A DNA stretch of 64,000 nucleotides from Enterobacter oligotrophicus. Its GTDB lineage: Bacteria > Pseudomonadota > Gammaproteobacteria > Enterobacterales > Enterobacteriaceae. Each line of letters begins with the position of its first letter. Position 1 is the stretch's first letter. The stretch spans positions 4,402,001 to 4,466,000 of the forward strand of contig NZ_AP019007.1 of NCBI RefSeq assembly GCF_009176645.1, in the 5' to 3' direction. Positions 1 to 64,000 of this stretch are shown in pieces. Made by a program: the position numbers and the translations under genes. A model generated the notes under the pieces. The model searched no databases. It had not been told where the DNA came from and saw only the letters and a list, made by a program, of their open reading frames with translations.

Positions 1-49
1 TACCTGGGTTTTCTTCTTTTAGCTCAAGCCAGCGTGTGTAGTGATTCAT
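1..49 (-). CDS. hmuS: Haem-degrading/haem-binding protein HmuS family, N-terminal fragment
   Basis: Only the first 16 codons are inside the window; they read MNHYTRWLELKEENPG, which resembles the N-terminus of HemS/HmuS-type proteins. An AGGAAGAGACA ribosome site directly precedes the ATG. The gene follows the haem receptor on the same strand after about 47 bases, the usual receptor-then-HmuS order in enterobacterial haem uptake operons. HmuS-type proteins act in the cytoplasm to bind or degrade imported haem. The call rests on a short peptide plus context, so the exact family member is uncertain. Confidence 0.6.
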   Translation of the reverse strand, partial: MNHYTRWLELKEENPG

Positions 50-71
50 TGTCTCTTCCTTCCGGATAAAT

Positions 72-89
72 GCCCCGGCGAACCGGGGC
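72..89. other. Intercistronic hairpin between haem receptor and hmuS
   Basis: A perfect 7-bp stem GCCCCGG/CCGGGGC closes a four-base loop. It has no T-tract on either strand, so it is unlikely to be a full terminator. A role as RNA-stabilising or processing hairpin between two genes needed in different amounts is an inference. Confidence 0.45.
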
Positions 90-96
90 GAGGGGA

Positions 97-2082
97 TTAC
101 CACTGATAACTCACAAAAATCTTACCGTTACGGCCGTCCTGCGGAATACCCTGAGGAGACCAGTATTCTTTATCGAAGGCATTGCCCAGCACCAGAGTGG
201 TGGTGATGCCTTTGAACTGCTCCTGACCCTGATAGCTCACGTAGAAGTCATTAACCGCATAGCCAGGCTGCTTGCTGTAGCTGCTGCTGATATGCGTTGA
301 GCGATCGACAAAGGTACCGATCCAGCCCACGGAGAAGCCACTTTGCGCCACCGGAATATCCAGCTTACTGGTCACGGTGTCCGGGTTAATGCTCGAAATG
401 TACTCGCCCGTATCGGTGTCTTTTCCGCGCGTGCGGTTATAGGCCACGTCGAGGTTGAACAGGTCGGCAGAGTATTTCGCCATCACGTCCCAGCCCCAGA
501 TTTTGGCGTTAGGGACGTTATAGGACATGGTGGTCGCTGCCGCAAAATCGACGGTGGTGGAGATGTAGTCTTTGGCTTTGGTATCAAAGTAGCTGGCTTT
601 GAACTCTAGCGCATCGTTGGCGAGCATCAGATCGTCAAAGCGCAGACCAAAACCGTACTCCTGGGTTTCGTTGGTTTCCGGACGCAGGTTCGGGTTTGGC
701 ACCCAGTAGTTGGTGTAGAAACTGCCGATGGAGAAGTGTTTGGCGTCGTTATACATCTCGCCCATCGTCGGCGCGCGGAACGCTTGTGCGTAAGAGCCGA
801 ACAGCATCAGCCAGTCGGTTGGGCTGACGGTTAACCCAGCACGTGATGACCACTTATCCGCATCGACATCGTCATAGCCTTCGCTGCTGCCACGGTAGTT
901 GTCATAACGCGTACCGCCGAGGAGGGTCACAGGCAGGTCGCGCAGGGTGATCTCATCCTGCAACCAGCCGGAGCTGAAATCGATTTTTGCTTCCGGGAAG
1001 CCGGTTGTAGTGCCACCCGGATTCTGCTCCTGACGGTAATACTCTCCGCCGTAGGTCAACAGATGCGAGGCAAAGGAGTCGCTGAACAGGCGGGTACGGT
1101 TTTCCACTTTCCCCCCTTTGGTGGTCTGCTTACGGAATTCACCGGTGCCGTCGATGTTCTGGGCGTTAATACGGGCTTCAGACCAGTAAACTTTCGCGTC
1201 GGCGTTCAGCCAGTCGTTACCTTCCGGCGCTATTTTATAGCCAAGCTGCGCGTCGCGCTGGATGGTGGAGCGGTCGGTCATCGGGTTGCTGCTGTCGTCC
1301 GCGTCGGTGGTTTGCGGGTTTTTGGGTTCCTGCGCGTCGTTGTTGTAGTAGCGCAGGGAGCCGCTCAGGGTTTGCGCCGGGTCGATCTTCCAGCTCCCTT
1401 TCGCCAGCATGTTGTTAATCGATTCATCGTTAGGGGCCGTAGCGCCATCGCTCTGGCGGATATCACCGCGATCGCGGCTCGACCACGCGACCAGGCCGTC
1501 CAGGGTATCAGTACGGCCATACGCGCTGGCACCCATACCGATGCTGTGATCGCCGGTCGCACCCGTACCAAATACGCGGTAGCCGCTGTTTTTCCCCGGC
1601 TCCAGCAGGTCTTTGGCATCGGCAGTGTCGTAGGAGATCACGCCGCCCAGCGCACCGCTGCCGTACAGCAGGGCAGACGGGCCGCGCACCACTTCGATGC
1701 GTTTGATCAGCGCCGGGTCAAGGAAGGTGCTGTTGAGGTGGCCGGTATCGGTGCCCTGACGCACGCCGTCAACCAGCACCAGCACGCCACGGCGGTCGTA
1801 ACCACGCAGGTTGACATCCTGACCGTTGGTGCGGCCAGTGCCGTCCAGCGTCAGGCCTGGCACCTTACGCAGCAGGTCGGGGGCAGAGCTGGCCGTTTTA
1901 TTTTCCGGGGCGGTAGCATCAATCACGCTGACCATCATTGGCGCTTCAAAGGCACTACGGGCGTTGCCCGTGGCGGTGACGGTAATATCATCTGTGGCAG
2001 CAAACGCGACGCCCGGCAGGGTGCTGACAATCGCCAGAGCCAGGAGTGACGGACGTAAAGACGCGGAATGCAGGTGTGGCAT
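97..2082 (-). CDS. hmuR: TonB-dependent outer-membrane haem/haemoglobin receptor (HemR/HmuR family)
   Basis: A 661-residue outer-membrane transporter that imports haem using TonB energy. It has a signal peptide ending near VAFA/ATDD, a TonB-box-like DDITVTATG stretch, a plug domain (about 40-150) with the conserved YGSGALGGVISY segment, and a 22-strand-type barrel ending in aromatic W. The haem-receptor hallmarks FRAP (about 434) and NPNL (about 463) flank a histidine, as in Yersinia HemR. A GGAG ribosome site precedes the ATG. It lies downstream of hemP and upstream of hmuS, so it is very probably Fur-repressed. E. coli K-12 keeps only hemP (ydiE) here, so this is the fuller version of the locus. 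Confidence 0.93.
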   Translation of the reverse strand: MPHLHSASLRPSLLALAIVSTLPGVAFAATDDITVTATGNARSAFEAPMMVSVIDATAPENKTASSAPDLLRKVPGLTLDGTGRTNGQDVNLRGYDRRGVLVLVDGVRQGTDTGHLNSTFLDPALIKRIEVVRGPSALLYGSGALGGVISYDTADAKDLLEPGKNSGYRVFGTGATGDHSIGMGASAYGRTDTLDGLVAWSSRDRGDIRQSDGATAPNDESINNMLAKGSWKIDPAQTLSGSLRYYNNDAQEPKNPQTTDADDSSNPMTDRSTIQRDAQLGYKIAPEGNDWLNADAKVYWSEARINAQNIDGTGEFRKQTTKGGKVENRTRLFSDSFASHLLTYGGEYYRQEQNPGGTTTGFPEAKIDFSSGWLQDEITLRDLPVTLLGGTRYDNYRGSSEGYDDVDADKWSSRAGLTVSPTDWLMLFGSYAQAFRAPTMGEMYNDAKHFSIGSFYTNYWVPNPNLRPETNETQEYGFGLRFDDLMLANDALEFKASYFDTKAKDYISTTVDFAAATTMSYNVPNAKIWGWDVMAKYSADLFNLDVAYNRTRGKDTDTGEYISSINPDTVTSKLDIPVAQSGFSVGWIGTFVDRSTHISSSYSKQPGYAVNDFYVSYQGQEQFKGITTTLVLGNAFDKEYWSPQGIPQDGRNGKIFVSYQW

Positions 2083-2158
2083 AGCAACTCTCCATTAAGA
2101 ATCGAAAGCGCTGGCTGCCTGGGGATCACCTGGGTGGCTGGCGTATTTTTTGTTTAGT

Positions 2159-2347
2159 TTATTTTGTGAGGATCAGTTTTCCGGCATTCGTCTGGCGCAG
2201 CAGGTAGTGCTGGCCGTCATGCTCGATGATCACCCGCCCTTCGTCACCCAACAGGGTTTTGCTGTCGATTCGGCGATCGCCAGGCGCGGGGGAAGAGGCT
2301 GTGTGGTTATTTGCTGGCGTTGCCGCACTGTTAGCCGTACGTGACAT
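2159..2347 (-). CDS. hemP: Hemin uptake protein HemP (YdiE)
   Basis: A 62-residue small cytoplasmic protein of the HemP family. The diagnostic C-terminus, with an [12 protein letters not shown] stretch and the terminal GKLILTK, is present. The N-terminal third is low-complexity Ala/Ser/Pro, as is common in this family. The ATG giving MSRTANS was chosen over an in-frame TTG six codons upstream. It is first in the haem operon, next to aroH as in E. coli, and lies just downstream of a Fur box. Its ribosome site is weak by eye. Family members in other bacteria promote haem receptor expression or haem uptake; that role here is inferred. Confidence 0.88.
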
Positions 2348-2372
2348 AATGTTTATAAATAGCAATCAATGT

Positions 2373-2391
2373 AACAATGATAATCATTATC
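2373..2391 (-). promoter_or_regulatory. Fur box of the haem uptake operon
   Basis: Seventeen of 19 bases match the classical Fur consensus, including an intact ATGATAATCATTATC core. It lies about 26 bases upstream of the hemP start codon. Iron-Fur would block transcription of hemP-hmuR-hmuS. Confidence 0.85.
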
Positions 2392-2473
2392 AATAAACTG
2401 CAAATTCACGGCAAGCGTTTTTGTGAAAATTGTGTGACGGGATCAAATTTGGAAGGGGAGGTGCGGCCTGATG

Positions 2474-2513
2474 CCCTCACCCCGGCCCTCTCCCACGGGG
2501 AGAGGGAGAGGGG
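2474..2513. repeat. Dispersed palindromic repeat (CCCTCTCCC/GGGAGAGGG type)
   Basis: A 9-bp perfect stem CCCTCTCCC/GGGAGAGGG with a 3-base loop, embedded in a C/G-rich flank. Elements of this look are widespread between genes in Enterobacter and relatives. It sits between the aroH stop codon and the Fur box of hemP and could limit read-through from aroH into the haem operon (inference). Confidence 0.55.
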
Positions 2514-2525
2514 CACGAACCGTAG

Positions 2526-2551
2526 GTCGGGTAAGCGCAGCGCCACCCGAC
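2526..2551. repeat. REP-like palindrome (GTCGGGT/ACCCGAC)
   Basis: A 7-bp inverted repeat with a 12-base loop containing AAGCGCAGCG, a typical enterobacterial REP/BIME composition. It lies only seven bases beyond the aroH stop, a usual place for REP units stabilising an upstream mRNA 3' end. Confidence 0.6.
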
Positions 2552-2558
2552 AATCACA

Positions 2559-3605
2559 TCAGAAGCGCGAGTCAACCGCCGCCGCCAGTTTCTCCACCAA
2601 CAGCTCGCTGTCTTCCCAGCTCAGGCAGGGATCGGTAATCGACTGGCCGTAAACCATCTGCTGCCCGGCCACAATCTTCTGGGTGCCTTCTTTAAGAAAA
2701 CTTTCGGCCATAATGCCCGCAACGGCAGTGGAACCACTGCGGATCTGCTGGCAGATCTCATCGCAGACATCCAGCTGGCGTCGGTGCTGTTTCTGGCAAT
2801 TTCCGTGGCTGAAATCCACCACCAGGTGTTCCGGCAGATCAAACTCGGCCAGCGTTTCGCAAGCCGCGGCGATATCTTCCGCGTGGTAGTTCGGTTTTTT
2901 ACCACCGCGCATAATGATATGGCCGTACGGGTTGCCACTGGTCTGGTAGATGGTCATCTGGCCGCTCTTATCCGGCGAGAGGAACATGTGGCTGGCGCGG
3001 GAGGCACGAATGGCATCCACGGCGATACGGGTGTTGCCGTCCGTTCCGTTCTTGAAGCCGACCGGGCAGGAGAGCGCAGACGCCATCTCGCGGTGGATCT
3101 GGCTTTCGGTGGTGCGTGCGCCAATGGCTCCCCAGCTGATCAGATCGGCGATAAACTGTCCGGTCACCATATCGAGGAATTCGGTTGCGGTCGGTACGCC
3201 CAGCTCGTTCACCTGCAGCAGCAGCTTGCGCGCCAGCGCAATACCGTGATTCACGCGGTAGCTGCCGTTGAGGTCAGGATCGGAAATCAGCCCCTTCCAG
3301 CCCACCACGGTACGCGGTTTTTCAAAGTAGGTACGCATCACAATCTCAAGGCGATGCTGATATTTTTCACGCAGCCCCTGAAGGCGTTTGGCGTAATCCA
3401 TTGCCGCATCCAGATCGTGGATCGAGCACGGCCCGATGATCACCAGCAGACGGTTGTCTTCGCCATTGAGGATTTTTTCAATGCGTCGGCGGGACGCGGT
3501 GACATGTTCCGCAACGCCTGCGGAAACGGGATGCCGCTGTGCCAGTTCAGCCGGAGTGACAAGGCTATCAATGCGCGCAGTGCGGAGTTCGTCGGTTTTA
3601 TTCAT
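2559..3605 (-). CDS. aroH: 3-deoxy-7-phosphoheptulonate synthase, tryptophan-sensitive (AroH)
   Basis: Cytoplasmic DAHP synthase that condenses phosphoenolpyruvate and erythrose 4-phosphate, the first step of the shikimate pathway. The 348-residue protein is near-identical through its whole length to E. coli AroH, beginning MNKTDELRTARIDSLVTP. It carries IIGPCSIHD (PEP site), YFEKPRTVVGWKG, the GARTTESQIHRE segment and HGNCQKQHRRQ. Start is the family start. It lies between ppsR and the haem operon. A TrpR-type operator sits about 140 bases upstream, which supports the Trp-regulated isozyme rather than AroF or AroG. Confidence 0.97.
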   Translation of the reverse strand: MNKTDELRTARIDSLVTPAELAQRHPVSAGVAEHVTASRRRIEKILNGEDNRLLVIIGPCSIHDLDAAMDYAKRLQGLREKYQHRLEIVMRTYFEKPRTVVGWKGLISDPDLNGSYRVNHGIALARKLLLQVNELGVPTATEFLDMVTGQFIADLISWGAIGARTTESQIHREMASALSCPVGFKNGTDGNTRIAVDAIRASRASHMFLSPDKSGQMTIYQTSGNPYGHIIMRGGKKPNYHAEDIAAACETLAEFDLPEHLVVDFSHGNCQKQHRRQLDVCDEICQQIRSGSTAVAGIMAESFLKEGTQKIVAGQQMVYGQSITDPCLSWEDSELLVEKLAAAVDSRF

Positions 3606-3692
3606 GGGATATCTCAGAAATTTTTTGCTTCATCGGCAGACTACCGGGAAGTGATGGGCATCACCTTAAACCAATCCCTGCTGATTTCAAGT

Positions 3693-3712
3693 TCGGGGCG
3701 AATTCGCCCCGA
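3693..3712. other. Perfect 20-base palindrome in the aroH leader
   Basis: An uninterrupted self-complementary 20-mer with the core GGGGCGAATTCGCCCC, between ppsR and aroH. No T-run follows on either strand, so it is not a standard terminator. In the aroH 5' leader it could form an mRNA hairpin or serve as a dimeric protein site; neither is shown. Confidence 0.5.
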
Positions 3713-3746
3713 TGATGGGCATAATGATAACTGAATCTCAAATAAT

Positions 3747-3764
3747 GTACTAGCATATTAGTAC
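3747..3764 (-). promoter_or_regulatory. TrpR operator of aroH
   Basis: GTACTAG and TTAGTAC half-sites in an 18-base dyad with the same spacing as the E. coli aroH operator. It overlaps the last codons and stop of ppsR, so the aroH promoter must be partly inside ppsR. TATGCT inside the dyad could be the -10 of the aroH promoter, which would let Trp-TrpR block polymerase directly. Confidence 0.75.
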
Positions 3765-4591
3765 ATGCGACGGTTCAGTCCCATGATATCAAGGATTTTG
3801 GTCGCAATTTCTTCTACCGAGTAGTTGGTACTGTTCAGCCACGGGATCTGGTTTTTGCGGTACAGGGCTTCAACTTCAGAGACTTCCATCCGACACTGGC
3901 GCATCGAGGCGTAGCGGCTGTTCTCGCGGCGCTCTTCACGGATGGCGGCCAGCCGCTCCGGGTTGATGGTCAGGCCGAACAGCTTGTGTTGCAGCGGCTT
4001 GAGCGCAGCGGGCAGGACAAGGTTATCCATGTCATCGGCAATAAAGGGGTAGTTTGCCGCGCGAATACCAAACTGCATCGCCAGGTAGAGGCTGGTCGGC
4101 GTTTTACCGCAGCGTGATACGCCTAACAGGATCACCTGCGCCTGATCCAGATTGCGCAGCGAAATGCCATCATCGTGCGCCAGGGTGTAGTCAATGGCGG
4201 CGATACGTGCATCGTATTTGGTCAGGTTACCGGGGTTCAGCCCGTGGGTTCGGTGGGCAATTGGCGTTGGATCGAGCTTCAGTTCGCTCTGCAGCGGCGC
4301 AACCAGCGCCTGCACAATATCCTGACAAAAACCTTCACTTTGCAGAATGATGTTGCGAATTTCAGGGATAACAATGGAATAGAAAACCAGCGGGCGCACG
4401 CCGGTTTGCTGGAAAATCGCGTCAATCTGATCTTTAACCGCTTTGGCGCGGCTCTCATTTTCCACAAACGGCAGCGTGATGCTGTTAATCGAAACGGGGA
4501 ATTGCGACATCACCGCATGCCCCAGTACCTCGGCGGTGATCGCCGTACCATCAGAAATATAAAAAACGTGGCGATCGACAGCATTATCCAT
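3758..4591 (-). CDS. ppsR: PEP synthase regulatory protein PpsR (bifunctional kinase/pyrophosphorylase)
   Basis: A 277-residue cytoplasmic DUF299 protein that inactivates PEP synthase by ADP-dependent threonine phosphorylation and reactivates it by phosphorolysis. The start [16 protein letters not shown] gives the exact E. coli length; an in-frame upstream extension of 21 residues is not conserved. The P-loop-like [11 protein letters not shown] is clear at about 150-160, and the C-terminus [11 protein letters not shown] is typical. It is divergent from its target gene ppsA across about 335 bases, and its 3' end carries the aroH operator. Confidence 0.96.
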
Positions 4592-4823
4592 TTTATCCAC
4601 CCTGAATAGCGTACCTAATTGCCTGAAAGCATAAATTAAAAAAGTTAAAACCACAGCAAAGAACTTATCCTAATTATAAATGAAATGGTGTTTTTAATTT
4701 TCCTGAAAAGTGGATTTCATTTTTCAAATAGCGGCTTTGTTTCTGTGGTTTTTTGCGGATTCTTTAGGAATCATCGGGTTAGCGCGGAACAGGAAAGTGT
4801 CCGAAAAGTTGAAAATTTAAATT

Positions 4824-4873
4824 GCTTACACGATTCACCGTTTTTTTAGCGCAAATAATTATGCCAGTATAAA
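4824..4873 (+). promoter_or_regulatory. Candidate Cra (FruR) site and ppsA promoter
   Basis: GCTTACACGATTCACC (4824-4839) resembles the Cra consensus GCTGAAWCGWTTCAGC, with the right half best conserved. A TATAAA -10-like hexamer lies at 4868-4873, with a weak TTTAGC -35 17 bases upstream. Cra activates ppsA in E. coli from a site upstream of the promoter, so the placement fits. Confidence 0.5.
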
Positions 4874-4926
4874 TACGTAGTCAGGTGTTTCTTACTCCGA
4901 TCAAATATCACAAAAGGATTGTTTCG

Positions 4927-7305
<2,379 letters not shown>

Positions 7306-7330
7306 CGTTTTACGGGGCTGCAAAAACTCA

Positions 7331-7364
7331 GGGTGAGGCGATAGTCCTCACCCTTTTATTTTTC
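7331..7364 (+). terminator. Rho-independent terminator of ppsA
   Basis: GGGTGAGG and CCTCACCC form an 8-bp stem with a 7-base loop, followed by TTTTATTTTT. Confidence 0.9.
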
Positions 7365-7434
7365 CTCTTATTTGCACCTCATCACAAATAAAACAAAAAA
7401 CCAAATATCATAATTTGTCTGTTAATTTAGACAA

Positions 7435-7463
7435 TTGTTAGTGCGCAACGCGTTGCTAATACT
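7435..7463 (+). promoter_or_regulatory. Candidate promoter and operator of the GPH/GH3 sugar module
   Basis: A perfect 12-base palindrome GCAACGCGTTGC (7445-7456) with a central CG, the look of a LacI-family operator. It falls between a possible TTGTTA -35 (7435-7440) and a weak TAATAC/AATACT -10. It lies about 90 bases upstream of the symporter start. No LacI-type regulator gene is in the window, so any repressor would act from elsewhere. Confidence 0.4.
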
Positions 7464-7543
7464 TGAGCCTTGACTTCGCATGAGATGTACGTAATGCGGA
7501 AATGGTTGAAATACGTTTTAACCTGATAAAAAGGCATATAACA

Positions 7544-8944
7544 ATGACAATCTCCTCTGTTTTGCGTACCAAAGATAAAATAGGCTATGGCTTAGGTGAC
7601 ATGGCCAGCGCGCTGGTCTGGCAAACGGCAACGTTATTTCTTGCGTATTTCTATACGGACGTTTTCGGTTTACCCGCGGCCATTATGGGAACCATGTTTT
7701 TAGTGGTTCGCGCGGTCGATGCTTTTGTCGACCCTTGTATTGGTGCGCTGGTGGATCGCACCCGGACGCGCCACGGTCGGTTCCGTCCCTGGCTGCTGTG
7801 GTTTGCCATTCCGTTTGGCGTAAGTTGTCTCATTACCTTCTATGTTCCCGATGTGGGCGCAACGGCAAAAATTGTTTATGCCTGCGTCACCTATGCCATT
7901 TTAAGCCTAATCTATTCCGCCATTAATGTGCCTTACTGCGCTATGCCGGGTGCACTGACGCTGGACCCGCGTGAGCGCCACTCCCTGCAGTCCTGGCGCT
8001 TTGGTCTGTCGTTTATCGGCGGGTTGATCGTCACGGTGATCGCCTTACCGCTGGTCTCGCATTTAGGCCAGGGTAACGTGCAAAAAGGGTATTTTTATGC
8101 GATGAGTCTGATGGGCTTACTGGGTATCGTTTTATTTTTCTGCTGTTTTTTCATGACCCGCGAACGTTATTCTCCGCGTAATGATACCTCCGGCTCCATG
8201 CTCACCGATTTAAAACTGCTGGCGGGAAATAGCCAGTGGCGTATCGTTTTTCTGTTTAATATTTTGTTGTTAACTGCCGTGGTGACGCGCGGCTCTGCGA
8301 CCATGTATTACGTCAACTATGTACTGCTGCGCCCGGAACTGGTCTTCGCTTTTATTGTTTCAGGAATGGTGGCGTCATTAAGCGGTGCATTATTATCTGA
8401 ACGTTTACTGGGGAAATATGACCGCGTGCGTGCCTATCAGTGGACCATTATTTCCTTTGTTATTTTCGGTGCGCTGATTTTCTTCATTCCTCCGTCACAG
8501 GTCTGGCTGATATTTGGCCTGAACATCGTCTTTAGTTTTATTCAAAACCTGACCACGCCGCTACAGTGGACCATGTTCTCGGATGTGGTGGATTACGAAG
8601 AGCATCGCAGCGGTCGCAGGCTGGATGGCCTGGTCTTTTCAACTGCGTTGTTTGCCATCAAGTTTGGGCTTGCGCTGGGGGGCGCTGTTGTGGGTTGGGT
8701 TCTGGGAATGGTGGATTACGCGCCAGGCCAGACGACCCAGACACCGCACGTACTTTCCACCATCAATGCGCTGTTTACCCTCATACCTTGCGCGCTGTTC
8801 CTCTGCATGGTCGCGCTCCTTTCCATCTACAAACTGAACAGTCGTCTGGTGGATTCCATCGCACGGGAACTGGCCCGCAAACGTGACGAACGGCCCGATG
8901 CAGAATCCTTCAGCCCGGCAACCCATTCCGCAATACAGGAGTAA
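7544..8944 (+). CDS. GPH-family sugar:cation symporter (MFS)
   Basis: A 466-residue inner-membrane transporter of the glycoside-pentoside-hexuronide family, related to XynP/YicJ/MelB. About 12 hydrophobic helices are visible. The family motif after the first helices (DRTRTRHGRFRPWLL, about 75-90) and the mid-protein DVVDYEEHRSGRRLDG segment are present. The start MTISSVLRTKDKIGYG was preferred over an upstream in-frame start because AAAAAGG lies nine bases before it. It is followed after three bases by a GH3 glycosidase, so it probably imports that enzyme's beta-glycoside substrate intact. The sugar is not determinable from sequence; a beta-xyloside or beta-glucoside is plausible. Confidence 0.87.
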   Translation: MTISSVLRTKDKIGYGLGDMASALVWQTATLFLAYFYTDVFGLPAAIMGTMFLVVRAVDAFVDPCIGALVDRTRTRHGRFRPWLLWFAIPFGVSCLITFYVPDVGATAKIVYACVTYAILSLIYSAINVPYCAMPGALTLDPRERHSLQSWRFGLSFIGGLIVTVIALPLVSHLGQGNVQKGYFYAMSLMGLLGIVLFFCCFFMTRERYSPRNDTSGSMLTDLKLLAGNSQWRIVFLFNILLLTAVVTRGSATMYYVNYVLLRPELVFAFIVSGMVASLSGALLSERLLGKYDRVRAYQWTIISFVIFGALIFFIPPSQVWLIFGLNIVFSFIQNLTTPLQWTMFSDVVDYEEHRSGRRLDGLVFSTALFAIKFGLALGGAVVGWVLGMVDYAPGQTTQTPHVLSTINALFTLIPCALFLCMVALLSIYKLNSRLVDSIARELARKRDERPDAESFSPATHSAIQE

Positions 8945-8947
8945 AAC

Positions 8948-11323
8948 ATGACGGCTATTTATAAGGACGCGGGTCGCCCCGTGCACGAGCGCGTCGCTGA
9001 TCTACTGGCGCGTATGACCCCGGAAGAGAAATTTGCCCAGATGCATGCGTACTGGTTGATCCTCGATGAAAATGGTGACCACCGTGAGCGGAGCGATTTG
9101 AGTGATGAATTTGCCGGTATCAGCGAACAGGCTTCGCTAAAAGCGCGTCTGAAGCTGGGCGTTGGGCAGATCACGCGCCCGCTGGGTACGCACATCGTCG
9201 ATGCGAAAACCGGCGTGCGCGCGGCAAACCGCCTGCAGCGCATGATGATTGAAGAGACGCGGCTCGGCATTCCGGCGCTGTTCCATGAAGAGTGTCTGGT
9301 TGGCCTGCTGTGCAAAGACGCGACGCTGTTCCCGTCTTCACTGAACTACGGTTCAACCTGGGACCCGGACCTCGTGCAGCATGCGGCTGAGCAGATTGGC
9401 AAGGAGGCACGGTCTGTCGGTTGTCAGCAGGGGCTGGCTCCGGTGCTGGATGTCTCCCGCGATGTGCGTTGGGGGCGCACCGAAGAGACGTTCGGTGAAG
9501 ATCCGTGGCTGGTTGGCGTCATGGCAACGGCATATGTCAAAGGGTTACAGGGGAAGAAACGCGATCTGCTGGCGACCCTTAAGCATTACGTCGGTCACTC
9601 GTTCAGCGAAGGGGCGCGCAACCATGCGCCGGTACATCTGGGTTTTAGCGAGCTGAACGACACTTTCCTGCTGCCGTTTGAAATGGCGGTGAAGCTGGCA
9701 AATGCCGGTTCGGTGATGCCCGCTTACCACGATATTGATAATCAGCCGGGGCACAGCGATCGCTTCCTGCTGACAACCGTTTTGCGTGAACAGTGGGGAT
9801 TCGACGGGATCATCGTGGCGGATTATGGTGGCGTCAGTCTGCTGCACCAGCATCACGGTATTTCCCACGATGCTGCTGAATCTGCAGCGCTGGCGTTTAA
9901 TGCCGGGCTGGATGTTGAACTGCCGAAAGATGACTGTGCGCGGCACCTGGCGGAAGCGGTAGAGCGCGGACTGATCGCTATGACGAAAATCGATGAGATT
10001 GTGACGCGCGTTCTGGCTGAAAAATTCCGTCTTGGACTGTTTGAAAACCCGTATGTCGATGAAGATGACATTGATCTGCAAAATGAGGTTACCCGGCAGG
10101 CTGCGCGGGATGTCGCAACAAAATCGATAACGCTGCTGGAAAACAACGGCATTTTGCCCCTCGGTGGCAAACCTCGCGTGGCGGTAGTGGGACCGACAGC
10201 AGACGATCCGCTTGCCTTGCTAAGCGGCTACAGCTTCCCGGTGCACTTGATTATCAGCGATATGGTTGAAGAGACTTCTCAGGTGACGACCCCGCGCGCA
10301 GCGCTGGAGCAGTACCTGGGCGCATCGCAGGTGCGCTATGCCAAAGGGTGCCACATCATCGAAAAACGGATGGCGGGTGCGCCGGTCTTCCCTGGCGACA
10401 GCGGCGGAAAACCGATGCAGCAATCGCCGGTTTCACAAAGTTCTGCGTTGATTCCCGACGCTGTAAACGCTGCGCAAGAGAGTGACGTGGTGGTGGCTTG
10501 CGTCGGCGATCTCGCCGGATTGTTCCAGAGCGGCACCGTGGGGGAAGGTTCGGATACGGACAGCCTGAACCTGCCAGGCGTACAGCAGCAGTTACTGGAA
10601 GCGCTGGTGGCAACCGGTAAGCCAGTGATTGTCGTTATGACCGGTGGACGCCCGTACAACCTGCAGGGGCTGGAAGATAAGGTCGCCGCGCTGATGATGG
10701 CCTGGGCTCCGGGGCAGGAAGGGGGCTGGGCGATTGCAGATATACTGACGGGGCGCGCAGAGCCGCAGGGCAGGCTGGTGGTGAGCGTGCCGAAGAGTGC
10801 GGGCGCAATGCCCTATTATTACAACCACAAGCTGAAAAGTGGCGGTACGCCGTTTGCGTTCCATTTTGGCTCGCGGTATCCGTTTGGTTTTGGTCTCGGC
10901 TGGACGCAGTTCCACTGGGGAGAGGTGCGCGTGGCTGAAAACCGTGTGCCTGTCGAAGGTGATATTGTGCTGAGCGTTGATATCACTAACACCGGCGAGC
11001 GCAGCGGTAGCGAAGTGGTGCAGGTTTACGTGCGGGATAAAGTCGCCACGCAGGTGCGGCCACTGCAGGAGTTAAAAGCGTTCCAGCGCGTTACGCTTTC
11101 GCCGGGTGAAACCGCCACGCTGACCTTCACGCTGCCCGTCGAGATGTTTAATTTCACGCGCCGGGACGGGAAGCGAATCGTCGAACCTGGGGAATTTGAG
11201 CTGCAGGTTGGCGCATCGTCAGCGGATATTCGCAAGGTGGTGACGGTGAATGTGCGTGGGGAGACGCGGGTGCTGCCTGAAGAGTGGCGGATGTTGAGTA
11301 CCTGTCGTATCAGCCGCGCGTAA
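8948..11323 (+). CDS. Glycoside hydrolase family 3 beta-glycosidase (beta-glucosidase/beta-xylosidase type)
   Basis: A 791-residue enzyme expected to hydrolyse short beta-linked sugars from the non-reducing end. It shows the GH3 N-terminal barrel (about 20-370) with the nucleophile region IIVADYGGV, Asp292. The GH3 C-terminal sandwich contains VGEGSDTDSLNLPG, where the acid/base glutamate normally sits. A fibronectin type III-like end (about 680-760) has the VRPLQELKAFQRVTLSPGET stretch. There is no signal peptide, so it acts in the cytoplasm on sugar brought in by the upstream symporter. Its stop codon lies seven bases from the RprA terminator on the other strand, and no terminator of its own is visible. 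Confidence 0.9.
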   Translation: MTAIYKDAGRPVHERVADLLARMTPEEKFAQMHAYWLILDENGDHRERSDLSDEFAGISEQASLKARLKLGVGQITRPLGTHIVDAKTGVRAANRLQRMMIEETRLGIPALFHEECLVGLLCKDATLFPSSLNYGSTWDPDLVQHAAEQIGKEARSVGCQQGLAPVLDVSRDVRWGRTEETFGEDPWLVGVMATAYVKGLQGKKRDLLATLKHYVGHSFSEGARNHAPVHLGFSELNDTFLLPFEMAVKLANAGSVMPAYHDIDNQPGHSDRFLLTTVLREQWGFDGIIVADYGGVSLLHQHHGISHDAAESAALAFNAGLDVELPKDDCARHLAEAVERGLIAMTKIDEIVTRVLAEKFRLGLFENPYVDEDDIDLQNEVTRQAARDVATKSITLLENNGILPLGGKPRVAVVGPTADDPLALLSGYSFPVHLIISDMVEETSQVTTPRAALEQYLGASQVRYAKGCHIIEKRMAGAPVFPGDSGGKPMQQSPVSQSSALIPDAVNAAQESDVVVACVGDLAGLFQSGTVGEGSDTDSLNLPGVQQQLLEALVATGKPVIVVMTGGRPYNLQGLEDKVAALMMAWAPGQEGGWAIADILTGRAEPQGRLVVSVPKSAGAMPYYYNHKLKSGGTPFAFHFGSRYPFGFGLGWTQFHWGEVRVAENRVPVEGDIVLSVDITNTGERSGSEVVQVYVRDKVATQVRPLQELKAFQRVTLSPGETATLTFTLPVEMFNFTRRDGKRIVEPGEFELQVGASSADIRKVVTVNVRGETRVLPEEWRMLSTCRISRA

Positions 11324-11330
11324 TCAGCTT

Positions 11331-11436
11331 AAAAAAAAGCCCATCGTGGGAGATGGGCAAAGACTACACACAGCAATTCGTTGTTTCACTCAGGGGATTT
11401 CCATGCTTATAAATCAAGGTGTTGATTTATAACCGT
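11331..11436 (-). ncRNA. rprA: Small regulatory RNA RprA
   Basis: Recognised by near-identity to E. coli RprA over about 106 bases. It starts ACGGTTATAAATCAAC, forms the TTATAAATCAAC...TTGATTTATAA stem, passes through ATGGAAATCCCC and AACGAATTGCTG, and ends in the GCCCATC/GATGGGC terminator with eight T residues. RprA pairs with the rpoS leader and raises RpoS synthesis with Hfq; it is induced by the Rcs system. It lies just downstream of ydiK, the E. coli location. Two base changes in the first stem loop relative to E. coli leave the stem intact. Confidence 0.96.
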
Positions 11437-11471
11437 GTCCTAATAGTAGGCATGCTAACTTTTTGCGTCGA

Positions 11472-11485
11472 TCAGATTCGTCTCA
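11472..11485 (-). promoter_or_regulatory. Candidate RcsB box of rprA
   Basis: TGAGACGAATCTGA lies at about -36 to -49 from the rprA 5' end, followed by CCTACTATTA around -10. RcsB activates rprA in E. coli from the equivalent place. Confidence 0.6.
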
Positions 11486-11610
11486 ATAGTTAAAGAGACG
11501 TAAAGATTTCGTAGAGTGAATGGCAGTCTTACGGGCGAAATGGCGGGTCTGACCAGTGTGCAGGGAATAAATAGTTTAGCGGTGTTTAAGTATTACTGAA
11601 GGAAATCAAA

Positions 11611-11635
11611 GCCGGGTAGCGTAACGCTACCCGGC
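11611..11635. repeat. REP palindrome at the ydiK 3' end
   Basis: A perfect 12-bp inverted repeat around one central base, GCCGGGTAGCGT/ACGCTACCCGGC, eight bases beyond the ydiK stop. The composition matches the REP unit near position 24670. Confidence 0.8.
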
Positions 11636-11642
11636 AACGCTG

Positions 11643-12758
11643 TTACTGCTTGTTCTTGTCTTCCAGCTCTTCAAGCTCGCTGAGGATCACGTCCGGATCG
11701 GTTCCCGGTGGTGGGACTTCATGCACCCAGGCAGAGAACAGACGCCAGGTCACGGCGAGCAGCACCGGACCAATAAACAGACCGATCATCCCAAAAGCGA
11801 TTAAGCCGCCAATCACGCCTGAGAGGATCAGGATCAGCGGCAAATCAGCCCCCATGCGGATCAGTATCGGACGAATCACGTTATCCATGGTGCCGACAAC
11901 GCAGCTCCAGACCAGCAGGACGGTCCCCCAGGTGGTATCGCCTGTCCAGTAGAGCCAGATAATGCCCGGCACCAGAACCAGCAATGGCCCCAGTTGCGCA
12001 AGACAGGTCATCAGCATCACGACGGTAAAGACGGTTGCGTAAGGCACGCCTGAAATGGCGAGACCGATACCGCCCAGCACCGCCTGTACCAGTGCCGTCA
12101 CCACGACGCCAAGGGCCACCGCGCGCACGGCCTGTGCAGCCAGCAGGACGGCGGCATCGCCACGTTTACCCGCCAGACGTGTTGCAAAATGACGAATACC
12201 CAGCGCAACTTGCTCTCCACGCCAGTACAGCAGGGCGCTGAAGACCAGCATCAGCGTACAGTGCATCATAAAGCGACCAATATGCGCCGCCTGTCCCACA
12301 AACCATGTGGTGGTGGTGCCGATATAGGGGCGCACTTTTGCCATCAGGGCGCTGCCACCCATCTCCAGCAGGTTGTGCCAGCCGCTGTAGAGTTTTGCCC
12401 CGACGACGGGAATGCTGTTAAGCCAGGCGAGATCCGGCAGAGTCAGGTCGCCACTGGTAACAGCACGAATAATCGGGCCGCTGGAATCAACCAGGCTGTT
12501 CACCAGCAGCGCAATCGGAATAATGAACAGCAGGAAGAGCAGCAGTGTCATTACCAGCACCGCTAACCCGCGACGACCAAACAGTAACGTCTGCAGACGC
12601 AGCAGCAAGGGCCAGGTGGCGACGACAACGGTCGCGGCCCAGGCAAAGCCGAGCACGAAGGGGCGAACAATCCACAGACACGCAATAATCATGATGGCTA
12701 AAAACAGCACCGACAGCAAAATTTGCGCAACATCCCTGGGCTGACGAAGATTGACCAT
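11643..12758 (-). CDS. ydiK: AI-2E family transporter YdiK
   Basis: A 371-residue inner-membrane protein of the AI-2E/UPF0118 family (the family of TqsA and PerM). It aligns from MVNLRQPRDVAQILL to the acidic C-terminus with E. coli YdiK. Paired N-terminal helices, a soluble section (about 85-150) and later helices with the IRPILIRMGADLPLILILSGV and GLIAFGMIGLFIGPVLLA segments are visible. The acidic tail ELEELEDKNKQ faces the cytoplasm by family topology. The transported substrate of YdiK is not established. It is divergent from ydiJ and lies upstream of rprA on the same strand. Confidence 0.95.
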   Translation of the reverse strand: MVNLRQPRDVAQILLSVLFLAIMIIACLWIVRPFVLGFAWAATVVVATWPLLLRLQTLLFGRRGLAVLVMTLLLFLLFIIPIALLVNSLVDSSGPIIRAVTSGDLTLPDLAWLNSIPVVGAKLYSGWHNLLEMGGSALMAKVRPYIGTTTTWFVGQAAHIGRFMMHCTLMLVFSALLYWRGEQVALGIRHFATRLAGKRGDAAVLLAAQAVRAVALGVVVTALVQAVLGGIGLAISGVPYATVFTVVMLMTCLAQLGPLLVLVPGIIWLYWTGDTTWGTVLLVWSCVVGTMDNVIRPILIRMGADLPLILILSGVIGGLIAFGMIGLFIGPVLLAVTWRLFSAWVHEVPPPGTDPDVILSELEELEDKNKQ

Positions 12759-12781
12759 AAATGAAACTTTCCTTTAATGAA

Positions 12782-12830
12782 CGTCAGCATGGCTGACGGA
12801 AACGTAAACCGCGTCTTACTAATCATTAGT
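12782..12830. promoter_or_regulatory. Two small dyads in the ydiK-ydiJ divergent region
   Basis: CGTCAGC/GCTGACG with a 3-base loop (12782-12798) and ACTAATCATTAGT (12818-12830) lie in the 197-base divergent intergenic region. They may be operators or leader hairpins of ydiK; no known consensus is matched. Confidence 0.3.
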
Positions 12831-12955
12831 GATTTCAGCGATTTTTGACAGGCGGATTCTGCCTGTAATTCTGCTGAGCGTATAAGAAAAAAATGTGATA
12901 AAACTTTCCAGACACAACGCAAACGATTTCACACCTCTAATTAGGGTCGACCGTA

Positions 12956-15900
12956 ATGATCCCACAGATTTCTCAGGCACCTGGCGTCGTTCAGCTGGTG
13001 CTTAATTTTTTGCAGTCACTGGAGCAACAGGGTTTTACAGGTGATACCGCCACGGATTACGCCGACAGGCTGACGATGGCGACCGATAACAGTATTTACC
13101 AGCTTCTTCCCGATGCAGTCGTTTTTCCACGCTCAACCGCAGATGTGGCGCTGATTGCCCGTCTGGCGTCGCAGGAGCGGTTCACCTCTCTGGTATTTAC
13201 CCCACGCGGTGGCGGTACGGGCACCAACGGACAGGCGCTGAACCAGGGCATTATTATTGATATGTCGCGCTATATGAACCGCATCATAGAGATCAACCCT
13301 GAAGAGGGGTGGGTACGCGTGGAAGCGGGCGTAATCAAAGATCAGCTCAATCAATTTTTGAAACCCTACGGCTACTTCTTTGCACCGGAACTTTCCACCA
13401 GCAACCGCGCCACGATTGGCGGGATGATTAATACCGATGCGTCCGGACAAGGTTCCCTGGTCTATGGGAAAACCTCCGATCACGTGATGGGGGTTCGTGC
13501 GGTCCTGCTGGGGGGCGATATCCTTGATACCCAGCCGATGCCGGTCGAACTGGCCGAAACGCTCGGTAAAGAGAACACCACAATCGGGCGAATTTATCGC
13601 ACCGTGCTGGAACGCTGTCGCGACAACCGCCAGCTTATCCTCGATAAATTCCCGAAACTGAACCGTTTCCTGACGGGCTATGATCTGCGCCACGTCTTTA
13701 ATGATGATCTGAGCCAGTTCGATTTAACCCGCGTGCTGACCGGCTCGGAAGGCACGCTGGCGTTTATCACCGAAGCGCGTCTGGATATCACCCGGCTGCC
13801 GAAGGTGCGCCGCCTGGTGAACGTTAAATATAACTCCTTCGATTCTGCACTGCGCAATGCGCCGTTTATGGTGGAGGCACGGGCGCTGTCGGTGGAAACC
13901 GTCGATTCGAAAGTGCTTAACCTGGCCCGCGAAGATATCGTCTGGCATTCCGTCAGCGAGCTGATTACCGATGTGCCAGATAAAGAGATGCTCGGTCTGA
14001 ACATTGTGGAATTTGCGGGTGATGACGCCGAACTGATTGAAAGCCAGGTGAGTACGCTCTGCCAGCGTCTGGACGACCTTATTGCTGCGGGGGAAGGTGG
14101 CGTCATTGGCTGGCAGCTGTGCAACGATCTTTCCGGTATTGAGCGTATCTACGCGATGCGCAAAAAGGCGGTGGGGCTGCTCGGCAACGCCAAAGGTGCC
14201 GCCAAGCCGATCCCGTTTGCTGAAGATACCTGCGTGCCGCCTGAACATCTGGCGGATTACATTGTGGAGTTCCGCGCGCTGCTGGACAGCCACGGCCTGA
14301 GCTACGGTATGTTCGGGCACGTTGATGCGGGTGTGCTGCACGTGCGCCCGGCGCTGGATATGTGCGATCCGCAGCAGGAGATCCTGATGAAGGCGATCTC
14401 GGATGACGTAGTGGCCTTAACCGCAAAATATGGTGGTCTGCTGTGGGGCGAGCACGGCAAAGGGTTCCGCGCCGAATACAGCCCGGCATTCTTCGGTGAG
14501 CTACTGTTTGGTGAGCTGCGCAAAGTCAAAGCGGCATTCGATCCGGATAACCGTCTTAACCCTGGTAAAATTTGCCCGCCTGAAGGGGTTGATGCGCCAA
14601 TGCTGCGCGTCGATGCCACCAAACGTGGTACTTACGATCGTCAGATCCCGATTGCGGTCCGTACATCCTGGCGCGGCGCGATGGAATGTAACGGCAACGG
14701 GTTGTGCTTTAACTTCGATGTGAAAAGCCCGATGTGTCCGTCGATGAAGATCACCAGCAATCGCATTCACTCCCCCAAAGGACGTGCAACGCTGGTGCGC
14801 GAATGGCTGCGTCTGCTGGCCGACCGTGGCGTCGATCCACTGAAACTTGAGCAGGAACTGCCGGAAAAACGGGCCAGTTTGCGCTCGCTTATCGAACGTA
14901 CCCGGAACAGCTGGCATGCGAATAAGGGCGAATACGATTTCTCGCATGAAGTAAAAGAGGCAATGTCCGGCTGTCTGGCCTGCAAGGCCTGTTCAACCCA
15001 GTGCCCGATTAAGATAGACGTGCCGGAGTTCCGTTCGCGCTTCCTGCAGCTCTACCACACGCGCTATCTGCGCCCGATGCGCGACCACCTGGTGGCGACG
15101 GTGGAAAGCTATGCGCCACTCATGGCGCGCGCGCCAAAGACCTTTAACTTCTTTATCAATCAACCGCTGGTGCGCAAACTTTCCGAAAAACATATCGGGA
15201 TGGTGGATTTGCCGTTGCTGTCTGCGCCATCGCTGCAGCGACAACTGGTGGGGCACCGCTCTGCGAACATGACGCTGGAGCAGCTTGAGGCGCTAAGCCC
15301 TGAGCAAAAAGCGAATGTGGTGCTGGTGGTTCAGGACCCGTTCACCAGCTACTACGACGCGCAGGTGGTGGCGGATTTTGTGCGACTGGCGGAGAAAATT
15401 GGCTGGCAGCCGGTGGTATTGCCCTTCTCACCGAACGGCAAGGCGCAGCACATTAAAGGTTTCCTGAGCCGCTTTGCGAAAACCGCGCAGAAAACGTCGG
15501 ACTTCCTGAACCGCGTGGCGCAGCTCGGGATGCCGATGGTCGGTGTTGATCCGGCACTGGTGCTTTGCTATCGCGATGAGTACAAGCAGACACTCGGTGA
15601 CAAACGCGGCGATTTCCACGTTATGCTGGTGCATGAGTGGCTGCCTGCCGCCCTGGAGCAGACGGACAACAGAGAGGTCAGCGGCGAACCGTGGTATCTG
15701 TTTGGCCACTGCACTGAAGTCACCGCGCTGCCAGGCGCACCGGCACAGTGGGCCTCTATTTTTGCCCGTTTTGGCGCGAAACTGGAAAGCGTCAGCGTCG
15801 GCTGCTGCGGGATGGCGGGGACATACGGGCATGAAGTTAAAAATCATGCTAATTCATTGGGTATCTACGAGTTGTCGTGGCACCAGGCGATGCAGCGCTT

Positions 15901-16012
15901 ACCGAGAAACCGCTGTCTGGCGACGGGCTACTCCTGCCGCAGCCAGGTGAAACGCGTTGAGGGTAACGGTGTCCGCCATCCATTACAGGCTTTACTGGAG
16001 ATTATAGGATGA
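12956..16012 (+). CDS. ydiJ: FAD/4Fe-4S oxidoreductase YdiJ (D-2-hydroxyglutarate dehydrogenase type)
   Basis: A 1018-residue protein of exactly the E. coli YdiJ length. Order of domains: PCMH-type FAD-binding domain (about 50-280) with PRGGGTGTNGQAL; FAD-oxidase C-terminal domain with GHVDAGVLHVRP and EHGKGFRAEY; a ferredoxin-like domain near 670 with CLACKACSTQCP; and a CCG-type domain near 955 with GCCGMAGTYGHE. It oxidises a D-2-hydroxyacid, probably D-2-hydroxyglutarate, and passes electrons through FAD and iron-sulfur centres. It overlaps menI by four bases (ATGA), so the two are translationally coupled. It is divergent from ydiK. Confidence 0.94.
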   Translation: MIPQISQAPGVVQLVLNFLQSLEQQGFTGDTATDYADRLTMATDNSIYQLLPDAVVFPRSTADVALIARLASQERFTSLVFTPRGGGTGTNGQALNQGIIIDMSRYMNRIIEINPEEGWVRVEAGVIKDQLNQFLKPYGYFFAPELSTSNRATIGGMINTDASGQGSLVYGKTSDHVMGVRAVLLGGDILDTQPMPVELAETLGKENTTIGRIYRTVLERCRDNRQLILDKFPKLNRFLTGYDLRHVFNDDLSQFDLTRVLTGSEGTLAFITEARLDITRLPKVRRLVNVKYNSFDSALRNAPFMVEARALSVETVDSKVLNLAREDIVWHSVSELITDVPDKEMLGLNIVEFAGDDAELIESQVSTLCQRLDDLIAAGEGGVIGWQLCNDLSGIERIYAMRKKAVGLLGNAKGAAKPIPFAEDTCVPPEHLADYIVEFRALLDSHGLSYGMFGHVDAGVLHVRPALDMCDPQQEILMKAISDDVVALTAKYGGLLWGEHGKGFRAEYSPAFFGELLFGELRKVKAAFDPDNRLNPGKICPPEGVDAPMLRVDATKRGTYDRQIPIAVRTSWRGAMECNGNGLCFNFDVKSPMCPSMKITSNRIHSPKGRATLVREWLRLLADRGVDPLKLEQELPEKRASLRSLIERTRNSWHANKGEYDFSHEVKEAMSGCLACKACSTQCPIKIDVPEFRSRFLQLYHTRYLRPMRDHLVATVESYAPLMARAPKTFNFFINQPLVRKLSEKHIGMVDLPLLSAPSLQRQLVGHRSANMTLEQLEALSPEQKANVVLVVQDPFTSYYDAQVVADFVRLAEKIGWQPVVLPFSPNGKAQHIKGFLSRFAKTAQKTSDFLNRVAQLGMPMVGVDPALVLCYRDEYKQTLGDKRGDFHVMLVHEWLPAALEQTDNREVSGEPWYLFGHCTEVTALPGAPAQWASIFARFGAKLESVSVGCCGMAGTYGHEVKNHANSLGIYELSWHQAMQRLPRNRCLATGYSCRSQVKRVEGNGVRHPLQALLEIIG

Positions 16013-16419
16013 TCTGGAAACGTGCAGTGACGCTACAGGCGCTGAATGCCATGGGCGAGGGGAATATGGTGGGTTTGCTGGATATTCAGTTTACCCGTAT
16101 TGGTGAGAACGAACTGGAGGCGACGATGCCGGTCGATAACCGTACTCACCAGCCGTTTGGCTTGTTGCACGGCGGTGCGTCCGTTGTGCTGGCTGAAACG
16201 CTGGGCTCGGTGGCGGGTTATCTGTGTACGGAAGGGGAGCAGAAAGTCGTCGGGCTGGAGGTTAACGCCAACCACATTCGCTCGGTGCGCAGTGGCCGCG
16301 TGCGCGGTATTTGTCGCGCGCTTCATGCCGGGAGCCGTCATCAGGTGTGGCAGATTGATATTCTGGATGAACAGGAACGCCTGTGTTGTTCGTCCCGTCT
16401 GACGACGGCGGTTGTGTAA
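16009..16419 (+). CDS. menI: 1,4-dihydroxy-2-naphthoyl-CoA hydrolase MenI
   Basis: A 136-residue hotdog-fold thioesterase that releases 1,4-dihydroxy-2-naphthoate from its CoA ester in menaquinone synthesis. It aligns end to end with E. coli MenI (YdiI). The active-site helix QPFGLLHGGASVVLAETLGS carries catalytic Glu63, and GSRHQVWQIDI and CCSSRLTT near the C-terminus are conserved. The ATG overlaps the ydiJ stop. ydiH follows after 85 bases with its own likely promoter. Confidence 0.96.
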   Translation: MIWKRAVTLQALNAMGEGNMVGLLDIQFTRIGENELEATMPVDNRTHQPFGLLHGGASVVLAETLGSVAGYLCTEGEQKVVGLEVNANHIRSVRSGRVRGICRALHAGSRHQVWQIDILDEQERLCCSSRLTTAVV

Positions 16420-16465
16420 AGTTTCCGGATGCCTTGCCTTTGGTCAAAAACTAACCAGCGCATTG

Positions 16466-16474
16466 TGGTATACT
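16466..16474 (+). promoter_or_regulatory. Extended -10 promoter of ydiH
   Basis: TGGTATACT, an extended -10 of the form TGnTATACT, lies 30 bases before the ydiH start codon. No convincing -35 is seen, as is common for extended -10 promoters. Confidence 0.5.
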
Positions 16475-16504
16475 GGTCAGGTTTTGAACATAAGCGAGGA
16501 CATC

Positions 16505-16699
16505 ATGGATACTGAAATAACCCCAACCCAACTGGCAATCGAATATTTACGTCGCGATAAGAGCAACCTGTCTCCGGCGCAGTACCTGAAAAAACTGAAA
16601 CAGCTTGAGCTGGAGTTTGCTGATTTGCTGGCGCTCTCTTCAAATGAACTGAAAGAAGAGATCTACTTTGCCTGGCGGTTGGGCGTTCACGTCCATTAA
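16505..16699 (+). CDS. ydiH: Conserved small protein YdiH
   Basis: A 64-residue soluble, helical, charged protein matching E. coli YdiH, with the central LSPAQYLKKLKQLELEF and the C-terminal EEIYFAWRLGVHVH. The ATG was chosen because GCGAGGA sits seven bases upstream and the family starts here; an in-frame upstream extension is not conserved. Its function is unknown. In E. coli the next gene is sufA; here a 14 kb accessory stretch begins after its terminator. Confidence 0.92.
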   Translation: MDTEITPTQLAIEYLRRDKSNLSPAQYLKKLKQLELEFADLLALSSNELKEEIYFAWRLGVHVH

Positions 16700-16706
16700 G
16701 CGCTAA

Positions 16707-16734
16707 AGAAAAGGCCGCGGTTGCGGCCTTTTTT
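16707..16734. terminator. Bidirectional terminator between ydiH and an IprA-like gene
   Basis: GGCCGC/GCGGCC stem with a GGTT loop, six T residues on the + side, and AAAGAAAA on the other, so it can serve both converging genes. Confidence 0.85.
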
Positions 16735-16745
16735 GTCTCTGAAAT

Positions 16746-17375
16746 TCAATATTTAGCAGGAAGTTTGTTGATTTTAATAAGCCTGCCTTCATCCATTTCG
16801 ATAAACCCGCCGGTTTTTAAATCCGCCAGAATTCGCATTACACCGCTACGGGAAAGTTGCGTTTTCTCTCTGATATACCTTTCCGCCGTTACGCTGCAAC
16901 GGTAGCTCTCATCTTCATCCATTAGCTTGATTAACTGTTGGCGAATCATCTCATACGCGGTCGGCGCACCCTGAGGCATTACGTTGTTATAAAGGCGGCC
17001 ATAGACAAACATCAGTTGCTTAGAGATAAGCCCCCATAACCCTTTTTCTTTGATGATTTCATTTGCCCGTTCGGTAGTGAGCACGCCGATCAGACAAGGG
17101 CTGACGGTTTTAAGATAGTCATTGAAGTAGGTGCCGGTAAGGTTAGCCAGGCCAAAAAGCGCGGGACTGCGCGCCGTTGAAAGCATCATGTTGTCGCTTC
17201 TTCGGTATACTGCAATCGTGCCTTCCGTAATTAAATAACACATTGCCTGGCCGTTTACCTGAAGGTCAAGTTGCTCACCGCGGCCTGTTCTGCGGGGAGT
17301 GCAGTATGGCCAGAAATGAGAAATAAGTTCCTGTGCATAAGGAGAACCGCGAAATGGCTGGTCTGAAGCGGACAT
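16746..17375 (-). CDS. IprA/CRP-like winged-helix transcription regulator, paralogue 1
   Basis: A 209-residue protein with an N-terminal cyclic-nucleotide-binding-like beta domain (about 30-125) and a C-terminal winged helix (about 145-205) with TQLSRSGVMRILADLKTGGFIEMD. The tail KINKLPAKY closely resembles the INRLPSEY end of E. coli IprA (YaiV), an atypical CRP-family regulator of oxidative-stress responses. The cAMP phosphate-binding RxS signature is not seen. Its C-terminal half is clearly homologous to the next gene upstream. Both face away from the fimbrial operon and are likely its regulators (inference). Confidence 0.82.
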   Translation of the reverse strand: MSASDQPFRGSPYAQELISHFWPYCTPRRTGRGEQLDLQVNGQAMCYLITEGTIAVYRRSDNMMLSTARSPALFGLANLTGTYFNDYLKTVSPCLIGVLTTERANEIIKEKGLWGLISKQLMFVYGRLYNNVMPQGAPTAYEMIRQQLIKLMDEDESYRCSVTAERYIREKTQLSRSGVMRILADLKTGGFIEMDEGRLIKINKLPAKY

Positions 17376-17377
17376 GG

Positions 17378-17410
17378 CTATAACCTTTGAGAAGAACGTA
17401 TACGTTATAG
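17378..17410. promoter_or_regulatory. Nested dyad symmetries before IprA-like gene 1
   Basis: CTATAAC (17378-17384) is inverted as GTTATAG (17404-17410), and AACGTATACGTT (17395-17406) is a perfect 12-base palindrome. They lie immediately upstream of the start codon, in the place for an operator or autoregulatory site. Confidence 0.4.
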
Positions 17411-17452
17411 TTTCGCTCTTATCTTCAGCTATCTCCAGATATAAATTGACGG

Positions 17453-18112
17453 TCAGTACTTCCGCGGCAGGTGGTGGATATCAAGCAATACGCCGCGTTC
17501 CATTGTGATGTATTTTCCCGTGCGCAGCTCCGCCAGTATCCTCATAATACCGCTACGAGAGAGATAGGTTCGGCTTTTAATATAAGCAGCCGCGGTGATA
17601 TTTTGTCTTATTGCGTCAGGCTCTTGCATCAATTCCACAAGCTGAAAGCGAATGATGTCATAAGCAGACATCTGGGAAATTTGAGCGCAATGTTCATAAA
17701 CACGGGATGCAGTATAGATAAGCAGATTTGAGAAATGTTCCCAGAGATTATGCTCTGCAATCACACGATTAAAGCATTCCAGAGGTACGCTCGCTACCTC
17801 CGAGGTTTCAACCGCCCTGACATAAAGGTGCTCTGAAGATAATTGACTGCTTACGCCAAGAATAAACGGTGAGGACTCTGAATTCAAAACAATCCCGTCA
17901 CCGCGACGATGTAAAGCCACGCTGCCATGTATCAGCAAAAAACATTGACGAATTTCATTGTTGAAATAATGGATAATTTCACCTTTTGCAAGAATGAGCC
18001 GTTCAGTAAATGGAAGTACGTTATCAATTATTTTTTCAATGTGATTATAGGGCTTTAATCCAAGTACAGTAGATTGTTCATCGCCGAGTACAGGTGCGAT
18101 TCGCGTGTTCAT
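17453..18112 (-). CDS. IprA/CRP-like winged-helix transcription regulator, paralogue 2
   Basis: A 219-residue paralogue of the downstream gene. It has an N-terminal cNMP-like fold (about 35-130) including LLIHGSVALHRRGDG and a winged helix with TYLSRSGIMRILAELRTGKYITMERG and the same type of ending, DIHHLPRKY. The recognition-helix region LSRSG(I/V)MRILA is almost identical in both, so they may read the same DNA site. It is divergent from the fimbrial operon across 446 bases that hold three copies of AGTCTA-N4-TAGACC. The sites have the four-base spacer typical of FNR-type dyads. Confidence 0.82.
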   Translation of the reverse strand: MNTRIAPVLGDEQSTVLGLKPYNHIEKIIDNVLPFTERLILAKGEIIHYFNNEIRQCFLLIHGSVALHRRGDGIVLNSESSPFILGVSSQLSSEHLYVRAVETSEVASVPLECFNRVIAEHNLWEHFSNLLIYTASRVYEHCAQISQMSAYDIIRFQLVELMQEPDAIRQNITAAAYIKSRTYLSRSGIMRILAELRTGKYITMERGVLLDIHHLPRKY

Positions 18113-18196
18113 TGGTTACCTCGCCAGCAGAGACTATCTTTCTAATCGACCCAAGAATTATCTTAAAAACCAGCAACTCATGGAATATCAGGCGCG

Positions 18197-18212
18197 AGTC
18201 TAATAATAGACC
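18197..18212. promoter_or_regulatory. AGTCTA-N4-TAGACC box 1
   Basis: AGTCTA, four bases (ATAA), TAGACC. It sits in the divergent region between IprA-like gene 2 and the fimbrial operon. The 18-base context GAGTCTA...TAGACCT is shared exactly with box 3 outside the four spacer bases. Confidence 0.6.
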
Positions 18213-18261
18213 TACAGAAAAGAGGGTCTTAACCGTTTGAAATAATAGGTTTTGTTACGTC

Positions 18262-18277
18262 AGTCTAAAAGTGGACC
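18262..18277. promoter_or_regulatory. AGTCTA-N4-TGGACC box 2
   Basis: Same pattern as box 1 with one change in the right half (TGGACC) and spacer AAAG; starts 65 bases after box 1. Confidence 0.5.
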
Positions 18278-18334
18278 GTTTTTGGCGGGCTTGAGATTAT
18301 CCTAAATAATAATGTTTTATTTTTGTTAAATTCG

Positions 18335-18350
18335 AGTCTACAGCTAGACC
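18335..18350. promoter_or_regulatory. AGTCTA-N4-TAGACC box 3
   Basis: Exact copy of the box 1 half-sites with spacer CAGC; starts 73 bases after box 2 and 209 bases before the major fimbrial gene's start. A degenerate fourth copy, GTCTG-N4-TAGGG, lies at 18363-18376. Confidence 0.6.
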
Positions 18351-18558
18351 TCAAAACACATTGTCTGCAGGTAGGGAGTAGGATAAGTTTTATCAGGCCG
18401 ACAGGAGCGCCAGAAATTTATTGTATTAGCAATACTCATTTTGTTCTGTTTCTGTCTGCATATAAATAACAATGGACAAAACGCAAGTGGTGAATGAACC
18501 ATTAAATGTTTTTTGCCTGAATATCAGTAATAAATAAAGTAATACAGGATATGGCATC

Positions 18559-19089
18559 ATGAAAAAGAAAATTATCATTGCTATGCTCGCAGCAAGTTCT
18601 GCATTGACAATGACTCACGCTTTCGCAGCAGCGGGCACCGTGAATTTTAATGGAAATATTCTGGATTCTGCCTGTGATGTTGATGTGGCATCCCAGAACC
18701 AGGTAGTGGTGTTGGGGGATTATAATAAAACGGAATTTTCATCGACAGGTGCCAGAACGGCCGCGAAAAAATTCAATATTATTCTGAAAAACTGTCCGGT
18801 ATCAGTAACTACTGCAAAGGTGCGCTTTGACGGTACGCCTGATGTAACCAATAGCAGTTTGCTTGCTATTGATTCCTCCATTACTGGTGCGGCAACGGGT
18901 GTGGCGATTAACCTGATGACCGCAGATAAAGCCGATCTACCTCTTCATGATAACAACGGGTTCTCCTACGTGCTCAACAGCGCGACGGAAAATGTCCTTG
19001 ATTTTTATGCCCAGTATATTTCAACAGCGTCAGCGGTGACGGCGGGTCCGGCTAACGCAGTCGCTAATTTCTCTGTTGTTTACAACTAA
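18559..19089 (+). CDS. Major fimbrial subunit (FimA-like pilin)
   Basis: A 176-residue secreted pilin of the chaperone-usher class. A signal peptide of about 23 residues ends at HAFA. The mature N-terminus AAGTVNFNGNILDSAC has the alternating hydrophobic donor strand and first conserved Cys; the second Cys is in LKNCPVS. The C-terminus ends with the pilin pattern ANFSVVYN (aromatic penultimate). AGGA lies nine bases before the ATG. It is first in a five-gene operon and should be the shaft subunit, assembled outside the outer membrane. The promoter is within the 446-base AT-rich upstream region. Confidence 0.9.
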   Translation: MKKKIIIAMLAASSALTMTHAFAAAGTVNFNGNILDSACDVDVASQNQVVVLGDYNKTEFSSTGARTAAKKFNIILKNCPVSVTTAKVRFDGTPDVTNSSLLAIDSSITGAATGVAINLMTADKADLPLHDNNGFSYVLNSATENVLDFYAQYISTASAVTAGPANAVANFSVVYN

Positions 19090-19148
19090 GCCATTTGCAG
19101 CAATTAAAAGGGGGGCCTTCCCGGCCCCTTTGTTTTATGAGGAATCAC

Positions 19149-19826
19149 ATGCGTTTTATCAGAACAATCGGGTTGGCCGCGGTATCGTTACCGCTAATAT
19201 TTTCAGGGGCCAATGCCGGAGTGATTATTGGCGGCACGCGTATCATTTTTGATGGTGCGAAAAAGGAAGCGTCAATAGGTGTCACTAACCCTGACAGCAC
19301 TCCGTATTTAATTCAGTCCTGGATTGATTTAAAAGACGGTCATTCTGGTAAAACGCCTTTTATTATCACACCACCTTTATACCGTCTGGATGGCGGGCAA
19401 CAAAACGTGGAACGTATCGTGATGACAGGAACCTTGCCGCAGGATAAAGAAACGTTGTTCTGGCTAAATATTAAAGCCATTCCGGCTGCATCCAGCCAGG
19501 CTAATTCTCTGCAAATCGCCGTTAAAACACGAATTAAGCTCATTTATCGGCCTGAGGATCTTCGCGCGTCAACACCGGAAGAGCAAGCGACGAAATTAAC
19601 CTGGCAAAGAACAGGAAATGAACTTCAGGTCACTAACCCAACACGCTATGTGATCAATTTTAATGAAGTGAGTGTTGGCGGCCAAAACATTGACGATGTG
19701 ACATATGTTTTGCCAGGAGAGTCAGCCCGCTTCCCATTACCCGCAGGGGCTCGTGGCAACTCGCTCATATTTAAAATTATCAACGACTATGGCAGCCCCG
19801 GAAAACCACATCAAGCCAGCTTGTGA
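19149..19826 (+). CDS. Periplasmic fimbrial chaperone (PapD/FimC family)
   Basis: A 225-residue chaperone that caps pilin subunits by donor-strand complementation. A signal peptide ends at SGANA, followed by GVIIGGTRIIFDGAKKEASIGVTNPD, the usual G1-type start. The subunit-binding Arg in GGTRII and Lys in KTRIKLIYRPEDL are visible. The family hallmark IKLIYRP is at about 140. The start was set at MRFIRTIG because GAGGA precedes it by seven bases; an upstream in-frame start lacks a signal sequence. It follows the pilin by 59 bases, a C/G-rich possible attenuator (GGGGGCC...GGCCCC) between them. Confidence 0.9.
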   Translation: MRFIRTIGLAAVSLPLIFSGANAGVIIGGTRIIFDGAKKEASIGVTNPDSTPYLIQSWIDLKDGHSGKTPFIITPPLYRLDGGQQNVERIVMTGTLPQDKETLFWLNIKAIPAASSQANSLQIAVKTRIKLIYRPEDLRASTPEEQATKLTWQRTGNELQVTNPTRYVINFNEVSVGGQNIDDVTYVLPGESARFPLPAGARGNSLIFKIINDYGSPGKPHQASL

Positions 19827-19867
19827 GTTTTAAAAGCGGCGCTTCTGTACTGATTAGGCTTATAACA

Positions 19868-22408
19868 ATGACAATAAAAAATAATAAGATGCGGCCTGCT
19901 CGCCTGGCGACGTATATCGCCATCGCGCTTACAGGTTCTGCACAGCCTCTGTATGCCAGCGAGACGTTTAATTCCGAACTGGTTGAACTGGATAATCCTG
20001 GTATGGGCAGGGCAGATTTATCTGCCTTTGAATCAGGATCGCAGATGCCTGGAACGTACCATGTTGACGTCATTCTTGACGACCAGTTAATCGAGACCGT
20101 TGATATCCCCTTTAATACCCTTAAAGGCGTTGATGACAATGAAAAATTGCAGCCTTGCCTGAGTGTGGAACAGCTCAAACGCTGGGGAGTGAAAACCGAT
20201 CTTTTTCCTGATATTGCAGCCGATAACAGTGTTTGCGCTAATCTTCAGGCAATTCCACAAGCCAGCACAGATTTTCAGTTTGGCACTCAGCGGCTGGTCA
20301 TCAGTATCCCCCAGGCTGCAATTAGCCTGCCTGCAAGAGGCTCTGTACCGCCGGAGATGTGGGATGAGGGTATACAGGCTGCAATGCTCAATTACAGTCT
20401 GAGTGGCGCGAACAATTGGGCGAAAACGCGCAATGGCACTAACAGCGATAGCCAGTACGCAAACCTGCGTCCGGGGATAAATATTGGCCCGTGGCGTTTA
20501 CGAAATTACTCCACGTGGTCGCGTGATGCATCCGGCCAGGATCAATGGGACACCGTCTATACCTACGTTCAGCGTGCCATTATTCCCCTGAAAGCGCAGC
20601 TAACGGTAGGGGACAGCACTGCGCCTGCCGATGTGTTTGACAGCATGCCTTTTCGTGGTGGACAACTGGCATCGGACGACGACATGCTGCCAGACTCACT
20701 GAAAGGCTATGCGCCGGTGGTACGCGGTATCGCGCGTACCAATGCTCAGGTTGTGGTGCGCCAGAACGGGTATCAGATTTATCAAAGCTATGTCTCGCCT
20801 GGCGCGTTTGAAATTGTGGACATGTATCCCACCGGAGGCGCAGGGGATCTTGAGGTGACGATTAAAGAAGCCGATGGAAGCGAGCAACATTTCACTCTGC
20901 CTTATGCCTCGCTGCCCGTATTGCAGCGTGAGGGTCGGCTGAAATATGCCCTCACCGGAGGACAATATCGCTCATATAACAGCAGTGTGGATAAGACCCC
21001 GTTTGAACAAATCACCGGAATATATGGCCTGAAGCATGGCATTACCCTCTACGGGGGGCTGCAGGAATCAAGCAAATATCAGTCGCTTGCTTTCGGTACA
21101 GGTAAAAACATGGGCGATTTTGGCGCACTGTCCGCAGACGTGATCCAGGCATGGTCCACACCGAATAAAACAGCAAAAACGCGCGGCCAGTCCTGGCGAG
21201 CGCGTTACAGCAAGAACTTTGTGAATAGCGGGACGAATTTTTCCATTGCGGGATACCGCTATTCGACCAGTGGCTATTACGGGATGCAGGACGTGCTGGA
21301 TTCATACGGGGACAGCACTGCACTGCAGGACAGAAGACGTAACCGTGCGGAGCTGACAATGAGCCAGACGCTGGGGGGACGCCTCGGCGCTCTGACGCTT
21401 AGCGCTGCGCGTGAAGATTACTGGAATTCCCCTCAATCGATGGTCTCCTGGAGCGTCGGATACAACAATTACTGGCACAACATCAGCTATGGCGTGACAT
21501 GGACATACAGTAAAAACAGCCACTCTGCCTCAAATAACGGGAGCGCTAAAACCTATGATCACGATCAGCTTCTGGCTTTTAATGTCAGCGTGCCGTTGGA
21601 GAAATTCCTGCCGCAAACCTGGGCTAACTATGGCGTGAACGCGAGCAAGGATCGCGGCACGACGCACAATATTGGTATGAACGGCGTGGCGCTGGAGAAC
21701 CGGGCTCTGAGCTGGAACATGCAACAGGGTTACGGTACGGATGGCGTGGGTTATACAGGTAATGTAAACGGTGACTATAAAGGAACATACGGCGAAGCCT
21801 CGGCGGGGTATAGCTACGATAAAAACAGTACACGTCTGAATTATGGTTTGCAGGGTGGGATCATCCTTCATGGTGACGGTGTGACACTCTCTCAGCCGCT
21901 GGGGGAAACAAATGTACTGGTAAAAGCACCTGGCGCTCATGGCGTGGATATTCGAAATCAGCCGGGTGTCCGCACGGATTACAAAGGCTATACGGTGGTG
22001 AGCAATCTTTCAGTTTACCGGAAAAATGACGTTATTCTCGATCCGGAAAATATGCCTGACGATGTTGAGCTGGACATCAATACCCGAACGGTAATACCGA
22101 CGCGGGGAGCGCTGGTTAAAGCCGAATACATATCTAAAGTGGGTCGCCGGGTTCTGATGACCTTATCGGATAATAACCATTTTGTTCCATTTGGCGCGGT
22201 GGTCACGCTCTCAGGTGATAGCCAGAGCAGTTTTATCGTGGGCGATCGCGGACAGGTGTACTTAACGGGTATGCGCGAGCAGGGAGCAATATTAGCAACA
22301 TGGGGAAATCAACCTGGTCAACGGTGTCGGGCTGAGTTCAGCTTGCCAAAACAATCATCTTATGGGGGCATAACAGAAGTAAACGCACAGTGCCTTCAGG
22401 ACCGTTAA
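19868..22408 (+). CDS. Outer-membrane fimbrial usher (PapC/FimD family)
   Basis: An 846-residue outer-membrane usher that receives chaperone-subunit complexes and extrudes the fimbria. After a signal peptide ending at PLYA come the N-terminal periplasmic domain (FNSELVELDN...), the 24-strand barrel with plug (GAFEIVDMYPTGGAGDLEVTIKEADGS, about 310-335), and two C-terminal domains ending in a Cys pair (GQRCRAEF and VNAQCLQ). The ATG at MTIKNNKMRP was preferred to a GTG overlapping the chaperone stop, because the latter has no ribosome site; the GTG would add 15 residues. The length is normal for the family. Confidence 0.92.
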   Translation: MTIKNNKMRPARLATYIAIALTGSAQPLYASETFNSELVELDNPGMGRADLSAFESGSQMPGTYHVDVILDDQLIETVDIPFNTLKGVDDNEKLQPCLSVEQLKRWGVKTDLFPDIAADNSVCANLQAIPQASTDFQFGTQRLVISIPQAAISLPARGSVPPEMWDEGIQAAMLNYSLSGANNWAKTRNGTNSDSQYANLRPGINIGPWRLRNYSTWSRDASGQDQWDTVYTYVQRAIIPLKAQLTVGDSTAPADVFDSMPFRGGQLASDDDMLPDSLKGYAPVVRGIARTNAQVVVRQNGYQIYQSYVSPGAFEIVDMYPTGGAGDLEVTIKEADGSEQHFTLPYASLPVLQREGRLKYALTGGQYRSYNSSVDKTPFEQITGIYGLKHGITLYGGLQESSKYQSLAFGTGKNMGDFGALSADVIQAWSTPNKTAKTRGQSWRARYSKNFVNSGTNFSIAGYRYSTSGYYGMQDVLDSYGDSTALQDRRRNRAELTMSQTLGGRLGALTLSAAREDYWNSPQSMVSWSVGYNNYWHNISYGVTWTYSKNSHSASNNGSAKTYDHDQLLAFNVSVPLEKFLPQTWANYGVNASKDRGTTHNIGMNGVALENRALSWNMQQGYGTDGVGYTGNVNGDYKGTYGEASAGYSYDKNSTRLNYGLQGGIILHGDGVTLSQPLGETNVLVKAPGAHGVDIRNQPGVRTDYKGYTVVSNLSVYRKNDVILDPENMPDDVELDINTRTVIPTRGALVKAEYISKVGRRVLMTLSDNNHFVPFGAVVTLSGDSQSSFIVGDRGQVYLTGMREQGAILATWGNQPGQRCRAEFSLPKQSSYGGITEVNAQCLQDR

Positions 22409-22409
22409 A

Positions 22410-23357
22410 ATGAAAATTGCAACCTTTATATTTTTGCTGTGTTCGTTTACTGGCTGGAATATTGCCTATGCCGGAACCTGTACAACGATTACGCCGCAAC
22501 TTTCTACGCTGTCTGTCGGTACGATTAACGTTCAGCGCGATACACCTGTCGGTACAGTGATATTTTCCCGTGCAGCGACAAGGACAACTTCGTATTTAAC
22601 GGGGTGTACCAATCCGTTAATGTTGGGATTCAGTATGCGGTATAATAGTGCAATACCGAGTGGTTTTGGCAACCACGTATATGCCACTAATATCAGTGGC
22701 ATTGGAATACGGTTTTCCTCCGGGAATTACTTTGAAAGTCCGAATAATACATTTACGTATAACGCCCAGACATCCTATGTCGAATGGTTTGGCGGAAAGA
22801 TTGAATTGATTGTAACCGGCCCGGTGTCGTCAGGCGTATTAATGCCTGGTGTTATTGGCGTAGTTATGCTGCAGGGGGCTGATGGAGTTTACCGTGAAGG
22901 TCTCACCACGCAGCTTAACGATGGGACTATCAACGCGCTGGCATGCAGTATCAGTTCGTCTCAGTTAACGTTTCCGATGGGTGATATTCCTGTTTCAATG
23001 TTCGGTTCTGTTGTGGGAACAACGCCGGCAGGGGCGCAGAATACGCAAAATCTGGGACTAAGTTGTTCCGCCGGAACCAATATCAACGTTTCACTGAGTG
23101 GTATACAAAACCCGGATGTGGCTGATACAAGCGTAATGGCGTTAACAGGACAAGGGAATGCAGGTACGGCAAAAGGCGTTGGTGTGCAGCTTTTATATAA
23201 CGGTTCACCGTTGGTCATGAATAGCCGGATTCTGTTAAAACAATCTGCGGGTGGGCAAGAGACGTTACCATTAACGGCTCGCTATTATCAAACGTTAACG
23301 ACCATTGAACCGGGCTCAGCAAATGCCTCAGCAACGCTGACGTTGACCTACCAGTAA
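22410..23357 (+). CDS. Putative two-domain fimbrial tip adhesin
   Basis: A 315-residue secreted protein with a signal peptide ending at IAYA. The N-terminal half (about 22-175) has its own cysteines and no pilin donor strand, consistent with a receptor-binding lectin domain. The C-terminal half (about 178-315) looks like a pilin domain: a Cys in LACSISSSQ, another in LSCSAGTN, and the ending ATLTLTYQ. This matches FimH-type tip adhesins. It begins one base after the usher stop. The binding specificity cannot be read from sequence, and the lectin half is unfamiliar to me. Confidence 0.78.
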   Translation: MKIATFIFLLCSFTGWNIAYAGTCTTITPQLSTLSVGTINVQRDTPVGTVIFSRAATRTTSYLTGCTNPLMLGFSMRYNSAIPSGFGNHVYATNISGIGIRFSSGNYFESPNNTFTYNAQTSYVEWFGGKIELIVTGPVSSGVLMPGVIGVVMLQGADGVYREGLTTQLNDGTINALACSISSSQLTFPMGDIPVSMFGSVVGTTPAGAQNTQNLGLSCSAGTNINVSLSGIQNPDVADTSVMALTGQGNAGTAKGVGVQLLYNGSPLVMNSRILLKQSAGGQETLPLTARYYQTLTTIEPGSANASATLTLTYQ

Positions 23358-23368
23358 CAGGTGAGATA

Positions 23369-23881
23369 ATGCAAATGCAATATAAGAAATTCCTTTTTCT
23401 CGCTTTATTGTGCTGGAACGTCTATGCCGCAGACGGGGTGAATGTCAGCGTCACGGGAAATATTGTGGCCTCGCCCTGTGTATTTAACGGCGGGAATTCA
23501 AATCTTGATGTTAACCTTGGGAATATTCAGGCGATAAATATGGCGACGCCAGGGTCAACGTCCGATCCGGTCACATTTAATTTCGTGTTTACCCATTGTC
23601 CGGTGGGTACGCGTACCGTCACCGCCAGCTTTACCGGAACGCCCGATCCTGTTGCTGGCGCGGACTATTATATGAACAGCGGTTCGGCCACCAATGTTGC
23701 GGTGGCAATGAGAGAGCGGGCGTCTGGCATACTCAAGGGGACGGGTTCCAGCATCTCACAAAACATCGCGGCAGACAGAACCGCAACTATGCCAATGCAG
23801 GCGTTGGTTAAATCTGTATCGGGTGGGGTAGCGCCAGGAAGCATAAGTGCAGTTGTGATGGTTACGCTGCAATACAATTAA
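23369..23881 (+). CDS. Minor fimbrial subunit
   Basis: A 170-residue pilin-fold protein with a signal peptide ending at VYAA. The mature start GVNVSVTGNIVASPCVFNGG has a donor-strand pattern and the first Cys; the second Cys is in THCPVGT. The C-terminal segment ends VVMVTLQYN. It is last of the structural genes, 11 bases after the adhesin, so an adaptor or terminator subunit role is likely. Two nearby ATGs (MQMQYKK) are possible starts; the second would shorten it by two residues. Confidence 0.85.
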   Translation: MQMQYKKFLFLALLCWNVYAADGVNVSVTGNIVASPCVFNGGNSNLDVNLGNIQAINMATPGSTSDPVTFNFVFTHCPVGTRTVTASFTGTPDPVAGADYYMNSGSATNVAVAMRERASGILKGTGSSISQNIAADRTATMPMQALVKSVSGGVAPGSISAVVMVTLQYN

Positions 23882-23930
23882 GTGGAAGAGAACTGTTCGT
23901 CTTTTTTATTACGATACATCGGTACGATCT

Positions 23931-24653
23931 ATGTTGAATATTTTGATTAAAGAAACGGATCTGTTTTTTAGAGCCGGATTACAATATTTTCTTGTGGATT
24001 TCTTTTCCCGTAATTTTAAACATCATCTCCACTTTAACTATGTATTTACGGCTGACAGCGTCAGTATGGCCGATATTGTCGTTCTTTCTTTATGTAATGG
24101 TGAAATGCTGACCTGCTTCCCTGAGTTTAAAAACCGGAAAAAAGGCATTGTGATAGGGTTGGTTGACGATGCGTTTCGCTTCCAGGCGATGTCATCCTGT
24201 TTTCAGGATATTATATTTATTTCCCGTAACGCTTCTCTTGACCAGGTGAGCGAGACGCTCTTTATTGCATGGCTTAAAATGCAATTACCCGGATATAGCT
24301 GGAATAAAAATACCTGTCTGAATTGTCAACATAGAGTCTTATCACCACAGCAAGTCAGAATTATGGTGAGTTTTTACCGGGGTTTATCAGTTATGCAAAT
24401 AGCTGACGCGTTGCGGATAAGCGATAAAACGGTATTTACCCATAAATATATTTTGATGCAGAAATTTGACCTGCGAAGCGATTATGAACTGATCGCTTTG
24501 CTCAACAGGCTGGTTGCAAAAAACAGTCACCCTAACGTTTTCCGTGACTATCTGGAAAAAGATTTCAGTGAAGAAAGCGATGCAGAAACGTCTGTACGTC
24601 AGGCCTGCGGTGGGGAGACTGCGGCAGGCGAAGAATCACAGAGCGTGAGGTGA
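23931..24653 (+). CDS. LuxR-type DNA-binding regulator of the fimbrial cluster
   Basis: A 240-residue protein with a LuxR/FixJ-type helix-turn-helix near 140-195 (LSPQQVRIMVSFYRGLSVMQIADALRISDKTVFTHKY). The N-terminal 120 residues resemble a degenerate receiver fold, but the expected phospho-acceptor Asp context is not evident. A charged tail of about 40 residues follows the HTH. It lies 49 bases after the last fimbrial subunit on the same strand, so it may be co-transcribed and give feedback control of the fimbriae or of motility. That role is inferred from placement only. Confidence 0.78.
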   Translation: MLNILIKETDLFFRAGLQYFLVDFFSRNFKHHLHFNYVFTADSVSMADIVVLSLCNGEMLTCFPEFKNRKKGIVIGLVDDAFRFQAMSSCFQDIIFISRNASLDQVSETLFIAWLKMQLPGYSWNKNTCLNCQHRVLSPQQVRIMVSFYRGLSVMQIADALRISDKTVFTHKYILMQKFDLRSDYELIALLNRLVAKNSHPNVFRDYLEKDFSEESDAETSVRQACGGETAAGEESQSVR

Positions 24654-24661
24654 CTTACGGT

Positions 24662-24695
24662 ATTGCCGGGTGGCGGCTACGCCTCACCCGGCAAT
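24662..24695. repeat. REP palindrome between the LuxR-type gene and the formate dehydrogenase homologue
   Basis: ATTGCCGGGTG and CACCCGGCAAT arms around GCGGCTACGCCT, a standard enterobacterial REP. It lies between two converging genes and shares the GCCGGGT core with the unit near 11620. Confidence 0.85.
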
Positions 24696-24699
24696 ATCC

Positions 24700-26850
24700 T
24701 TAAACGTTCACGGCGCTGATCAGCCGTGATTTCATGGTTTGGTACGCCGAAGCCGCAAAATCTTCCGCCCGGCGCTGGTCCTCAATCGCCTCCAGTTGTA
24801 CTGCACAATACTTCGTTTCCGGCGTTCTGGAGACCGGGTCGAGGTTATCCTGCGTCAGTTCGTTGCATGCGCCAATCCACCATTGATAGGTCATATACAC
24901 CGCACCGGTATTAATGCGTTCGCTGATGCTGGCGCGCGTGATGACTTTACCCCGGCGTGAACGTACCCATACCAGTTGACCATCGGCAATGCCCCGTTTA
25001 TCCGCATCGGCAGGGTTGATCTGCACCTGACCGGGTTCATCGGCGAGGCTTTGCAGCGCGGCGCAGTTACCGGTCATTGAACGACAGGAGTAATGACCGA
25101 CCTCGCGCACGGTACATAGCACTAACGGATAATCCATATCCGGAGTTTCAGCCGGTGCGCGCCAGGCGGCGGCGAAAAGCTGTCCTTTGCCAGTCGGCGT
25201 ATCGAACTGATTATTTTTATACAGGTACGGCGTCCCCGGATGATCGAGCGTCGGACACGGCCACTGCACATGGCCCATCTCGCCCATTTTCTCATACGTA
25301 ACGCCATAGAACAGCGGGCACAGCTCGCGCATCTCATCCCAGATCTGCTGGTTAGAGCTGTACTGCATCGGGTAGCCCATCTCAGTGGCAAGCAAACTAA
25401 TGATTTCCCAGTCCCGCTTCACGTTACCGCTGGCGTCAATGGCTTTGCCGAAACGCTGAAAGCCCCGGTCAGCGCAGGTAAAGACGCCGCCGTGTTCACC
25501 CCAGGAGGTTGCAGGCAGCAGCACATCCGCCACTTCTGCCGTTTTGGTCATGAAAATGTCCTGCACGACGACAAAATCGAGAGCCTCGAAACCGCGGCGG
25601 ACCAGGCCGAGATCGGCCTCGGTCTGAAGCGGATCTTCCCCCATGATGTAGTAGGCTTTGACCTTCCCCTCCAGCGCAAGGTGCGGTACTTCGGTGATGC
25701 GCGCTCCGACACGATCGTCCATGTTATTGACGTCGATCCCCCACGCATCGGCAAACTTTTGCCTGACTGCCGGGTCAGTAACGTCCTGATAGCCGGGGAA
25801 CATATTGGGCAGAACGCCCATGTCACAGGCACCCTGAACGTTATTCTGCCCGCGAACCGGGCCGACACCCACGGCAGGGCGACCCAGGTTGCCGGTCAAT
25901 AGCGCCAGGCTGGAAAGACCTTTCACGACGTCCACTGCCTGACCAAACTGCGTTACGCCCATTCCCCACATCACCGTTGCAGAAGGCGCTGCGGCAAAGG
26001 TACGCATCGCCTGACGAACCTCCTGCGCAGGAATGCCTGTAAGGTGTTCCACTTTCTCCGGCGCGTAAGCGCTGACCATCTGGCGATACATATCCAGACC
26101 TTCCGTGAAGCGCGCAACGTAATTCTTGTCGTACAGCTCCTCCTCCAGCAGCACATAGCCAAACGCGTTGACCAGGGCCATATTACTGCCGTTTTTCAGT
26201 TGCAGATGCTGATCGGCAATGCGTGCCGTTTCAATGCGACGCGGATCGCAGACGATGATTTTCGCGCCGTTCTCGCGCGCTTTAAGCACTCGTCTGGCGA
26301 CGATCGGATGGGAATCCGCACAGTTGTAGCCAAACACCAGCAGGCACTTTGAGTGTTCAATATCATTTATGGAATTACTCATCGCCCCGTTGCCGAGCGT
26401 TTCCTGTAAACCGGCAACAGAGGGGCCATGGCAGACGCGCGCGCAGCAGTCGACGTTATTGGTGTGAAGCACCGCGCGGGCAAATTTTTGCATGACATAG
26501 TTAGTTTCATTCCCGGTCCCCCTTGATGAACCGGTCGTCATGATTGCGCGGGGGCCAAACTGGGCTTTGATATTATTGAGTTTTTGCGCGGTATAGCGGA
26601 TAGCTTCTTCCCATGTAACAGGCGTAAAAGCAGCGCCTTTATGATAGCGGATCATGGGTTGCGTTAAGCGGGGAGTCAGCAGACGCGTATCGTTCAGGAA
26701 GTCCCAACCGTAATACCCTTTCAGACACAGGGTGCCCTGATTGGTTACACCATCCGCGGCTTCGGCACGGATAATGCGGTTATTTTCTACAACGAGAGTT
26801 AATTTACAGCCCGCACCACAGTAAGGGCAGACGCTAGCGATTTTTTTCAT
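24700..26850 (-). CDS. Formate dehydrogenase H-like molybdopterin oxidoreductase, cysteine form (no selenocysteine)
   Basis: A 716-residue homologue of E. coli FdhF across its full length (715 residues). The N-terminal 4Fe-4S ligands C8, C11, C15 and C42 and Lys44 are present. FdhF has selenocysteine 140 (TGA); here codon 140 is TGC (plus-strand bases 26431-26433) in CARVCHGPSVAG, and the adjacent catalytic His141 is kept. Molybdopterin-binding segments such as GPVRGQNNVQGACDMG and TVREVGHYSCRSMTGNCAAL are intact. The start MKKIASV was chosen over a TTG one codon earlier. It probably oxidises formate or reduces CO2 with a cysteine ligand on Mo/W. No hydrogenase genes are adjacent. A sigma54-type promoter lies upstream. 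Confidence 0.9.
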   Translation of the reverse strand: MKKIASVCPYCGAGCKLTLVVENNRIIRAEAADGVTNQGTLCLKGYYGWDFLNDTRLLTPRLTQPMIRYHKGAAFTPVTWEEAIRYTAQKLNNIKAQFGPRAIMTTGSSRGTGNETNYVMQKFARAVLHTNNVDCCARVCHGPSVAGLQETLGNGAMSNSINDIEHSKCLLVFGYNCADSHPIVARRVLKARENGAKIIVCDPRRIETARIADQHLQLKNGSNMALVNAFGYVLLEEELYDKNYVARFTEGLDMYRQMVSAYAPEKVEHLTGIPAQEVRQAMRTFAAAPSATVMWGMGVTQFGQAVDVVKGLSSLALLTGNLGRPAVGVGPVRGQNNVQGACDMGVLPNMFPGYQDVTDPAVRQKFADAWGIDVNNMDDRVGARITEVPHLALEGKVKAYYIMGEDPLQTEADLGLVRRGFEALDFVVVQDIFMTKTAEVADVLLPATSWGEHGGVFTCADRGFQRFGKAIDASGNVKRDWEIISLLATEMGYPMQYSSNQQIWDEMRELCPLFYGVTYEKMGEMGHVQWPCPTLDHPGTPYLYKNNQFDTPTGKGQLFAAAWRAPAETPDMDYPLVLCTVREVGHYSCRSMTGNCAALQSLADEPGQVQINPADADKRGIADGQLVWVRSRRGKVITRASISERINTGAVYMTYQWWIGACNELTQDNLDPVSRTPETKYCAVQLEAIEDQRRAEDFAASAYQTMKSRLISAVNV

Positions 26851-26917
26851 CAATAACAGACCTGTTAAGAAATGAAGCGATGTTTAACTGGATAGCCCAG
26901 TCCCGTAGGGGAGAACT

Positions 26918-26933
26918 AGCAGGAACCATGCCA
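26918..26933 (-). promoter_or_regulatory. Sigma54 (RpoN) promoter of the formate dehydrogenase homologue
   Basis: TGGCAT-N5-CTGCT carries the invariant GG and GC at exactly the -24/-12 spacing. The start codon is about 68 bases downstream. E. coli fdhF is also RpoN-dependent through FhlA. Confidence 0.7.
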
Positions 26934-26974
26934 CATTGTCTTTTGTTGTTTTACAGGGAGTTATGAAGAGGGGG

Positions 26975-27020
26975 AGCGTGTCATCGTCAGGCGCTTCGTC
27001 AAAACTGACGATGACACGTT
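26975..27020. promoter_or_regulatory. Long inverted repeat, possible enhancer-protein site
   Basis: CGTGTCATCGTCAG (26977-26990) is inverted perfectly 14 bases later (27005-27018), with further pairing at the ends. It is centred about 90 bases upstream of the predicted sigma54 start site, where enhancer-binding proteins such as FhlA usually bind. No T-tract follows on either strand, so a terminator is unlikely, though it also lies just beyond ariR. Confidence 0.5.
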
Positions 27021-27043
27021 AGCAAGGGTTGGCGAAGGGGAGG

Positions 27044-27322
27044 TTACAGATCATCCATGGTATAACCCACGACAATTTCCAGCGTTTTACGAATAACATC
27101 CGCCTTCACAACGTCGTCGGTTGTTTCCAGCGTCTGGATCAGCCAAAGAATGATCGCTTTATTGGTAAGGTGGCCTTCGGAAGCAAGAACACAACGTACT
27201 GCAGTAGCAAAAATGGCGGACTCTTCAGCAAAACGATCGCCGGCGTGACGGAAATACTCCGATAACGCGCTATCTAAAAAGGCGGAATGGTATTTGGGTT
27301 GAAGCTGAATGTGTTGTCTCAT
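27044..27322 (-). CDS. ariR: AriR/YmgB-type biofilm and acid-resistance regulator
   Basis: A 92-residue helical protein matching E. coli AriR (YmgB). The segments LSEYFRHAGDRFAEESAIFATAV and LIQTLETTDDVVKADVIRKTLEIVVGYT are almost identical in pattern to that family, including the C-terminal DDL. In E. coli these small proteins are released from BluR repression by blue light and low temperature through BluF, and act on the Rcs system and biofilm. Here it is third in a three-gene set with ymgA and ycgZ. GGTGAAAAG precedes the ATG. Confidence 0.9.
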   Translation of the reverse strand: MRQHIQLQPKYHSAFLDSALSEYFRHAGDRFAEESAIFATAVRCVLASEGHLTNKAIILWLIQTLETTDDVVKADVIRKTLEIVVGYTMDDL

Positions 27323-27351
27323 TTCTTTTCACCGTAGCTGTAAAGTGGTAG

Positions 27352-27672
27352 TCAATGTATTTTCTTTGGATCGGATGGTTTTCCATTACCTAATAACGGC
27401 ACTACATTGTCTTTGTTATCTCTGAGAGGTCCCTCTCTGATGGTTCTTCCCTGTGCGGTTCTGCCGCGTCTGAAGGCGATAATGTTCTCACCGATTTCGG
27501 CGATCGCCTTCGCGAGAGTCTCCCGCCGCTGGGGATTATGTTCATGTGCTTTCATATCCCGCAGGCGCTGAACTAAGCGATCAATGGTCAGCGGTTCCCA
27601 CTCTTTCAGAAGTGAAAGAACAGCGTCTCCTATAAGCTGGTCAATCAGTCGCTCTGCGTCACTGCTGTTCAT
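27352..27672 (-). CDS. ymgA: YmgA-type connector protein
   Basis: A 106-residue protein similar to E. coli YmgA in the N-terminal helix (NSSDAERLIDQLIGDAVLSLL) and in the basic C-terminus ending KKIH. It is about 16 residues longer than YmgA, with an Arg-rich insert (FRRGRTAQGRTIREG). The start MNSSDAE is four bases after the ycgZ stop, suggesting translational coupling; longer in-frame starts would overlap ycgZ without a ribosome site. In E. coli YmgA works with AriR and YcgZ downstream of BluR/BluF. Confidence 0.83.
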   Translation of the reverse strand: MNSSDAERLIDQLIGDAVLSLLKEWEPLTIDRLVQRLRDMKAHEHNPQRRETLAKAIAEIGENIIAFRRGRTAQGRTIREGPLRDNKDNVVPLLGNGKPSDPKKIH

Positions 27673-27676
27673 AACG

Positions 27677-27916
27677 TTAGCGTTCGAAGAGCAGACCAAG
27701 CAGCATGTGATAATGCTGTTCCTCGTCCGGGCCATTGGCATTTTCGAGGCGGCTTAATAATTTGGTACAGAGCGATTTGCGGTTGAGATGTCGACCATCG
27801 CTCAGGATTTCAACAACCACCTGACCCAGTGTCTCCTGCTGAGTTGGCAGCGCAGTTTTCTCAAAATATTGCGCAATCGCTGTTGCTGAATCTGCGGCGT
27901 AACCGTTCTGTTGCAT
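27677..27916 (-). CDS. ycgZ: YcgZ-type connector protein
   Basis: A 79-residue protein closely matching E. coli YcgZ: LPTQQETLGQVVVEILSDGRHLNRKSLCTKLLSRLE and the C-terminal HYHMLLGLLFE are nearly conserved. The start MQQNGYAADS has AGGAG seven bases upstream. It is first in the ycgZ-ymgA-ariR operon and divergent from bluF, with paired TGTACA motifs just upstream. In E. coli it is the main target of BluR repression. Confidence 0.92.
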   Translation of the reverse strand: MQQNGYAADSATAIAQYFEKTALPTQQETLGQVVVEILSDGRHLNRKSLCTKLLSRLENANGPDEEQHYHMLLGLLFER

Positions 27917-27981
27917 GTTTCGCTCCTGTAAATATCCGTAATCAGTAACGTTACATTTAAGGTATACACAATTTTCAAATC

Positions 27982-28000
27982 TGTACATTTAAAATGTACA
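27982..28000. promoter_or_regulatory. TGTACA pair upstream of ycgZ (candidate BluR operator)
   Basis: TGTACA, seven A/T bases, TGTACA, followed by ATTTTT; starts 66 bases before the ycgZ start codon. The half-site resembles the TTGTACA reported for MlrA, a MerR-family paralogue of BluR. Confidence 0.5.
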
Positions 28001-28092
28001 ATTTTTCACTTTTTCTATAATATATTTTATAAAATATTTATATTTCAATTGGTTATATTGAGATTGTTTGTTGCGTATGTCGCAGGATATAT

Positions 28093-28126
28093 TGTACAGC
28101 CTGTTCCATTGATGCAGAATTGTACA
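28093..28126. promoter_or_regulatory. Second TTGTACA pair in the ycgZ-bluF region
   Basis: ATTGTACA occurs twice (TGTACA at 28093-28098 and 28121-28126) in the 340-base divergent region between ycgZ and bluF. The rest of this region is AT-rich with no reading frame of note. Confidence 0.4.
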
Positions 28127-28256
28127 AGCGGAAGGAGAAGCACCGGGTAGGGCGTAAGGCCTTGAGATGTAAATTATTTGTTAGCCAGGTAATGTGCTAT
28201 AAAATAGCTTTACCCACGTAAATGTCGTGGCTGACCCCATAACCCCCAGGAATAGC

Positions 28257-29477
28257 ATGCTAACAACCATCATTTACCGCAGTCACATCTGCGAGGACGT
28301 TCCGGTGAAAGCGCTGGAAGAAATGGTAGCTGCTGCAAACAGTAAAAACCGGCAAGCCGATGTCACGGGGATCTTGCTGTTCAACGGCACACATTTTTTT
28401 CAGTTGCTTGAAGGGCCTGTTGAAAACGTCACGGCTATCTACCAGCAGATTTGCCACGATCCGAGACATCACAATGTCGTGGAACTGCTGAGCGATCACG
28501 GCCCCACCCGACGTTTTGGCAACGTGGGAATGGAGCTTTTTGATTTACGTCAGTTCGACAGAAATGAAGTTTTGCAGCAGGTGCTCGACAGAAGTACAAC
28601 GAAATATCAGATGGCATATAACGATCGCCCTCTGCAGTTTTTCCGCACTTTTGTAGAGGCCACAGAAAAAGCCAACTATTTTGAGCTGCCGCCTGCGGAC
28701 TCTTGGGACTTTATCTCTGAAGAGACGCCGTTATCCGCGCAGCCTGAAGTCGTGGCAAAAGGGGCGAACTGCAGCTTTGCATTTCAACCGATAGTGGACC
28801 CGTTTATGCAGCAGGTTGTCTCCTGGGAGGCGCTGGTTCGCACTCCGTCCGGTGAATCGCCAGAGATCTATTTTGAAAACCTGCCTCGTGATGTTGTCTA
28901 TGAGTCGGATCTGAAGAGCAAGCAAGTGGCGTTGTCGATGGCCAGTGCGCTGGGTTTGCAGGGGCAGACGTTGTCTATCAATCTGCTGCCTATGACGCTG
29001 GTCAATGTTCCCAATGCCGTAGATTTTCTGCTCAATGCCATTGAAGCAAATGGCTTTGTACCAGAACAGATTGTTGTGGAGTTTACGGAGAGTGAGGCGA
29101 TCTCTCGCTTCGATGACTTTACCAGCGCAGTCAGGCAGCTGAAAAGCGCTGGCATCAGCGTGGCGATCGATCACTTTGGTGCCGGGTTTGCCGGGCTGCA
29201 ACTACTGGCGCAATTTCAGCCGGACAGAATCAAAATTAATCGTGATTTGATCGCCAATGTGCATAAGAGCGGCCCGCGACAGGCGATAATTCAGGCGATA
29301 ATTCAGTGCTGTATTTCCCTGGAAATTCAGGTTTGTGCTGTCGGCGTAGAGCTGGCAGAAGAGTGGATGTGGCTGGAATCTGCAGGGATTTCCCAGTTCC
29401 AGGGGCACCTGTTTGCCAGCCCGCGACAAGGGGCCGTTCCTGCCATTGCCTGGCCAGAGAAAAAATTCGATTCCTGA
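28257..29477 (+). CDS. bluF: Blue-light sensor and BluR antagonist BluF (BLUF-EAL protein)
   Basis: A 406-residue cytoplasmic photoreceptor. The BLUF domain (1-95) keeps the flavin-site residues Tyr7, Asn31 and Gln49 in the expected contexts. The EAL-like domain (about 165-400) lacks a true EAL signature (it reads WEALVRT) and other catalytic residues, so it is degenerate like E. coli BluF and should not degrade c-di-GMP. Blue-light-excited BluF binds BluR and lifts its repression. CCAGGA precedes the ATG; an upstream GTG is less likely. It is divergent from ycgZ and followed by bluR. Confidence 0.95.
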   Translation: MLTTIIYRSHICEDVPVKALEEMVAAANSKNRQADVTGILLFNGTHFFQLLEGPVENVTAIYQQICHDPRHHNVVELLSDHGPTRRFGNVGMELFDLRQFDRNEVLQQVLDRSTTKYQMAYNDRPLQFFRTFVEATEKANYFELPPADSWDFISEETPLSAQPEVVAKGANCSFAFQPIVDPFMQQVVSWEALVRTPSGESPEIYFENLPRDVVYESDLKSKQVALSMASALGLQGQTLSINLLPMTLVNVPNAVDFLLNAIEANGFVPEQIVVEFTESEAISRFDDFTSAVRQLKSAGISVAIDHFGAGFAGLQLLAQFQPDRIKINRDLIANVHKSGPRQAIIQAIIQCCISLEIQVCAVGVELAEEWMWLESAGISQFQGHLFASPRQGAVPAIAWPEKKFDS

Positions 29478-29550
29478 GAAACTTGTACATAACTCTTCAG
29501 AGGTAGCTGTACCTACGGCTGAATTTATACAACAATACATAAACAGAGTG

Positions 29551-29614
29551 AATGGTTTGTACGCCATTCACTTGTTTCAAAATGAGGTCTTAGTTATACA
29601 AATGGTTTGTACAA
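29551..29614 (+). promoter_or_regulatory. Repeated AATGGTTTGTAC boxes before bluR
   Basis: The 12-mer AATGGTTTGTAC occurs at 29551-29562 and again at 29601-29612, exactly 50 bases apart. The second copy lies inside an inverted repeat TACAAA-TGG-TTTGTA. Another TTGTACA is at 29483-29489. They suggest autoregulation of bluR. Confidence 0.5.
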
Positions 29615-29666
29615 TCTGATAAGGTTGGCTTAGTTAGGTATGGAAGTTCTGAGCGTGAGGGAGTTA

Positions 29667-30401
29667 ATGGCCTATTACAGTATCGGCGAAGTGGCCGAAC
29701 GATGCGGTATCAACCCCGTTACGCTGCGTGCCTGGCAGCGCCGTTATGGATTGTTGAAGCCACAGCGCAGCGAAGGGGGACATCGTCAATTCGACGATGA
29801 AGATATCCTGCGCATTGAAGAGATCAAGCGCCTCATGAAAAGTGGCGTCTCGGTTGGCAAGGTGAAAGCCTTGCTGGAAAACAAAGACGTCATCACGCAG
29901 GGAAACTGGGTGTCATTTCAGGAAGAGATGCTGTCCGTTGTGCGTTACGCCAGCCCGGCAAAACTGCGTGCCAAAATCGGTGAATTCCGCCGCGATCATG
30001 CGACGGATGCGCTTATCGATAACATTATCATCCCCGTTCGTCAGCGAATAAGCCAGGATCAGAACACGGTGCGTCATATGGCGAGCCTGCTCGATGGTGT
30101 GCTGATTGAATTCGCCGTCACAAGCCTGGCAGAGTCGCGAAAAAAAGCCGGGAAAGATGCCCTGCTGATCGGTTGGGAGTGTGACGATCGCACGCACCTG
30201 TGGCTTGAGGCCGCTCGTCTGGCGCATAAGGGCTGGCATATTGATGTGCTGGCAGAGCCCATTGATTCTCCGCGCCCTGAACTCTTTCCAGGGCAAAAAA
30301 TCTTTGTCTGGACGGGAAAATCCCCTACGCCTCGTCAGCAGGAGTTGCTGGATTACTGGCGGGAACAGGGTTTTTCAGTCTCCTTCCACGCAAGAACATA
30401 A
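29667..30401 (+). CDS. bluR: MerR-like repressor BluR
   Basis: A 244-residue repressor matching E. coli BluR from [42 protein letters not shown] (winged-helix MerR domain, 1-70) to the C-terminal SFHART. The C-terminal half resembles a B12-binding fold without its ligand motif, as in BluR and MlrA. The ATG was chosen because GAGGGAG lies directly upstream and E. coli BluR starts there; a start nine codons earlier is possible. It represses ycgZ-ymgA-ariR in E. coli and is antagonised by BluF. A terminator follows at once. Confidence 0.93.
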
Positions 30402-30423
30402 AGGGCCCGGAAGGGCCTTTTTA
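30401..30423 (+). terminator. Terminator of bluR
   Basis: GGCCC/GGGCC with a GGAA tetraloop, extended by G-T and A-T pairs and followed by TTTTTA. Confidence 0.85.
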
Positions 30424-30443
30424 ATTTCTTCTGCCCGCATTGG

Positions 30444-30480
30444 AAGTACAAAATCTATCTCAAAAATAGGCATTTCCGAT
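30444..30480 (+). promoter_or_regulatory. Candidate OxyR site upstream of sufA
   Basis: Four tetrads at the OxyR spacing of seven: AAGT-N7-CTAT-N7-ATAG-N7-CGAT, with the two inner tetrads perfect and 12 of 16 positions matching. E. coli sufA has an OxyR site at a similar upstream distance. Confidence 0.55.
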
Positions 30481-30534
30481 GCATATTTTATTTTTCACCA
30501 GATTCATGCCACTCCTGCAGTCAAATGCATTATT

Positions 30535-30547
30535 AATCAATGCATTG
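30535..30547 (+). promoter_or_regulatory. IHF core site upstream of sufA
   Basis: AATCAATGCATTG fits WATCAANNNNTTR at every position. It lies between the OxyR site and the promoter, where IHF bending assists OxyR activation in E. coli. Confidence 0.6.
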
Positions 30548-30626
30548 AACAATTACATCCTTCCCGTCAGCATCGCGTGACAGGGTCTATGCTTAATAAA
30601 AGTAGCCAAAAAGGGCGAATTAGCCG

Positions 30627-30652
30627 AAAGCCCCTGCTGTCTGGGGGTTGAA
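30627..30652 (+). promoter_or_regulatory. Candidate IscR type 2 site of sufA
   Basis: AAAGCCCCTGCTG and TCTGGGGGTTGAA fit most positions of the IscR type 2 consensus (about 20 of 26). Apo-IscR activates suf in E. coli from the equivalent position. Confidence 0.6.
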
Positions 30653-30675
30653 GTGATAATCGTTATCACTAACAT
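30648..30675 (+). promoter_or_regulatory. sufA promoter with overlapping Fur box
   Basis: TTGAAG and TAACAT with 16-base spacing; the spacer is a dyad GTGATAAT-C-GTTATCAC that fits a Fur box. Fe-Fur would block polymerase, so suf is off in iron-replete cells. Confidence 0.7.
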
Positions 30676-30714
30676 GGTGTTATGCCCTGGTGGCTTAACA
30701 GATGAGGTGGACCT

Positions 30715-31083
30715 ATGGAACTGCAATCAGAAACCTTTAATCCGGCCGATTTTGCCTGGCGTGGTTTAACCCTCACGCCTGCGGCTGCGGCGCATATCCA
30801 CGAACTGGTGGCAAAAAAGCCCGACATCCTCGGCGTGCGTTTGGGCGTGAAGCAGACAGGCTGCGCGGGTTTCGGCTACGTTCTTGATACCGTGACTGAG
30901 CCTGAAAAGGATGATCTGGTGTTCGAGACCGATGGCGCGAAACTCTATGTTGCGCTGCAGGCGATGCCGTTTATCGACGGAACGGAAGTCGACTATGTTC
31001 GTGAAGGTTTAAACCAGTTATTCAAATTCCATAACCCGAAAGCCCAGAACGAATGCGGCTGCGGCGAAAGTTTTGGGGTATAG
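30715..31083 (+). CDS. sufA: Fe-S cluster assembly A-type carrier SufA
   Basis: A 122-residue A-type carrier that receives Fe-S clusters from SufBCD and passes them to target enzymes. The three conserved cysteines are Cys50 (TGCAGFGY), Cys114 and Cys116 (ECGCGES). It is first in sufABCDSE, the Fe-S system used under oxidative stress and iron limitation. GAGGTGG precedes the ATG. The upstream control region shows OxyR, IHF, IscR and Fur sites in the E. coli order. Confidence 0.97.
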
Positions 31084-31091
31084 GCGGTACT

Positions 31092-32582
31092 ATGTCTCGT
31101 AATACTGAAGCAACGAGTGATGTGAACACCTGGAGCGGCGGACACCTTAACTATAAAGAAGGGTTCTTCACGCAGCTGCAGACCGATGAACTGGCGAAAG
31201 GCATTAACGAAGATGTCGTTCGTGCGATCTCGGCTAAACGTAATGAGCCGGAGTGGATGCTTGAATTCCGCCTCAGCGCTTTCCGCGCGTGGCTGGAAAT
31301 GGAGGAGCCGCACTGGCTGAAAGCACACTACGACAAACTGAATTACCAGGATTACAGTTACTACTCCGCGCCCTCCTGCGGGAGCTGTGACGATACCTGC
31401 GCCTCGCAGCCGGGAGCGGTTCAGCAGACCGGCGCTGAGAACAGCTTCCTGAGCAAAGAGGTTGAAGAAGCGTTTAACCAGCTCGGTGTGCCGGTGCGAG
31501 AAGGGAAAGAGGTGGCGGTGGACGCCATTTTTGACTCCGTATCGGTCGCGACAACCTATCGTGAAAAGCTGGCAGAGCAGGGGATCATTTTCTGTTCCTT
31601 TGGCGAAGCGATCCACGATCACCCGGAACTGGTGAAAAAGTATATTGGTACGGTGGTGCCGAGTAATGACAACTTCTTTGCGGCGCTTAACGCCGCAGTG
31701 GCATCTGACGGCACCTTTATCTACGTGCCGAAAGGCGTGCGTTGCCCGATGGAGCTGTCCACCTATTTCCGCATTAACGCCGAGAAAACTGGCCAGTTCG
31801 AACGTACCATTCTGGTGGCCGATGAAGGCAGCTACGTCAGCTACATCGAAGGCTGCTCTGCGCCGGTTCGTGACAGCTACCAGCTCCACGCGGCGGTGGT
31901 TGAAGTCATCATTCACAAAGACGCCGAGGTGAAATACTCCACGGTGCAGAACTGGTTCCCTGGCGATGGTAACACCGGCGGTATTCTGAACTTCGTGACC
32001 AAACGTGCGCTGTGCGAAGGTGAAAACAGCAAGATGTCCTGGACTCAGTCAGAAACCGGCTCCGCCATCACCTGGAAATACCCGAGCTGCATTCTGCGTG
32101 GTGATAACTCCATCGGTGAGTTTTACTCAGTGGCGCTGACCAGCGGCCGTCAGCAGGCCGATACCGGTACTAAGATGATCCACATTGGTAAAAACACCAA
32201 ATCGACCATCATCTCAAAAGGGATCTCCGCCGGGCACAGCCAGAACAGCTATCGTGGGCTGGTTAAGATCATGCCAACGGCCACCAATGCGCGTAACTTT
32301 ACCCAGTGTGACTCCATGCTGATTGGCGCGGACTGCGGTGCACATACCTTCCCGTATGTGGAGTGCCGCAATAATAGCGCCCAGCTAGAACACGAGGCGA
32401 CCACGTCGCGTATCGGTGAAGATCAGCTCTTCTACTGCCTGCAGCGCGGCATCAGCGAAGAAGATGCCATTTCGATGATTGTGAACGGCTTCTGTAAGGA
32501 TGTGTTCTCTGAACTGCCGCTGGAATTCGCCGTTGAAGCACAAAAACTCCTCGCCATTAGTCTTGAACACAGCGTCGGTTAA
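31092..32582 (+). CDS. sufB: Fe-S cluster scaffold SufB
   Basis: A 496-residue scaffold component of SufBC2D where clusters are built. The start [10 protein letters not shown] gives the E. coli length plus one; an upstream in-frame start inside sufA is not used in the family. The beta-helix core and the conserved Cys of [10 protein letters not shown] and Glu of [12 protein letters not shown] are present. A CxxCxxxC-type segment (SCGSCDDTC) is near residue 100. It starts eight bases after the sufA stop. Confidence 0.97.
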
Positions 32583-32591
32583 GGAAAGCAC

Positions 32592-33338
32592 ATGTTAAGC
32601 ATTAAAGATTTACAGGTAAGCGTGGAAGACAAAGCGATCCTGCGCGGCCTCAATTTTGACGTCAAACCAGGTGAAGTTCACGCCATTATGGGGCCGAATG
32701 GCTCAGGGAAAAGTACGCTTTCAGCGACGCTGGCAGGGCGCGAGGATTACGAAGTCACCAGTGGAACGGTGGAGTTTAACGGCAAAGATCTGCTGGAGAT
32801 GTCTCCTGAAGATCGTGCGGGCGAGGGCATCTTTATGGCCTTCCAGTATCCGGTGGAAATTCCCGGCGTCAGCAACCAGTTCTTCCTGCAAACCGCCCTG
32901 AATGCGGTGCGTAAGTATCGTGGCCTGGAGGCGCTGGATCGTTTTGATTTTCAGGATTTAATGGAAGAGAAGATCAAGCTGCTGAAAATGCCGGAAGACC
33001 TGCTGACCCGCTCGGTCAACGTTGGTTTCTCCGGTGGTGAGAAAAAGCGTAACGACATCCTGCAGATGGCAGTACTCGAACCTGAGCTTTGCATTCTCGA
33101 TGAGACCGATTCTGGTCTGGATATTGATGCGCTGAAGATTGTCGCCGATGGCGTCAACTCCCTGCGCGACGGCAAACGCTCGTTTATCATCGTCACCCAC
33201 TACCAGCGTATCCTGGACTATATCAAACCGGATCATGTCCACGTGCTCTATCAGGGGCGTATTGTGAAGTCCGGCGATTTTACGCTGGTCAAACAACTGG
33301 AGGAGCAGGGTTATGGCTGGCTTACCGAACAGCAGTAA
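32592..33338 (+). CDS. sufC: Fe-S assembly ATPase SufC
   Basis: A 248-residue ABC-type ATPase without a membrane partner; it drives shape change in SufBC2D. Walker A GPNGSGKST (about 34-42), signature FSGGEKKRND, Walker B LCILDETDSGLDID and the switch histidine of IIVTHYQ are all intact. The tail EEQGYGWL is conserved. It overlaps the start of sufD by 26 bases. Confidence 0.97.
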   Translation: MLSIKDLQVSVEDKAILRGLNFDVKPGEVHAIMGPNGSGKSTLSATLAGREDYEVTSGTVEFNGKDLLEMSPEDRAGEGIFMAFQYPVEIPGVSNQFFLQTALNAVRKYRGLEALDRFDFQDLMEEKIKLLKMPEDLLTRSVNVGFSGGEKKRNDILQMAVLEPELCILDETDSGLDIDALKIVADGVNSLRDGKRSFIIVTHYQRILDYIKPDHVHVLYQGRIVKSGDFTLVKQLEEQGYGWLTEQQ

Positions 33339-34581
33339 TGCACTCCAGCAATGGCACCGCCTGTTTGAAGCGCAGGGTGAAACACGCTCTGAGCAGGCTC
33401 AGCAGCACCTTCAGCAACTGTTGCGCCTCGGCCTGCCGACGCGTAAGCATGAGAACTGGAAATACACGCCGCTTGATGGCCTGCTGAACGGCGAGTTTGT
33501 GACGCGGCTGGCGGATATCAGCCCGGCCCAGCGTGATGCGCTGGCGCTTAACGTGGATGCCGTGCGCCTGGTGTTTGTCGACGGACAGTTCCGGGCGGAG
33601 CTGAGCGACAACACGCGGGAGAGTGGGTTTGAGATTACCATTAACGACGACCGCCAGCGGCTGACTGCTGCCGTTCAGCCTGAGGTGTTCCTGCATCTCA
33701 CAGAAAGCCTGGCGCAGAGCGTGACGCATATCCATGTGAAGCGTAACCAGCGTCCGGCGAAACCGCTGCTGTTAATGCACATCACTCAGGGGCTGGACGG
33801 TGGCGAGATCAATACGGCGCACTATCGCCATCACCTTGAGCTGGCCGAAGGGGCGGAGGCGACGGTGATGGAGCATTATGTCAGCCTCAATGATACCCGC
33901 CATTTCACGGGCGCACGTCTGACGATGAATGTGGCCGCCAATGCCCAGCTTCACCATATCAAGCTGGCATTTGAAAACCCGCTGAGCCACCACTTCGCCC
34001 ATAATGACATTGTGCTGGGGCAGGACGCTGCGGCGTACAGCCACAGCTTCCTGCTGGGTGATGCCGTGCTGCGACACAACACCAGTACGCAGCTGAACGG
34101 TGAAAATACTACGCTGCGCATCAACAGCCTGGCGATGCCGGTCAACTCGGAAGTGTGTGATACGCGCACCTGGCTTGAGCACAACAAAGGGTATTGCAAC
34201 AGCCGCCAGCTGCATAAAACCATTGTCAGTGACAAAGGCCGCGCGGTGTTTAACGGCCTGATTAACGTGGCGCAGCACGCCATCAAAACCGACGGGCAGA
34301 TGACCAACAACAACCTGCTGTTGGGGCGTCTGGCGGAAGTGGACACCAAACCGCAGCTGGAGATCTACGCCGACGACGTGAAATGCAGCCACGGCGCGAC
34401 GGTCGGGCGCATTGATGACGAACAGATGTTCTATCTGCGCTCGCGCGGTATCGACAGGCAGGCCGCGCAGAAGATGATCATCTATGCCTTTGCGGCAGAG
34501 CTGACGGAAGCGCTGAGCGATGAGGCGTTAAAACAGCAGGTGCTGGCCCGCATAGGCCGGCGTCTTGGAGGCGAAGCATGA
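33313..34581 (+). CDS. sufD: Fe-S assembly scaffold subunit SufD
   Basis: A 422-residue paralogue of SufB that completes the SufBC2D scaffold and is needed for iron acquisition. The N-terminal helical part ([16 protein letters not shown] segment at about 38-48) precedes a beta-helix core. The conserved His of [15 protein letters not shown] (about 360) is present. It overlaps sufC by 26 bases and sufS by four, so expression is tightly coupled. The length agrees with E. coli SufD (423). Confidence 0.96.
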
Positions 34582-35798
34582 GTTTTCCCGTAGAGAAAGT
34601 CCGGGCAGATTTTCCGGTTCTGACCCGAGAAGTGAACGGTCTGCCGCTGGCCTATCTCGACAGTGCTGCCAGCGCGCAGAAACCAAACCAGGTGGTGGAC
34701 GCCGAAGCGGAGTTTTACCGCCACGGCTATGCGGCGGTGCATCGCGGTATTCATACGCTGAGCGCCGAGGCGACTCAGCGTATGGAAAACGTGCGCACCC
34801 AGCTTGCCGCTTTCCTCAATGCGCGCTCGCCGGAAGAGCTGGTGTTTGTGCGCGGGACCACGGAGGGGATCAACCTGGTCGCTAACAGCTGGGGCAACGC
34901 GCAGGTACACGCGGGCGATAACATCATCATCACCCGGATGGAACACCATGCCAATATCGTGCCCTGGCAGATGCTCTGTGAGCGTGTGGGTGCCGAACTG
35001 AGGGTGATCCCGCTTAACGTCGACGGGACGCTGCAGCTTGATCAACTCGACGCGTTGCTGGATGAACACACGCGGCTGGTGGCGGTGACCCAGGTCTCTA
35101 ACGTGCTGGGCACTGAAAACCCGGTGGCAGAGATTATTGAGAAGGCTCATCAGGCGGGCGCGAAGGTGCTGATTGATGGTGCGCAGGCGGTGATGCACCA
35201 CGCGGTCGACGTGCAGGCGCTGGACTGTGATTTCTATGTTTTCTCCGGCCATAAGCTCTACGGGCCTACCGGTATTGGCGTGTTGTACGTCAAAGAAGAT
35301 ATTCTGCAGGCTATGCCGCCGTGGGAAGGGGGCGGTTCGATGATTGCCACCGTCAGCCTGACCGAAGGCACCACCTACGCGCGTGCGCCGTGGCGTTTTG
35401 AGGCGGGCACACCAAACACGGGCGGTATTATTGGGCTTGGCGCGGCGGTCTCTTACGTCTCCGCGATGGGTCTGGACGCCATTCAGGAATACGAACAGCA
35501 GCTGATGCATTACGCATTGCAGGAGCTGGCCGGCGTGCCGGATCTTACGTTATACGGTCCTGCAGAGCGACAGGGTGTAATAGCATTTAATCTGGGTAAA
35601 CACCATGCTTATGATGTGGGCAGTTTCCTTGATAACTACGGCGTGGCCGTGCGTACCGGACACCACTGCGCTATGCCGCTGATGGCGTTTTACCAGGTTC
35701 CGGCGATGTGCCGCGCATCGCTGGTGATGTACAACACAACGGAAGAGGTCGACAGACTGGTGGCGGGACTAAAACGCATTCACCAGCTGCTGGGCTAA
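34578..35798 (+). CDS. sufS: Cysteine desulfurase SufS
   Basis: A 406-residue PLP enzyme that removes sulfur from L-cysteine as a persulfide for cluster assembly. The PLP lysine is in [14 protein letters not shown] (about 226), and the persulfide Cys364 is in [11 protein letters not shown]. Group II features (short loop near the active Cys) match SufS rather than IscS. The ATG overlaps the sufD stop by four bases, and SufE, its sulfur acceptor, is encoded next. Confidence 0.97.
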
Positions 35799-35811
35799 CG
35801 AGAGGCAAGAG

Positions 35812-36228
35812 ATGGCAGAGTTGCCGGATAAAGAGAAACTGTTGCGTAATTTTGGGCGTTGCGCAAACTGGGAAGAGAAGTACCTCTATATCATTGAGCT
35901 TGGGCAGCGTCTGCCGCCGCTCAGTGAAGAGGCGCATAACCCGGATAATATTATTCAGGGCTGCCAGAGCCAGGTGTGGATCGTGATGCAACCTGACAAA
36001 AACGGTGTGATGGAATTACAGGGCGACAGCGATGCCGCAATTGTGAAAGGGCTGATTGCCGTTGTGTTTATTCTGTATCACCAGATGACGGCGCAGGACA
36101 TTGCCACGTTTGATGTGCGCCCGTGGTTTGAAAAAATGGCGCTAACCCAACACCTCACTCCGTCCCGCTCCCAGGGGCTGGAAGCGATGATCCGCGCGAT
36201 TCGCGCTAAAGCCGCAATCCTTAGCTAG
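35812..36228 (+). CDS. sufE: Sulfur acceptor protein SufE
   Basis: A 138-residue protein that accepts persulfide sulfur from SufS on Cys51 ([10 protein letters not shown]) and delivers it to SufB. It aligns along its length with E. coli SufE. It is last in the suf operon, 13 bases after sufS with GAGAGGCAAGAG as ribosome site, and is followed by a hairpin and T-run. Confidence 0.97.
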
Positions 36229-36256
36229 ACTTAAAAGACAGCATTCATTCTGTTTC

Positions 36257-36285
36257 GCGAGGTGGTTTCTGCCTCGCTGGTTTTT
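36257..36285 (+). terminator. Probable suf operon terminator
   Basis: GCGAGG/CCTCGC stem with a 9-base loop, then TGGTTTTT. Confidence 0.65.
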
Positions 36286-36325
36286 CAGCTTTCTGACGTT
36301 CTGTCAGTGAATAAGGAATCTCAGC

Positions 36326-37339
36326 ATGAAGCGCGCGTCTTTTATAACCCTGGTACTGCTTGGTTCGCTCGGTGCTCTTAATTCAGCCAGAGCGGTAGAT
36401 TACCCTTTGCCGCCTGAGGGCAGCCGTCTTATTGGTCAAAATCAAACCTACACCATTCAGGAAGGCGACAATAAGCTACAAACCATTGCCCGTCGGTTTA
36501 ATACCGCAGCACAGCTTGTTCTTGAAACCAATAATACCATTGCGCCGGTCAATCCTGCGCCGGGAACGGTGATAACGATTCCGTCTCAGATGCTACTGCC
36601 GGATACACCGCGCGAGGGCATTGTGGTGAACCTGGCAGAACTGCGGCTCTATTACTTCCCGCCAGGTGAAAATAGCGTTCAGGTTTACCCGCTGGGGATC
36701 GGGCAGCTTGGGCTGGAAACGCCGGTATCAACTACCCGCGTGAGTCAGAAAATCCCTAACCCAACCTGGACGCCAACAGCGGGCATCAGGGCGCGCTCAC
36801 TGGCACAGGGCATCAAACTGCCCCCGGTGGTGCCCGCAGGGCCAAATAACCCGCTGGGGCGCTATGCATTGCGTTTAGGCATCGGGAATGGGGAATATCT
36901 CATTCACGGGACCAGCGCGCCGGACAGCGTCGGGCTGCGTGTCAGCTCCGGTTGTATGCGCATGAATGCGCCGGACATCAAGGCGCTGTTCGGGCAGGTA
37001 CGCGTCGGTACGCGGGTGCAGATCATTAATGAACCGGTGAAGTTCTCCGTGGAGCCTGACGGTAAACGCTATATTGAAGTTCACCGCCCTCTGGCACAGG
37101 TTGAAGGGGAAAACCCTCAGGTTGCGCCAATTACGCATTCCGCAGAGTTTGCCGCGTTTGTTTCCCAGACGGGGAGTGATAAAGCGCTTATTGATAAAGC
37201 GTTGTCACGTCGGGCGGGCATTCCGGTTGCTGTGTCGGCAGATAATGGCCCGTCCGCCAGTAACCCTGTGTTATCGGTACAGAACAGTCGTGTGTCAACG
37301 GCGGTTGCGGAAGAGGAAGGGGAGAAAGTGACGCAATAG
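36326..37339 (+). CDS. ldtE: L,D-transpeptidase LdtE (YnhG)
   Basis: A 337-residue periplasmic enzyme that forms 3-3 crosslinks in peptidoglycan. It has a signal peptide ending near SARA, a LysM domain (about 43-90, starting [11 protein letters not shown]), and a YkuD catalytic domain with [20 protein letters not shown], where the Cys is the nucleophile. The C-terminal 60 residues are variable and low in similarity to E. coli. LdtE/LdtD-type enzymes differ from those attaching Lpp, although lpp lies next door. AAGGAA precedes the ATG. Confidence 0.94.
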
Positions 37340-37352
37340 CCGTTTGACGAAG

Positions 37353-37388
37353 GCAAAAAAAATGGCGCACAATGTGCGCCATTTTATT
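37353..37388. terminator. Bidirectional terminator between ldtE and lpp
   Basis: AATGGCGCAC/GTGCGCCATT with an AAT loop; eight A residues on one side and TTTATTAA on the other serve lpp and ldtE respectively. Confidence 0.92.
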
Positions 37389-37399
37389 AACAGGTACTA

Positions 37400-37648
<249 letters not shown>

Positions 37649-37681
37649 CTAGATTGAGTTAATCTCCATGTAGCGTTACAA

Positions 37682-37710
37682 GTATTACACAAAGTTTTTT
37701 AGGTTGAGAA
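37682..37710 (-). promoter_or_regulatory. lpp promoter
   Basis: TTCTCA -35, 17-base AT-rich spacer, TAATAC(T) -10; the sequence down to GCTACATGGAG is almost the same as E. coli lpp. The transcript would start near 37674, giving a 38-base leader. AT-rich DNA upstream resembles the activating upstream region. Confidence 0.88.
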
Positions 37711-37893
37711 TATTTTTTTGATGGGAATACGCCTATTTTTGATCGTTCGCTCAAAGAAGCAACGAATTTGGCATTTTTGTCGAAAAAGCTATGTTAAAAA
37801 AGGCATTTTTCATCGGATTCATCTTAGATAAATCGCGATTAAATAGAAAAACCCGATTTGCTATTTTGTTTAGATATAGCTAATGCCAGCAAT

Positions 37894-37920
37894 AAAAAAA
37901 GCGCCGCGAGGGCGCTTTTT
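37894..37920. terminator. Terminator of pykF (works both ways)
   Basis: GCGCC/GGCGC stem with a GCGAG loop and AAAAAAA/TTTTT flanks. Confidence 0.9.
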
Positions 37921-37946
37921 AACAGAATGCATTCGTTCGGGAATTA

Positions 37947-39359
37947 TTACAGTACGTGAACAGATGCAGTATTGGTTGTGCCTGATGGAACCAGTGCACC
38001 AGAAACCATCACGACAACGTCGCCTTTCTGTGCCAGGCCGCTTTCCAGTGCCAGCGCTTTACCCTGAATGTAGAAATCGTCAGTAGAGGCGATCTCTTTC
38101 ACCAGATGCGCAACAACGCCTTTGCTCAGCACCAGCTGACGCGCCGTGGTTTCGTTGGTGGTCAGTGCCAGGATAGTGGCGTCCGGGAAGTATTTACGTA
38201 CTGCGCGAGCAGATTTACCGCCCTGAGTGGCTACCACGATCAGCGGTGCGTCCAGTTTCTCAGCGGTTTCTACAGCACCACGGCATACTGCTTCGGTGAT
38301 GCGCAGTTTGCGGCTGTCGTTGCTGAAGTCCAGACGGCTGGTCATGACGCGATCGGTACGCTCACAGATGGTCGCCATGATGCTAACGGCTTCCAGCGGG
38401 TATTTCCCTTTCGCGGATTCGCCGGACAGCATCACTGCGTCAGTGCCGTCGAGGATGGCGTTAGCCACGTCGCCTGCTTCAGCGCGGGTAGGGCGTGGGT
38501 TTTTGATCATGGAGTCCAGCATCTGCGTGGCAGTGATAACCACTTTACGCGCGCGAACACACTTCTCGATCATCATCTTCTGCGCGAAGATCACTTCTTC
38601 AACCGGGATCTCAACGCCCAGGTCACCACGTGCAACCATGATGCCGTCAGATGCTTCGAGGATTTCGTCGAAGTTGTTCAGGCCTTCCTGGTTTTCGATT
38701 TTGGAGATGATCTGGATCTTCTCGCCGCCGTGCGCTTTCAGGTGCTCACGGATTTCAACCACGTCGGAACGTTTACGAATGAAGGACGCCGCAACGAAGT
38801 CAACGCCTTGCTCGCAGCCGAAGATCAGGTCTTGCTTGTCTTTTTCAGCCAGGGCTGGCAGAGCGATAGAAACGCCTGGCAGGTTAACGCCTTTGTTTTC
38901 GCCCAGGTCGCCGTTGTTCAGTACCTTACAGATAACCTTGTTGCCTTCGATAGCGGTGACTTCCATACCGATCAGGCCGTCGTCCACCAGCACGGTGTTA
39001 CCCACGGACAGATCGCTGGTGAAGCCTTCATAGGTCACCGCAACGATGTCGTTGTTACCGACAACAGACTTGTCAGTGGTGAAGGTGAAGGTCTGGCCCG
39101 CTTTCAGAGAGACGTCGTTACCGCCTTCGAGTTTGATGGTACGGATTTCTGGACCTTTGGTATCGAGCAGGATAGCGGCTTTTTTACCGGTCTTGCTCAT
39201 CACGTTGCGCAAGTTCTGGATACGCTGACCGTGTTCAGCATAGTCACCGTGGGAGAAGTTCAGACGCATAACGTTCATGCCGGCGTCCAGCATTTTGGTC
39301 AGCATCTCTTCAGATTCGGTTTTCGGGCCGATGGTGCAAACAATTTTCGTCTTTTTCAT
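37947..39359 (-). CDS. pykF: Pyruvate kinase I
   Basis: A 470-residue glycolytic enzyme that makes pyruvate and ATP from phosphoenolpyruvate and ADP; type I is activated by fructose 1,6-bisphosphate. [18 protein letters not shown] and [13 protein letters not shown] at the start, the catalytic [15 protein letters not shown] segment ([11 protein letters not shown]), [16 protein letters not shown] and the effector domain ending NTASVHVL are as in E. coli PykF. The leader is about 230 bases, with a Cra site just after the likely transcription start. It has a terminator directly downstream. Confidence 0.98.
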
Positions 39360-39563
39360 GACAGTCTTAGTCTTTAAGTTGGGAAGGATATGGAAATCTC
39401 GCTCCGGGGGCGCACCGCCGCGGAGTCAAACCTGTGTTGCAAAAGAGTATATGACACGCACTAAGGATAGGAGACATCAAATGAGCGTGCAGAAGAAAGT
39501 GTGCCTGAGTGTCAGCCCAACGAAGGAGAGGAGAAATTGTACGTTGTTTTTTGTATTCCAAGC

Positions 39564-39600
39564 GCTGAAACCATTCACCAGGGATTAGGCGCGCATTATA
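39564..39600 (-). promoter_or_regulatory. pykF -10 element and Cra operator
   Basis: A perfect TATAAT (39595-39600, minus strand) with a weak TTCCTT -35 at 18-base range. GCTGAAACCATTCACC (39564-39579) matches 13 of 16 Cra consensus positions and would lie around +9 to +24, a repression position as in E. coli pykF. Confidence 0.75.
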
Positions 39601-39736
39601 CGCTGATTTTCAGCAAAAAGGAAAATGAAAACAGCGTTTCAAAAATAATCTGTGCAGTTTCACACAATATTGTTATCAAGGCGTTAAGGCATAATGACAT
39701 CTTATGGCGGCAGGCCGAACGCCCGCCGCATTTTGC

Positions 39737-40882
39737 TCAGATTTTCAGCGCCTGGTGGAGATCGGCGATTAAGTCTTTCGCATCCTCAATCCCGACTGAG
39801 AGGCGGATCAACTGAGGAACAATGCCGTTAGCCAGACGTTGTTCCAGCGGAATGGAGGCATGGGTCATGCTGTAAGGCTGGCTGACCAGACTTTCCACAC
39901 CGCCCAGGCTTTCGGCAAGGGTGAACAGCTTCAGGTTACGGATAACCTCTGTCGCCCGTTGCGCATCACCTTTTACCACCACGGCGATCATGCCGCCCGG
40001 CAGCGCCATCTGGGAGCGGGCGAGCGAATACTGTGGGTGCGACTCTACCCCCGGATAGAAGACTTTTTCCACCTGCGGGTGCTGCTCAAGCCATTGCGCA
40101 ATCGCGAGTGCGTTGGTGCTGTGCTTCTCCACACGCAACGCAAGGGTGCGAATACCGCGCAGGGTCAGGAAGCTGCTAAACGGATCAAGCACGCCGCCGA
40201 TGGCGTTCTGCAGGTAACCCAGCGTGTCAGCCAGGGCTTTGTTATCCCCCACGACCGCCAGCCCAGCCACCACGTCAGAGTGGCCGTTAAGATATTTGGT
40301 AGCAGAATGCACCACAATATCGAAACCCGACTCCAGAGGGCGGTGAATGACCGGTGACGCAAACGTATTATCTGCCACGCTGATGAGGTTATGACGCCGG
40401 GCAATCGTGGCAATAGCCGCCAGATCCGCCAGCTTCAGCAGGGGATTGGTCGGCGTTTCCACCCAGATCATCCGGGTATCCGGGCGAATGGCGGCTTCCA
40501 GCCCCGCCAGATCGTCCGGTTTAATCCAGCTGACCTGCAGACCGGTACTGCGCTTGCGCACGTTTTCAATCAGGCGATACGTCCCGCCGTAGACGTCATC
40601 AATGGCGACGATATGGCTGTCTTTATCCAGCAGTTCGAGCACGGTGGAAATGGCCGCCAGCCCTGACGCAAAGGCGTAGCCACGCGTCCCGCCTTCCAGT
40701 TTAGCAATCGCCGTTTCCAGCGCATGGCGGGTCGGGTTACCGCTGCGGGAATATTCATAGCCGGTATGTTCTCCCGGTGACGGCTGCGCAAACGTTGAGG
40801 TGGCGTAAATCGGCGGCATCACCGCACCGTGCTGATCGTTAAACTCGCCGCTATGAACGCTGAGAGTGGCCAGATTTTTCAT
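39737..40882 (-). CDS. mtcC: Cystathionine gamma-lyase of the reverse transsulfuration pathway
   Basis: A 381-residue PLP enzyme of the Cys/Met metabolism family (MetB/MetC/CGL). The PLP lysine is in VVHSATKYLNGHSDVVAG (about 198), with YEYSRSGNPTRHALE and GGTRGYAFASGLAA near the N-terminus. On its own it could be a cystathionine gamma-synthase. The four-base overlap with a cystathionine beta-synthase gene makes gamma-lyase, which splits cystathionine to cysteine, 2-oxobutyrate and ammonia, the better call. Klebsiella mtcBC encodes this pair for methionine-to-cysteine recycling; that name is used by analogy. Confidence 0.82.
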   Translation of the reverse strand: MKNLATLSVHSGEFNDQHGAVMPPIYATSTFAQPSPGEHTGYEYSRSGNPTRHALETAIAKLEGGTRGYAFASGLAAISTVLELLDKDSHIVAIDDVYGGTYRLIENVRKRSTGLQVSWIKPDDLAGLEAAIRPDTRMIWVETPTNPLLKLADLAAIATIARRHNLISVADNTFASPVIHRPLESGFDIVVHSATKYLNGHSDVVAGLAVVGDNKALADTLGYLQNAIGGVLDPFSSFLTLRGIRTLALRVEKHSTNALAIAQWLEQHPQVEKVFYPGVESHPQYSLARSQMALPGGMIAVVVKGDAQRATEVIRNLKLFTLAESLGGVESLVSQPYSMTHASIPLEQRLANGIVPQLIRLSVGIEDAKDLIADLHQALKI

Positions 40883-42264
40883 CGTGTGTTCCTTTCTTGT
40901 TGTAGACGGTTGCGCCAGGCGGTGAGGACGTCGCTGCGCGTGATCAGGCCGAGAAAGCGCTCGTTGTCAGTGATAACGGCGACCAGTCCGCGGTCAAAAA
41001 TGGCGTGCAGGTCGCTCTCCGGTGCGTGCTTATCAAGAAACTCCACCTGCCGCGTCATCGCCTGAGTGACGGGGAGGGTGAAACGATCGCCTTCGCCGCC
41101 GATGTGCCGCAGCAGATCCCACTCGTCGATGATACCGACGACCTTACCGTCATCCAGCACAGGAAGCTGGGAGATGTCGTACAAACGCATCCGTGCCAGC
41201 ACGGTGGAGAGAGTGTCATCCGGTGAGGCGGTAACGGTCGCGCCTTCATCGTGGCGAAGGGCGATGTAGTCGGAAAGATCGCCAGCCTGAGGGCGCGTAA
41301 TTAGCCCCTGCTGACGCATCCAGTCGTCGTTGAACATCTTCGAGAGATATTTATTACCGCTGTCGCAGGCGAAGGTGACAACGCGCTTCGGCGTGGTCTG
41401 CGCCTGGCAGTATTTCAGTGCGGCTGCCAGCAAAGTGCCGCTGGAGGAACCCGCCAGAATGCCTTCCGTTTTCAGCAGCGCGCGTGCGGTTGTAAAGGCT
41501 TCCTGGTCGGTAATACGCCAGGCGCGATGAACGCCCTCGATGTGCGCCAGCGGGGGAATGAAGTCTTCACCGATCCCTTCAACCAGCCATGAACCCGCAT
41601 CGTGGTAGCGCCCGGTCTCCACCTGATCGGCGAGAACCGAACCCGCAGGGTCGGCCAGCACAAACTCCGTATGCGGGGAGTGCCCGGCAAACCAGGCCTG
41701 CAGGCCCCCCAGCGTGCCGCCGGAACCGACGCCGACCACGATGGCATCAATGTTTCCATCGAGTTGCTCGTACAGTTCCGGCGCGGTGGTGGTGCGGTGC
41801 GCCAGCGGGTTGGCTTCATTATTAAACTGATCAATATAAAACGCGCCGGGCAGGTCGTTCGCCAGCCGTTGGGCGTAATCCTGATAATAGGCCGGATGAC
41901 CTTTGTTGACGTCGGAACGGGTCAGCACCACCTGAGCCCCCAGCGCGCGCAGGTGGAATATTTTTTCGCGGCTCATTTTGTCGGGCACCACCAGAATCAG
42001 CGAATACCCTTTCTGTGCGGCAATCAGCGCCAGCCCGAGGCCGGTATTCCCGGCGGTGGCCTCAATAATCGTGCCGCCGGGCAGCAGCAGACCTTTGCGC
42101 TCCGCTTCATTAATCATCGACAGCGCGACGCGATCTTTGATCGAACCACCGGGGTTTTGGTTTTCCAGCTTAAGAAACAGCGAGCACGGGCCGGTATCGA
42201 GTTTATGTAGCTGGATCAGCGGCGTGCGGCCAATCAGTTCGGTAACGGAATGATAAATCGTCAT
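40879..42264 (-). CDS. mtcB: Cystathionine beta-synthase with C-terminal CBS domains
   Basis: A 461-residue PLP enzyme that joins homocysteine and serine to cystathionine. The fold type II core (1-320) has the PLP lysine in NPGGSIKDRVAL and the EATAGNTGLGLALIAA and VGVGSGGTLGG loops. A pair of CBS (Bateman) domains follows (about 335-455), which usually bind adenosyl compounds and regulate the enzyme. No haem-binding N-terminal extension is present, as in bacterial and yeast forms. The next gene overlaps it by four bases. It is divergent from a MetN-type gene across 401 bases. Confidence 0.86.
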   Translation of the reverse strand: MTIYHSVTELIGRTPLIQLHKLDTGPCSLFLKLENQNPGGSIKDRVALSMINEAERKGLLLPGGTIIEATAGNTGLGLALIAAQKGYSLILVVPDKMSREKIFHLRALGAQVVLTRSDVNKGHPAYYQDYAQRLANDLPGAFYIDQFNNEANPLAHRTTTAPELYEQLDGNIDAIVVGVGSGGTLGGLQAWFAGHSPHTEFVLADPAGSVLADQVETGRYHDAGSWLVEGIGEDFIPPLAHIEGVHRAWRITDQEAFTTARALLKTEGILAGSSSGTLLAAALKYCQAQTTPKRVVTFACDSGNKYLSKMFNDDWMRQQGLITRPQAGDLSDYIALRHDEGATVTASPDDTLSTVLARMRLYDISQLPVLDDGKVVGIIDEWDLLRHIGGEGDRFTLPVTQAMTRQVEFLDKHAPESDLHAIFDRGLVAVITDNERFLGLITRSDVLTAWRNRLQQERNTR

Positions 42265-42665
42265 GAGGGTTTCCCTTTAAGAAGTTCATGACGGGATGAT
42301 AGGACCGTGAATTTTTCTCAATAAAGAACGTTTCACTGTCTTTTAGAACAGAAAAGCATATTCATGCCAGTTTTGGATGTCAGGAAAGCAAGACGTAAAG
42401 TGCTCTGGATGTGAGGATGGCTATACAGGCATAAAATGCTGCAAAAATAGCCATTTTTACCGGTGGTGGTCGGTGATATATGCATCTGGCAGATATTCAT
42501 TGCTGAAAATAGTCTAAATGCCTGGTGCCCTGTTATTTCGCTGCTTATTTCCGGTCGTTATAAGACATTCCTTTTTGGTCATTTAAAACCTGATCACCTC
42601 TGTTTACACTCATTTGGACATCCATACTGCTAAACCGCTATATGCGTAACGGATAAAGAATAAGA
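42265..42665. other. Divergent control region of mtcBC and the met-type transporter
   Basis: No reading frame or RNA gene is evident. The region is AT-rich. Partial MetJ-box-like octamers (GGATGTCA near 42374, AGACGTAA near 42391, GGACATCC near 42616) each match only five or six of eight positions, too weak to call alone. In Klebsiella the mtc genes answer to CysB, Cbl and MetJ, so sites would be expected here. Confidence 0.4.
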
Positions 42666-43688
42666 ATGATTGTACTCAGGAATATTTCGAAGGTTTTTGA
42701 CAACGGAAAGGTGGCACTCACTGCCGTTGATAACGTCAATTTGACGATCGAACAGGGACAAATTTACGGCATTATCGGTTACAGCGGCGCAGGGAAAAGT
42801 ACCCTGATCCGCCTGCTGAATGGCCTCGAAAAACCGAGTACCGGGAGCGTCACCATTAACGGGCAGGGCATCTCTGCCGCAAAGGGTGAAGCGCTGCGCC
42901 AGGCGCGTCTGAAGATCAGCATGGTATTCCAGCACTTCAACCTGCTGTGGTCGCGCACGGTGAACGAGAACATCGCCTTCTCAATGCAAATCGCCGGCGT
43001 GCCCAAAGCCAACATCAAGGCCCGCGTGGCCGAGCTGGTGGCGCTGGTCGGGCTGAAGGGGCGCGAAAATGCGTACCCTTCGCAGCTCAGTGGCGGGCAA
43101 AAGCAGCGGGTAGGCATCGCGCGTGCGCTGGCGAATAACCCGGATGTACTGCTCTGCGATGAAGCAACCTCCGCGCTCGACCCGCAGACCACCGATCAGA
43201 TCCTTGACCTGCTGCTGGATATTAACCGTCGTTTTAAGCTGACTATCGTGCTGATTACCCACGAGATGCACGTGGTGCGCAAAATCTGCGACCGCGTGGC
43301 GGTGATGGAGAACGGCAAAGTAGTGGAAGAGGGCGACGTGCTGAGCGTCTTTACCCATCCACAGCAGCCCATCACGCAACAGTTTGTCCGTCAGGTAAGC
43401 CAGTATGCCGAGGAAGAGACGTTCAATACTGAACTGGCAAACGAGCTGGAAGGCACGGTTATCCGGCTGACCTTCACCGGGCACAGCACGCATAAGCCGA
43501 TCGTGGGGGAACTGACGCTGCGCTACGGCCTGCCGTTTAATATCCTGCACGGAAAAATGACGCAAACCGCCCACGGTGTTTTCGGGCAACTCTGGGTACA
43601 CGTGGTGGCATCTGACGAACAACTGAACAATATCCTTGCCGACCTGCAGCAAAGTGATATTCAGGGCGAGGTGATTAAACATGGCTGA
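42666..43688 (+). CDS. Methionine-type ABC transporter ATP-binding protein (MetN family)
   Basis: A 340-residue ATPase with Walker A GYSGAGKSTL (about 38-47), signature LSGGQKQRV, Walker B VLLCDEATSALD and the switch His in LITHEMHV. A C-terminal NIL domain (about 265-335), the substrate-sensing domain particular to MetN, distinguishes it from general amino acid ATPases. E. coli metN lies elsewhere, so this is likely a second system. It is divergent from the cystathionine genes, which fits methionine import for sulfur recycling. Confidence 0.88.
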   Translation: MIVLRNISKVFDNGKVALTAVDNVNLTIEQGQIYGIIGYSGAGKSTLIRLLNGLEKPSTGSVTINGQGISAAKGEALRQARLKISMVFQHFNLLWSRTVNENIAFSMQIAGVPKANIKARVAELVALVGLKGRENAYPSQLSGGQKQRVGIARALANNPDVLLCDEATSALDPQTTDQILDLLLDINRRFKLTIVLITHEMHVVRKICDRVAVMENGKVVEEGDVLSVFTHPQQPITQQFVRQVSQYAEEETFNTELANELEGTVIRLTFTGHSTHKPIVGELTLRYGLPFNILHGKMTQTAHGVFGQLWVHVVASDEQLNNILADLQQSDIQGEVIKHG

Positions 43689-44349
43689 GGATCTCTTTCC
43701 GCATCTGAAGTGGGATCAACTGTGGGCGGCAACGCTGGAGACGTTGTACATGACGGCACTCTCTGGTGTGGCGACCTTTGTCCTGGGGATTGTGCTCGGC
43801 CTGGCGCTGTTTTTAACCGCCCGTGGTGGGCTGTTTCATAACCGCACGGTCTATAGCGTAATTTCGATTGTGGTGAACGTGTTCCGTTCTATCCCGTTCA
43901 TCATCCTGATTGTATTGCTGATCCCATTCACGAAAACCATCGTGGGTACCATCCTCGGCGCAAATGCGGCGCTGCCTGCGCTGATAGTGGGCGCGGCACC
44001 GTTCTACGCGCGTCTGGTGGAGATTGCCCTGCGTGAAGTGGACAAAGGGGTCATAGAAGCAACGCGTTCAATGGGCGCACGACTGAGCACCTTAGTGTTT
44101 CGGGTTTTACTGCCGGAATCTTCACCCGCACTGGTTTCAGGCATTACGGTGACGCTGATCGCGCTGGTGAGTTACAGCGCAATGGCGGGGGTGATTGGCG
44201 CTGGCGGTTTGGGAAATCTGGCTTATCTGGAAGGATTCCAGCGCAACCATGGTGACGTCACGCTGGTAGCAACGGTGACCATTTTGATCATCGTTTTCGT
44301 TATCCAGTTCTGCGGCGACATCATTACTTCACTGTTAGATAAACGCTAA
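43681..44349 (+). CDS. Methionine-type ABC transporter permease (MetI family)
   Basis: A 222-residue inner-membrane permease with five predicted helices and the EAA loop EVDKGVIEATRSMGARLSTLVFRVLLPES (about 120-150), which contacts the ATPase. FRSIPFIILIVLLIPFT is typical of MetI. The ATG lies inside the metN-type gene with an 8-base overlap. The partner periplasmic protein is encoded 24 bases downstream. Confidence 0.9.
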   Translation: MAEDLFPHLKWDQLWAATLETLYMTALSGVATFVLGIVLGLALFLTARGGLFHNRTVYSVISIVVNVFRSIPFIILIVLLIPFTKTIVGTILGANAALPALIVGAAPFYARLVEIALREVDKGVIEATRSMGARLSTLVFRVLLPESSPALVSGITVTLIALVSYSAMAGVIGAGGLGNLAYLEGFQRNHGDVTLVATVTILIIVFVIQFCGDIITSLLDKR

Positions 44350-44373
44350 TAAATACACACAGGAACCATCATC

Positions 44374-45186
44374 ATGAAAAAGACACTGACACTGATCGCC
44401 GCAGCAACCCTGAGCGCCCTGAGCTTTGCTTCCTGGGCCGATACCTTGACCGTGGGCGCGTCCAACACGCCGCATGCCGAAATCCTGGAGCAGGCGAAGC
44501 CGATTCTGGCGAAGCAGGGTATCGATCTGGAGATCAAACCGTTCCAGGACTACATTCTGCCAAACACCGCGCTGGCGGGGCATGATATCGATGCCAACTA
44601 CTTCCAGCATATCCCTTACCTGAACAGCGTGCTGAAAGATCACGCGGGCGACAAGGATTACGATTTTGTCAGCGCAGGTGCTATCCATATTGAGCCAATC
44701 GGTATCTACTCTAAAAAATACAAGTCGCTGAAAGATCTGCCGGAAGGCGGCAAAATCATCATGCGTGATGCCGTTTCGGAAGAGGGTCGCATTCTCTCTA
44801 TCTTTGAAAAAGAGGGTGTGATCAAGCTGAAGCCGGGCATCGACAAAGTGACCGCGCGCATTAGCGACATCGTGGAGAACCCGAAAAAGCTGCAGTTCAC
44901 TCCTAACGTGGAAGCCTCCCTGCTGCCGCAAATGTACAACAACGACGAAGGCGATGCGGTGGTGATTAACGCCAACTACGCGATTGACGCCGGTCTGGAC
45001 CCGGTTCACGACCCGATTGCGGTTGAGAGCGGTGAAAATAACCCGTATGCCAACATCATTACCGTGCATCGCGGTGACGAGAAGAAGAAAGATATCGTCG
45101 CGCTGGTGAACGTGCTGCACTCTAAAGAGATTCAGGAGTGGATTCGTACCAAATATAAAGGCGCGGTTATCCCTGTAAATAACTAA
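44374..45186 (+). CDS. MetQ/NlpA-family substrate-binding protein, soluble form
   Basis: A 270-residue periplasmic binding protein with a signal peptide ending at ASWA. The mature start DTLTVGASNTPHAEILEQAKP and later DYILPNTALAGHDIDANYFQHIPYL are MetQ family features. E. coli MetQ is a lipoprotein, but this precursor has no cysteine at all, so it cannot be lipidated and must be free in the periplasm. AGGAA precedes the ATG. The ligand is probably methionine or a related sulfur compound. Confidence 0.87.
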   Translation: MKKTLTLIAAATLSALSFASWADTLTVGASNTPHAEILEQAKPILAKQGIDLEIKPFQDYILPNTALAGHDIDANYFQHIPYLNSVLKDHAGDKDYDFVSAGAIHIEPIGIYSKKYKSLKDLPEGGKIIMRDAVSEEGRILSIFEKEGVIKLKPGIDKVTARISDIVENPKKLQFTPNVEASLLPQMYNNDEGDAVVINANYAIDAGLDPVHDPIAVESGENNPYANIITVHRGDEKKKDIVALVNVLHSKEIQEWIRTKYKGAVIPVNN

Positions 45187-45202
45187 TTCCTTGATTTTAC
45201 AA

Positions 45203-45237
45203 AGAAGCCCGGCGAGATCCTCGTCGGGCTTCTTTTT
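45203..45237 (+). terminator. Terminator of the met-type transporter operon
   Basis: AGAAGCCCGGCGAG pairs with CTCGTCGGGCTTCT around a 3-base loop (one G-T), followed by TTTTG. Confidence 0.9.
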
Positions 45238-45292
45238 GTATCCAGCCCACGAATCATTTAAGCTGAACGTTTAGGGCAATGGAGGGTTGGCA

Positions 45293-45502
45293 ATGGGCAA
45301 TGTGACCAAAGACGAAGCGCTGTACCAGGAGATGTGTCGGGTGGTCGGGAAGGTGGTGCTTGAGATGCGTGATTTAGGCCAGGAGCCAAAGCATATTGTG
45401 ATCGCCGGTGTGCTGCGTACCGCGCTGGCGAACCAGCGCGTCAAACGCAGTGAGCTGACAACCGAAGCGATGGAAACAGTGGTTAAAGCGCTGGCCGGGT
45501 AA
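45293..45502 (+). CDS. fumD: Fumarase D (YdhZ)
   Basis: A 69-residue protein almost identical to E. coli FumD: MGNVTKDEALYQEMCRVVGKVVLEMRDLGQEPKHIVIAGVLRTALAN is conserved throughout. FumD was reported to have fumarase activity in E. coli, which is striking for its size. The ATG with GGAGGG six bases upstream was chosen over a TTG two codons earlier. In E. coli it lies close to pykF; here about 5.5 kb of sulfur-amino-acid genes separates them. Its last 20 bases overlap a converging permease gene. Confidence 0.92.
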   Translation: MGNVTKDEALYQEMCRVVGKVVLEMRDLGQEPKHIVIAGVLRTALANQRVKRSELTTEAMETVVKALAG

Positions 45503-46169
45503 GCCGCCAGCGTTTCGCGAGCTGTTCGAGTGAACAGCAGAGCAGGTAGTAGACCACACCGGTAAAGATAAAAATGGCGGCAGGGTAGATCTGCACCCGG
45601 TTATTCACCTGTCCTGCCACTGTCGTCAGTTCCGGCACGTTTACAATGAACGCCAGCGACGTATCCTTCAGCAGGCTGATAAAAATGCCCACCAGAGACG
45701 GCAGGATGTTGCGCAACCCCTGCGGAAGCAGCACGCGCCACAGGGTTTGTTGGGTGCTGAATCCCTGAGATAGCGCCGCCTCATACTGTCCGGCAGGCAG
45801 CGCGTTTAGCCCGGCCAGTACCGAATGCATCACCGATGCCGCCGTAAACCAGGCCAGCGCCAGCGTGACCGTCAGCGCACCTGGCAGATCGCCGCCGGTC
45901 ATCAGCGGCAGCAGATACCACATCCAGAAAATCACGAAGATTAACGGGATTCCGCGGATCAGCTCTGCCCACAGAAACAGCGCCTTGCGCACCAGCCCCG
46001 TATAACGCCAGGCCAGGCACGCAAGGGCAATGCCGCCAGGCAGGGCGAGCAGCGCTGCTCCTGTAGCCATCAATAGTGAGAGCAACACCCCGCCAGGCTC
46101 ACCCGCCGCCGCACGTCCCCACAGCAGATAATCCAGGTTTTCGGTAATAACATTTATTCCGGCAATCAT
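45483..46169 (-). CDS. Polar amino acid ABC transporter permease 2
   Basis: A 228-residue HisM/GlnP-type permease with about five helices. The EAA loop (LNALPAGQYEAALSQGFSTQQTLWRVLLPQGLRNILPSL) near 120-158 and ELIRGIPLIFVIFWMWYL are characteristic. It is last of a four-gene set on this strand and overlaps the first permease by four bases. The 3' end runs 20 bases into the end of fumD from the other side. The substrate is unknown; a polar amino acid is expected from family. Confidence 0.87.
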   Translation of the reverse strand: MIAGINVITENLDYLLWGRAAAGEPGGVLLSLLMATGAALLALPGGIALACLAWRYTGLVRKALFLWAELIRGIPLIFVIFWMWYLLPLMTGGDLPGALTVTLALAWFTAASVMHSVLAGLNALPAGQYEAALSQGFSTQQTLWRVLLPQGLRNILPSLVGIFISLLKDTSLAFIVNVPELTTVAGQVNNRVQIYPAAIFIFTGVVYYLLCCSLEQLAKRWRLTRPAL

Positions 46170-46897
46170 TTTGCACTCCCTCTGGCAGGGCCGATGCGCA
46201 CCAGCACCATGCCCATCACCACGCCCGTGAGCAGATACAGTGCCGTTCCCACGGTAAATGCCTCCAGCGCGTGGGCGTTGTAACTCTCTATCTGCCGCAC
46301 CTGGTAAGTGAGTTCGGCAAAGCCAATTCCACTGGCAAGCGAGGAGAGCTTCATCAGGTTGAGATACTGCCCGACGACCGGTTGCCAGGCGTTAGCCAAC
46401 CCCTGAGGCAACAGAATGTAACGAAACAGCCGCCAGGCGGAAAATCCCTGCGCCATCGCAGCTTCACGCTGCCCGGTGGGGACGGAGCGCAACCCGGACT
46501 CGATCTCTTCAATTAAAAAGGCTGAAGTGAACACCCCCAGTCCCCAGGCAGAACATAAAAACTCCGGTGTGAACCACCAGATGTCGCCGGGCAGGATCGA
46601 CCAGCTGTGATCTGCATTCACCACATCCCGAAACGCCAGCGGAAGCCAGTTCCAGGCGGCGAAATACCAGAACAGCAGTTGTACCAGGAGGGGGGTATTG
46701 CGAAACAGGGAGACCCAGGCGCTGACAACCCCTTCGCCGGTTCGCCCGCCAGAGAGGCGTAACAGCAAAAACAACAGCGCGAAAAGGCTGGCCAGTATCG
46801 CACCCGCGAGAGTGACCCATAGCGTGGTCAGAAAACCGGATAATATCCACTGCAGGGGCTGCCCGGTCAGCACCCCCTGCCAGTCGAGCGCGGGCAT
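46166..46897 (-). CDS. Polar amino acid ABC transporter permease 1
   Basis: A 243-residue HisQ/GlnP-type inner-membrane permease. FRNTPLLVQLLFWYFAAWNWLP and the EAA loop GLRSVPTGQREAAMAQGFSAWRLFRYILLPQGLANAW are visible. Its start codon shares a base with the stop of the ATPase gene (TAATG), and its end overlaps the second permease by four bases. Two different permeases imply a heterodimeric channel, as in GltJK. Confidence 0.87.
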   Translation of the reverse strand: MPALDWQGVLTGQPLQWILSGFLTTLWVTLAGAILASLFALLFLLLRLSGGRTGEGVVSAWVSLFRNTPLLVQLLFWYFAAWNWLPLAFRDVVNADHSWSILPGDIWWFTPEFLCSAWGLGVFTSAFLIEEIESGLRSVPTGQREAAMAQGFSAWRLFRYILLPQGLANAWQPVVGQYLNLMKLSSLASGIGFAELTYQVRQIESYNAHALEAFTVGTALYLLTGVVMGMVLVRIGPARGSAK

Positions 46898-47712
46898 TAC
46901 AGATGCTCCTGATGAAGCGGGTTGAGCACCTTTTGCAGGAAACGCTGCGCGCGCGGATGCGATGGTTGCGTAAAAAACTGCTCCGGCGAGGCCGTTTCCA
47001 GGATCTGACCGCCATCGATAAAAACAATCCGGTCGGCAATTTCACGGGCAAACTGCATTTCGTGCGTTACCACGACCATCGTGATCCCACTATGCGCCAG
47101 CGCTTTCATTACAAACAGCACTTCACCAATCATCTCCGGGTCGAGGGCTGACGTCGGCTCGTCGAACAGGATGATTTGCGGCGAAGAGGCCAGCGCACGG
47201 GCGATGGCGACGCGTTGCTGCTGCCCTCCTGATAGCTCTGCCGGGAAATGGTGGGCTTTTTCCAGCATGCCCACTTTTTCCAGCAGGACGGCGGCACGTT
47301 CCTGAGCAGGCTGAGGTTTCCAGCCGTGGACGTGCTCCAGCGCCAGGGTAATGTTCTGGCTGGCGGTGAGATGCGCGTAAAGATTAAACTGCTGGAAAAC
47401 GAAGCCAACGCGGCTGCGAAGCTGTCGAAGCGCCACGCCGGAAAGTTGCCCGGTGGGTTTGTTGTCGACCAGAATTTCGCCGCCGTTAAGGGTTTCCAGT
47501 TGGTTGATGAGCCGGATGAGAGTGGACTTGCCGGAACCGGAAGGGCCGAGTATAGCAACCACTTCACCGGGCGTGATGCTCAGGTTTATCCCTTTGAGCA
47601 CCTCATGATTACCGTAACGTTTAACCACGTCACGAAACTCAACGCTGGCGTGTTCCAGACGTGAAAAATCCGCGGCACCGGCCGCGGAGTGTGAAAATAA
47701 ACCTGAGAGCAT
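46897..47712 (-). CDS. Polar amino acid ABC transporter ATP-binding protein
   Basis: A 271-residue ATPase of the HisP/GlnQ type. Walker A GPSGSGKST (about 55-63), signature ELSGGQQQRVAIARAL, Walker B IILFDEPTSALDPE and VTHEMQFAREIADR are intact. The N-terminal 25 residues before VEFRDVVKRYG are unlike the family, so the true start may be somewhat downstream. As written, the ATG follows the stop of the binding-protein gene by one base, which suits coupled translation. Confidence 0.87.
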   Translation of the reverse strand: MLSGLFSHSAAGAADFSRLEHASVEFRDVVKRYGNHEVLKGINLSITPGEVVAILGPSGSGKSTLIRLINQLETLNGGEILVDNKPTGQLSGVALRQLRSRVGFVFQQFNLYAHLTASQNITLALEHVHGWKPQPAQERAAVLLEKVGMLEKAHHFPAELSGGQQQRVAIARALASSPQIILFDEPTSALDPEMIGEVLFVMKALAHSGITMVVVTHEMQFAREIADRIVFIDGGQILETASPEQFFTQPSHPRAQRFLQKVLNPLHQEHL

Positions 47713-47713
47713 A

Positions 47714-48544
47714 TTACCGGGCTTCTATTTTAAAGGCGCGAGGCTGTGGGGACGGGGTCTGTGGGCCAAACCAGGTGTCGTAGATTTTTGCGGCCTGACC
47801 GCTTTTCTCGAGGTTAATCAGCTCATCGTTCACCACTTTCAGCAGCGCCGTTTCGCCTTTTTTCACGCCAACGCCAATCTCTTCTTTGCTGAGCAGGTCA
47901 GGCAGAATTTTGAAGTTCGCTTTATCCGGTGCTTGTGCCAGCAGGCCCGCCAGAATGGTGCTGTCCTGGGTGATCGCCTGCACATTACCGTTACGCAGTG
48001 CGGTCAGCGCCAGCGGAATATCATCGTAGGAGAGCACGCGGGACTGCGGGAAACGCTGGTGGAGAGCCTGTTCACCTGTTGTGCCTTTTACCGCACCAAT
48101 ACGCGCGCGGCTGTATTCGTCCAGTTTATCCGGGGACGTTGCTGGCACCAGGAACTGCTGTCCGGTCACAAAATAGGGGGTGGAAAAATCGATCACCTGC
48201 GCGCGTTCTGGCGTGATGGTGATGTCTGCCACAATTAAATCGGCTTTACCGGACTGCAGCAGCGGAATGCGGTTGGCCGGATTAGTGGCAACCAGTTCCA
48301 GCTTCACGCCAAGCGCTTTTGCCAGCGCGTTGGCGAAATCGACGTCATAGCCCACGATCTCATGGGTTTTCGCGTCGATAGAACCAAACGGTGGGTTGGC
48401 GTCAAAGGTGGCGACTTTCACCACGCCTGCTGCCCTGATGTCCGCCAGTTGGTCGGCCTGCGCCTGTGTCGACAATATGCCGCCTGCCGCCAGTAAACCC
48501 AAAGCCACTGCTATTTCTTGATACGATTTTTTATATGCTGCCAT
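47714..48544 (-). CDS. Polar amino acid ABC transporter substrate-binding protein
   Basis: A 276-residue periplasmic protein (SBP family 3) with a signal peptide ending near AQAD. VKVATFDANPPFGSIDAKTHEIVGYDVDFANALAKALG at the mature start, and IVADITITPERAQVIDFSTPYF near 115-135, are family signatures. The start MAAYKKSYQE was preferred over one 16 codons earlier because it begins the signal peptide and GGAAG lies ten bases upstream. It is first in the operon. The ligand cannot be told; closeness to sulfur genes makes cystine or a sulfur amino acid a guess only. Confidence 0.87.
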   Translation of the reverse strand: MAAYKKSYQEIAVALGLLAAGGILSTQAQADQLADIRAAGVVKVATFDANPPFGSIDAKTHEIVGYDVDFANALAKALGVKLELVATNPANRIPLLQSGKADLIVADITITPERAQVIDFSTPYFVTGQQFLVPATSPDKLDEYSRARIGAVKGTTGEQALHQRFPQSRVLSYDDIPLALTALRNGNVQAITQDSTILAGLLAQAPDKANFKILPDLLSKEEIGVGVKKGETALLKVVNDELINLEKSGQAAKIYDTWFGPQTPSPQPRAFKIEAR

Positions 48545-48788
48545 AGTAATGCGTCTTCCCGTCGTTTTTGTTTTCTCCGGATACGCTCCCATAAGCTAAC
48601 GCTATCGCCAAATAAGAAATTCTTCTTTGCTATAAGCAAAAAAGCATTAGTGAACAAGGTGTTATTGACAAGTAAATGAATGGGAGGCTATTTGCGCATT
48701 CTGCACATTGACAGTCAATATTGGTATTTCCCTTACGTGAAATTTAGGTGTTTAACTGAGGACAGGTGAAGCGAAGAGGGTAAAGACG

Positions 48789-48956
48789 ATGAAAAAGTGG
48801 ATAAGCACGTTACGGCGGTTTTTTGCGACCCGGCCGGACAATGCGGAGAACAGCGCGCAACGTGTTCTTGAGTCGATTCTGCCTGTCGCCAGCCTGTATG
48901 GCGTCGACGTCGCTAACATTGACCCGGAGTGGTTCCATGATAAAACGTCACGCTGA
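48789..48956 (+). CDS. Unidentified 55-residue protein
   Basis: An ATG with AGAGGG ten bases upstream opens a 55-codon frame starting MKKWISTLRRFF and ending HDKTSR. The N-terminus is basic and amphipathic; the middle is helical (AENSAQRVLESILPVASLYG). I do not recognise a family. It overlaps a second short frame by 20 bases, and the pair lies between the amino acid transporter promoter region and the DUF1996 gene. It could be a real small gene or chance; its coherent ribosome site favours the former. Confidence 0.45.
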   Translation: MKKWISTLRRFFATRPDNAENSAQRVLESILPVASLYGVDVANIDPEWFHDKTSR

Positions 48957-49056
48957 ACTGCGCCGCACGCGCGAAATGTACTGGAATGAGCTGTGCTCAC
49001 GGTTTGTAAAGCCAGAGAGAGCGGAAAAGTACGCTGTGAAACACTCTGTTAATTAA
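48937..49056 (+). CDS. Unidentified 39-residue basic protein
   Basis: A short frame starting inside the previous one, MIKRHAELRRTREMYWNELCSR, ending VKHSVN before a TAA. It is rich in Arg, Lys and Glu with a likely single helix. The overlap with the preceding frame could give coupled translation. No family recognised and no strong ribosome site, so the call is tentative. Confidence 0.35.
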   Translation: MIKRHAELRRTREMYWNELCSRFVKPERAEKYAVKHSVN

Positions 49057-49100
49057 CGCGCTTTTGTTACCAATGTGTCCTTTCATACATGGAGAAAATG

Positions 49101-50507
49101 ATGAAACGGACCACGATAACAACGGCATTTTCATTCCCCGCTTTACTGCTCGCAATGCAGGCGGCACACGCCGCACCCCAGGCGCATGTTGTCTGCGGCT
49201 ACTCCCACACCCTCGGCGATGACGCCATCATGATGTTCGGCATGCCCAACGAGGCCATGCTGCACGACTTCTTTGGTAACACACACACGGATGCTTTCTC
49301 ACGCCGGGAGACATTGCGCCAGCATGAAGAGACCACCTGTGATAACAAAGCGGACAGCTCTGCATACTGGGCTCCCTCGCTGCGTCTGCCTGACGGAACG
49401 GTCGTCAAACCTGCGTATCAAAAAACGTACTATCAGGCATCGAATGTCGAAACGTATCCGCTGCAACCCTTCCCGGCGGGGCTGTCGCTGCTGGCGGGTG
49501 ACCACCATGGCACGACGCCTAATCCGCATATCACTTTCTTATGCGCGAACGGCAAAGGCTATACCACCAAAACGGGAGAAGTCTGTGGGTTACGTAAGGC
49601 ACAGGATGCGGTGCAGTTTAATATTGGCATTCAGTTCCCGAACTGCTGGGATGGGGTAAACCTGAAACCGGCTCATGGCCTTGCTAACGCGGCATACGAT
49701 ATTAAAGGGCAGTGCCCGGCCGCATTCCCGGTGAAAATTCCCACCGTGAACATGAACGTGGCTTACGTGATCCCAACGATCACTTCTCTGGATACCCGCA
49801 ACGTGCAGCTTTCGCTTGACCCGATCATGCACGGCAATGAGCGCGAGGAGCTATGGGGCAGTCTTTATACCGCGCATGCGGATTTCATGAACGGCTGGAC
49901 GGAAGACGCCGCGCGCTTTATGACCGAGCTGTGTATGAATCGCGGGATGGACTGCGGCACCACCGTGCCGTATGGCTACTCGAAAGCGAAGGCAAACGTC
50001 TGGCTGAGCAGCATGGAGCCGACGCTTTCTCTGCCGGAACCGCAGGTTTTACTGGTGCAGGATAACTGGCAGAACGGGGGCAGAACCCAAAACAGTGAAA
50101 CCCTGTCACTGGTGAAATTCAAGATCCCGCCGCTGCCGGTGGGGCAGGATGCTTCCCTGTTTAAATACCGTGTGCGCATTTACGGCGGCAAAGTAGAGAC
50201 AGACGGTGCCGATCAGATCTTTTTCTACCCGGCCAGTAACGACTGGGACCCGGCAACCGTGAGCTGGAAATCACGTCCGGCGTGTAATTACAAATCGGAT
50301 GCTGTGCTTTACCTCAACCATTCCCGTGAATACCGGATGGTGGACGTAGACAAAGCAGTGCGCAAAGCGCTGGCAGAAGGGAAAACGGAGATCTCGTGGT
50401 ATATCGGCGGCGATCGGCAGGGTAATCATTATCAGTTTGAACCGGGCTCCTCGCCTCAAAGCCTCATCCTGATGCTCAGTGGATTCAAAAAGACGCCGGA
50501 AATTTAA
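49101..50507 (+). CDS. Secreted DUF1996-domain protein
   Basis: A 468-residue exported protein with a signal peptide ending at AAHA. The DUF1996 domain occupies about 25-270: HVVCGYSHTLGDDAIMMFGMPNEAMLHDFFGN, YWAPSLRLPDGTVVKPAYQKTYYQ, PAGLSLLAGD and FPNCWDGVNL are the usual blocks. A C-terminal beta-rich section (about 310-460) with NPATVSWKSRP-like DWDPATVSWKSRPAC resembles DNRLRE-type/CBM-like modules. DUF1996 is best known from fungal and actinobacterial secreted proteins and has no established function. The start with GGAG seven bases upstream was chosen over one four codons earlier. It is a single-gene unit with its own terminator. Confidence 0.8.
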   Translation: MKRTTITTAFSFPALLLAMQAAHAAPQAHVVCGYSHTLGDDAIMMFGMPNEAMLHDFFGNTHTDAFSRRETLRQHEETTCDNKADSSAYWAPSLRLPDGTVVKPAYQKTYYQASNVETYPLQPFPAGLSLLAGDHHGTTPNPHITFLCANGKGYTTKTGEVCGLRKAQDAVQFNIGIQFPNCWDGVNLKPAHGLANAAYDIKGQCPAAFPVKIPTVNMNVAYVIPTITSLDTRNVQLSLDPIMHGNEREELWGSLYTAHADFMNGWTEDAARFMTELCMNRGMDCGTTVPYGYSKAKANVWLSSMEPTLSLPEPQVLLVQDNWQNGGRTQNSETLSLVKFKIPPLPVGQDASLFKYRVRIYGGKVETDGADQIFFYPASNDWDPATVSWKSRPACNYKSDAVLYLNHSREYRMVDVDKAVRKALAEGKTEISWYIGGDRQGNHYQFEPGSSPQSLILMLSGFKKTPEI

Positions 50508-50518
50508 CCCTTACGGGT

Positions 50519-50548
50519 AAAAAAAAGCACCGGGATTTCCGGTGCTTT
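50519..50548. terminator. Bidirectional terminator after the DUF1996 gene
   Basis: AAAGCACCGG/CCGGTGCTTT with a GATTT loop, preceded by further A residues. It can stop both the DUF1996 gene and the small acidic gene from the other side. Confidence 0.88.
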
Positions 50549-50552
50549 ATCG

Positions 50553-50693
50553 TCAGATTTTGCAGGCATCGCCGCAGTCGTCGTCCGCGACGATCGCCTG
50601 TGCTTTTTTGTCCGCGTCGTCCAGACGTTCTGCGTTGCGCTCTTCTGCTTCATCCAGTCCGTTAAAGACTAAGTTCTCAAGATCAATTTCCAT
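50553..50693 (-). CDS. Unidentified small acidic protein
   Basis: A 46-residue protein, MEIDLENLVFNGLDEAEERN..., strongly acidic, ending VADDDCGDACKI with two cysteines four residues apart. CAGGTG lies four bases before the ATG, a weak ribosome site. A longer frame adds 16 poorly convincing residues. I recognise no family. It has a terminator immediately downstream, which supports it being transcribed. Confidence 0.5.
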   Translation of the reverse strand: MEIDLENLVFNGLDEAEERNAERLDDADKKAQAIVADDDCGDACKI

Positions 50694-50818
50694 GGGGCAC
50701 CTGCATTGTTCGGTTTTTGATACTGGCACAGTATAGGGCAAAAACGGCTAGCCCTGCACCCCGCAGCACATAAGGATAATCCCTGCCATACTCAAGGCTT
50801 TACCGCTGAGGAAACCTC

Positions 50819-51601
50819 ATGATTACTCTCTGTAAAACCTGCGGCACCTCTTATGACACACACCCGGAGCGATGTCCGATTTGCGAAGACGAACGCCAGT
50901 ACGTCCCGAGAACCGGCCAGCAGTGGATTGATCTTGAAACCGTGACCGCCACGCACACGAATAAATGGCAGCAACTGGAGCCGCAGCTGTTCAGCATCAA
51001 AACGGTTCCGTCTTTTGCCATCAACCAGCGGGCTCTTCTTCTGCGCACACCGCACGGCAATATTCTGTGGGACTGTATCGCCAACCTCGACCCGGCGACC
51101 AGCACGTTAGTTGCCGCGCTCGGCGGTATCAGTGCCATAGCCATTTCCCATCCTCATTACTACACCACCATGCAGGACTGGGCCGCGGCCTTTAATGCGC
51201 CGGTTTATCTGCATGCCAGCGATCGTGAGTGGGTCATGCGCAGCAGCCCGGCGCTTCACTTCTGGGAGGGGGATTCTCTGGCGTTGATGCCGTCTGTAAC
51301 GCTGTTGCGGCTCGGCGGACACTTTGCGGGCGGTACGGTGCTGCACTGGCATGAAGGCGAGGGCGTGTTGCTGGCAGGCGACATACTGCAGGTGACACCC
51401 GGTAAAGATGCCGTTTCGTTTATGTGGAGCTACCCTAATATGCTTCCGTTGCCTGCCCGTACCGTCGAGCGGATAACCCGTCATCTTGAGGACAAACCGT
51501 TTGAACGTCTCTATGGCGCGTTCGAAGGGCAGGATATGACGGCGAAAGCGAGTGAGATTGTGCAGCGGTCGGGCCAGAAATATATTGCTTGTCTGAAGTA
51601 A
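50819..51601 (+). CDS. Metallo-beta-lactamase-fold protein with N-terminal zinc-ribbon-like CxxC pairs
   Basis: A 260-residue soluble protein. CKTCGTSYDTHPERCPIC at residues 5-22 has two CxxC pairs, a probable zinc site. The rest fits the metallo-beta-lactamase fold: AIAISHPHYYTTMQDW in place of HxHxDH, LGGHFAGGTVLHW, and GEGVLLAGDILQV. The usual Asp-His of the first motif is replaced by Tyr-Thr, so metal binding and catalysis are uncertain. It lies between a small acidic gene and a carbonic anhydrase gene, both apparently separate units. Substrate unknown. Confidence 0.75.
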   Translation: MITLCKTCGTSYDTHPERCPICEDERQYVPRTGQQWIDLETVTATHTNKWQQLEPQLFSIKTVPSFAINQRALLLRTPHGNILWDCIANLDPATSTLVAALGGISAIAISHPHYYTTMQDWAAAFNAPVYLHASDREWVMRSSPALHFWEGDSLALMPSVTLLRLGGHFAGGTVLHWHEGEGVLLAGDILQVTPGKDAVSFMWSYPNMLPLPARTVERITRHLEDKPFERLYGAFEGQDMTAKASEIVQRSGQKYIACLK

Positions 51602-51666
51602 AGGGCGGTGGGTAAACTTCAGTCGCGTGATCTCGATCATGTCTAAACTAAAACAGAAAAAGAGAA

Positions 51667-52308
51667 ATGGCTATGCAACATATCATTGAAGGTTTTCTCA
51701 GCTTTCAAAAAGAGATTTTCCCGCAACGTAAAGAGCTCTTCCGCAGTTTAGCGTCCAGCCAGAATCCCAAAGCGTTGTTCATCTCCTGCTCCGACAGCCG
51801 TCTGGTTCCCGAGCTGGTCACCCAGCAAGAGCCGGGACAGCTCTTTGTCATTCGTAATGCTGGCAACATTGTGCCACCGTTCGGGCCGGAGCCGGGTGGT
51901 GTATCCGCCACCATCGAATACGCTGTCGTGGCGTTAGGCGTGACCGATATCGTGATCTGCGGTCACTCTAACTGTGGCGCAATGAAAGCAATTGCCGACA
52001 ATGCGAACCTTGAGCCAATGCCTGCGGTGTCTCACTGGCTGCGTTACTCCGATGCGGCAAAAGCGGTGGTTGAGAAGAAAACCTGGGACACGCCCGTCGA
52101 TAAAGTGAACGCAATGGTGCAGGAGAACGTGTTTGCACAGCTGAGCAACATTAAAACGCATCCGTCGGTTGCTGTTGGTCTGCGCAACAACTCCATTCGC
52201 CTGCACGGCTGGGTATATGACATCGAAAGCGGCGAAATCCGTGCGCTGGATAAAAACAGCAAAACCTTCGTGTCTCTGTCTGAAAACCCGGAAGTCTTCT
52301 TCGAGTAG
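51667..52308 (+). CDS. Beta-class carbonic anhydrase
   Basis: A 213-residue zinc enzyme interconverting CO2 and bicarbonate in the cytoplasm. The zinc ligands are in [11 protein letters not shown] (Cys, with Asp-Arg dyad) and [13 protein letters not shown] (His and Cys). The length and the [31 protein letters not shown] block are nearer to E. coli CynT than to Can. No cyanase genes are adjacent. Two close start codons (MAMQH) are possible; the first follows AAAAAGAGAA. Confidence 0.9.
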
Positions 52309-52336
52309 TCAGACGCGTCAGGGCACGGAGGCCCTG

Positions 52337-53932
52337 TCAGTTCTCCACAAAGGGCAGTTTCCTGCGCGATCCCGTTGCTGGTTTCTCCGCTGCTTTCGCC
52401 ATTGCCTCCCCCAGTTCTGCGCACTCTGCAAGCCCCTGCACAAACGGCTGGTCGTGCATCAGCCACGGTATCGCACCGAAAGCAATCCGTCCGCGAAGGG
52501 TTTCCGGTTCCCTGAGCGTGTAATCGTCACCCACATCAGGTATCTCTTCGCCGGTTTCCTGAAGCTGCTTACGCAGCGTGGGGAAGGGCAGATCTTTCGT
52601 TTTCAACGGTTTTTGCCCACGCGCATCGATAAATACATCGAAACGGTGAGTTTTCTCTTGTGTCGTAATCACGGTTTGGTCGCTGCCGATATCAAGCTCA
52701 TAGTCGTCGCCGAGCGCCAGCACGCTGATTATCCCGGCTTCACGCAGAGCCAGCAGCCTGCGGATGGACTGGGACGGAATGGCAGCATAATTATCAATAA
52801 ATACGCGTGCCAGCCCCGTTTTGAAGCGCTTCCGGTCTTCTTCATTGAGGTGAGGGACAATCTCCTGAACCACTTCATGCAACCGGAGAACGGCGTAGCG
52901 CCAGGGAACGGTATGCCTGTTTTGTTTGTTGCGTTCAACTTCTTCCAGGTTATCTTCGGCCCAGCTGAACGGGTCGTGTTTTTTACGATCGGCAAACCAG
53001 GCATCACGAATGCTGTCTGCATCCAGCGTGTTCAGGGCTATCGCTTCGCTCCACTGTGGATCGGCATGTTCAAGCTCTTTCACCATCAGGGTAAATATCC
53101 GGTCAAGTAACCCTTCTGCGCCCTTAGCTATTTCGGCTTCAGCGACCGTTTCAGTCAATACGGAAAGCGACTCATACGGGATGGGGCAATAAAAATCTGC
53201 TTCCGGCAGAATGCCGGTTCGCGACATCAGGGTGATGCTGAGCGCCTGGCTTTTCTCATCGAGCCTGAATTGGTCGCCCGTAAAGTCGCCATGCTGCATT
53301 GCCACCGCCATGGCAGCATCCAGACCGCTTAAGGATGTCCCCATAATACCGACCTGGCAGGCGCGGATGGTGGCGTCCATCAGCCCGGACCAGGGGCTGG
53401 GGAAGTAAGTGCGGGTTGCCTTTTCTTCATCCGGCCAGACATGACCTGTCGCAATCACGACAAGGTCAAACCTGTCAGGGTGCGTTTCTCCGTTTACCGA
53501 AAGCGTAACCTTATCTGTCGTGGCGGTGATATCGGTCACTTCGGCTGATTCATGTACCTCAACCTGAAATCCCTTTTTTTCAGCCTCGGCGACGATAGCC
53601 AGAAACCGATCGCGAAAATACTCACCCAACAGAATACGCGGCAGAAATTGCCGGTCGTGCAAGGTCGCTTTATCCACCTTAAACCGGCGCAGATGTGCTT
53701 CACTTTGCGTTTTCAGCCAGTCGAGATACGTGATGAAAACGGGCGGAATTTCAATACTGGCGATATTTGCCAGCATCAGCCGTGAATTTTCCTCATCACT
53801 GTAGGGCATCCCGACGCCCGCTTCTTCAGCCTGCTCAAAAACCGAGACAGCAAGAGGTGTCGTGTTTTTCAAAAGAGAATAAAAGGTGTAAATCCCTGTG
53901 GGGCCTGAGCCGATAATAGCGATTTTCTTCAT
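52337..53932 (-). CDS. ydhS: FAD/NAD(P)-binding protein YdhS
   Basis: A 531-residue protein aligning with E. coli YdhS from MKKIAIIGSGPTGIYT (Rossmann dinucleotide site) to the C-terminus. IMLANIASIEIPP-like RLMLANIASIEIPPVF, ATGHVWPDEEKATRTYFPSPWSGLMDA, VGIMGTSLSGLDAAMAVA and PWLMHDQPFVQGL are conserved. The ATG was chosen over a GTG two codons earlier because GGAAGAG sits five bases before it. Its reaction is unknown; it belongs to the HI0933/YdhS-like flavoprotein group. It is divergent from the SPFH operon. Confidence 0.92.
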   Translation of the reverse strand: MKKIAIIGSGPTGIYTFYSLLKNTTPLAVSVFEQAEEAGVGMPYSDEENSRLMLANIASIEIPPVFITYLDWLKTQSEAHLRRFKVDKATLHDRQFLPRILLGEYFRDRFLAIVAEAEKKGFQVEVHESAEVTDITATTDKVTLSVNGETHPDRFDLVVIATGHVWPDEEKATRTYFPSPWSGLMDATIRACQVGIMGTSLSGLDAAMAVAMQHGDFTGDQFRLDEKSQALSITLMSRTGILPEADFYCPIPYESLSVLTETVAEAEIAKGAEGLLDRIFTLMVKELEHADPQWSEAIALNTLDADSIRDAWFADRKKHDPFSWAEDNLEEVERNKQNRHTVPWRYAVLRLHEVVQEIVPHLNEEDRKRFKTGLARVFIDNYAAIPSQSIRRLLALREAGIISVLALGDDYELDIGSDQTVITTQEKTHRFDVFIDARGQKPLKTKDLPFPTLRKQLQETGEEIPDVGDDYTLREPETLRGRIAFGAIPWLMHDQPFVQGLAECAELGEAMAKAAEKPATGSRRKLPFVEN

Positions 53933-54167
53933 CGACACTCTTCCTTCGTTTTATTGTCATATGAAAAGCGTAGCAAAAGAAGCGGTGAATCAGCGCGCGA
54001 AAATTCAGTCACATATTGATACCAAATTAAACGTACCCGCTGAGTATTTCCTGTTTTGATGACGGTTTGAATGTTATATCGTAACGCTTAAATCACGATC
54101 CGTGCGCCATTCCTGCTATTACCGTATGTATTTCAGCCAGGCAGGCGAAACTAATGGGAGTACCAGG

Positions 54168-56066
54168 GTGTCGTTACCGCTATTGCAGAATAGCGCTCAG
54201 GTAAGTCGTTTGCTGCAGCGCCTTCTGATCACAAAAATTTGTCTTTACGGCTTTCTGCTGCCCGTCGGCCTTGTTTACCTTTTTCTGCATCTATTCTCTG
54301 ACGTCGCAATCTGGTTATTTGCATTTCGGCTGCTGCTGGCTGCGGGGCTGGTGGCGATGGCGTTTGTAGAAAACGCGCTACGCTGTGAACAAGCTGCAGC
54401 ACCGGTCGCGGAAATGCCCGCAGAGGAGCCTGCTTCCCCGGAGCCTAAACGGTTGCAGCTGCCACCGCAGTTGCAGGCCTGGCTATCGCATTTTCACCAG
54501 CATCTGGTCACTACCGCGACGATTTCCGTGCTGGCTCTCTGTTTTGCTATCGCAAACCTTGCCGATGCGGCGTTGTTCAGCGAAGCAGACACGGTTATCA
54601 GCCGCGTGATCCCTGGGGTGCTTCTGCTGCTGAGCTTTGGCCTGCTGGTCATTGAACGCATGATCAGCTTTAAAATTGTCCGCCACTGGCGCTATCAGCG
54701 CGAATATATCGGGCTGGCGCGTGCGATGCTCAGCCTTCTGCTGGTGCTTGCCGCTGCGCTGCTGCTGGTGATCTTTTCCCCAACGCTGGCGCTGTGGCTT
54801 TTCCGGCTTGGCAGCTTGCTGGTCCTCGTGATGGCGCTGGAATATCTCCTGCGTACCCTCATCACCGCTCTCACGCCGCTTCCGGCGGATGAGGCTCCCC
54901 GTTTTCTGACGGTCAGCACCGTTGCTGCCTTGTACCGCTGGCCTCTGCGCCCACTGACGGTGGTTCTGGACGCGCTTGAGCAGCGTTTTGGCATTGATCT
55001 ACGCCAGGTGCAGGCGTTTCGCCTGATGGGAAAAACGGTTTTGCCCGTAGCCTTTGGCATTGCCGTACTGGGCTGGTTGCTGAGTGGGTTGACGGAAGTC
55101 CCGCTGCAGCAGCGGGGGATTTACGAACGTTTTGGCCGCCCGCTGGCGGTGCTCTCTCCGGGGCTGCATGTCGGATTGCCCTGGCCATTTGGTCGGGTTC
55201 GCCCCGTGGAAAATGGGACGGTACATGAGCTGCGGCTCAGTGATGAACCGGAATCGCAGGCGCAGAGCGCAGAGCCCGACAGTGCCGAAGGTCCTGCACC
55301 GCAGAGTAGCTGGCGCTTGTGGGATAGCAGCCATCTGACCGATCAATCACAGGTGATTGCCAGCAAGGCTAACGACCGCCAGAGTTTTCAGATAGTAAAT
55401 ATGGATATCCGCCTTATCTGGCGCGTCGGGCTGCGTAATGAGGACGCGCTTAACAGCCAGTATCAGGCCGAAGATCTGCCTGTGCTGATCCGCAGTATTG
55501 CCCGACAGGTGCTGGTGGTGCAGTTTGCCAGCAAGCAGCTGGATGTGCTGCTCAACGAGCAGCGCGCGAGCCTGGCGTCAGCGCTTAACCGGCAGATCCA
55601 GCAGCGTTTAGTGACACTGCATACCGGCGTGGAGCTGCTCTCAACCCGAATAGAAGCGATTCACCCGCCTGCGGGGGCCGCCGATGCCTGGCACGGCGTG
55701 CAGGCGGCGCAAATAGCCGCCAGCGCGCGGGTCGCCCGTGAGAAGGGGTATGCCGCCACGGTGACTCGCGAGGCGCAACAAAAAGCGGAAAACCGCGTAA
55801 ACGACGCGCAGGCCTTTGCCGCAGAAGATCTCGCGCGTGCCAGAGCGGAAGCGATCCATTTTGCGGCGGACGAGCAGGCGTGGAAGCAGGCCGGCGCGGC
55901 ATTCCTTCTTGAGCGCCGTTACCACATTCTCAGCCAGAGCCTGGCGCATACACCGCTTTTGATCCTGGACGACCGTTTGCAGGGCACCCGCGAGCCCGTA
56001 CTGGATTTGCGCCAGTATCCTGCATTATCCGACAGTACCGCACCACAGAAGGCCAGCACGAAATGA
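54168..56066 (+). CDS. Polytopic SPFH (HflK-like) membrane protein
   Basis: A 632-residue protein with an N-terminal half of about seven hydrophobic helices (about residues 15-330), then an SPFH/Band 7 domain beginning TEVPLQQRGIYERFGRPLAVLSPGLHVGLPWPFG, like HflK. A long Ala/Gln/Glu/Arg-rich coiled-coil follows (about 520-590). Ordinary HflK has one helix, so the multi-helix N-terminus is unusual. The GTG start (MSLPLLQNSAQ) is preferred because GGGAG lies seven bases upstream; an ATG 14 codons earlier is possible. It overlaps the next gene by four bases. A membrane-domain organiser for the linked ATPase is an inference. Confidence 0.78.
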   Translation: MSLPLLQNSAQVSRLLQRLLITKICLYGFLLPVGLVYLFLHLFSDVAIWLFAFRLLLAAGLVAMAFVENALRCEQAAAPVAEMPAEEPASPEPKRLQLPPQLQAWLSHFHQHLVTTATISVLALCFAIANLADAALFSEADTVISRVIPGVLLLLSFGLLVIERMISFKIVRHWRYQREYIGLARAMLSLLLVLAAALLLVIFSPTLALWLFRLGSLLVLVMALEYLLRTLITALTPLPADEAPRFLTVSTVAALYRWPLRPLTVVLDALEQRFGIDLRQVQAFRLMGKTVLPVAFGIAVLGWLLSGLTEVPLQQRGIYERFGRPLAVLSPGLHVGLPWPFGRVRPVENGTVHELRLSDEPESQAQSAEPDSAEGPAPQSSWRLWDSSHLTDQSQVIASKANDRQSFQIVNMDIRLIWRVGLRNEDALNSQYQAEDLPVLIRSIARQVLVVQFASKQLDVLLNEQRASLASALNRQIQQRLVTLHTGVELLSTRIEAIHPPAGAADAWHGVQAAQIAASARVAREKGYAATVTREAQQKAENRVNDAQAFAAEDLARARAEAIHFAADEQAWKQAGAAFLLERRYHILSQSLAHTPLLILDDRLQGTREPVLDLRQYPALSDSTAPQKASTK

Positions 56067-57064
56067 AGATCCACTCCATCACCTCTTCGGAACACGCGGA
56101 AAAAGTTGGCATACGTCAGATGACGTCGCCCGCGCCACAGCGCCACAAGCGGACGTTACGCATCGGTATTGCGGTATTGTTACTGGTGCTGGCGGTGCTC
56201 ACCGCCTGCCTGCTTGACGTCAGCGCAGGCAGCGCGACGGTAGTGACGCGCTTTGGCAATCCACAGCGGGTCTTGCTCTCGCCCGGCCTGGCGTGGCGTT
56301 TCCCGGCACCCTTTGAAACGCCGGTGAATGTCGATTTACGCGTGCGTTCAACGTCCAGCGGTTTGCAGGACGTTGGCACGCGTGACGGGCTGCGGGTGCT
56401 GGTGCAGGCGTGGGTTATCTGGAAGGTGAAACCGGATAATGACAACGTGCTGCGCTTTATCCGCGCCGTGCAGAACCAGCCGGATGAAGCGGCTCGCCAA
56501 ATCCGTACTTTTATTGGCTCGGCACTGGAAACCACCACCAGTAACTACGCGCTGGCGGATATCGTCAACGTCGACAGCAAGAAGGTCAAAATCGCTCAGC
56601 TTGAGCAGGCAGTGCAGGCGCAACTGAAAGCGCAGCTTCTCAACAGCTACGGCATCGAGGTGATCCAGACCGGTATTGAGCGCCTGACGCTACCGGCCGT
56701 GACGCTTAACGCCACCGTTGACCGCATGCGTGCCGAGCGGGAAACCATTGCAGCGGAGCGGACGGCTGAGGGGAAACGGCTGGCGGCGGAGATCCATTCA
56801 CAGGCGGATCGCGATGGACGCATTCTGGAAGCTGATGCCTCCGTTAAAGCGGCGGCTATTGCCGCCAACGCACAGCGCGACGCAGCGGCAATATATGGCA
56901 AAGCCTGGGCCAGCGATCCGCAACTTTATAGCCTGCTGCGTTCCCTGGATACACTCAGCACCATCGTTAATGGCAACACCCGCCTGGTGCTGCGTACCGA
57001 TGCAGAACCGTTCCGCGCGCTGGTGCAGGGGCCAGACCAAACACCAGAGGCGGCTAAACCATGA
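56063..57064 (+). CDS. HflC-like SPFH membrane protein
   Basis: A 333-residue protein with one N-terminal helix (about 30-52) and an SPFH domain: SAGSATVVTRFGNPQRVLLSPGLAWRFPAPFETPV, then VQAWVIWKVKPDNDNVLRFI. The coiled-coil part has the HflC-like VDRMRAERETIAAERTAEGKRLAAEIHSQADRDGRILEADA stretch. The genome's true hflC should be elsewhere with hflX and hflK, so this is a paralogue. It overlaps both neighbours by four bases (ATGA), showing strict operon structure. Confidence 0.85.
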   Translation: MKIHSITSSEHAEKVGIRQMTSPAPQRHKRTLRIGIAVLLLVLAVLTACLLDVSAGSATVVTRFGNPQRVLLSPGLAWRFPAPFETPVNVDLRVRSTSSGLQDVGTRDGLRVLVQAWVIWKVKPDNDNVLRFIRAVQNQPDEAARQIRTFIGSALETTTSNYALADIVNVDSKKVKIAQLEQAVQAQLKAQLLNSYGIEVIQTGIERLTLPAVTLNATVDRMRAERETIAAERTAEGKRLAAEIHSQADRDGRILEADASVKAAAIAANAQRDAAAIYGKAWASDPQLYSLLRSLDTLSTIVNGNTRLVLRTDAEPFRALVQGPDQTPEAAKP

Positions 57065-58131
57065 TGCAGCCACCGCTGAAGCGCACTCCCTGGGGGCAGT
57101 CATACCGGATTGCGTTCTTTGCCCTGTACGGCGCGGCGATTATCGCGGCCTGCGCGTGGCTGTTTTCCAGTATTTATCAGGTCGCCCCGGACAGCCGGGC
57201 GATCGTTTACCGCTTTGGTAAGCCCGTTCGTGTGGAAAACGCCGGGTTGCTGTTTGCCTGGCCCTATCCGATTGAACGCGTGGAGCGGGTGCCCGGCGAG
57301 GAGCGAATTCTGGAGCGCGATGTTCAGGCGTTGCAGCGCAGTCAGCAGCTTGATCAGATCAACAGCTGGGAGCGCGATGGTGATGCCGGAGCGGGGGCGG
57401 GCTACCTGCTTACTGGCGATGCCGGGGTCGTACAGCTGAACGTGCGGGTCTTCTGGCGCGTCAGCGATCCTGTCCGATACGCGCTTCAGCGTCCGCATAT
57501 CGATCCGCTGATCGACCGCCTGACCGAGCACGCCGCGGCGGTTGTCTGCGTGGGACGCGATCTGGATTCGATCCTGGTGACCCGTCCTGAGACGCTGCAA
57601 AACGATCGCCACGCGGCCCAGGAGCGGCTTCAGCTACGCAGCGACTTCAGAAAGGCGATGACGCAAAGTCTTACCCTGCTGGCTGCCGGAGGGAACGATC
57701 CGGGCATTCGCATTGAACGCGTTGATATCACCTCTTCTTTGCCCCAGAACGCGGTGGCAGCGTTTAATGCGGTGCTGGCGGCAGGGCAGCAGGCGGAGCA
57801 GGCCGTAGCCAGCGCCCGCACGGCGGCGGCGCTGCGTACCCAGCAGGCGCAACAGCAGGCGGATCGGACGCTTCAGCAGGCGGAGGCGGGGCGTCAGGAA
57901 ATTCTCGCGCAGGCCAGTGTCGACACCCGCACCATTATGCAACTGGCCCAGGCGAGGCGTGAAGGGGCCGATGGGGGTCTTTTGCAGCGCCTGTGGCGTG
58001 AAAAAGTGACGGCTATTCTGGCGCAGGCGGGGCAGGTGATTACCGTCGCGCCGGGCGACGACAGCCGCTTGATCCTGCAGGGGTTGCCTGCACAATCCGC
58101 CACTCCGACCGTTAGCGAGAAAAAACCATGA
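57061..58131 (+). CDS. HflK-like SPFH membrane protein
   Basis: A 356-residue protein with one N-terminal helix (about 15-40) and an SPFH domain (SIYQVAPDSRAIVYRFGKPVRVENAGLLFAWPYP). A section near 120 (GDAGVVQLNVRVFWRVSDPVRY) is HflK-like. A Gln/Ala-rich coiled coil (about 225-275) precedes the C-terminus. Two adjacent ATGs could start it. With the previous two genes it makes an SPFH triad that may form a ring or patch in the inner membrane. It overlaps the P-type ATPase gene by four bases. Confidence 0.84.
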   Translation: MMQPPLKRTPWGQSYRIAFFALYGAAIIAACAWLFSSIYQVAPDSRAIVYRFGKPVRVENAGLLFAWPYPIERVERVPGEERILERDVQALQRSQQLDQINSWERDGDAGAGAGYLLTGDAGVVQLNVRVFWRVSDPVRYALQRPHIDPLIDRLTEHAAAVVCVGRDLDSILVTRPETLQNDRHAAQERLQLRSDFRKAMTQSLTLLAAGGNDPGIRIERVDITSSLPQNAVAAFNAVLAAGQQAEQAVASARTAAALRTQQAQQQADRTLQQAEAGRQEILAQASVDTRTIMQLAQARREGADGGLLQRLWREKVTAILAQAGQVITVAPGDDSRLILQGLPAQSATPTVSEKKP

Positions 58132-60035
58132 GCCACCAGTGCAGCCACGGACACTTTCACTTTGACGGCAATCTGCAAACACCAGCCGAGCAGAGGCGTA
58201 TGCTACGTCAGTTAACGCTGACGATGATCACTATTGGCTTGCTGCTGCTGAGCCTGCTCTGGAAAGCGCTTGCGCCTGAGCAACCCGGCATTAGCGACAT
58301 CCTGGCGGGCATCGCGTGGCTGCTGGTGGCTATCCCGGTTTTTCGGGCCGCCTGGCACAGCCTGCTGCATCCCGATCTGCATGGCGTAACCGATCTGCTG
58401 GTGGTACTGGCAATGCTTGGTGCGTGGGCACTGGGTGATTTAATGACCGCCGCGCTGCTGCCGGTGATTATGATTTTCGGTCATATTCTTGAAGAGCGCA
58501 GCGTGATGGGAACCCGTCAGGCTATCGCCGGGCTGAGCAAACTGACGCACAGCCAGGCCAGGCGCGTGCGGGCAGACGGTGCGCTTGAGCAGATCGACAG
58601 CCAGCATCTCCACTCTGGCGACGTCGTTGAAGTGCGTGCCGGCGACAGGGTGCCCGCTGACGGGCAGATCCTTTCCGGCTATGCCAGCCTGGACGTGGCG
58701 CACATTACAGGTGAATCCGTACCGGTTGAAGCGGCAGCGGGAATGGCTGTGTTTGGCGGAAGCATTAATCTGAACGGCCTGCTGCGGGTGAAGGTCACCC
58801 ACACGGGTGAGCAGTCGACTCTGGGGAAAGTGATTGCGCTGATGCAGGACGCCAGCCAGGCAAAGCCGCCGATTACCCGGATGTTAGAGCGCTATGCGGG
58901 CCACTATCTCATTCTGGTGCTGCTGATTGCGGCAACCACCTGGTTTCTGACGTATAACAGCCAGGCGATGCTGGCGGTGCTGGTTGCCGCCTGTCCCTGT
59001 GCGCTGGTGCTTTCAGCGCCCGCAACCGCAATGGCGGGGATAGCTGTGGCGGCACGACACGGTATTTTGATTCGCAACGCGGCATTTCTGGAAGAGCTGG
59101 CGGATGTGGATGCCCTGATTGTGGATAAAACGGGGACCCTGACTCAGGGGAAGCTCAGTGTCGTCGACGTGATGCTGGCGACCGACATGCCGCGTGAGCG
59201 CGTAATGCAACTGGCGGCAGCGCTGGGAGCTACCAGTAACCATCCGGTGAGCCGGGTGCTGGCCGGGACGGTGTCCGCGCCAGGTGAGGTAACACTGCGA
59301 GACATTGAAGAAATTCAGGGCATTGGCGTTGTGGCGACAACCGACGAAGGGCTGGCATTACTGGGGCAGCAGGCGCTGTTTGCTCGTTACCACATTGCGG
59401 TATCACCAGTGCCGGAGCACGATGGCCCGGTGGTTGGCCTGGCGCACGCTGGCGTTTTTCTTGGCTGGTTCCTGCTGGAGGATACGCTTCGCCCCGAGGC
59501 ACCGGAGATGGTTGCGATGCTCAAATCACTGGGTATTGACAGGCAACAGCTGCTGACCGGCGATCGTCTGGCGGTGGCGAAGCGGGTGGCGCAGCAGGCG
59601 GGGATCGACGAACTTTCCGCCGGGGCGCTGCCTGCGGAAAAACTGCGTCAGGTGCAGCGTGTTGTTGATGAAGGGTGGCGGCCAATGGTGGTCGGAGATG
59701 GTATCAACGACGCGCTGGCGTTAAAAGCCGGTGCGGTTGGTATTGCGATGGGTGGTAATGGGGCGGATATTGCGCTGGCCTCGGCTGACGTGGTGCTTAC
59801 CGGCTCTGATTTACGCCGCCTGCCATGCGCCATTCGGCTGAGCCGAAAATGCCGTGCCACGCTGCAGGTGAATGTGTTTATCGGGTTGGGCTGGACGCTG
59901 TTAATCGTCTCTGCCGCCGCAATGGGGCTGCTTGGGGCCACCGGGGCGCTGATTGCCGCGATTCTCCACAATCTGAGCACGCTGCTGGTGCTGCTCAATA
60001 CCGGGCGCTTATTACAGTTTGATGAGACAAAGTGA
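58128..60035 (+). CDS. P1B-type heavy-metal-transporting ATPase
   Basis: A 635-residue metal pump of the inner membrane. Landmarks in order: His-rich N-terminus (HQCSHGHFHF) instead of a CxxC domain; TGES actuator loop; the CPC metal site Cys289-Pro-Cys291; phosphorylated Asp333 in DKTGT; SNHPVS of the nucleotide domain; GDGINDALAL hinge; and a last helix ILHNLSTLLVLLNTGRLL. CPC suits Cu, Zn, Cd or Pb export. The final HN-ST pattern differs from the YN/MxxSS of copper pumps and from the KxxxxxD of ZntA, so the metal is uncertain. It is co-transcribed with three SPFH genes. Confidence 0.9.
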   Translation: MSHQCSHGHFHFDGNLQTPAEQRRMLRQLTLTMITIGLLLLSLLWKALAPEQPGISDILAGIAWLLVAIPVFRAAWHSLLHPDLHGVTDLLVVLAMLGAWALGDLMTAALLPVIMIFGHILEERSVMGTRQAIAGLSKLTHSQARRVRADGALEQIDSQHLHSGDVVEVRAGDRVPADGQILSGYASLDVAHITGESVPVEAAAGMAVFGGSINLNGLLRVKVTHTGEQSTLGKVIALMQDASQAKPPITRMLERYAGHYLILVLLIAATTWFLTYNSQAMLAVLVAACPCALVLSAPATAMAGIAVAARHGILIRNAAFLEELADVDALIVDKTGTLTQGKLSVVDVMLATDMPRERVMQLAAALGATSNHPVSRVLAGTVSAPGEVTLRDIEEIQGIGVVATTDEGLALLGQQALFARYHIAVSPVPEHDGPVVGLAHAGVFLGWFLLEDTLRPEAPEMVAMLKSLGIDRQQLLTGDRLAVAKRVAQQAGIDELSAGALPAEKLRQVQRVVDEGWRPMVVGDGINDALALKAGAVGIAMGGNGADIALASADVVLTGSDLRRLPCAIRLSRKCRATLQVNVFIGLGWTLLIVSAAAMGLLGATGALIAAILHNLSTLLVLLNTGRLLQFDETK

Positions 60036-60096
60036 ATGCGAGATGGACACTACAGGCAAATGCAGGTTAAGCCTGCACTACATGAGGGTGAACAGG

Positions 60097-60357
60097 ATGA
60101 AAATCAGTAAACTGGTTGCGATTTCGTTGTCGGTTGTCTCGACGGGGGCGCTGGCATTTCAGGCGAAAGAAAACATCAATCCGGCGATCTCTGCGCAGCA
60201 AATGCGAAATGTGGAGAATAATATTCTCAGTGGTTATTACAGCGAGCACGGCGAGCGACCACAAATTTCTGCCCTCGGGACTTGCGCTGCTGTGCCTGTA
60301 CCTGGCTGTACTTGCCCGTACTGTACGGCGCTGCGCTCAATTAAAAATGGAATATAA
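60097..60357 (+). CDS. Small secreted cysteine-rich peptide
   Basis: An 86-residue precursor with a signal peptide ending near ALAF. The mature part ends in a cysteine cluster GTCAAVPVPGCTCPYCTALRS (one Cys, then C-x-C-x2-C). GAGGGTGAACAGG precedes the ATG; longer in-frame starts overlap the ATPase gene. It follows the P1B ATPase by 61 bases on the same strand, so a periplasmic metal-binding or redox partner of that pump is an attractive inference. I do not recognise the family; a modified peptide precursor is another possibility. Confidence 0.65.
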   Translation: MKISKLVAISLSVVSTGALAFQAKENINPAISAQQMRNVENNILSGYYSEHGERPQISALGTCAAVPVPGCTCPYCTALRSIKNGI

Positions 60358-60437
60358 GCGGACTGAGAAGTCGGTTGTAGTAACTGCGCAGTGGGTATTG
60401 GACGATCAAATGCAGGAATGATAGAGGAAAAACAGAA

Positions 60438-60514
60438 TGGTGCGTCTGAATGGACTCGAACCATCGACCCCCACCATGTCAAGGTGGTGCTCTAACCAAC
60501 TGAGCTACAGACGC
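60438..60514 (-). tRNA. valW: tRNA-Val (anticodon GAC), second copy
   Basis: A 77-base cloverleaf with acceptor GCGTCTG/CAGACGC, encoded CCA end, and GAC anticodon (complement of 60478-60480). It differs from the other copy only in the acceptor stem and one T-arm pair. It follows that copy after three bases, as valV-valW do beside mdtK in E. coli. Confidence 0.97.
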
Positions 60515-60517
60515 AAA

Positions 60518-60594
60518 TGGTGCGTTCAATTGGACTCGAACCAACGACCCCCACCATGTCAAGGTGGTGCTCTAACCAACTGAGCTATGAACGC
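60518..60594 (-). tRNA. valV: tRNA-Val (anticodon GAC), first copy
   Basis: A 77-base cloverleaf with acceptor GCGTTCA/TGAACGC, encoded CCA, and GAC anticodon (complement of 60558-60560). First in the pair from the promoter. Confidence 0.97.
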
Positions 60595-60622
60595 AACGTG
60601 TTGCCGGTGACAACGGGGACGA

Positions 60623-60651
60623 ATATTAGCGGCACAGCACCGCAGTGGCAA
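60623..60651 (-). promoter_or_regulatory. Promoter of the valVW tRNA operon
   Basis: TTGCCA -35 and TAATAT -10 with 17-base spacing, followed by a GC-rich discriminator (CGTCCCCG), typical of stringently controlled stable RNA promoters. Confidence 0.78.
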
Positions 60652-60747
60652 GAGGGAAAATGCAATTTTCTCTCTGATTTCACGCGATTGCTTCATTACC
60701 GCGCAAAGTGAAGAGAAAGTAGCCGCCTGCTGGCGGCTACTGCGTAT

Positions 60748-62121
60748 TTAACGTGCGGCGCGTTGCAAAATAATGGTAGATGGCTGACGTTGCAGATAGC
60801 GCATACGCAGCATCATCATGATGGCCGCAGAGGTTAAGCCGATAATAAAGCCCATCCAGAATCCTGCTGGCCCCATACGGTCAACCACCAGATCGGTGAG
60901 CGCCAGAACATACCCACACGGCAGACCCAGTACCCAGTACGCAATAAAGGTAATAAAGAAAATAGAACGCGTATCTTTATACCCGCGCAGCACGCCGCTG
61001 CCGATCACCTGAATGGAGTCCGAAATCTGGTACACCGCAGCCAGCAGCATCAGGTGAGATGCCAGAAGGACCACTTCCGGATTATCGTTGTAGAGCAGGG
61101 CGATCTGCTCACGTAGCGCGACGGTAAAGAGTGCCGTACAGGCCGCCATGCAGACACCCACGCCAAGACCGGTACGCGCAGCCGTTTGCGCATCCAGCGT
61201 TGAACCTTGTCCGAGCCGGAAACCGACGCGAATAGTGACCGCTGCCGCCAGCGACATCGGCAGAACGAACATCAGCGAGCTGAAGTTCAGCGCGATCTGG
61301 TGGCCCGCAACGTCGATAATTCCCAGCGGCGACACCAGCAGGGCAACAACTGCAAACAGCGTCACCTCGAAGAACAGCGCCAGTGCAATCGGCAGACCCA
61401 GTTGAATAAGACGCGTCAGGATCGTCCAGTCTGGTGTGCTGAATGCCTTGTCATTACGGATGTCACGCATGGATCGCGCGCGTTTAATAAAGGTGATCAT
61501 GCTGAAGAACATCACCCAGTAGACCGCCGCCGTTGCCACGCCGCAGCCAATGCCGCCGAGCTCTGGCATACCGAAGTGGCCATAAATAAAGATATAGTTC
61601 ACCGGAATGTTAACCAGCAGACCGATAAAACCCATCACCATGCCAGGCTTGGTTTTTGCCAGACCTTCACACTGGTTACGTGCGACCTGGAAAAAGAGGT
61701 AGCCCGGTGCGCCCCAGAGCAGGGCGCGCAGATAGCCCACGGCTTTATCAGCCAGAGCCGGGTCGATATTATGCATCGCGCGAATGATATGGCCCGCGTT
61801 CCAGAGCACCACCATGATAAGAACGGAGACGAAACCCGCCAGCCAGAACCCCTGGCGAACCTGGTGGGCGATGCGTTCTCGTCGACCGGAACCGTTAAGC
61901 TGTGCGATTACCGGCGTTAACGCCAGCAGAAGACCGTGACCAAAGAGGATGGCCGGGAGCCAGATCGATGTCCCGATCGCAACGGCGGCCATATCGGTGG
62001 CGCTGTAGCCACCGGCCATGACCGTATCCACAAATCCCATTGCGGTCTGGGCCACTTGCGCGATGATCACCGGTATTGCCAGTGCCAATAACTGACGCGC
62101 TTCATTCATGTACTTCTGCAC
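60748..62121 (-). CDS. mdtK: Multidrug/Na+ antiporter MdtK (NorM, MATE family)
   Basis: A 457-residue inner-membrane MATE transporter of exactly the E. coli MdtK length, exporting fluoroquinolones and cationic dyes in exchange for Na+ or H+. Twelve helices in two pseudo-symmetric halves are visible. [36 protein letters not shown] at the N-terminus is the MATE signature, and the counterpart [21 protein letters not shown] is in the second half. It is divergent from riboflavin synthase and follows the tRNA-Val pair, as in E. coli. Confidence 0.97.
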
Positions 62122-62346
62122 GTGAACACCTTTGTATTGTTGTTATTTGAGAGATTAAAAAAGCCGCCGTTACTGGCAGCAAGAAGAAAATGCAGGGGGA
62201 TGCCAGCTATTGTAGCGGGGTTTAACTAATTATCTAGTGAAAAAATCGCCAGAAAATGCGCTCCGCTGGCAACCTGTTTTTCCAACTGTTATTGTGAAGG
62301 GATTAAACGGTGTCGCCACCGTCCGGAAAAAACAGGAGTTGTAAGC

Positions 62347-62988
62347 ATGTTTACTGGTATTGTGCAGGGCACTGCGAAAGTGGTGTCTATTGATGAAAAA
62401 CCCAATTTCCGTACTCACGTCGTTGAGCTGCCGGAATATATGCTTGAAGGTATTGAAACCGGGGCGTCGATTGCGCATAACGGCTGCTGCCTGACGGTAA
62501 CCGAAATTAACGGTAACCTGATTAGCTTTGATTTAATGAAAGAGACGCTGCGCATCACCAATCTGGGTGAGCTGGTGGTGGGCGATACCGTCAACGTAGA
62601 GCGTGCGGCGAAGTTCAGCGATGAGATTGGCGGACATCTGATGTCAGGCCATATCATGACCACCGCTGAAGTGGCCAAAATCGTGACCTCGGAAAATAAT
62701 CGTCAAATCTGGTTTAAAGTTCAGGACCCGTCATTAATGAAATACATCCTCTACAAAGGATTTATTGGTATTGATGGGATTAGCCTGACGGTCGGGGAAG
62801 TGACACCAACCCGTTTTTGCGTGCATTTAATTCCTGAAACGCTGCAGCGTACAACCCTGGGCGCGAAAAAACTGGGGCATCGGGTAAATATTGAAATCGA
62901 TCCGCAAACTCAGGCGGTAGTGGATACCGTTGAACGCGTGCTGGCGGCAAAAGAGGCCGCAATAATAAAGACAGCGGAAGCTGAATAA
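62347..62988 (+). CDS. ribE: Riboflavin synthase alpha subunit
   Basis: A 213-residue cytoplasmic enzyme that dismutates two 6,7-dimethyl-8-ribityllumazine molecules to riboflavin. Two lumazine-binding repeats are seen (1-90 and 98-190), each starting with a FTGIV/ or GHI-type segment: [12 protein letters not shown] and [23 protein letters not shown] and DGISLTVG mark the two sites. The gene is called ribC in E. coli and ribE in many others. AACAGGAG precedes the ATG. A bidirectional terminator shared with cfa begins at its stop. Confidence 0.97.
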
Positions 62989-63020
62989 AAATAACCCCGG
63001 CTAGCCGGGGTTATTTTTTA
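62988..63020. terminator. Bidirectional terminator between riboflavin synthase and cfa
   Basis: AATAACCCCGGCT/AGCCGGGGTTATT with almost no loop, A-rich before and TTTTTTA after. Confidence 0.92.
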
Positions 63021-64000
63021 GCGGGCGACGCGCAGACCGTGTTCTATACCACGGCTAAAGACCACCTGCCATAGTTGAATATCGCGGGCACGAAACGCAC
63101 CCGCGCAGGCATTCAGATAATAACTGAACATCCGTTTGAACCGTTCCGAATAGTTATCCGCAATTTCAGGCCAGGCGGCCTGAAAACGCGCATGCCACGC
63201 CATCAGAGTGGTGTCATAATCCGCACCGAAGTTATGCCAGTCTTCCACAATGAAATGCGATTCGCTGGCTTTTGCTATCTGACGGATGGACGGCAGGCAA
63301 CCATTCGGGAAGATGTATTTGTTGATCCACGGATCAACATTATTGTCGGTGCGCTTAGAGCCAATGGTATGCAGTAAGAAGATACCTTCCGGTTTTAAAT
63401 TACGATCGGCCACCTCAAAATAGGTGTCGTAATTCTTAGGCCCTACGTGCTCAAACATCCCGACAGAAGCAATGCGGTCAAATTGCTCGTTCAGGTCACG
63501 ATAATCCTGAAGCCGGATATCAACGTCCAGCCCCTGACAGCGTTCCTGTGCCATTTTTTGCTGTTCGGCAGAGATGGTGACGCCCACAACGCTGACGCCG
63601 TAATGTTTCGCCATAAAATACGCCAGCCCGCCCCAGCCGCAGCCAATATCCAGCACGCGCATACCGGGCTGGAGCTGCAATTTTTCACAGATAAGACGCA
63701 GTTTGTCCTGCTGCGCCTCTTCAAGAGTTGTCGCCTTTTTCCAGTAGCCGCAAGAGTATTGCATGAAGGGATCAAGCATACGGCTGAACAGGTCGTTACC
63801 AAGATCGTAATGCTCTTTGCCGACAATCCACGCCCGCTTTTTACTTTGCAGATTGAACAATCGGGCGGAGGCGACACGCAATGTGTCTTTGAAGTGACGC
63901 GGAAGCTGGTTTTCCAGACCGGCGCGTAAAACGCTGCTGAAAAACATATCCAGCCGCTCGCATTCCCACCATCCATCCATGTAACTCTCGCCCAGACCTA
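63018..64000 (-). CDS. cfa: Cyclopropane-fatty-acyl-phospholipid synthase, N-terminus outside the window
   Basis: The last 327 or so residues of Cfa, which adds a methylene from S-adenosylmethionine across double bonds of membrane phospholipid acyl chains. The frame stays open to the window edge with LGESYMDGWWE, so about 55 N-terminal residues lie outside. The methyltransferase core has the SAM loop VLDIGCGWGGLAYF, then EHYDLGNDLFSRMLD and SVGMFEHVGPKNY; the C-terminus VFSRGIEHGLRVAR matches E. coli. The RpoS-dependent promoter of cfa would be outside the window. Confidence 0.97.
   Translation of the reverse strand, partial: GLGESYMDGWWECERLDMFFSSVLRAGLENQLPRHFKDTLRVASARLFNLQSKKRAWIVGKEHYDLGNDLFSRMLDPFMQYSCGYWKKATTLEEAQQDKLRLICEKLQLQPGMRVLDIGCGWGGLAYFMAKHYGVSVVGVTISAEQQKMAQERCQGLDVDIRLQDYRDLNEQFDRIASVGMFEHVGPKNYDTYFEVADRNLKPEGIFLLHTIGSKRTDNNVDPWINKYIFPNGCLPSIRQIAKASESHFIVEDWHNFGADYDTTLMAWHARFQAAWPEIADNYSERFKRMFSYYLNACAGAFRARDIQLWQVVFSRGIEHGLRVAR

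Follow-up and report, generated by a model that had tools for sequence, protein, structure and literature searches.

A dedicated regulator encoded beside a chaperone-usher operon is a known arrangement, and the PapB-, FimZ- and FimW-type local regulators share it with RegB, the protein on which the present analysis centres. Both the protein families and the operators of these regulators differ from those of RegB. In Klebsiella pneumoniae, KpfR is likewise an HTH regulator whose gene stands beside the fimbrial cluster that it controls (PMC7861041, in the portion consulted).

By family, the protein to compare is IprA (YaiV), the hydrogen peroxide resistance inhibitor of enteric bacteria, which shares with RegB and with a second regulator of the locus, RegA, the HTH_46 domain and a weak cyclic-nucleotide-binding match. 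According to the consulted portions of two papers, IprA affects fimbrial expression in Salmonella (PMC6527747; PMC12502779), and its deletion lowers the expression of fim and raises that of stbA (PMC6527747). We found no operator for IprA-like proteins in the literature searched, a scope that left the primary iprA paper outside. No description of the fimbrial switch considered below was found in that literature either, including the consulted portions of PMC12502779, PMC7861041, PMC6527747, PMC9820224 and PMC11408624.

Here we analyse a window of Enterobacter oligotrophicus DNA, i.e. the whole stretch of 64,000 nucleotides to which the positions below refer. A preliminary description, made from the letters alone, had noticed three similar boxes between tandem IprA-like regulator genes and a fimbrial operon. 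It had proposed a dedicated on/off switch, perhaps with the two regulators competing for the same sites.

Regulators and fimbrial genes

Table 1. Regulator genes, boxes, predicted promoter elements and fimbrial genes in the window. RegA and RegB are labels of this analysis; a dot marks features without strand.
Feature	Position	Strand	Details
RegA, second IprA-like (HTH_46) regulator, downstream of RegB	16746..17375	-	HTH_46 87.3 bits
RegB, IprA-like CRP-fold (predicted) regulator, divergent from the fimbrial operon	17453..18112	-	HTH_46 92.2 bits
Predicted regB -10, GATAAT	18157..18162	-	Distance to box 1 identical in 15 of the 19 tabulated loci
Predicted weak regB -35, TTCCAT	18180..18185	-	12 bases from box 1, 17 from -10
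Box 1, GTCTAATAATAGAC	18198-18211	.	Centre at about -54.5 of the predicted regB start
Box 2, GTCTAAAAGTGGAC	18263-18276	.	Start to start, 65 bases from box 1 and 73 from box 3
Box 3, GTCTACAGCTAGAC	18336-18349	.	Centre at about -53.5 of the predicted fimbrial start
Predicted fimbrial -35, TTGTCT	18361..18366	+	All 19 loci tabulated have TTG at 10 or 11 bases from box 3
Predicted fimbrial -10, TAAGTT	18384..18389	+	17 bases after -35
Major fimbrial subunit	18559..19089	+	PF00419 78.1 bits
Fimbrial chaperone	19095..19826 (listed ORF; the actual start is probably downstream of 19095)	+	PapD_N, PapD_C
Fimbrial usher	19823..22408	+	PF00577 637.9 bits
Fimbrial protein with MrkD-like receptor-binding domain, probable tip adhesin	22410..23357	+	PF22003 40.2 bits, PF00419 52.3 bits
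Minor fimbrial subunit	23369..23881	+	PF00419 53.2 bits
LuxR-type HTH protein, end of the fimbrial cluster	23931..24653	+	GerE 45.2 bits

The earlier assignment of the two adjacent regulators as IprA-like holds, since both carry an HTH_46 winged helix well over the Pfam gathering cut-off of 29.3 bits (Table 1). Their recognition helices, LSRSGVMRILADL and LSRSGIMRILAEL, are nearly the same, as had also been noticed. Neither protein is IprA itself: against the NCBIfam IprA equivalog NF008810, with its cut-off of 359, RegA scores 75.4 and RegB 73.3 bits. The same genome encodes a separate, closer relative of IprA (L009; 247.7 bits, also below that cut-off), whose recognition helix is a different one and whose 500 upstream bases contain no box.

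The Pfam cNMP_binding match lies below its cut-off in both regulators (26.9 against 27.5 in the fold test of RegB). In the AlphaFold2 model of RegB the mean pLDDT is 86.9, and the best Foldseek matches of the model are CRP (E 3.8e-11, TM 0.69/0.75). The predicted fold is that of the CRP/FNR superfamily, with a beta-barrel, a long helix and a winged HTH. An HMM alignment to CRP chains indicates that E72, R82 and S83, the cAMP contacts of CRP, are not kept in the RegB family; judging from these positions, RegB would not sense cAMP in the CRP manner. FNR is an Fe-S oxygen sensor with an N-terminal cysteine cluster, and inspection of the N-terminal part of RegB revealed no cluster of this type.

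Three boxes in the regB-fimbrial intergenic region

The three boxes had been correctly located: with the strict motif that they share, GTCTA-N4-TRGAC, they start at 18198, 18263 and 18336. Boxes 1 and 3 are indeed identical outside the spacer, over 15 bases by our count and not 14 as given before. A weaker fourth copy, suggested at 18363, had to be given up, since it runs into the predicted fimbrial -35 and none of the aligned relatives has an equivalent. The geometry had been called FNR-type. The FNR operator is a 14-bp dyad with a four-base spacer and TTGAT half-sites, and half-sites of the superfamily are TGTGA or TTGAT. Thus, the N4 spacing agrees with this assignment, but the half-site, GTCTA, is not that of FNR.

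As originally formulated, with up to two mismatches on both strands, the motif is only weakly unusual in the window (5 matches against 1.39 expected), and 4 of 100 shuffles of the window also reach 5. GTCYA-N4-TRGAC, in contrast, occurs three times in the 64 kb, where shuffled windows average 0.105. Three strict boxes within 160 bp were seen in none of 400 shuffled windows, and at least two in none of 5000 shuffles of the intergenic region; the shuffles rule out chance as the origin of the boxes. The perfect palindrome GTCTA-N4-TAGAC occurs at three places in the 4.48-Mb genome, two of them at this locus, and the genome has two other matches with TGGAC as the second half-site (L001, L003).

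Conservation among RegB loci

Of 61 genus genomes searched for relatives of RegB, 52 had a match at E 1e-20, many of these matches being paralogues. For the conservation set we took the 30 best RegB loci, our own included, and the pattern GTCnA-N4-TnGAC. A lack of conservation in orthologous loci had been named beforehand as a result that would refute the proposal, and this refutation clearly fails: in all 30 of these best loci boxes are kept between RegB and the fimbrial subunit, three in 27 of them and two in the others (L016, L036, L040). Across the 27 three-box loci, boxes 1 and 2 are 64 to 68 bases apart, and the starts of boxes 2 and 3 are separated by 72 to 75 bases in 22 loci and by 93 to 115 in 5; the two boxes of L040 are 54 bases apart. 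Within the 21 loci of commonest spacing the half-sites are 98% identical, whereas identity is 46% over the 51-base spacer from box 1 to box 2. This contrast between box and spacer rules out simple relatedness as the cause of box conservation. Since the boxes stayed near letter-perfect while the DNA around them drifted, they are very probably docking sites of a dedicated regulator, and that they are operators we regard as nearly certain. Other short elements of the region are conserved as well, namely TGTT...GTTAA before box 3 (window 18311-18330) and TAA...TGAA between boxes 1 and 2.

We also annotated 20 further stretches with weaker, lost or broken RegB relatives. In six of them a RegB-like gene adjoins a fimbrial subunit of this kind: L059 with two boxes, the more distant L058, L064 and L065 with one strict box each, which lacks the promoter spacing of box 3, and L060 and L061 (regB at 55% and 52%), in which RegB-like and fimbrial genes are accompanied by no strict box. 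The other 14 have no strict box near the regulator, and an HTH_46 regulator near other fimbrial genes comes without a box in L053 and L054. The close RegB group thus follows the box rule, which is obeyed less regularly outside it. In G022 (L055:3105-5364) a deletion through the fimbrial genes has left only the end of regB, the minor-subunit gene and the LuxR-type gene, and regA is intact. L068 probably duplicates L028.

Exclusiveness of close box pairs

The preliminary description had asked whether the motif occurs only upstream of this fimbrial type. For close pairs, defined as two boxes 48 to 78 bases apart, this is the case within the family: they occur in 5 of 392 family genomes, and all 5 lie between a RegB-like gene and a fimbrial subunit. 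Single boxes, on the other hand, are also found elsewhere. A scan of 84,980 species genomes, which may omit records of genomes very near the window, returned 32 stretches with a close pair. The 17 of these that are beside a RegB-like gene are all from Enterobacteriaceae, and for 15 of them the fetched stretch includes the fimbrial subunit as well. The remaining 15 stretches come from other bacteria and gave no match to the 13 proteins queried; several of them resemble tandem repeats. Among named records, the locus is found in Enterobacter, Lelliottia, Leclercia, Klebsiella, Franconibacter and kin. The conservation, family-pair and species-scan counts are based on overlapping genome sets and so are not independent.

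Perfect palindromes are rare in the 61 genomes, with 0 to 5 per genome as opposed to 2 to 15 for the backward control. A wide regulon was rejected on account of this rarity; the recurrent sites among the matches listed are to be taken as a minimum. Another box, GTCTAAGGATAGAC or its complement, lies just upstream of a different reading frame in at least G022, G027, G028 and G030 (L116, L119, near 1501).

Predicted promoters and their distance to the boxes

Promoter-like elements were tabulated for 19 of 26 intergenic regions. We omitted L016 and L036 (third box not strict), L058, L064 and L065 (another locus type, with one box) and L060 and L061 (no strict box). The transcription starts behind the values of -53.5 and -54.5 are predicted ones. 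On the fimbrial side, the distance from box 3 to TTG is 10 bases in 4 of the tabulated loci and 11 in 15, and the -10 reads TA[AG]ATT in 18 of 19, the window being alone with TAAGTT. On the regB side, the -10 GATAAT is one base off in L043 and was not found in L040, L042 and L059, and the -35 begins with TTCC in 11 of 19 loci. We also searched 394 genomes of the order for a composite in which the box is followed after 10 or 11 bases by TTG and then, at promoter distance, by TARATT. It is present in 3 of them, each time at a place that matches a RegB locus, and its backward control in none. Our own genome, with TAAGTT as its -10, is therefore missing from these hits.

The boxes leave all predicted -35 and -10 elements free, and the two promoters appear weak. 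A centre at -53.5 fits neither of the standard CRP positions, class I or class II. The spacings between the boxes are suggestive of helical phasing but not decisive.

The box of a pdeA-like gene

Outside the RegB locus the genome has a single perfect palindrome (G000:C1:1091164-1091177, i.e. L002:1501-1514; L205), which lies 77 bases upstream of the listed TTG start of a pdeA-like gene encoding MASE1, degenerate GGDEF and EAL domains, and adjoins tRNA-Ala genes. The corresponding stretch was matched in 44 of 61 genomes, and G040 was dropped, its match being 32 bases at a contig end. The box is intact (GTCYA-N4-TRGAC) in 31 of the 43 aligned genus genomes. An intact RegB orthologue is present in 20 of these 31 and missing from 11. 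Because of the latter 11, another protein may read the same sequence. The promoter-like stretch flanking the box is conserved more widely than the box itself, and no similar DNA was matched in E. coli. An L010-type regulator was considered as the reader of this box and rejected, as its presence does not track the box.

Loci lacking one of the regulators

In L050, L051 and L052 a RegA orthologue (70 to 75%) is kept in the same chromosomal place, and the stretches have no regB, no fimbrial genes, no LuxR-type gene and no box of any kind. The LuxR-type gene is thus missing together with the fimbrial genes. The regB-fimbriae-LuxR block is missing between a formate dehydrogenase-like gene and the intact regA; the block is an island that was gained or lost. 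L042, and L091 from Enterobacter sp. ENT03 with the same arrangement, have boxes, RegB and fimbriae and no RegA in the stretch, and L058 and L064 have one regulator, one box and no RegA gene in the stretch fetched. The occurrence of the boxes thus follows that of RegB and the fimbriae. A recognition helix of the RegB type is in itself no sufficient sign of boxes, as seen for example in L053 and L066.

Discussion

Given that the boxes occur without RegA, and that RegA persists without boxes where RegB and the fimbriae are missing, RegB is the likelier reader. We strongly infer that it is RegB that reads the boxes, and consider this probable on the grounds of sequence comparison. The idea of a dedicated switch is upheld to the extent that the operators are tied to the RegB-fimbriae pair, by their conservation and by the exclusiveness of close pairs. 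We propose that a RegB dimer would occupy each 14-bp box. From box 3 it would activate the weak fimbrial promoter and from box 1 its own weak promoter, and box 2 would, at a guess, probably serve cooperative binding or bridging. Positive feedback by RegB would then result in on/off behaviour. That RegB binds the boxes and activates both promoters in this manner seems to us, from the sequence, slightly better supported than not. The activation of both promoters is itself a guess from position, held at odds a little to somewhat above even. Supporting activation, boxes 1 and 3 stand upstream of promoter-like elements at nearly equal distances, and the absence of boxes over the predicted core promoter elements favours activation over simple blocking. 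Several observations speak against the proposed reading, namely the RegB-like loci with no strict box (L060, L061) or a single one (L058, L064, L065), the HTH_46 regulators of L053 and L054 that have no box near their fimbrial genes, the RegB-like helix in loci such as L053 and L066, the regB -10 not found in L040, L042 and L059, the non-standard position of -53.5 and the pdeA-like box in the 11 genomes lacking an intact RegB orthologue.

The opposite sign of regulation would be a doubtful alternative, in which RegB bound to the boxes represses both promoters, either by loops bridging boxes 1, 2 and 3 or by blocking the alpha-CTD region upstream of the -35s. Three sites about 65 and 73 bp apart in most loci, placed between divergent promoters, would suit looping, and KpfR, another local fimbrial regulator, is reported to be a repressor (PMC7861041, portion consulted). 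However, repression agrees poorly with boxes that leave the predicted -35 and -10 free at promoters that already look weak, and with the variable distance between boxes 2 and 3 (72 to 115 across the 27 loci with three boxes; 54 in L040, which has two). The iprA precedent, too, is positive for fim (PMC6527747, portion consulted). As to the identity of the reader, RegA may share the boxes with RegB, either competing for them or binding as a heterodimer, as their nearly identical recognition helices and the tandem genes on one strand would suggest. We consider this unlikely: boxes without RegA (L042/L091, L058, L064) and RegA without boxes (L050-L052) speak against it, and the competition suggested in the preliminary description finds no support.

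Two readings take the pdeA-like box into account, and both appear improbable to us. In one of them a core regulator of the genus reads the fimbrial boxes as well as the pdeA-like box, and RegB acts elsewhere. It has in its favour the 31 of 43 aligned genomes with the pdeA-like box intact, 11 of which have no intact RegB orthologue. Yet within the family close box pairs are found only beside RegB-like genes, and the fimbrial boxes are kept in G013, G045 and G031, which have no intact pdeA-like box. In addition, the pdeA-like box does not go together with the HTH_46 protein of L010: G007 has the box and no L010 relative at E 1e-20. In the other, equally improbable reading, GTCTA-N4-TAGAC would be the operator of an HTH_46 sub-family. 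RegB would form a positive-feedback switch of the fimbriae, possibly bistable, by way of the three operators, and the pdeA-like box, read by RegB in genomes that have it and by a paralogue in the others, would couple the fimbriae to c-di-GMP turnover.

With activation by RegB as the preferred reading, the locus provides a precise and strongly conserved operator for an IprA-like regulator of predicted CRP fold, assigned to one chaperone-usher fimbria. This brings a little-known regulator group within direct reach of experiment, by means ranging from a 14-bp probe to a two-promoter reporter. Compared with the known systems, RegB has the common fold of the CRP/FNR superfamily (predicted) and a 14-bp two-fold operator with N4 spacing like that of FNR. 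It differs from CRP in not keeping the cAMP-contact residues, and from FNR in having no N-terminal cysteine cluster. RegA and RegB are set apart from IprA by scores far below the equivalog cut-off. Unlike RegB, KpfR is co-transcribed with kpf and not divergent from it, is reported to act as a repressor and has a Fur box inside its gene (PMC7861041, in the portion consulted). A local divergent regulator with its own operators before a fimbrial operon is of a known kind; here the regulator comes from the IprA-like proteins, a group for which the literature searched yielded no operator.
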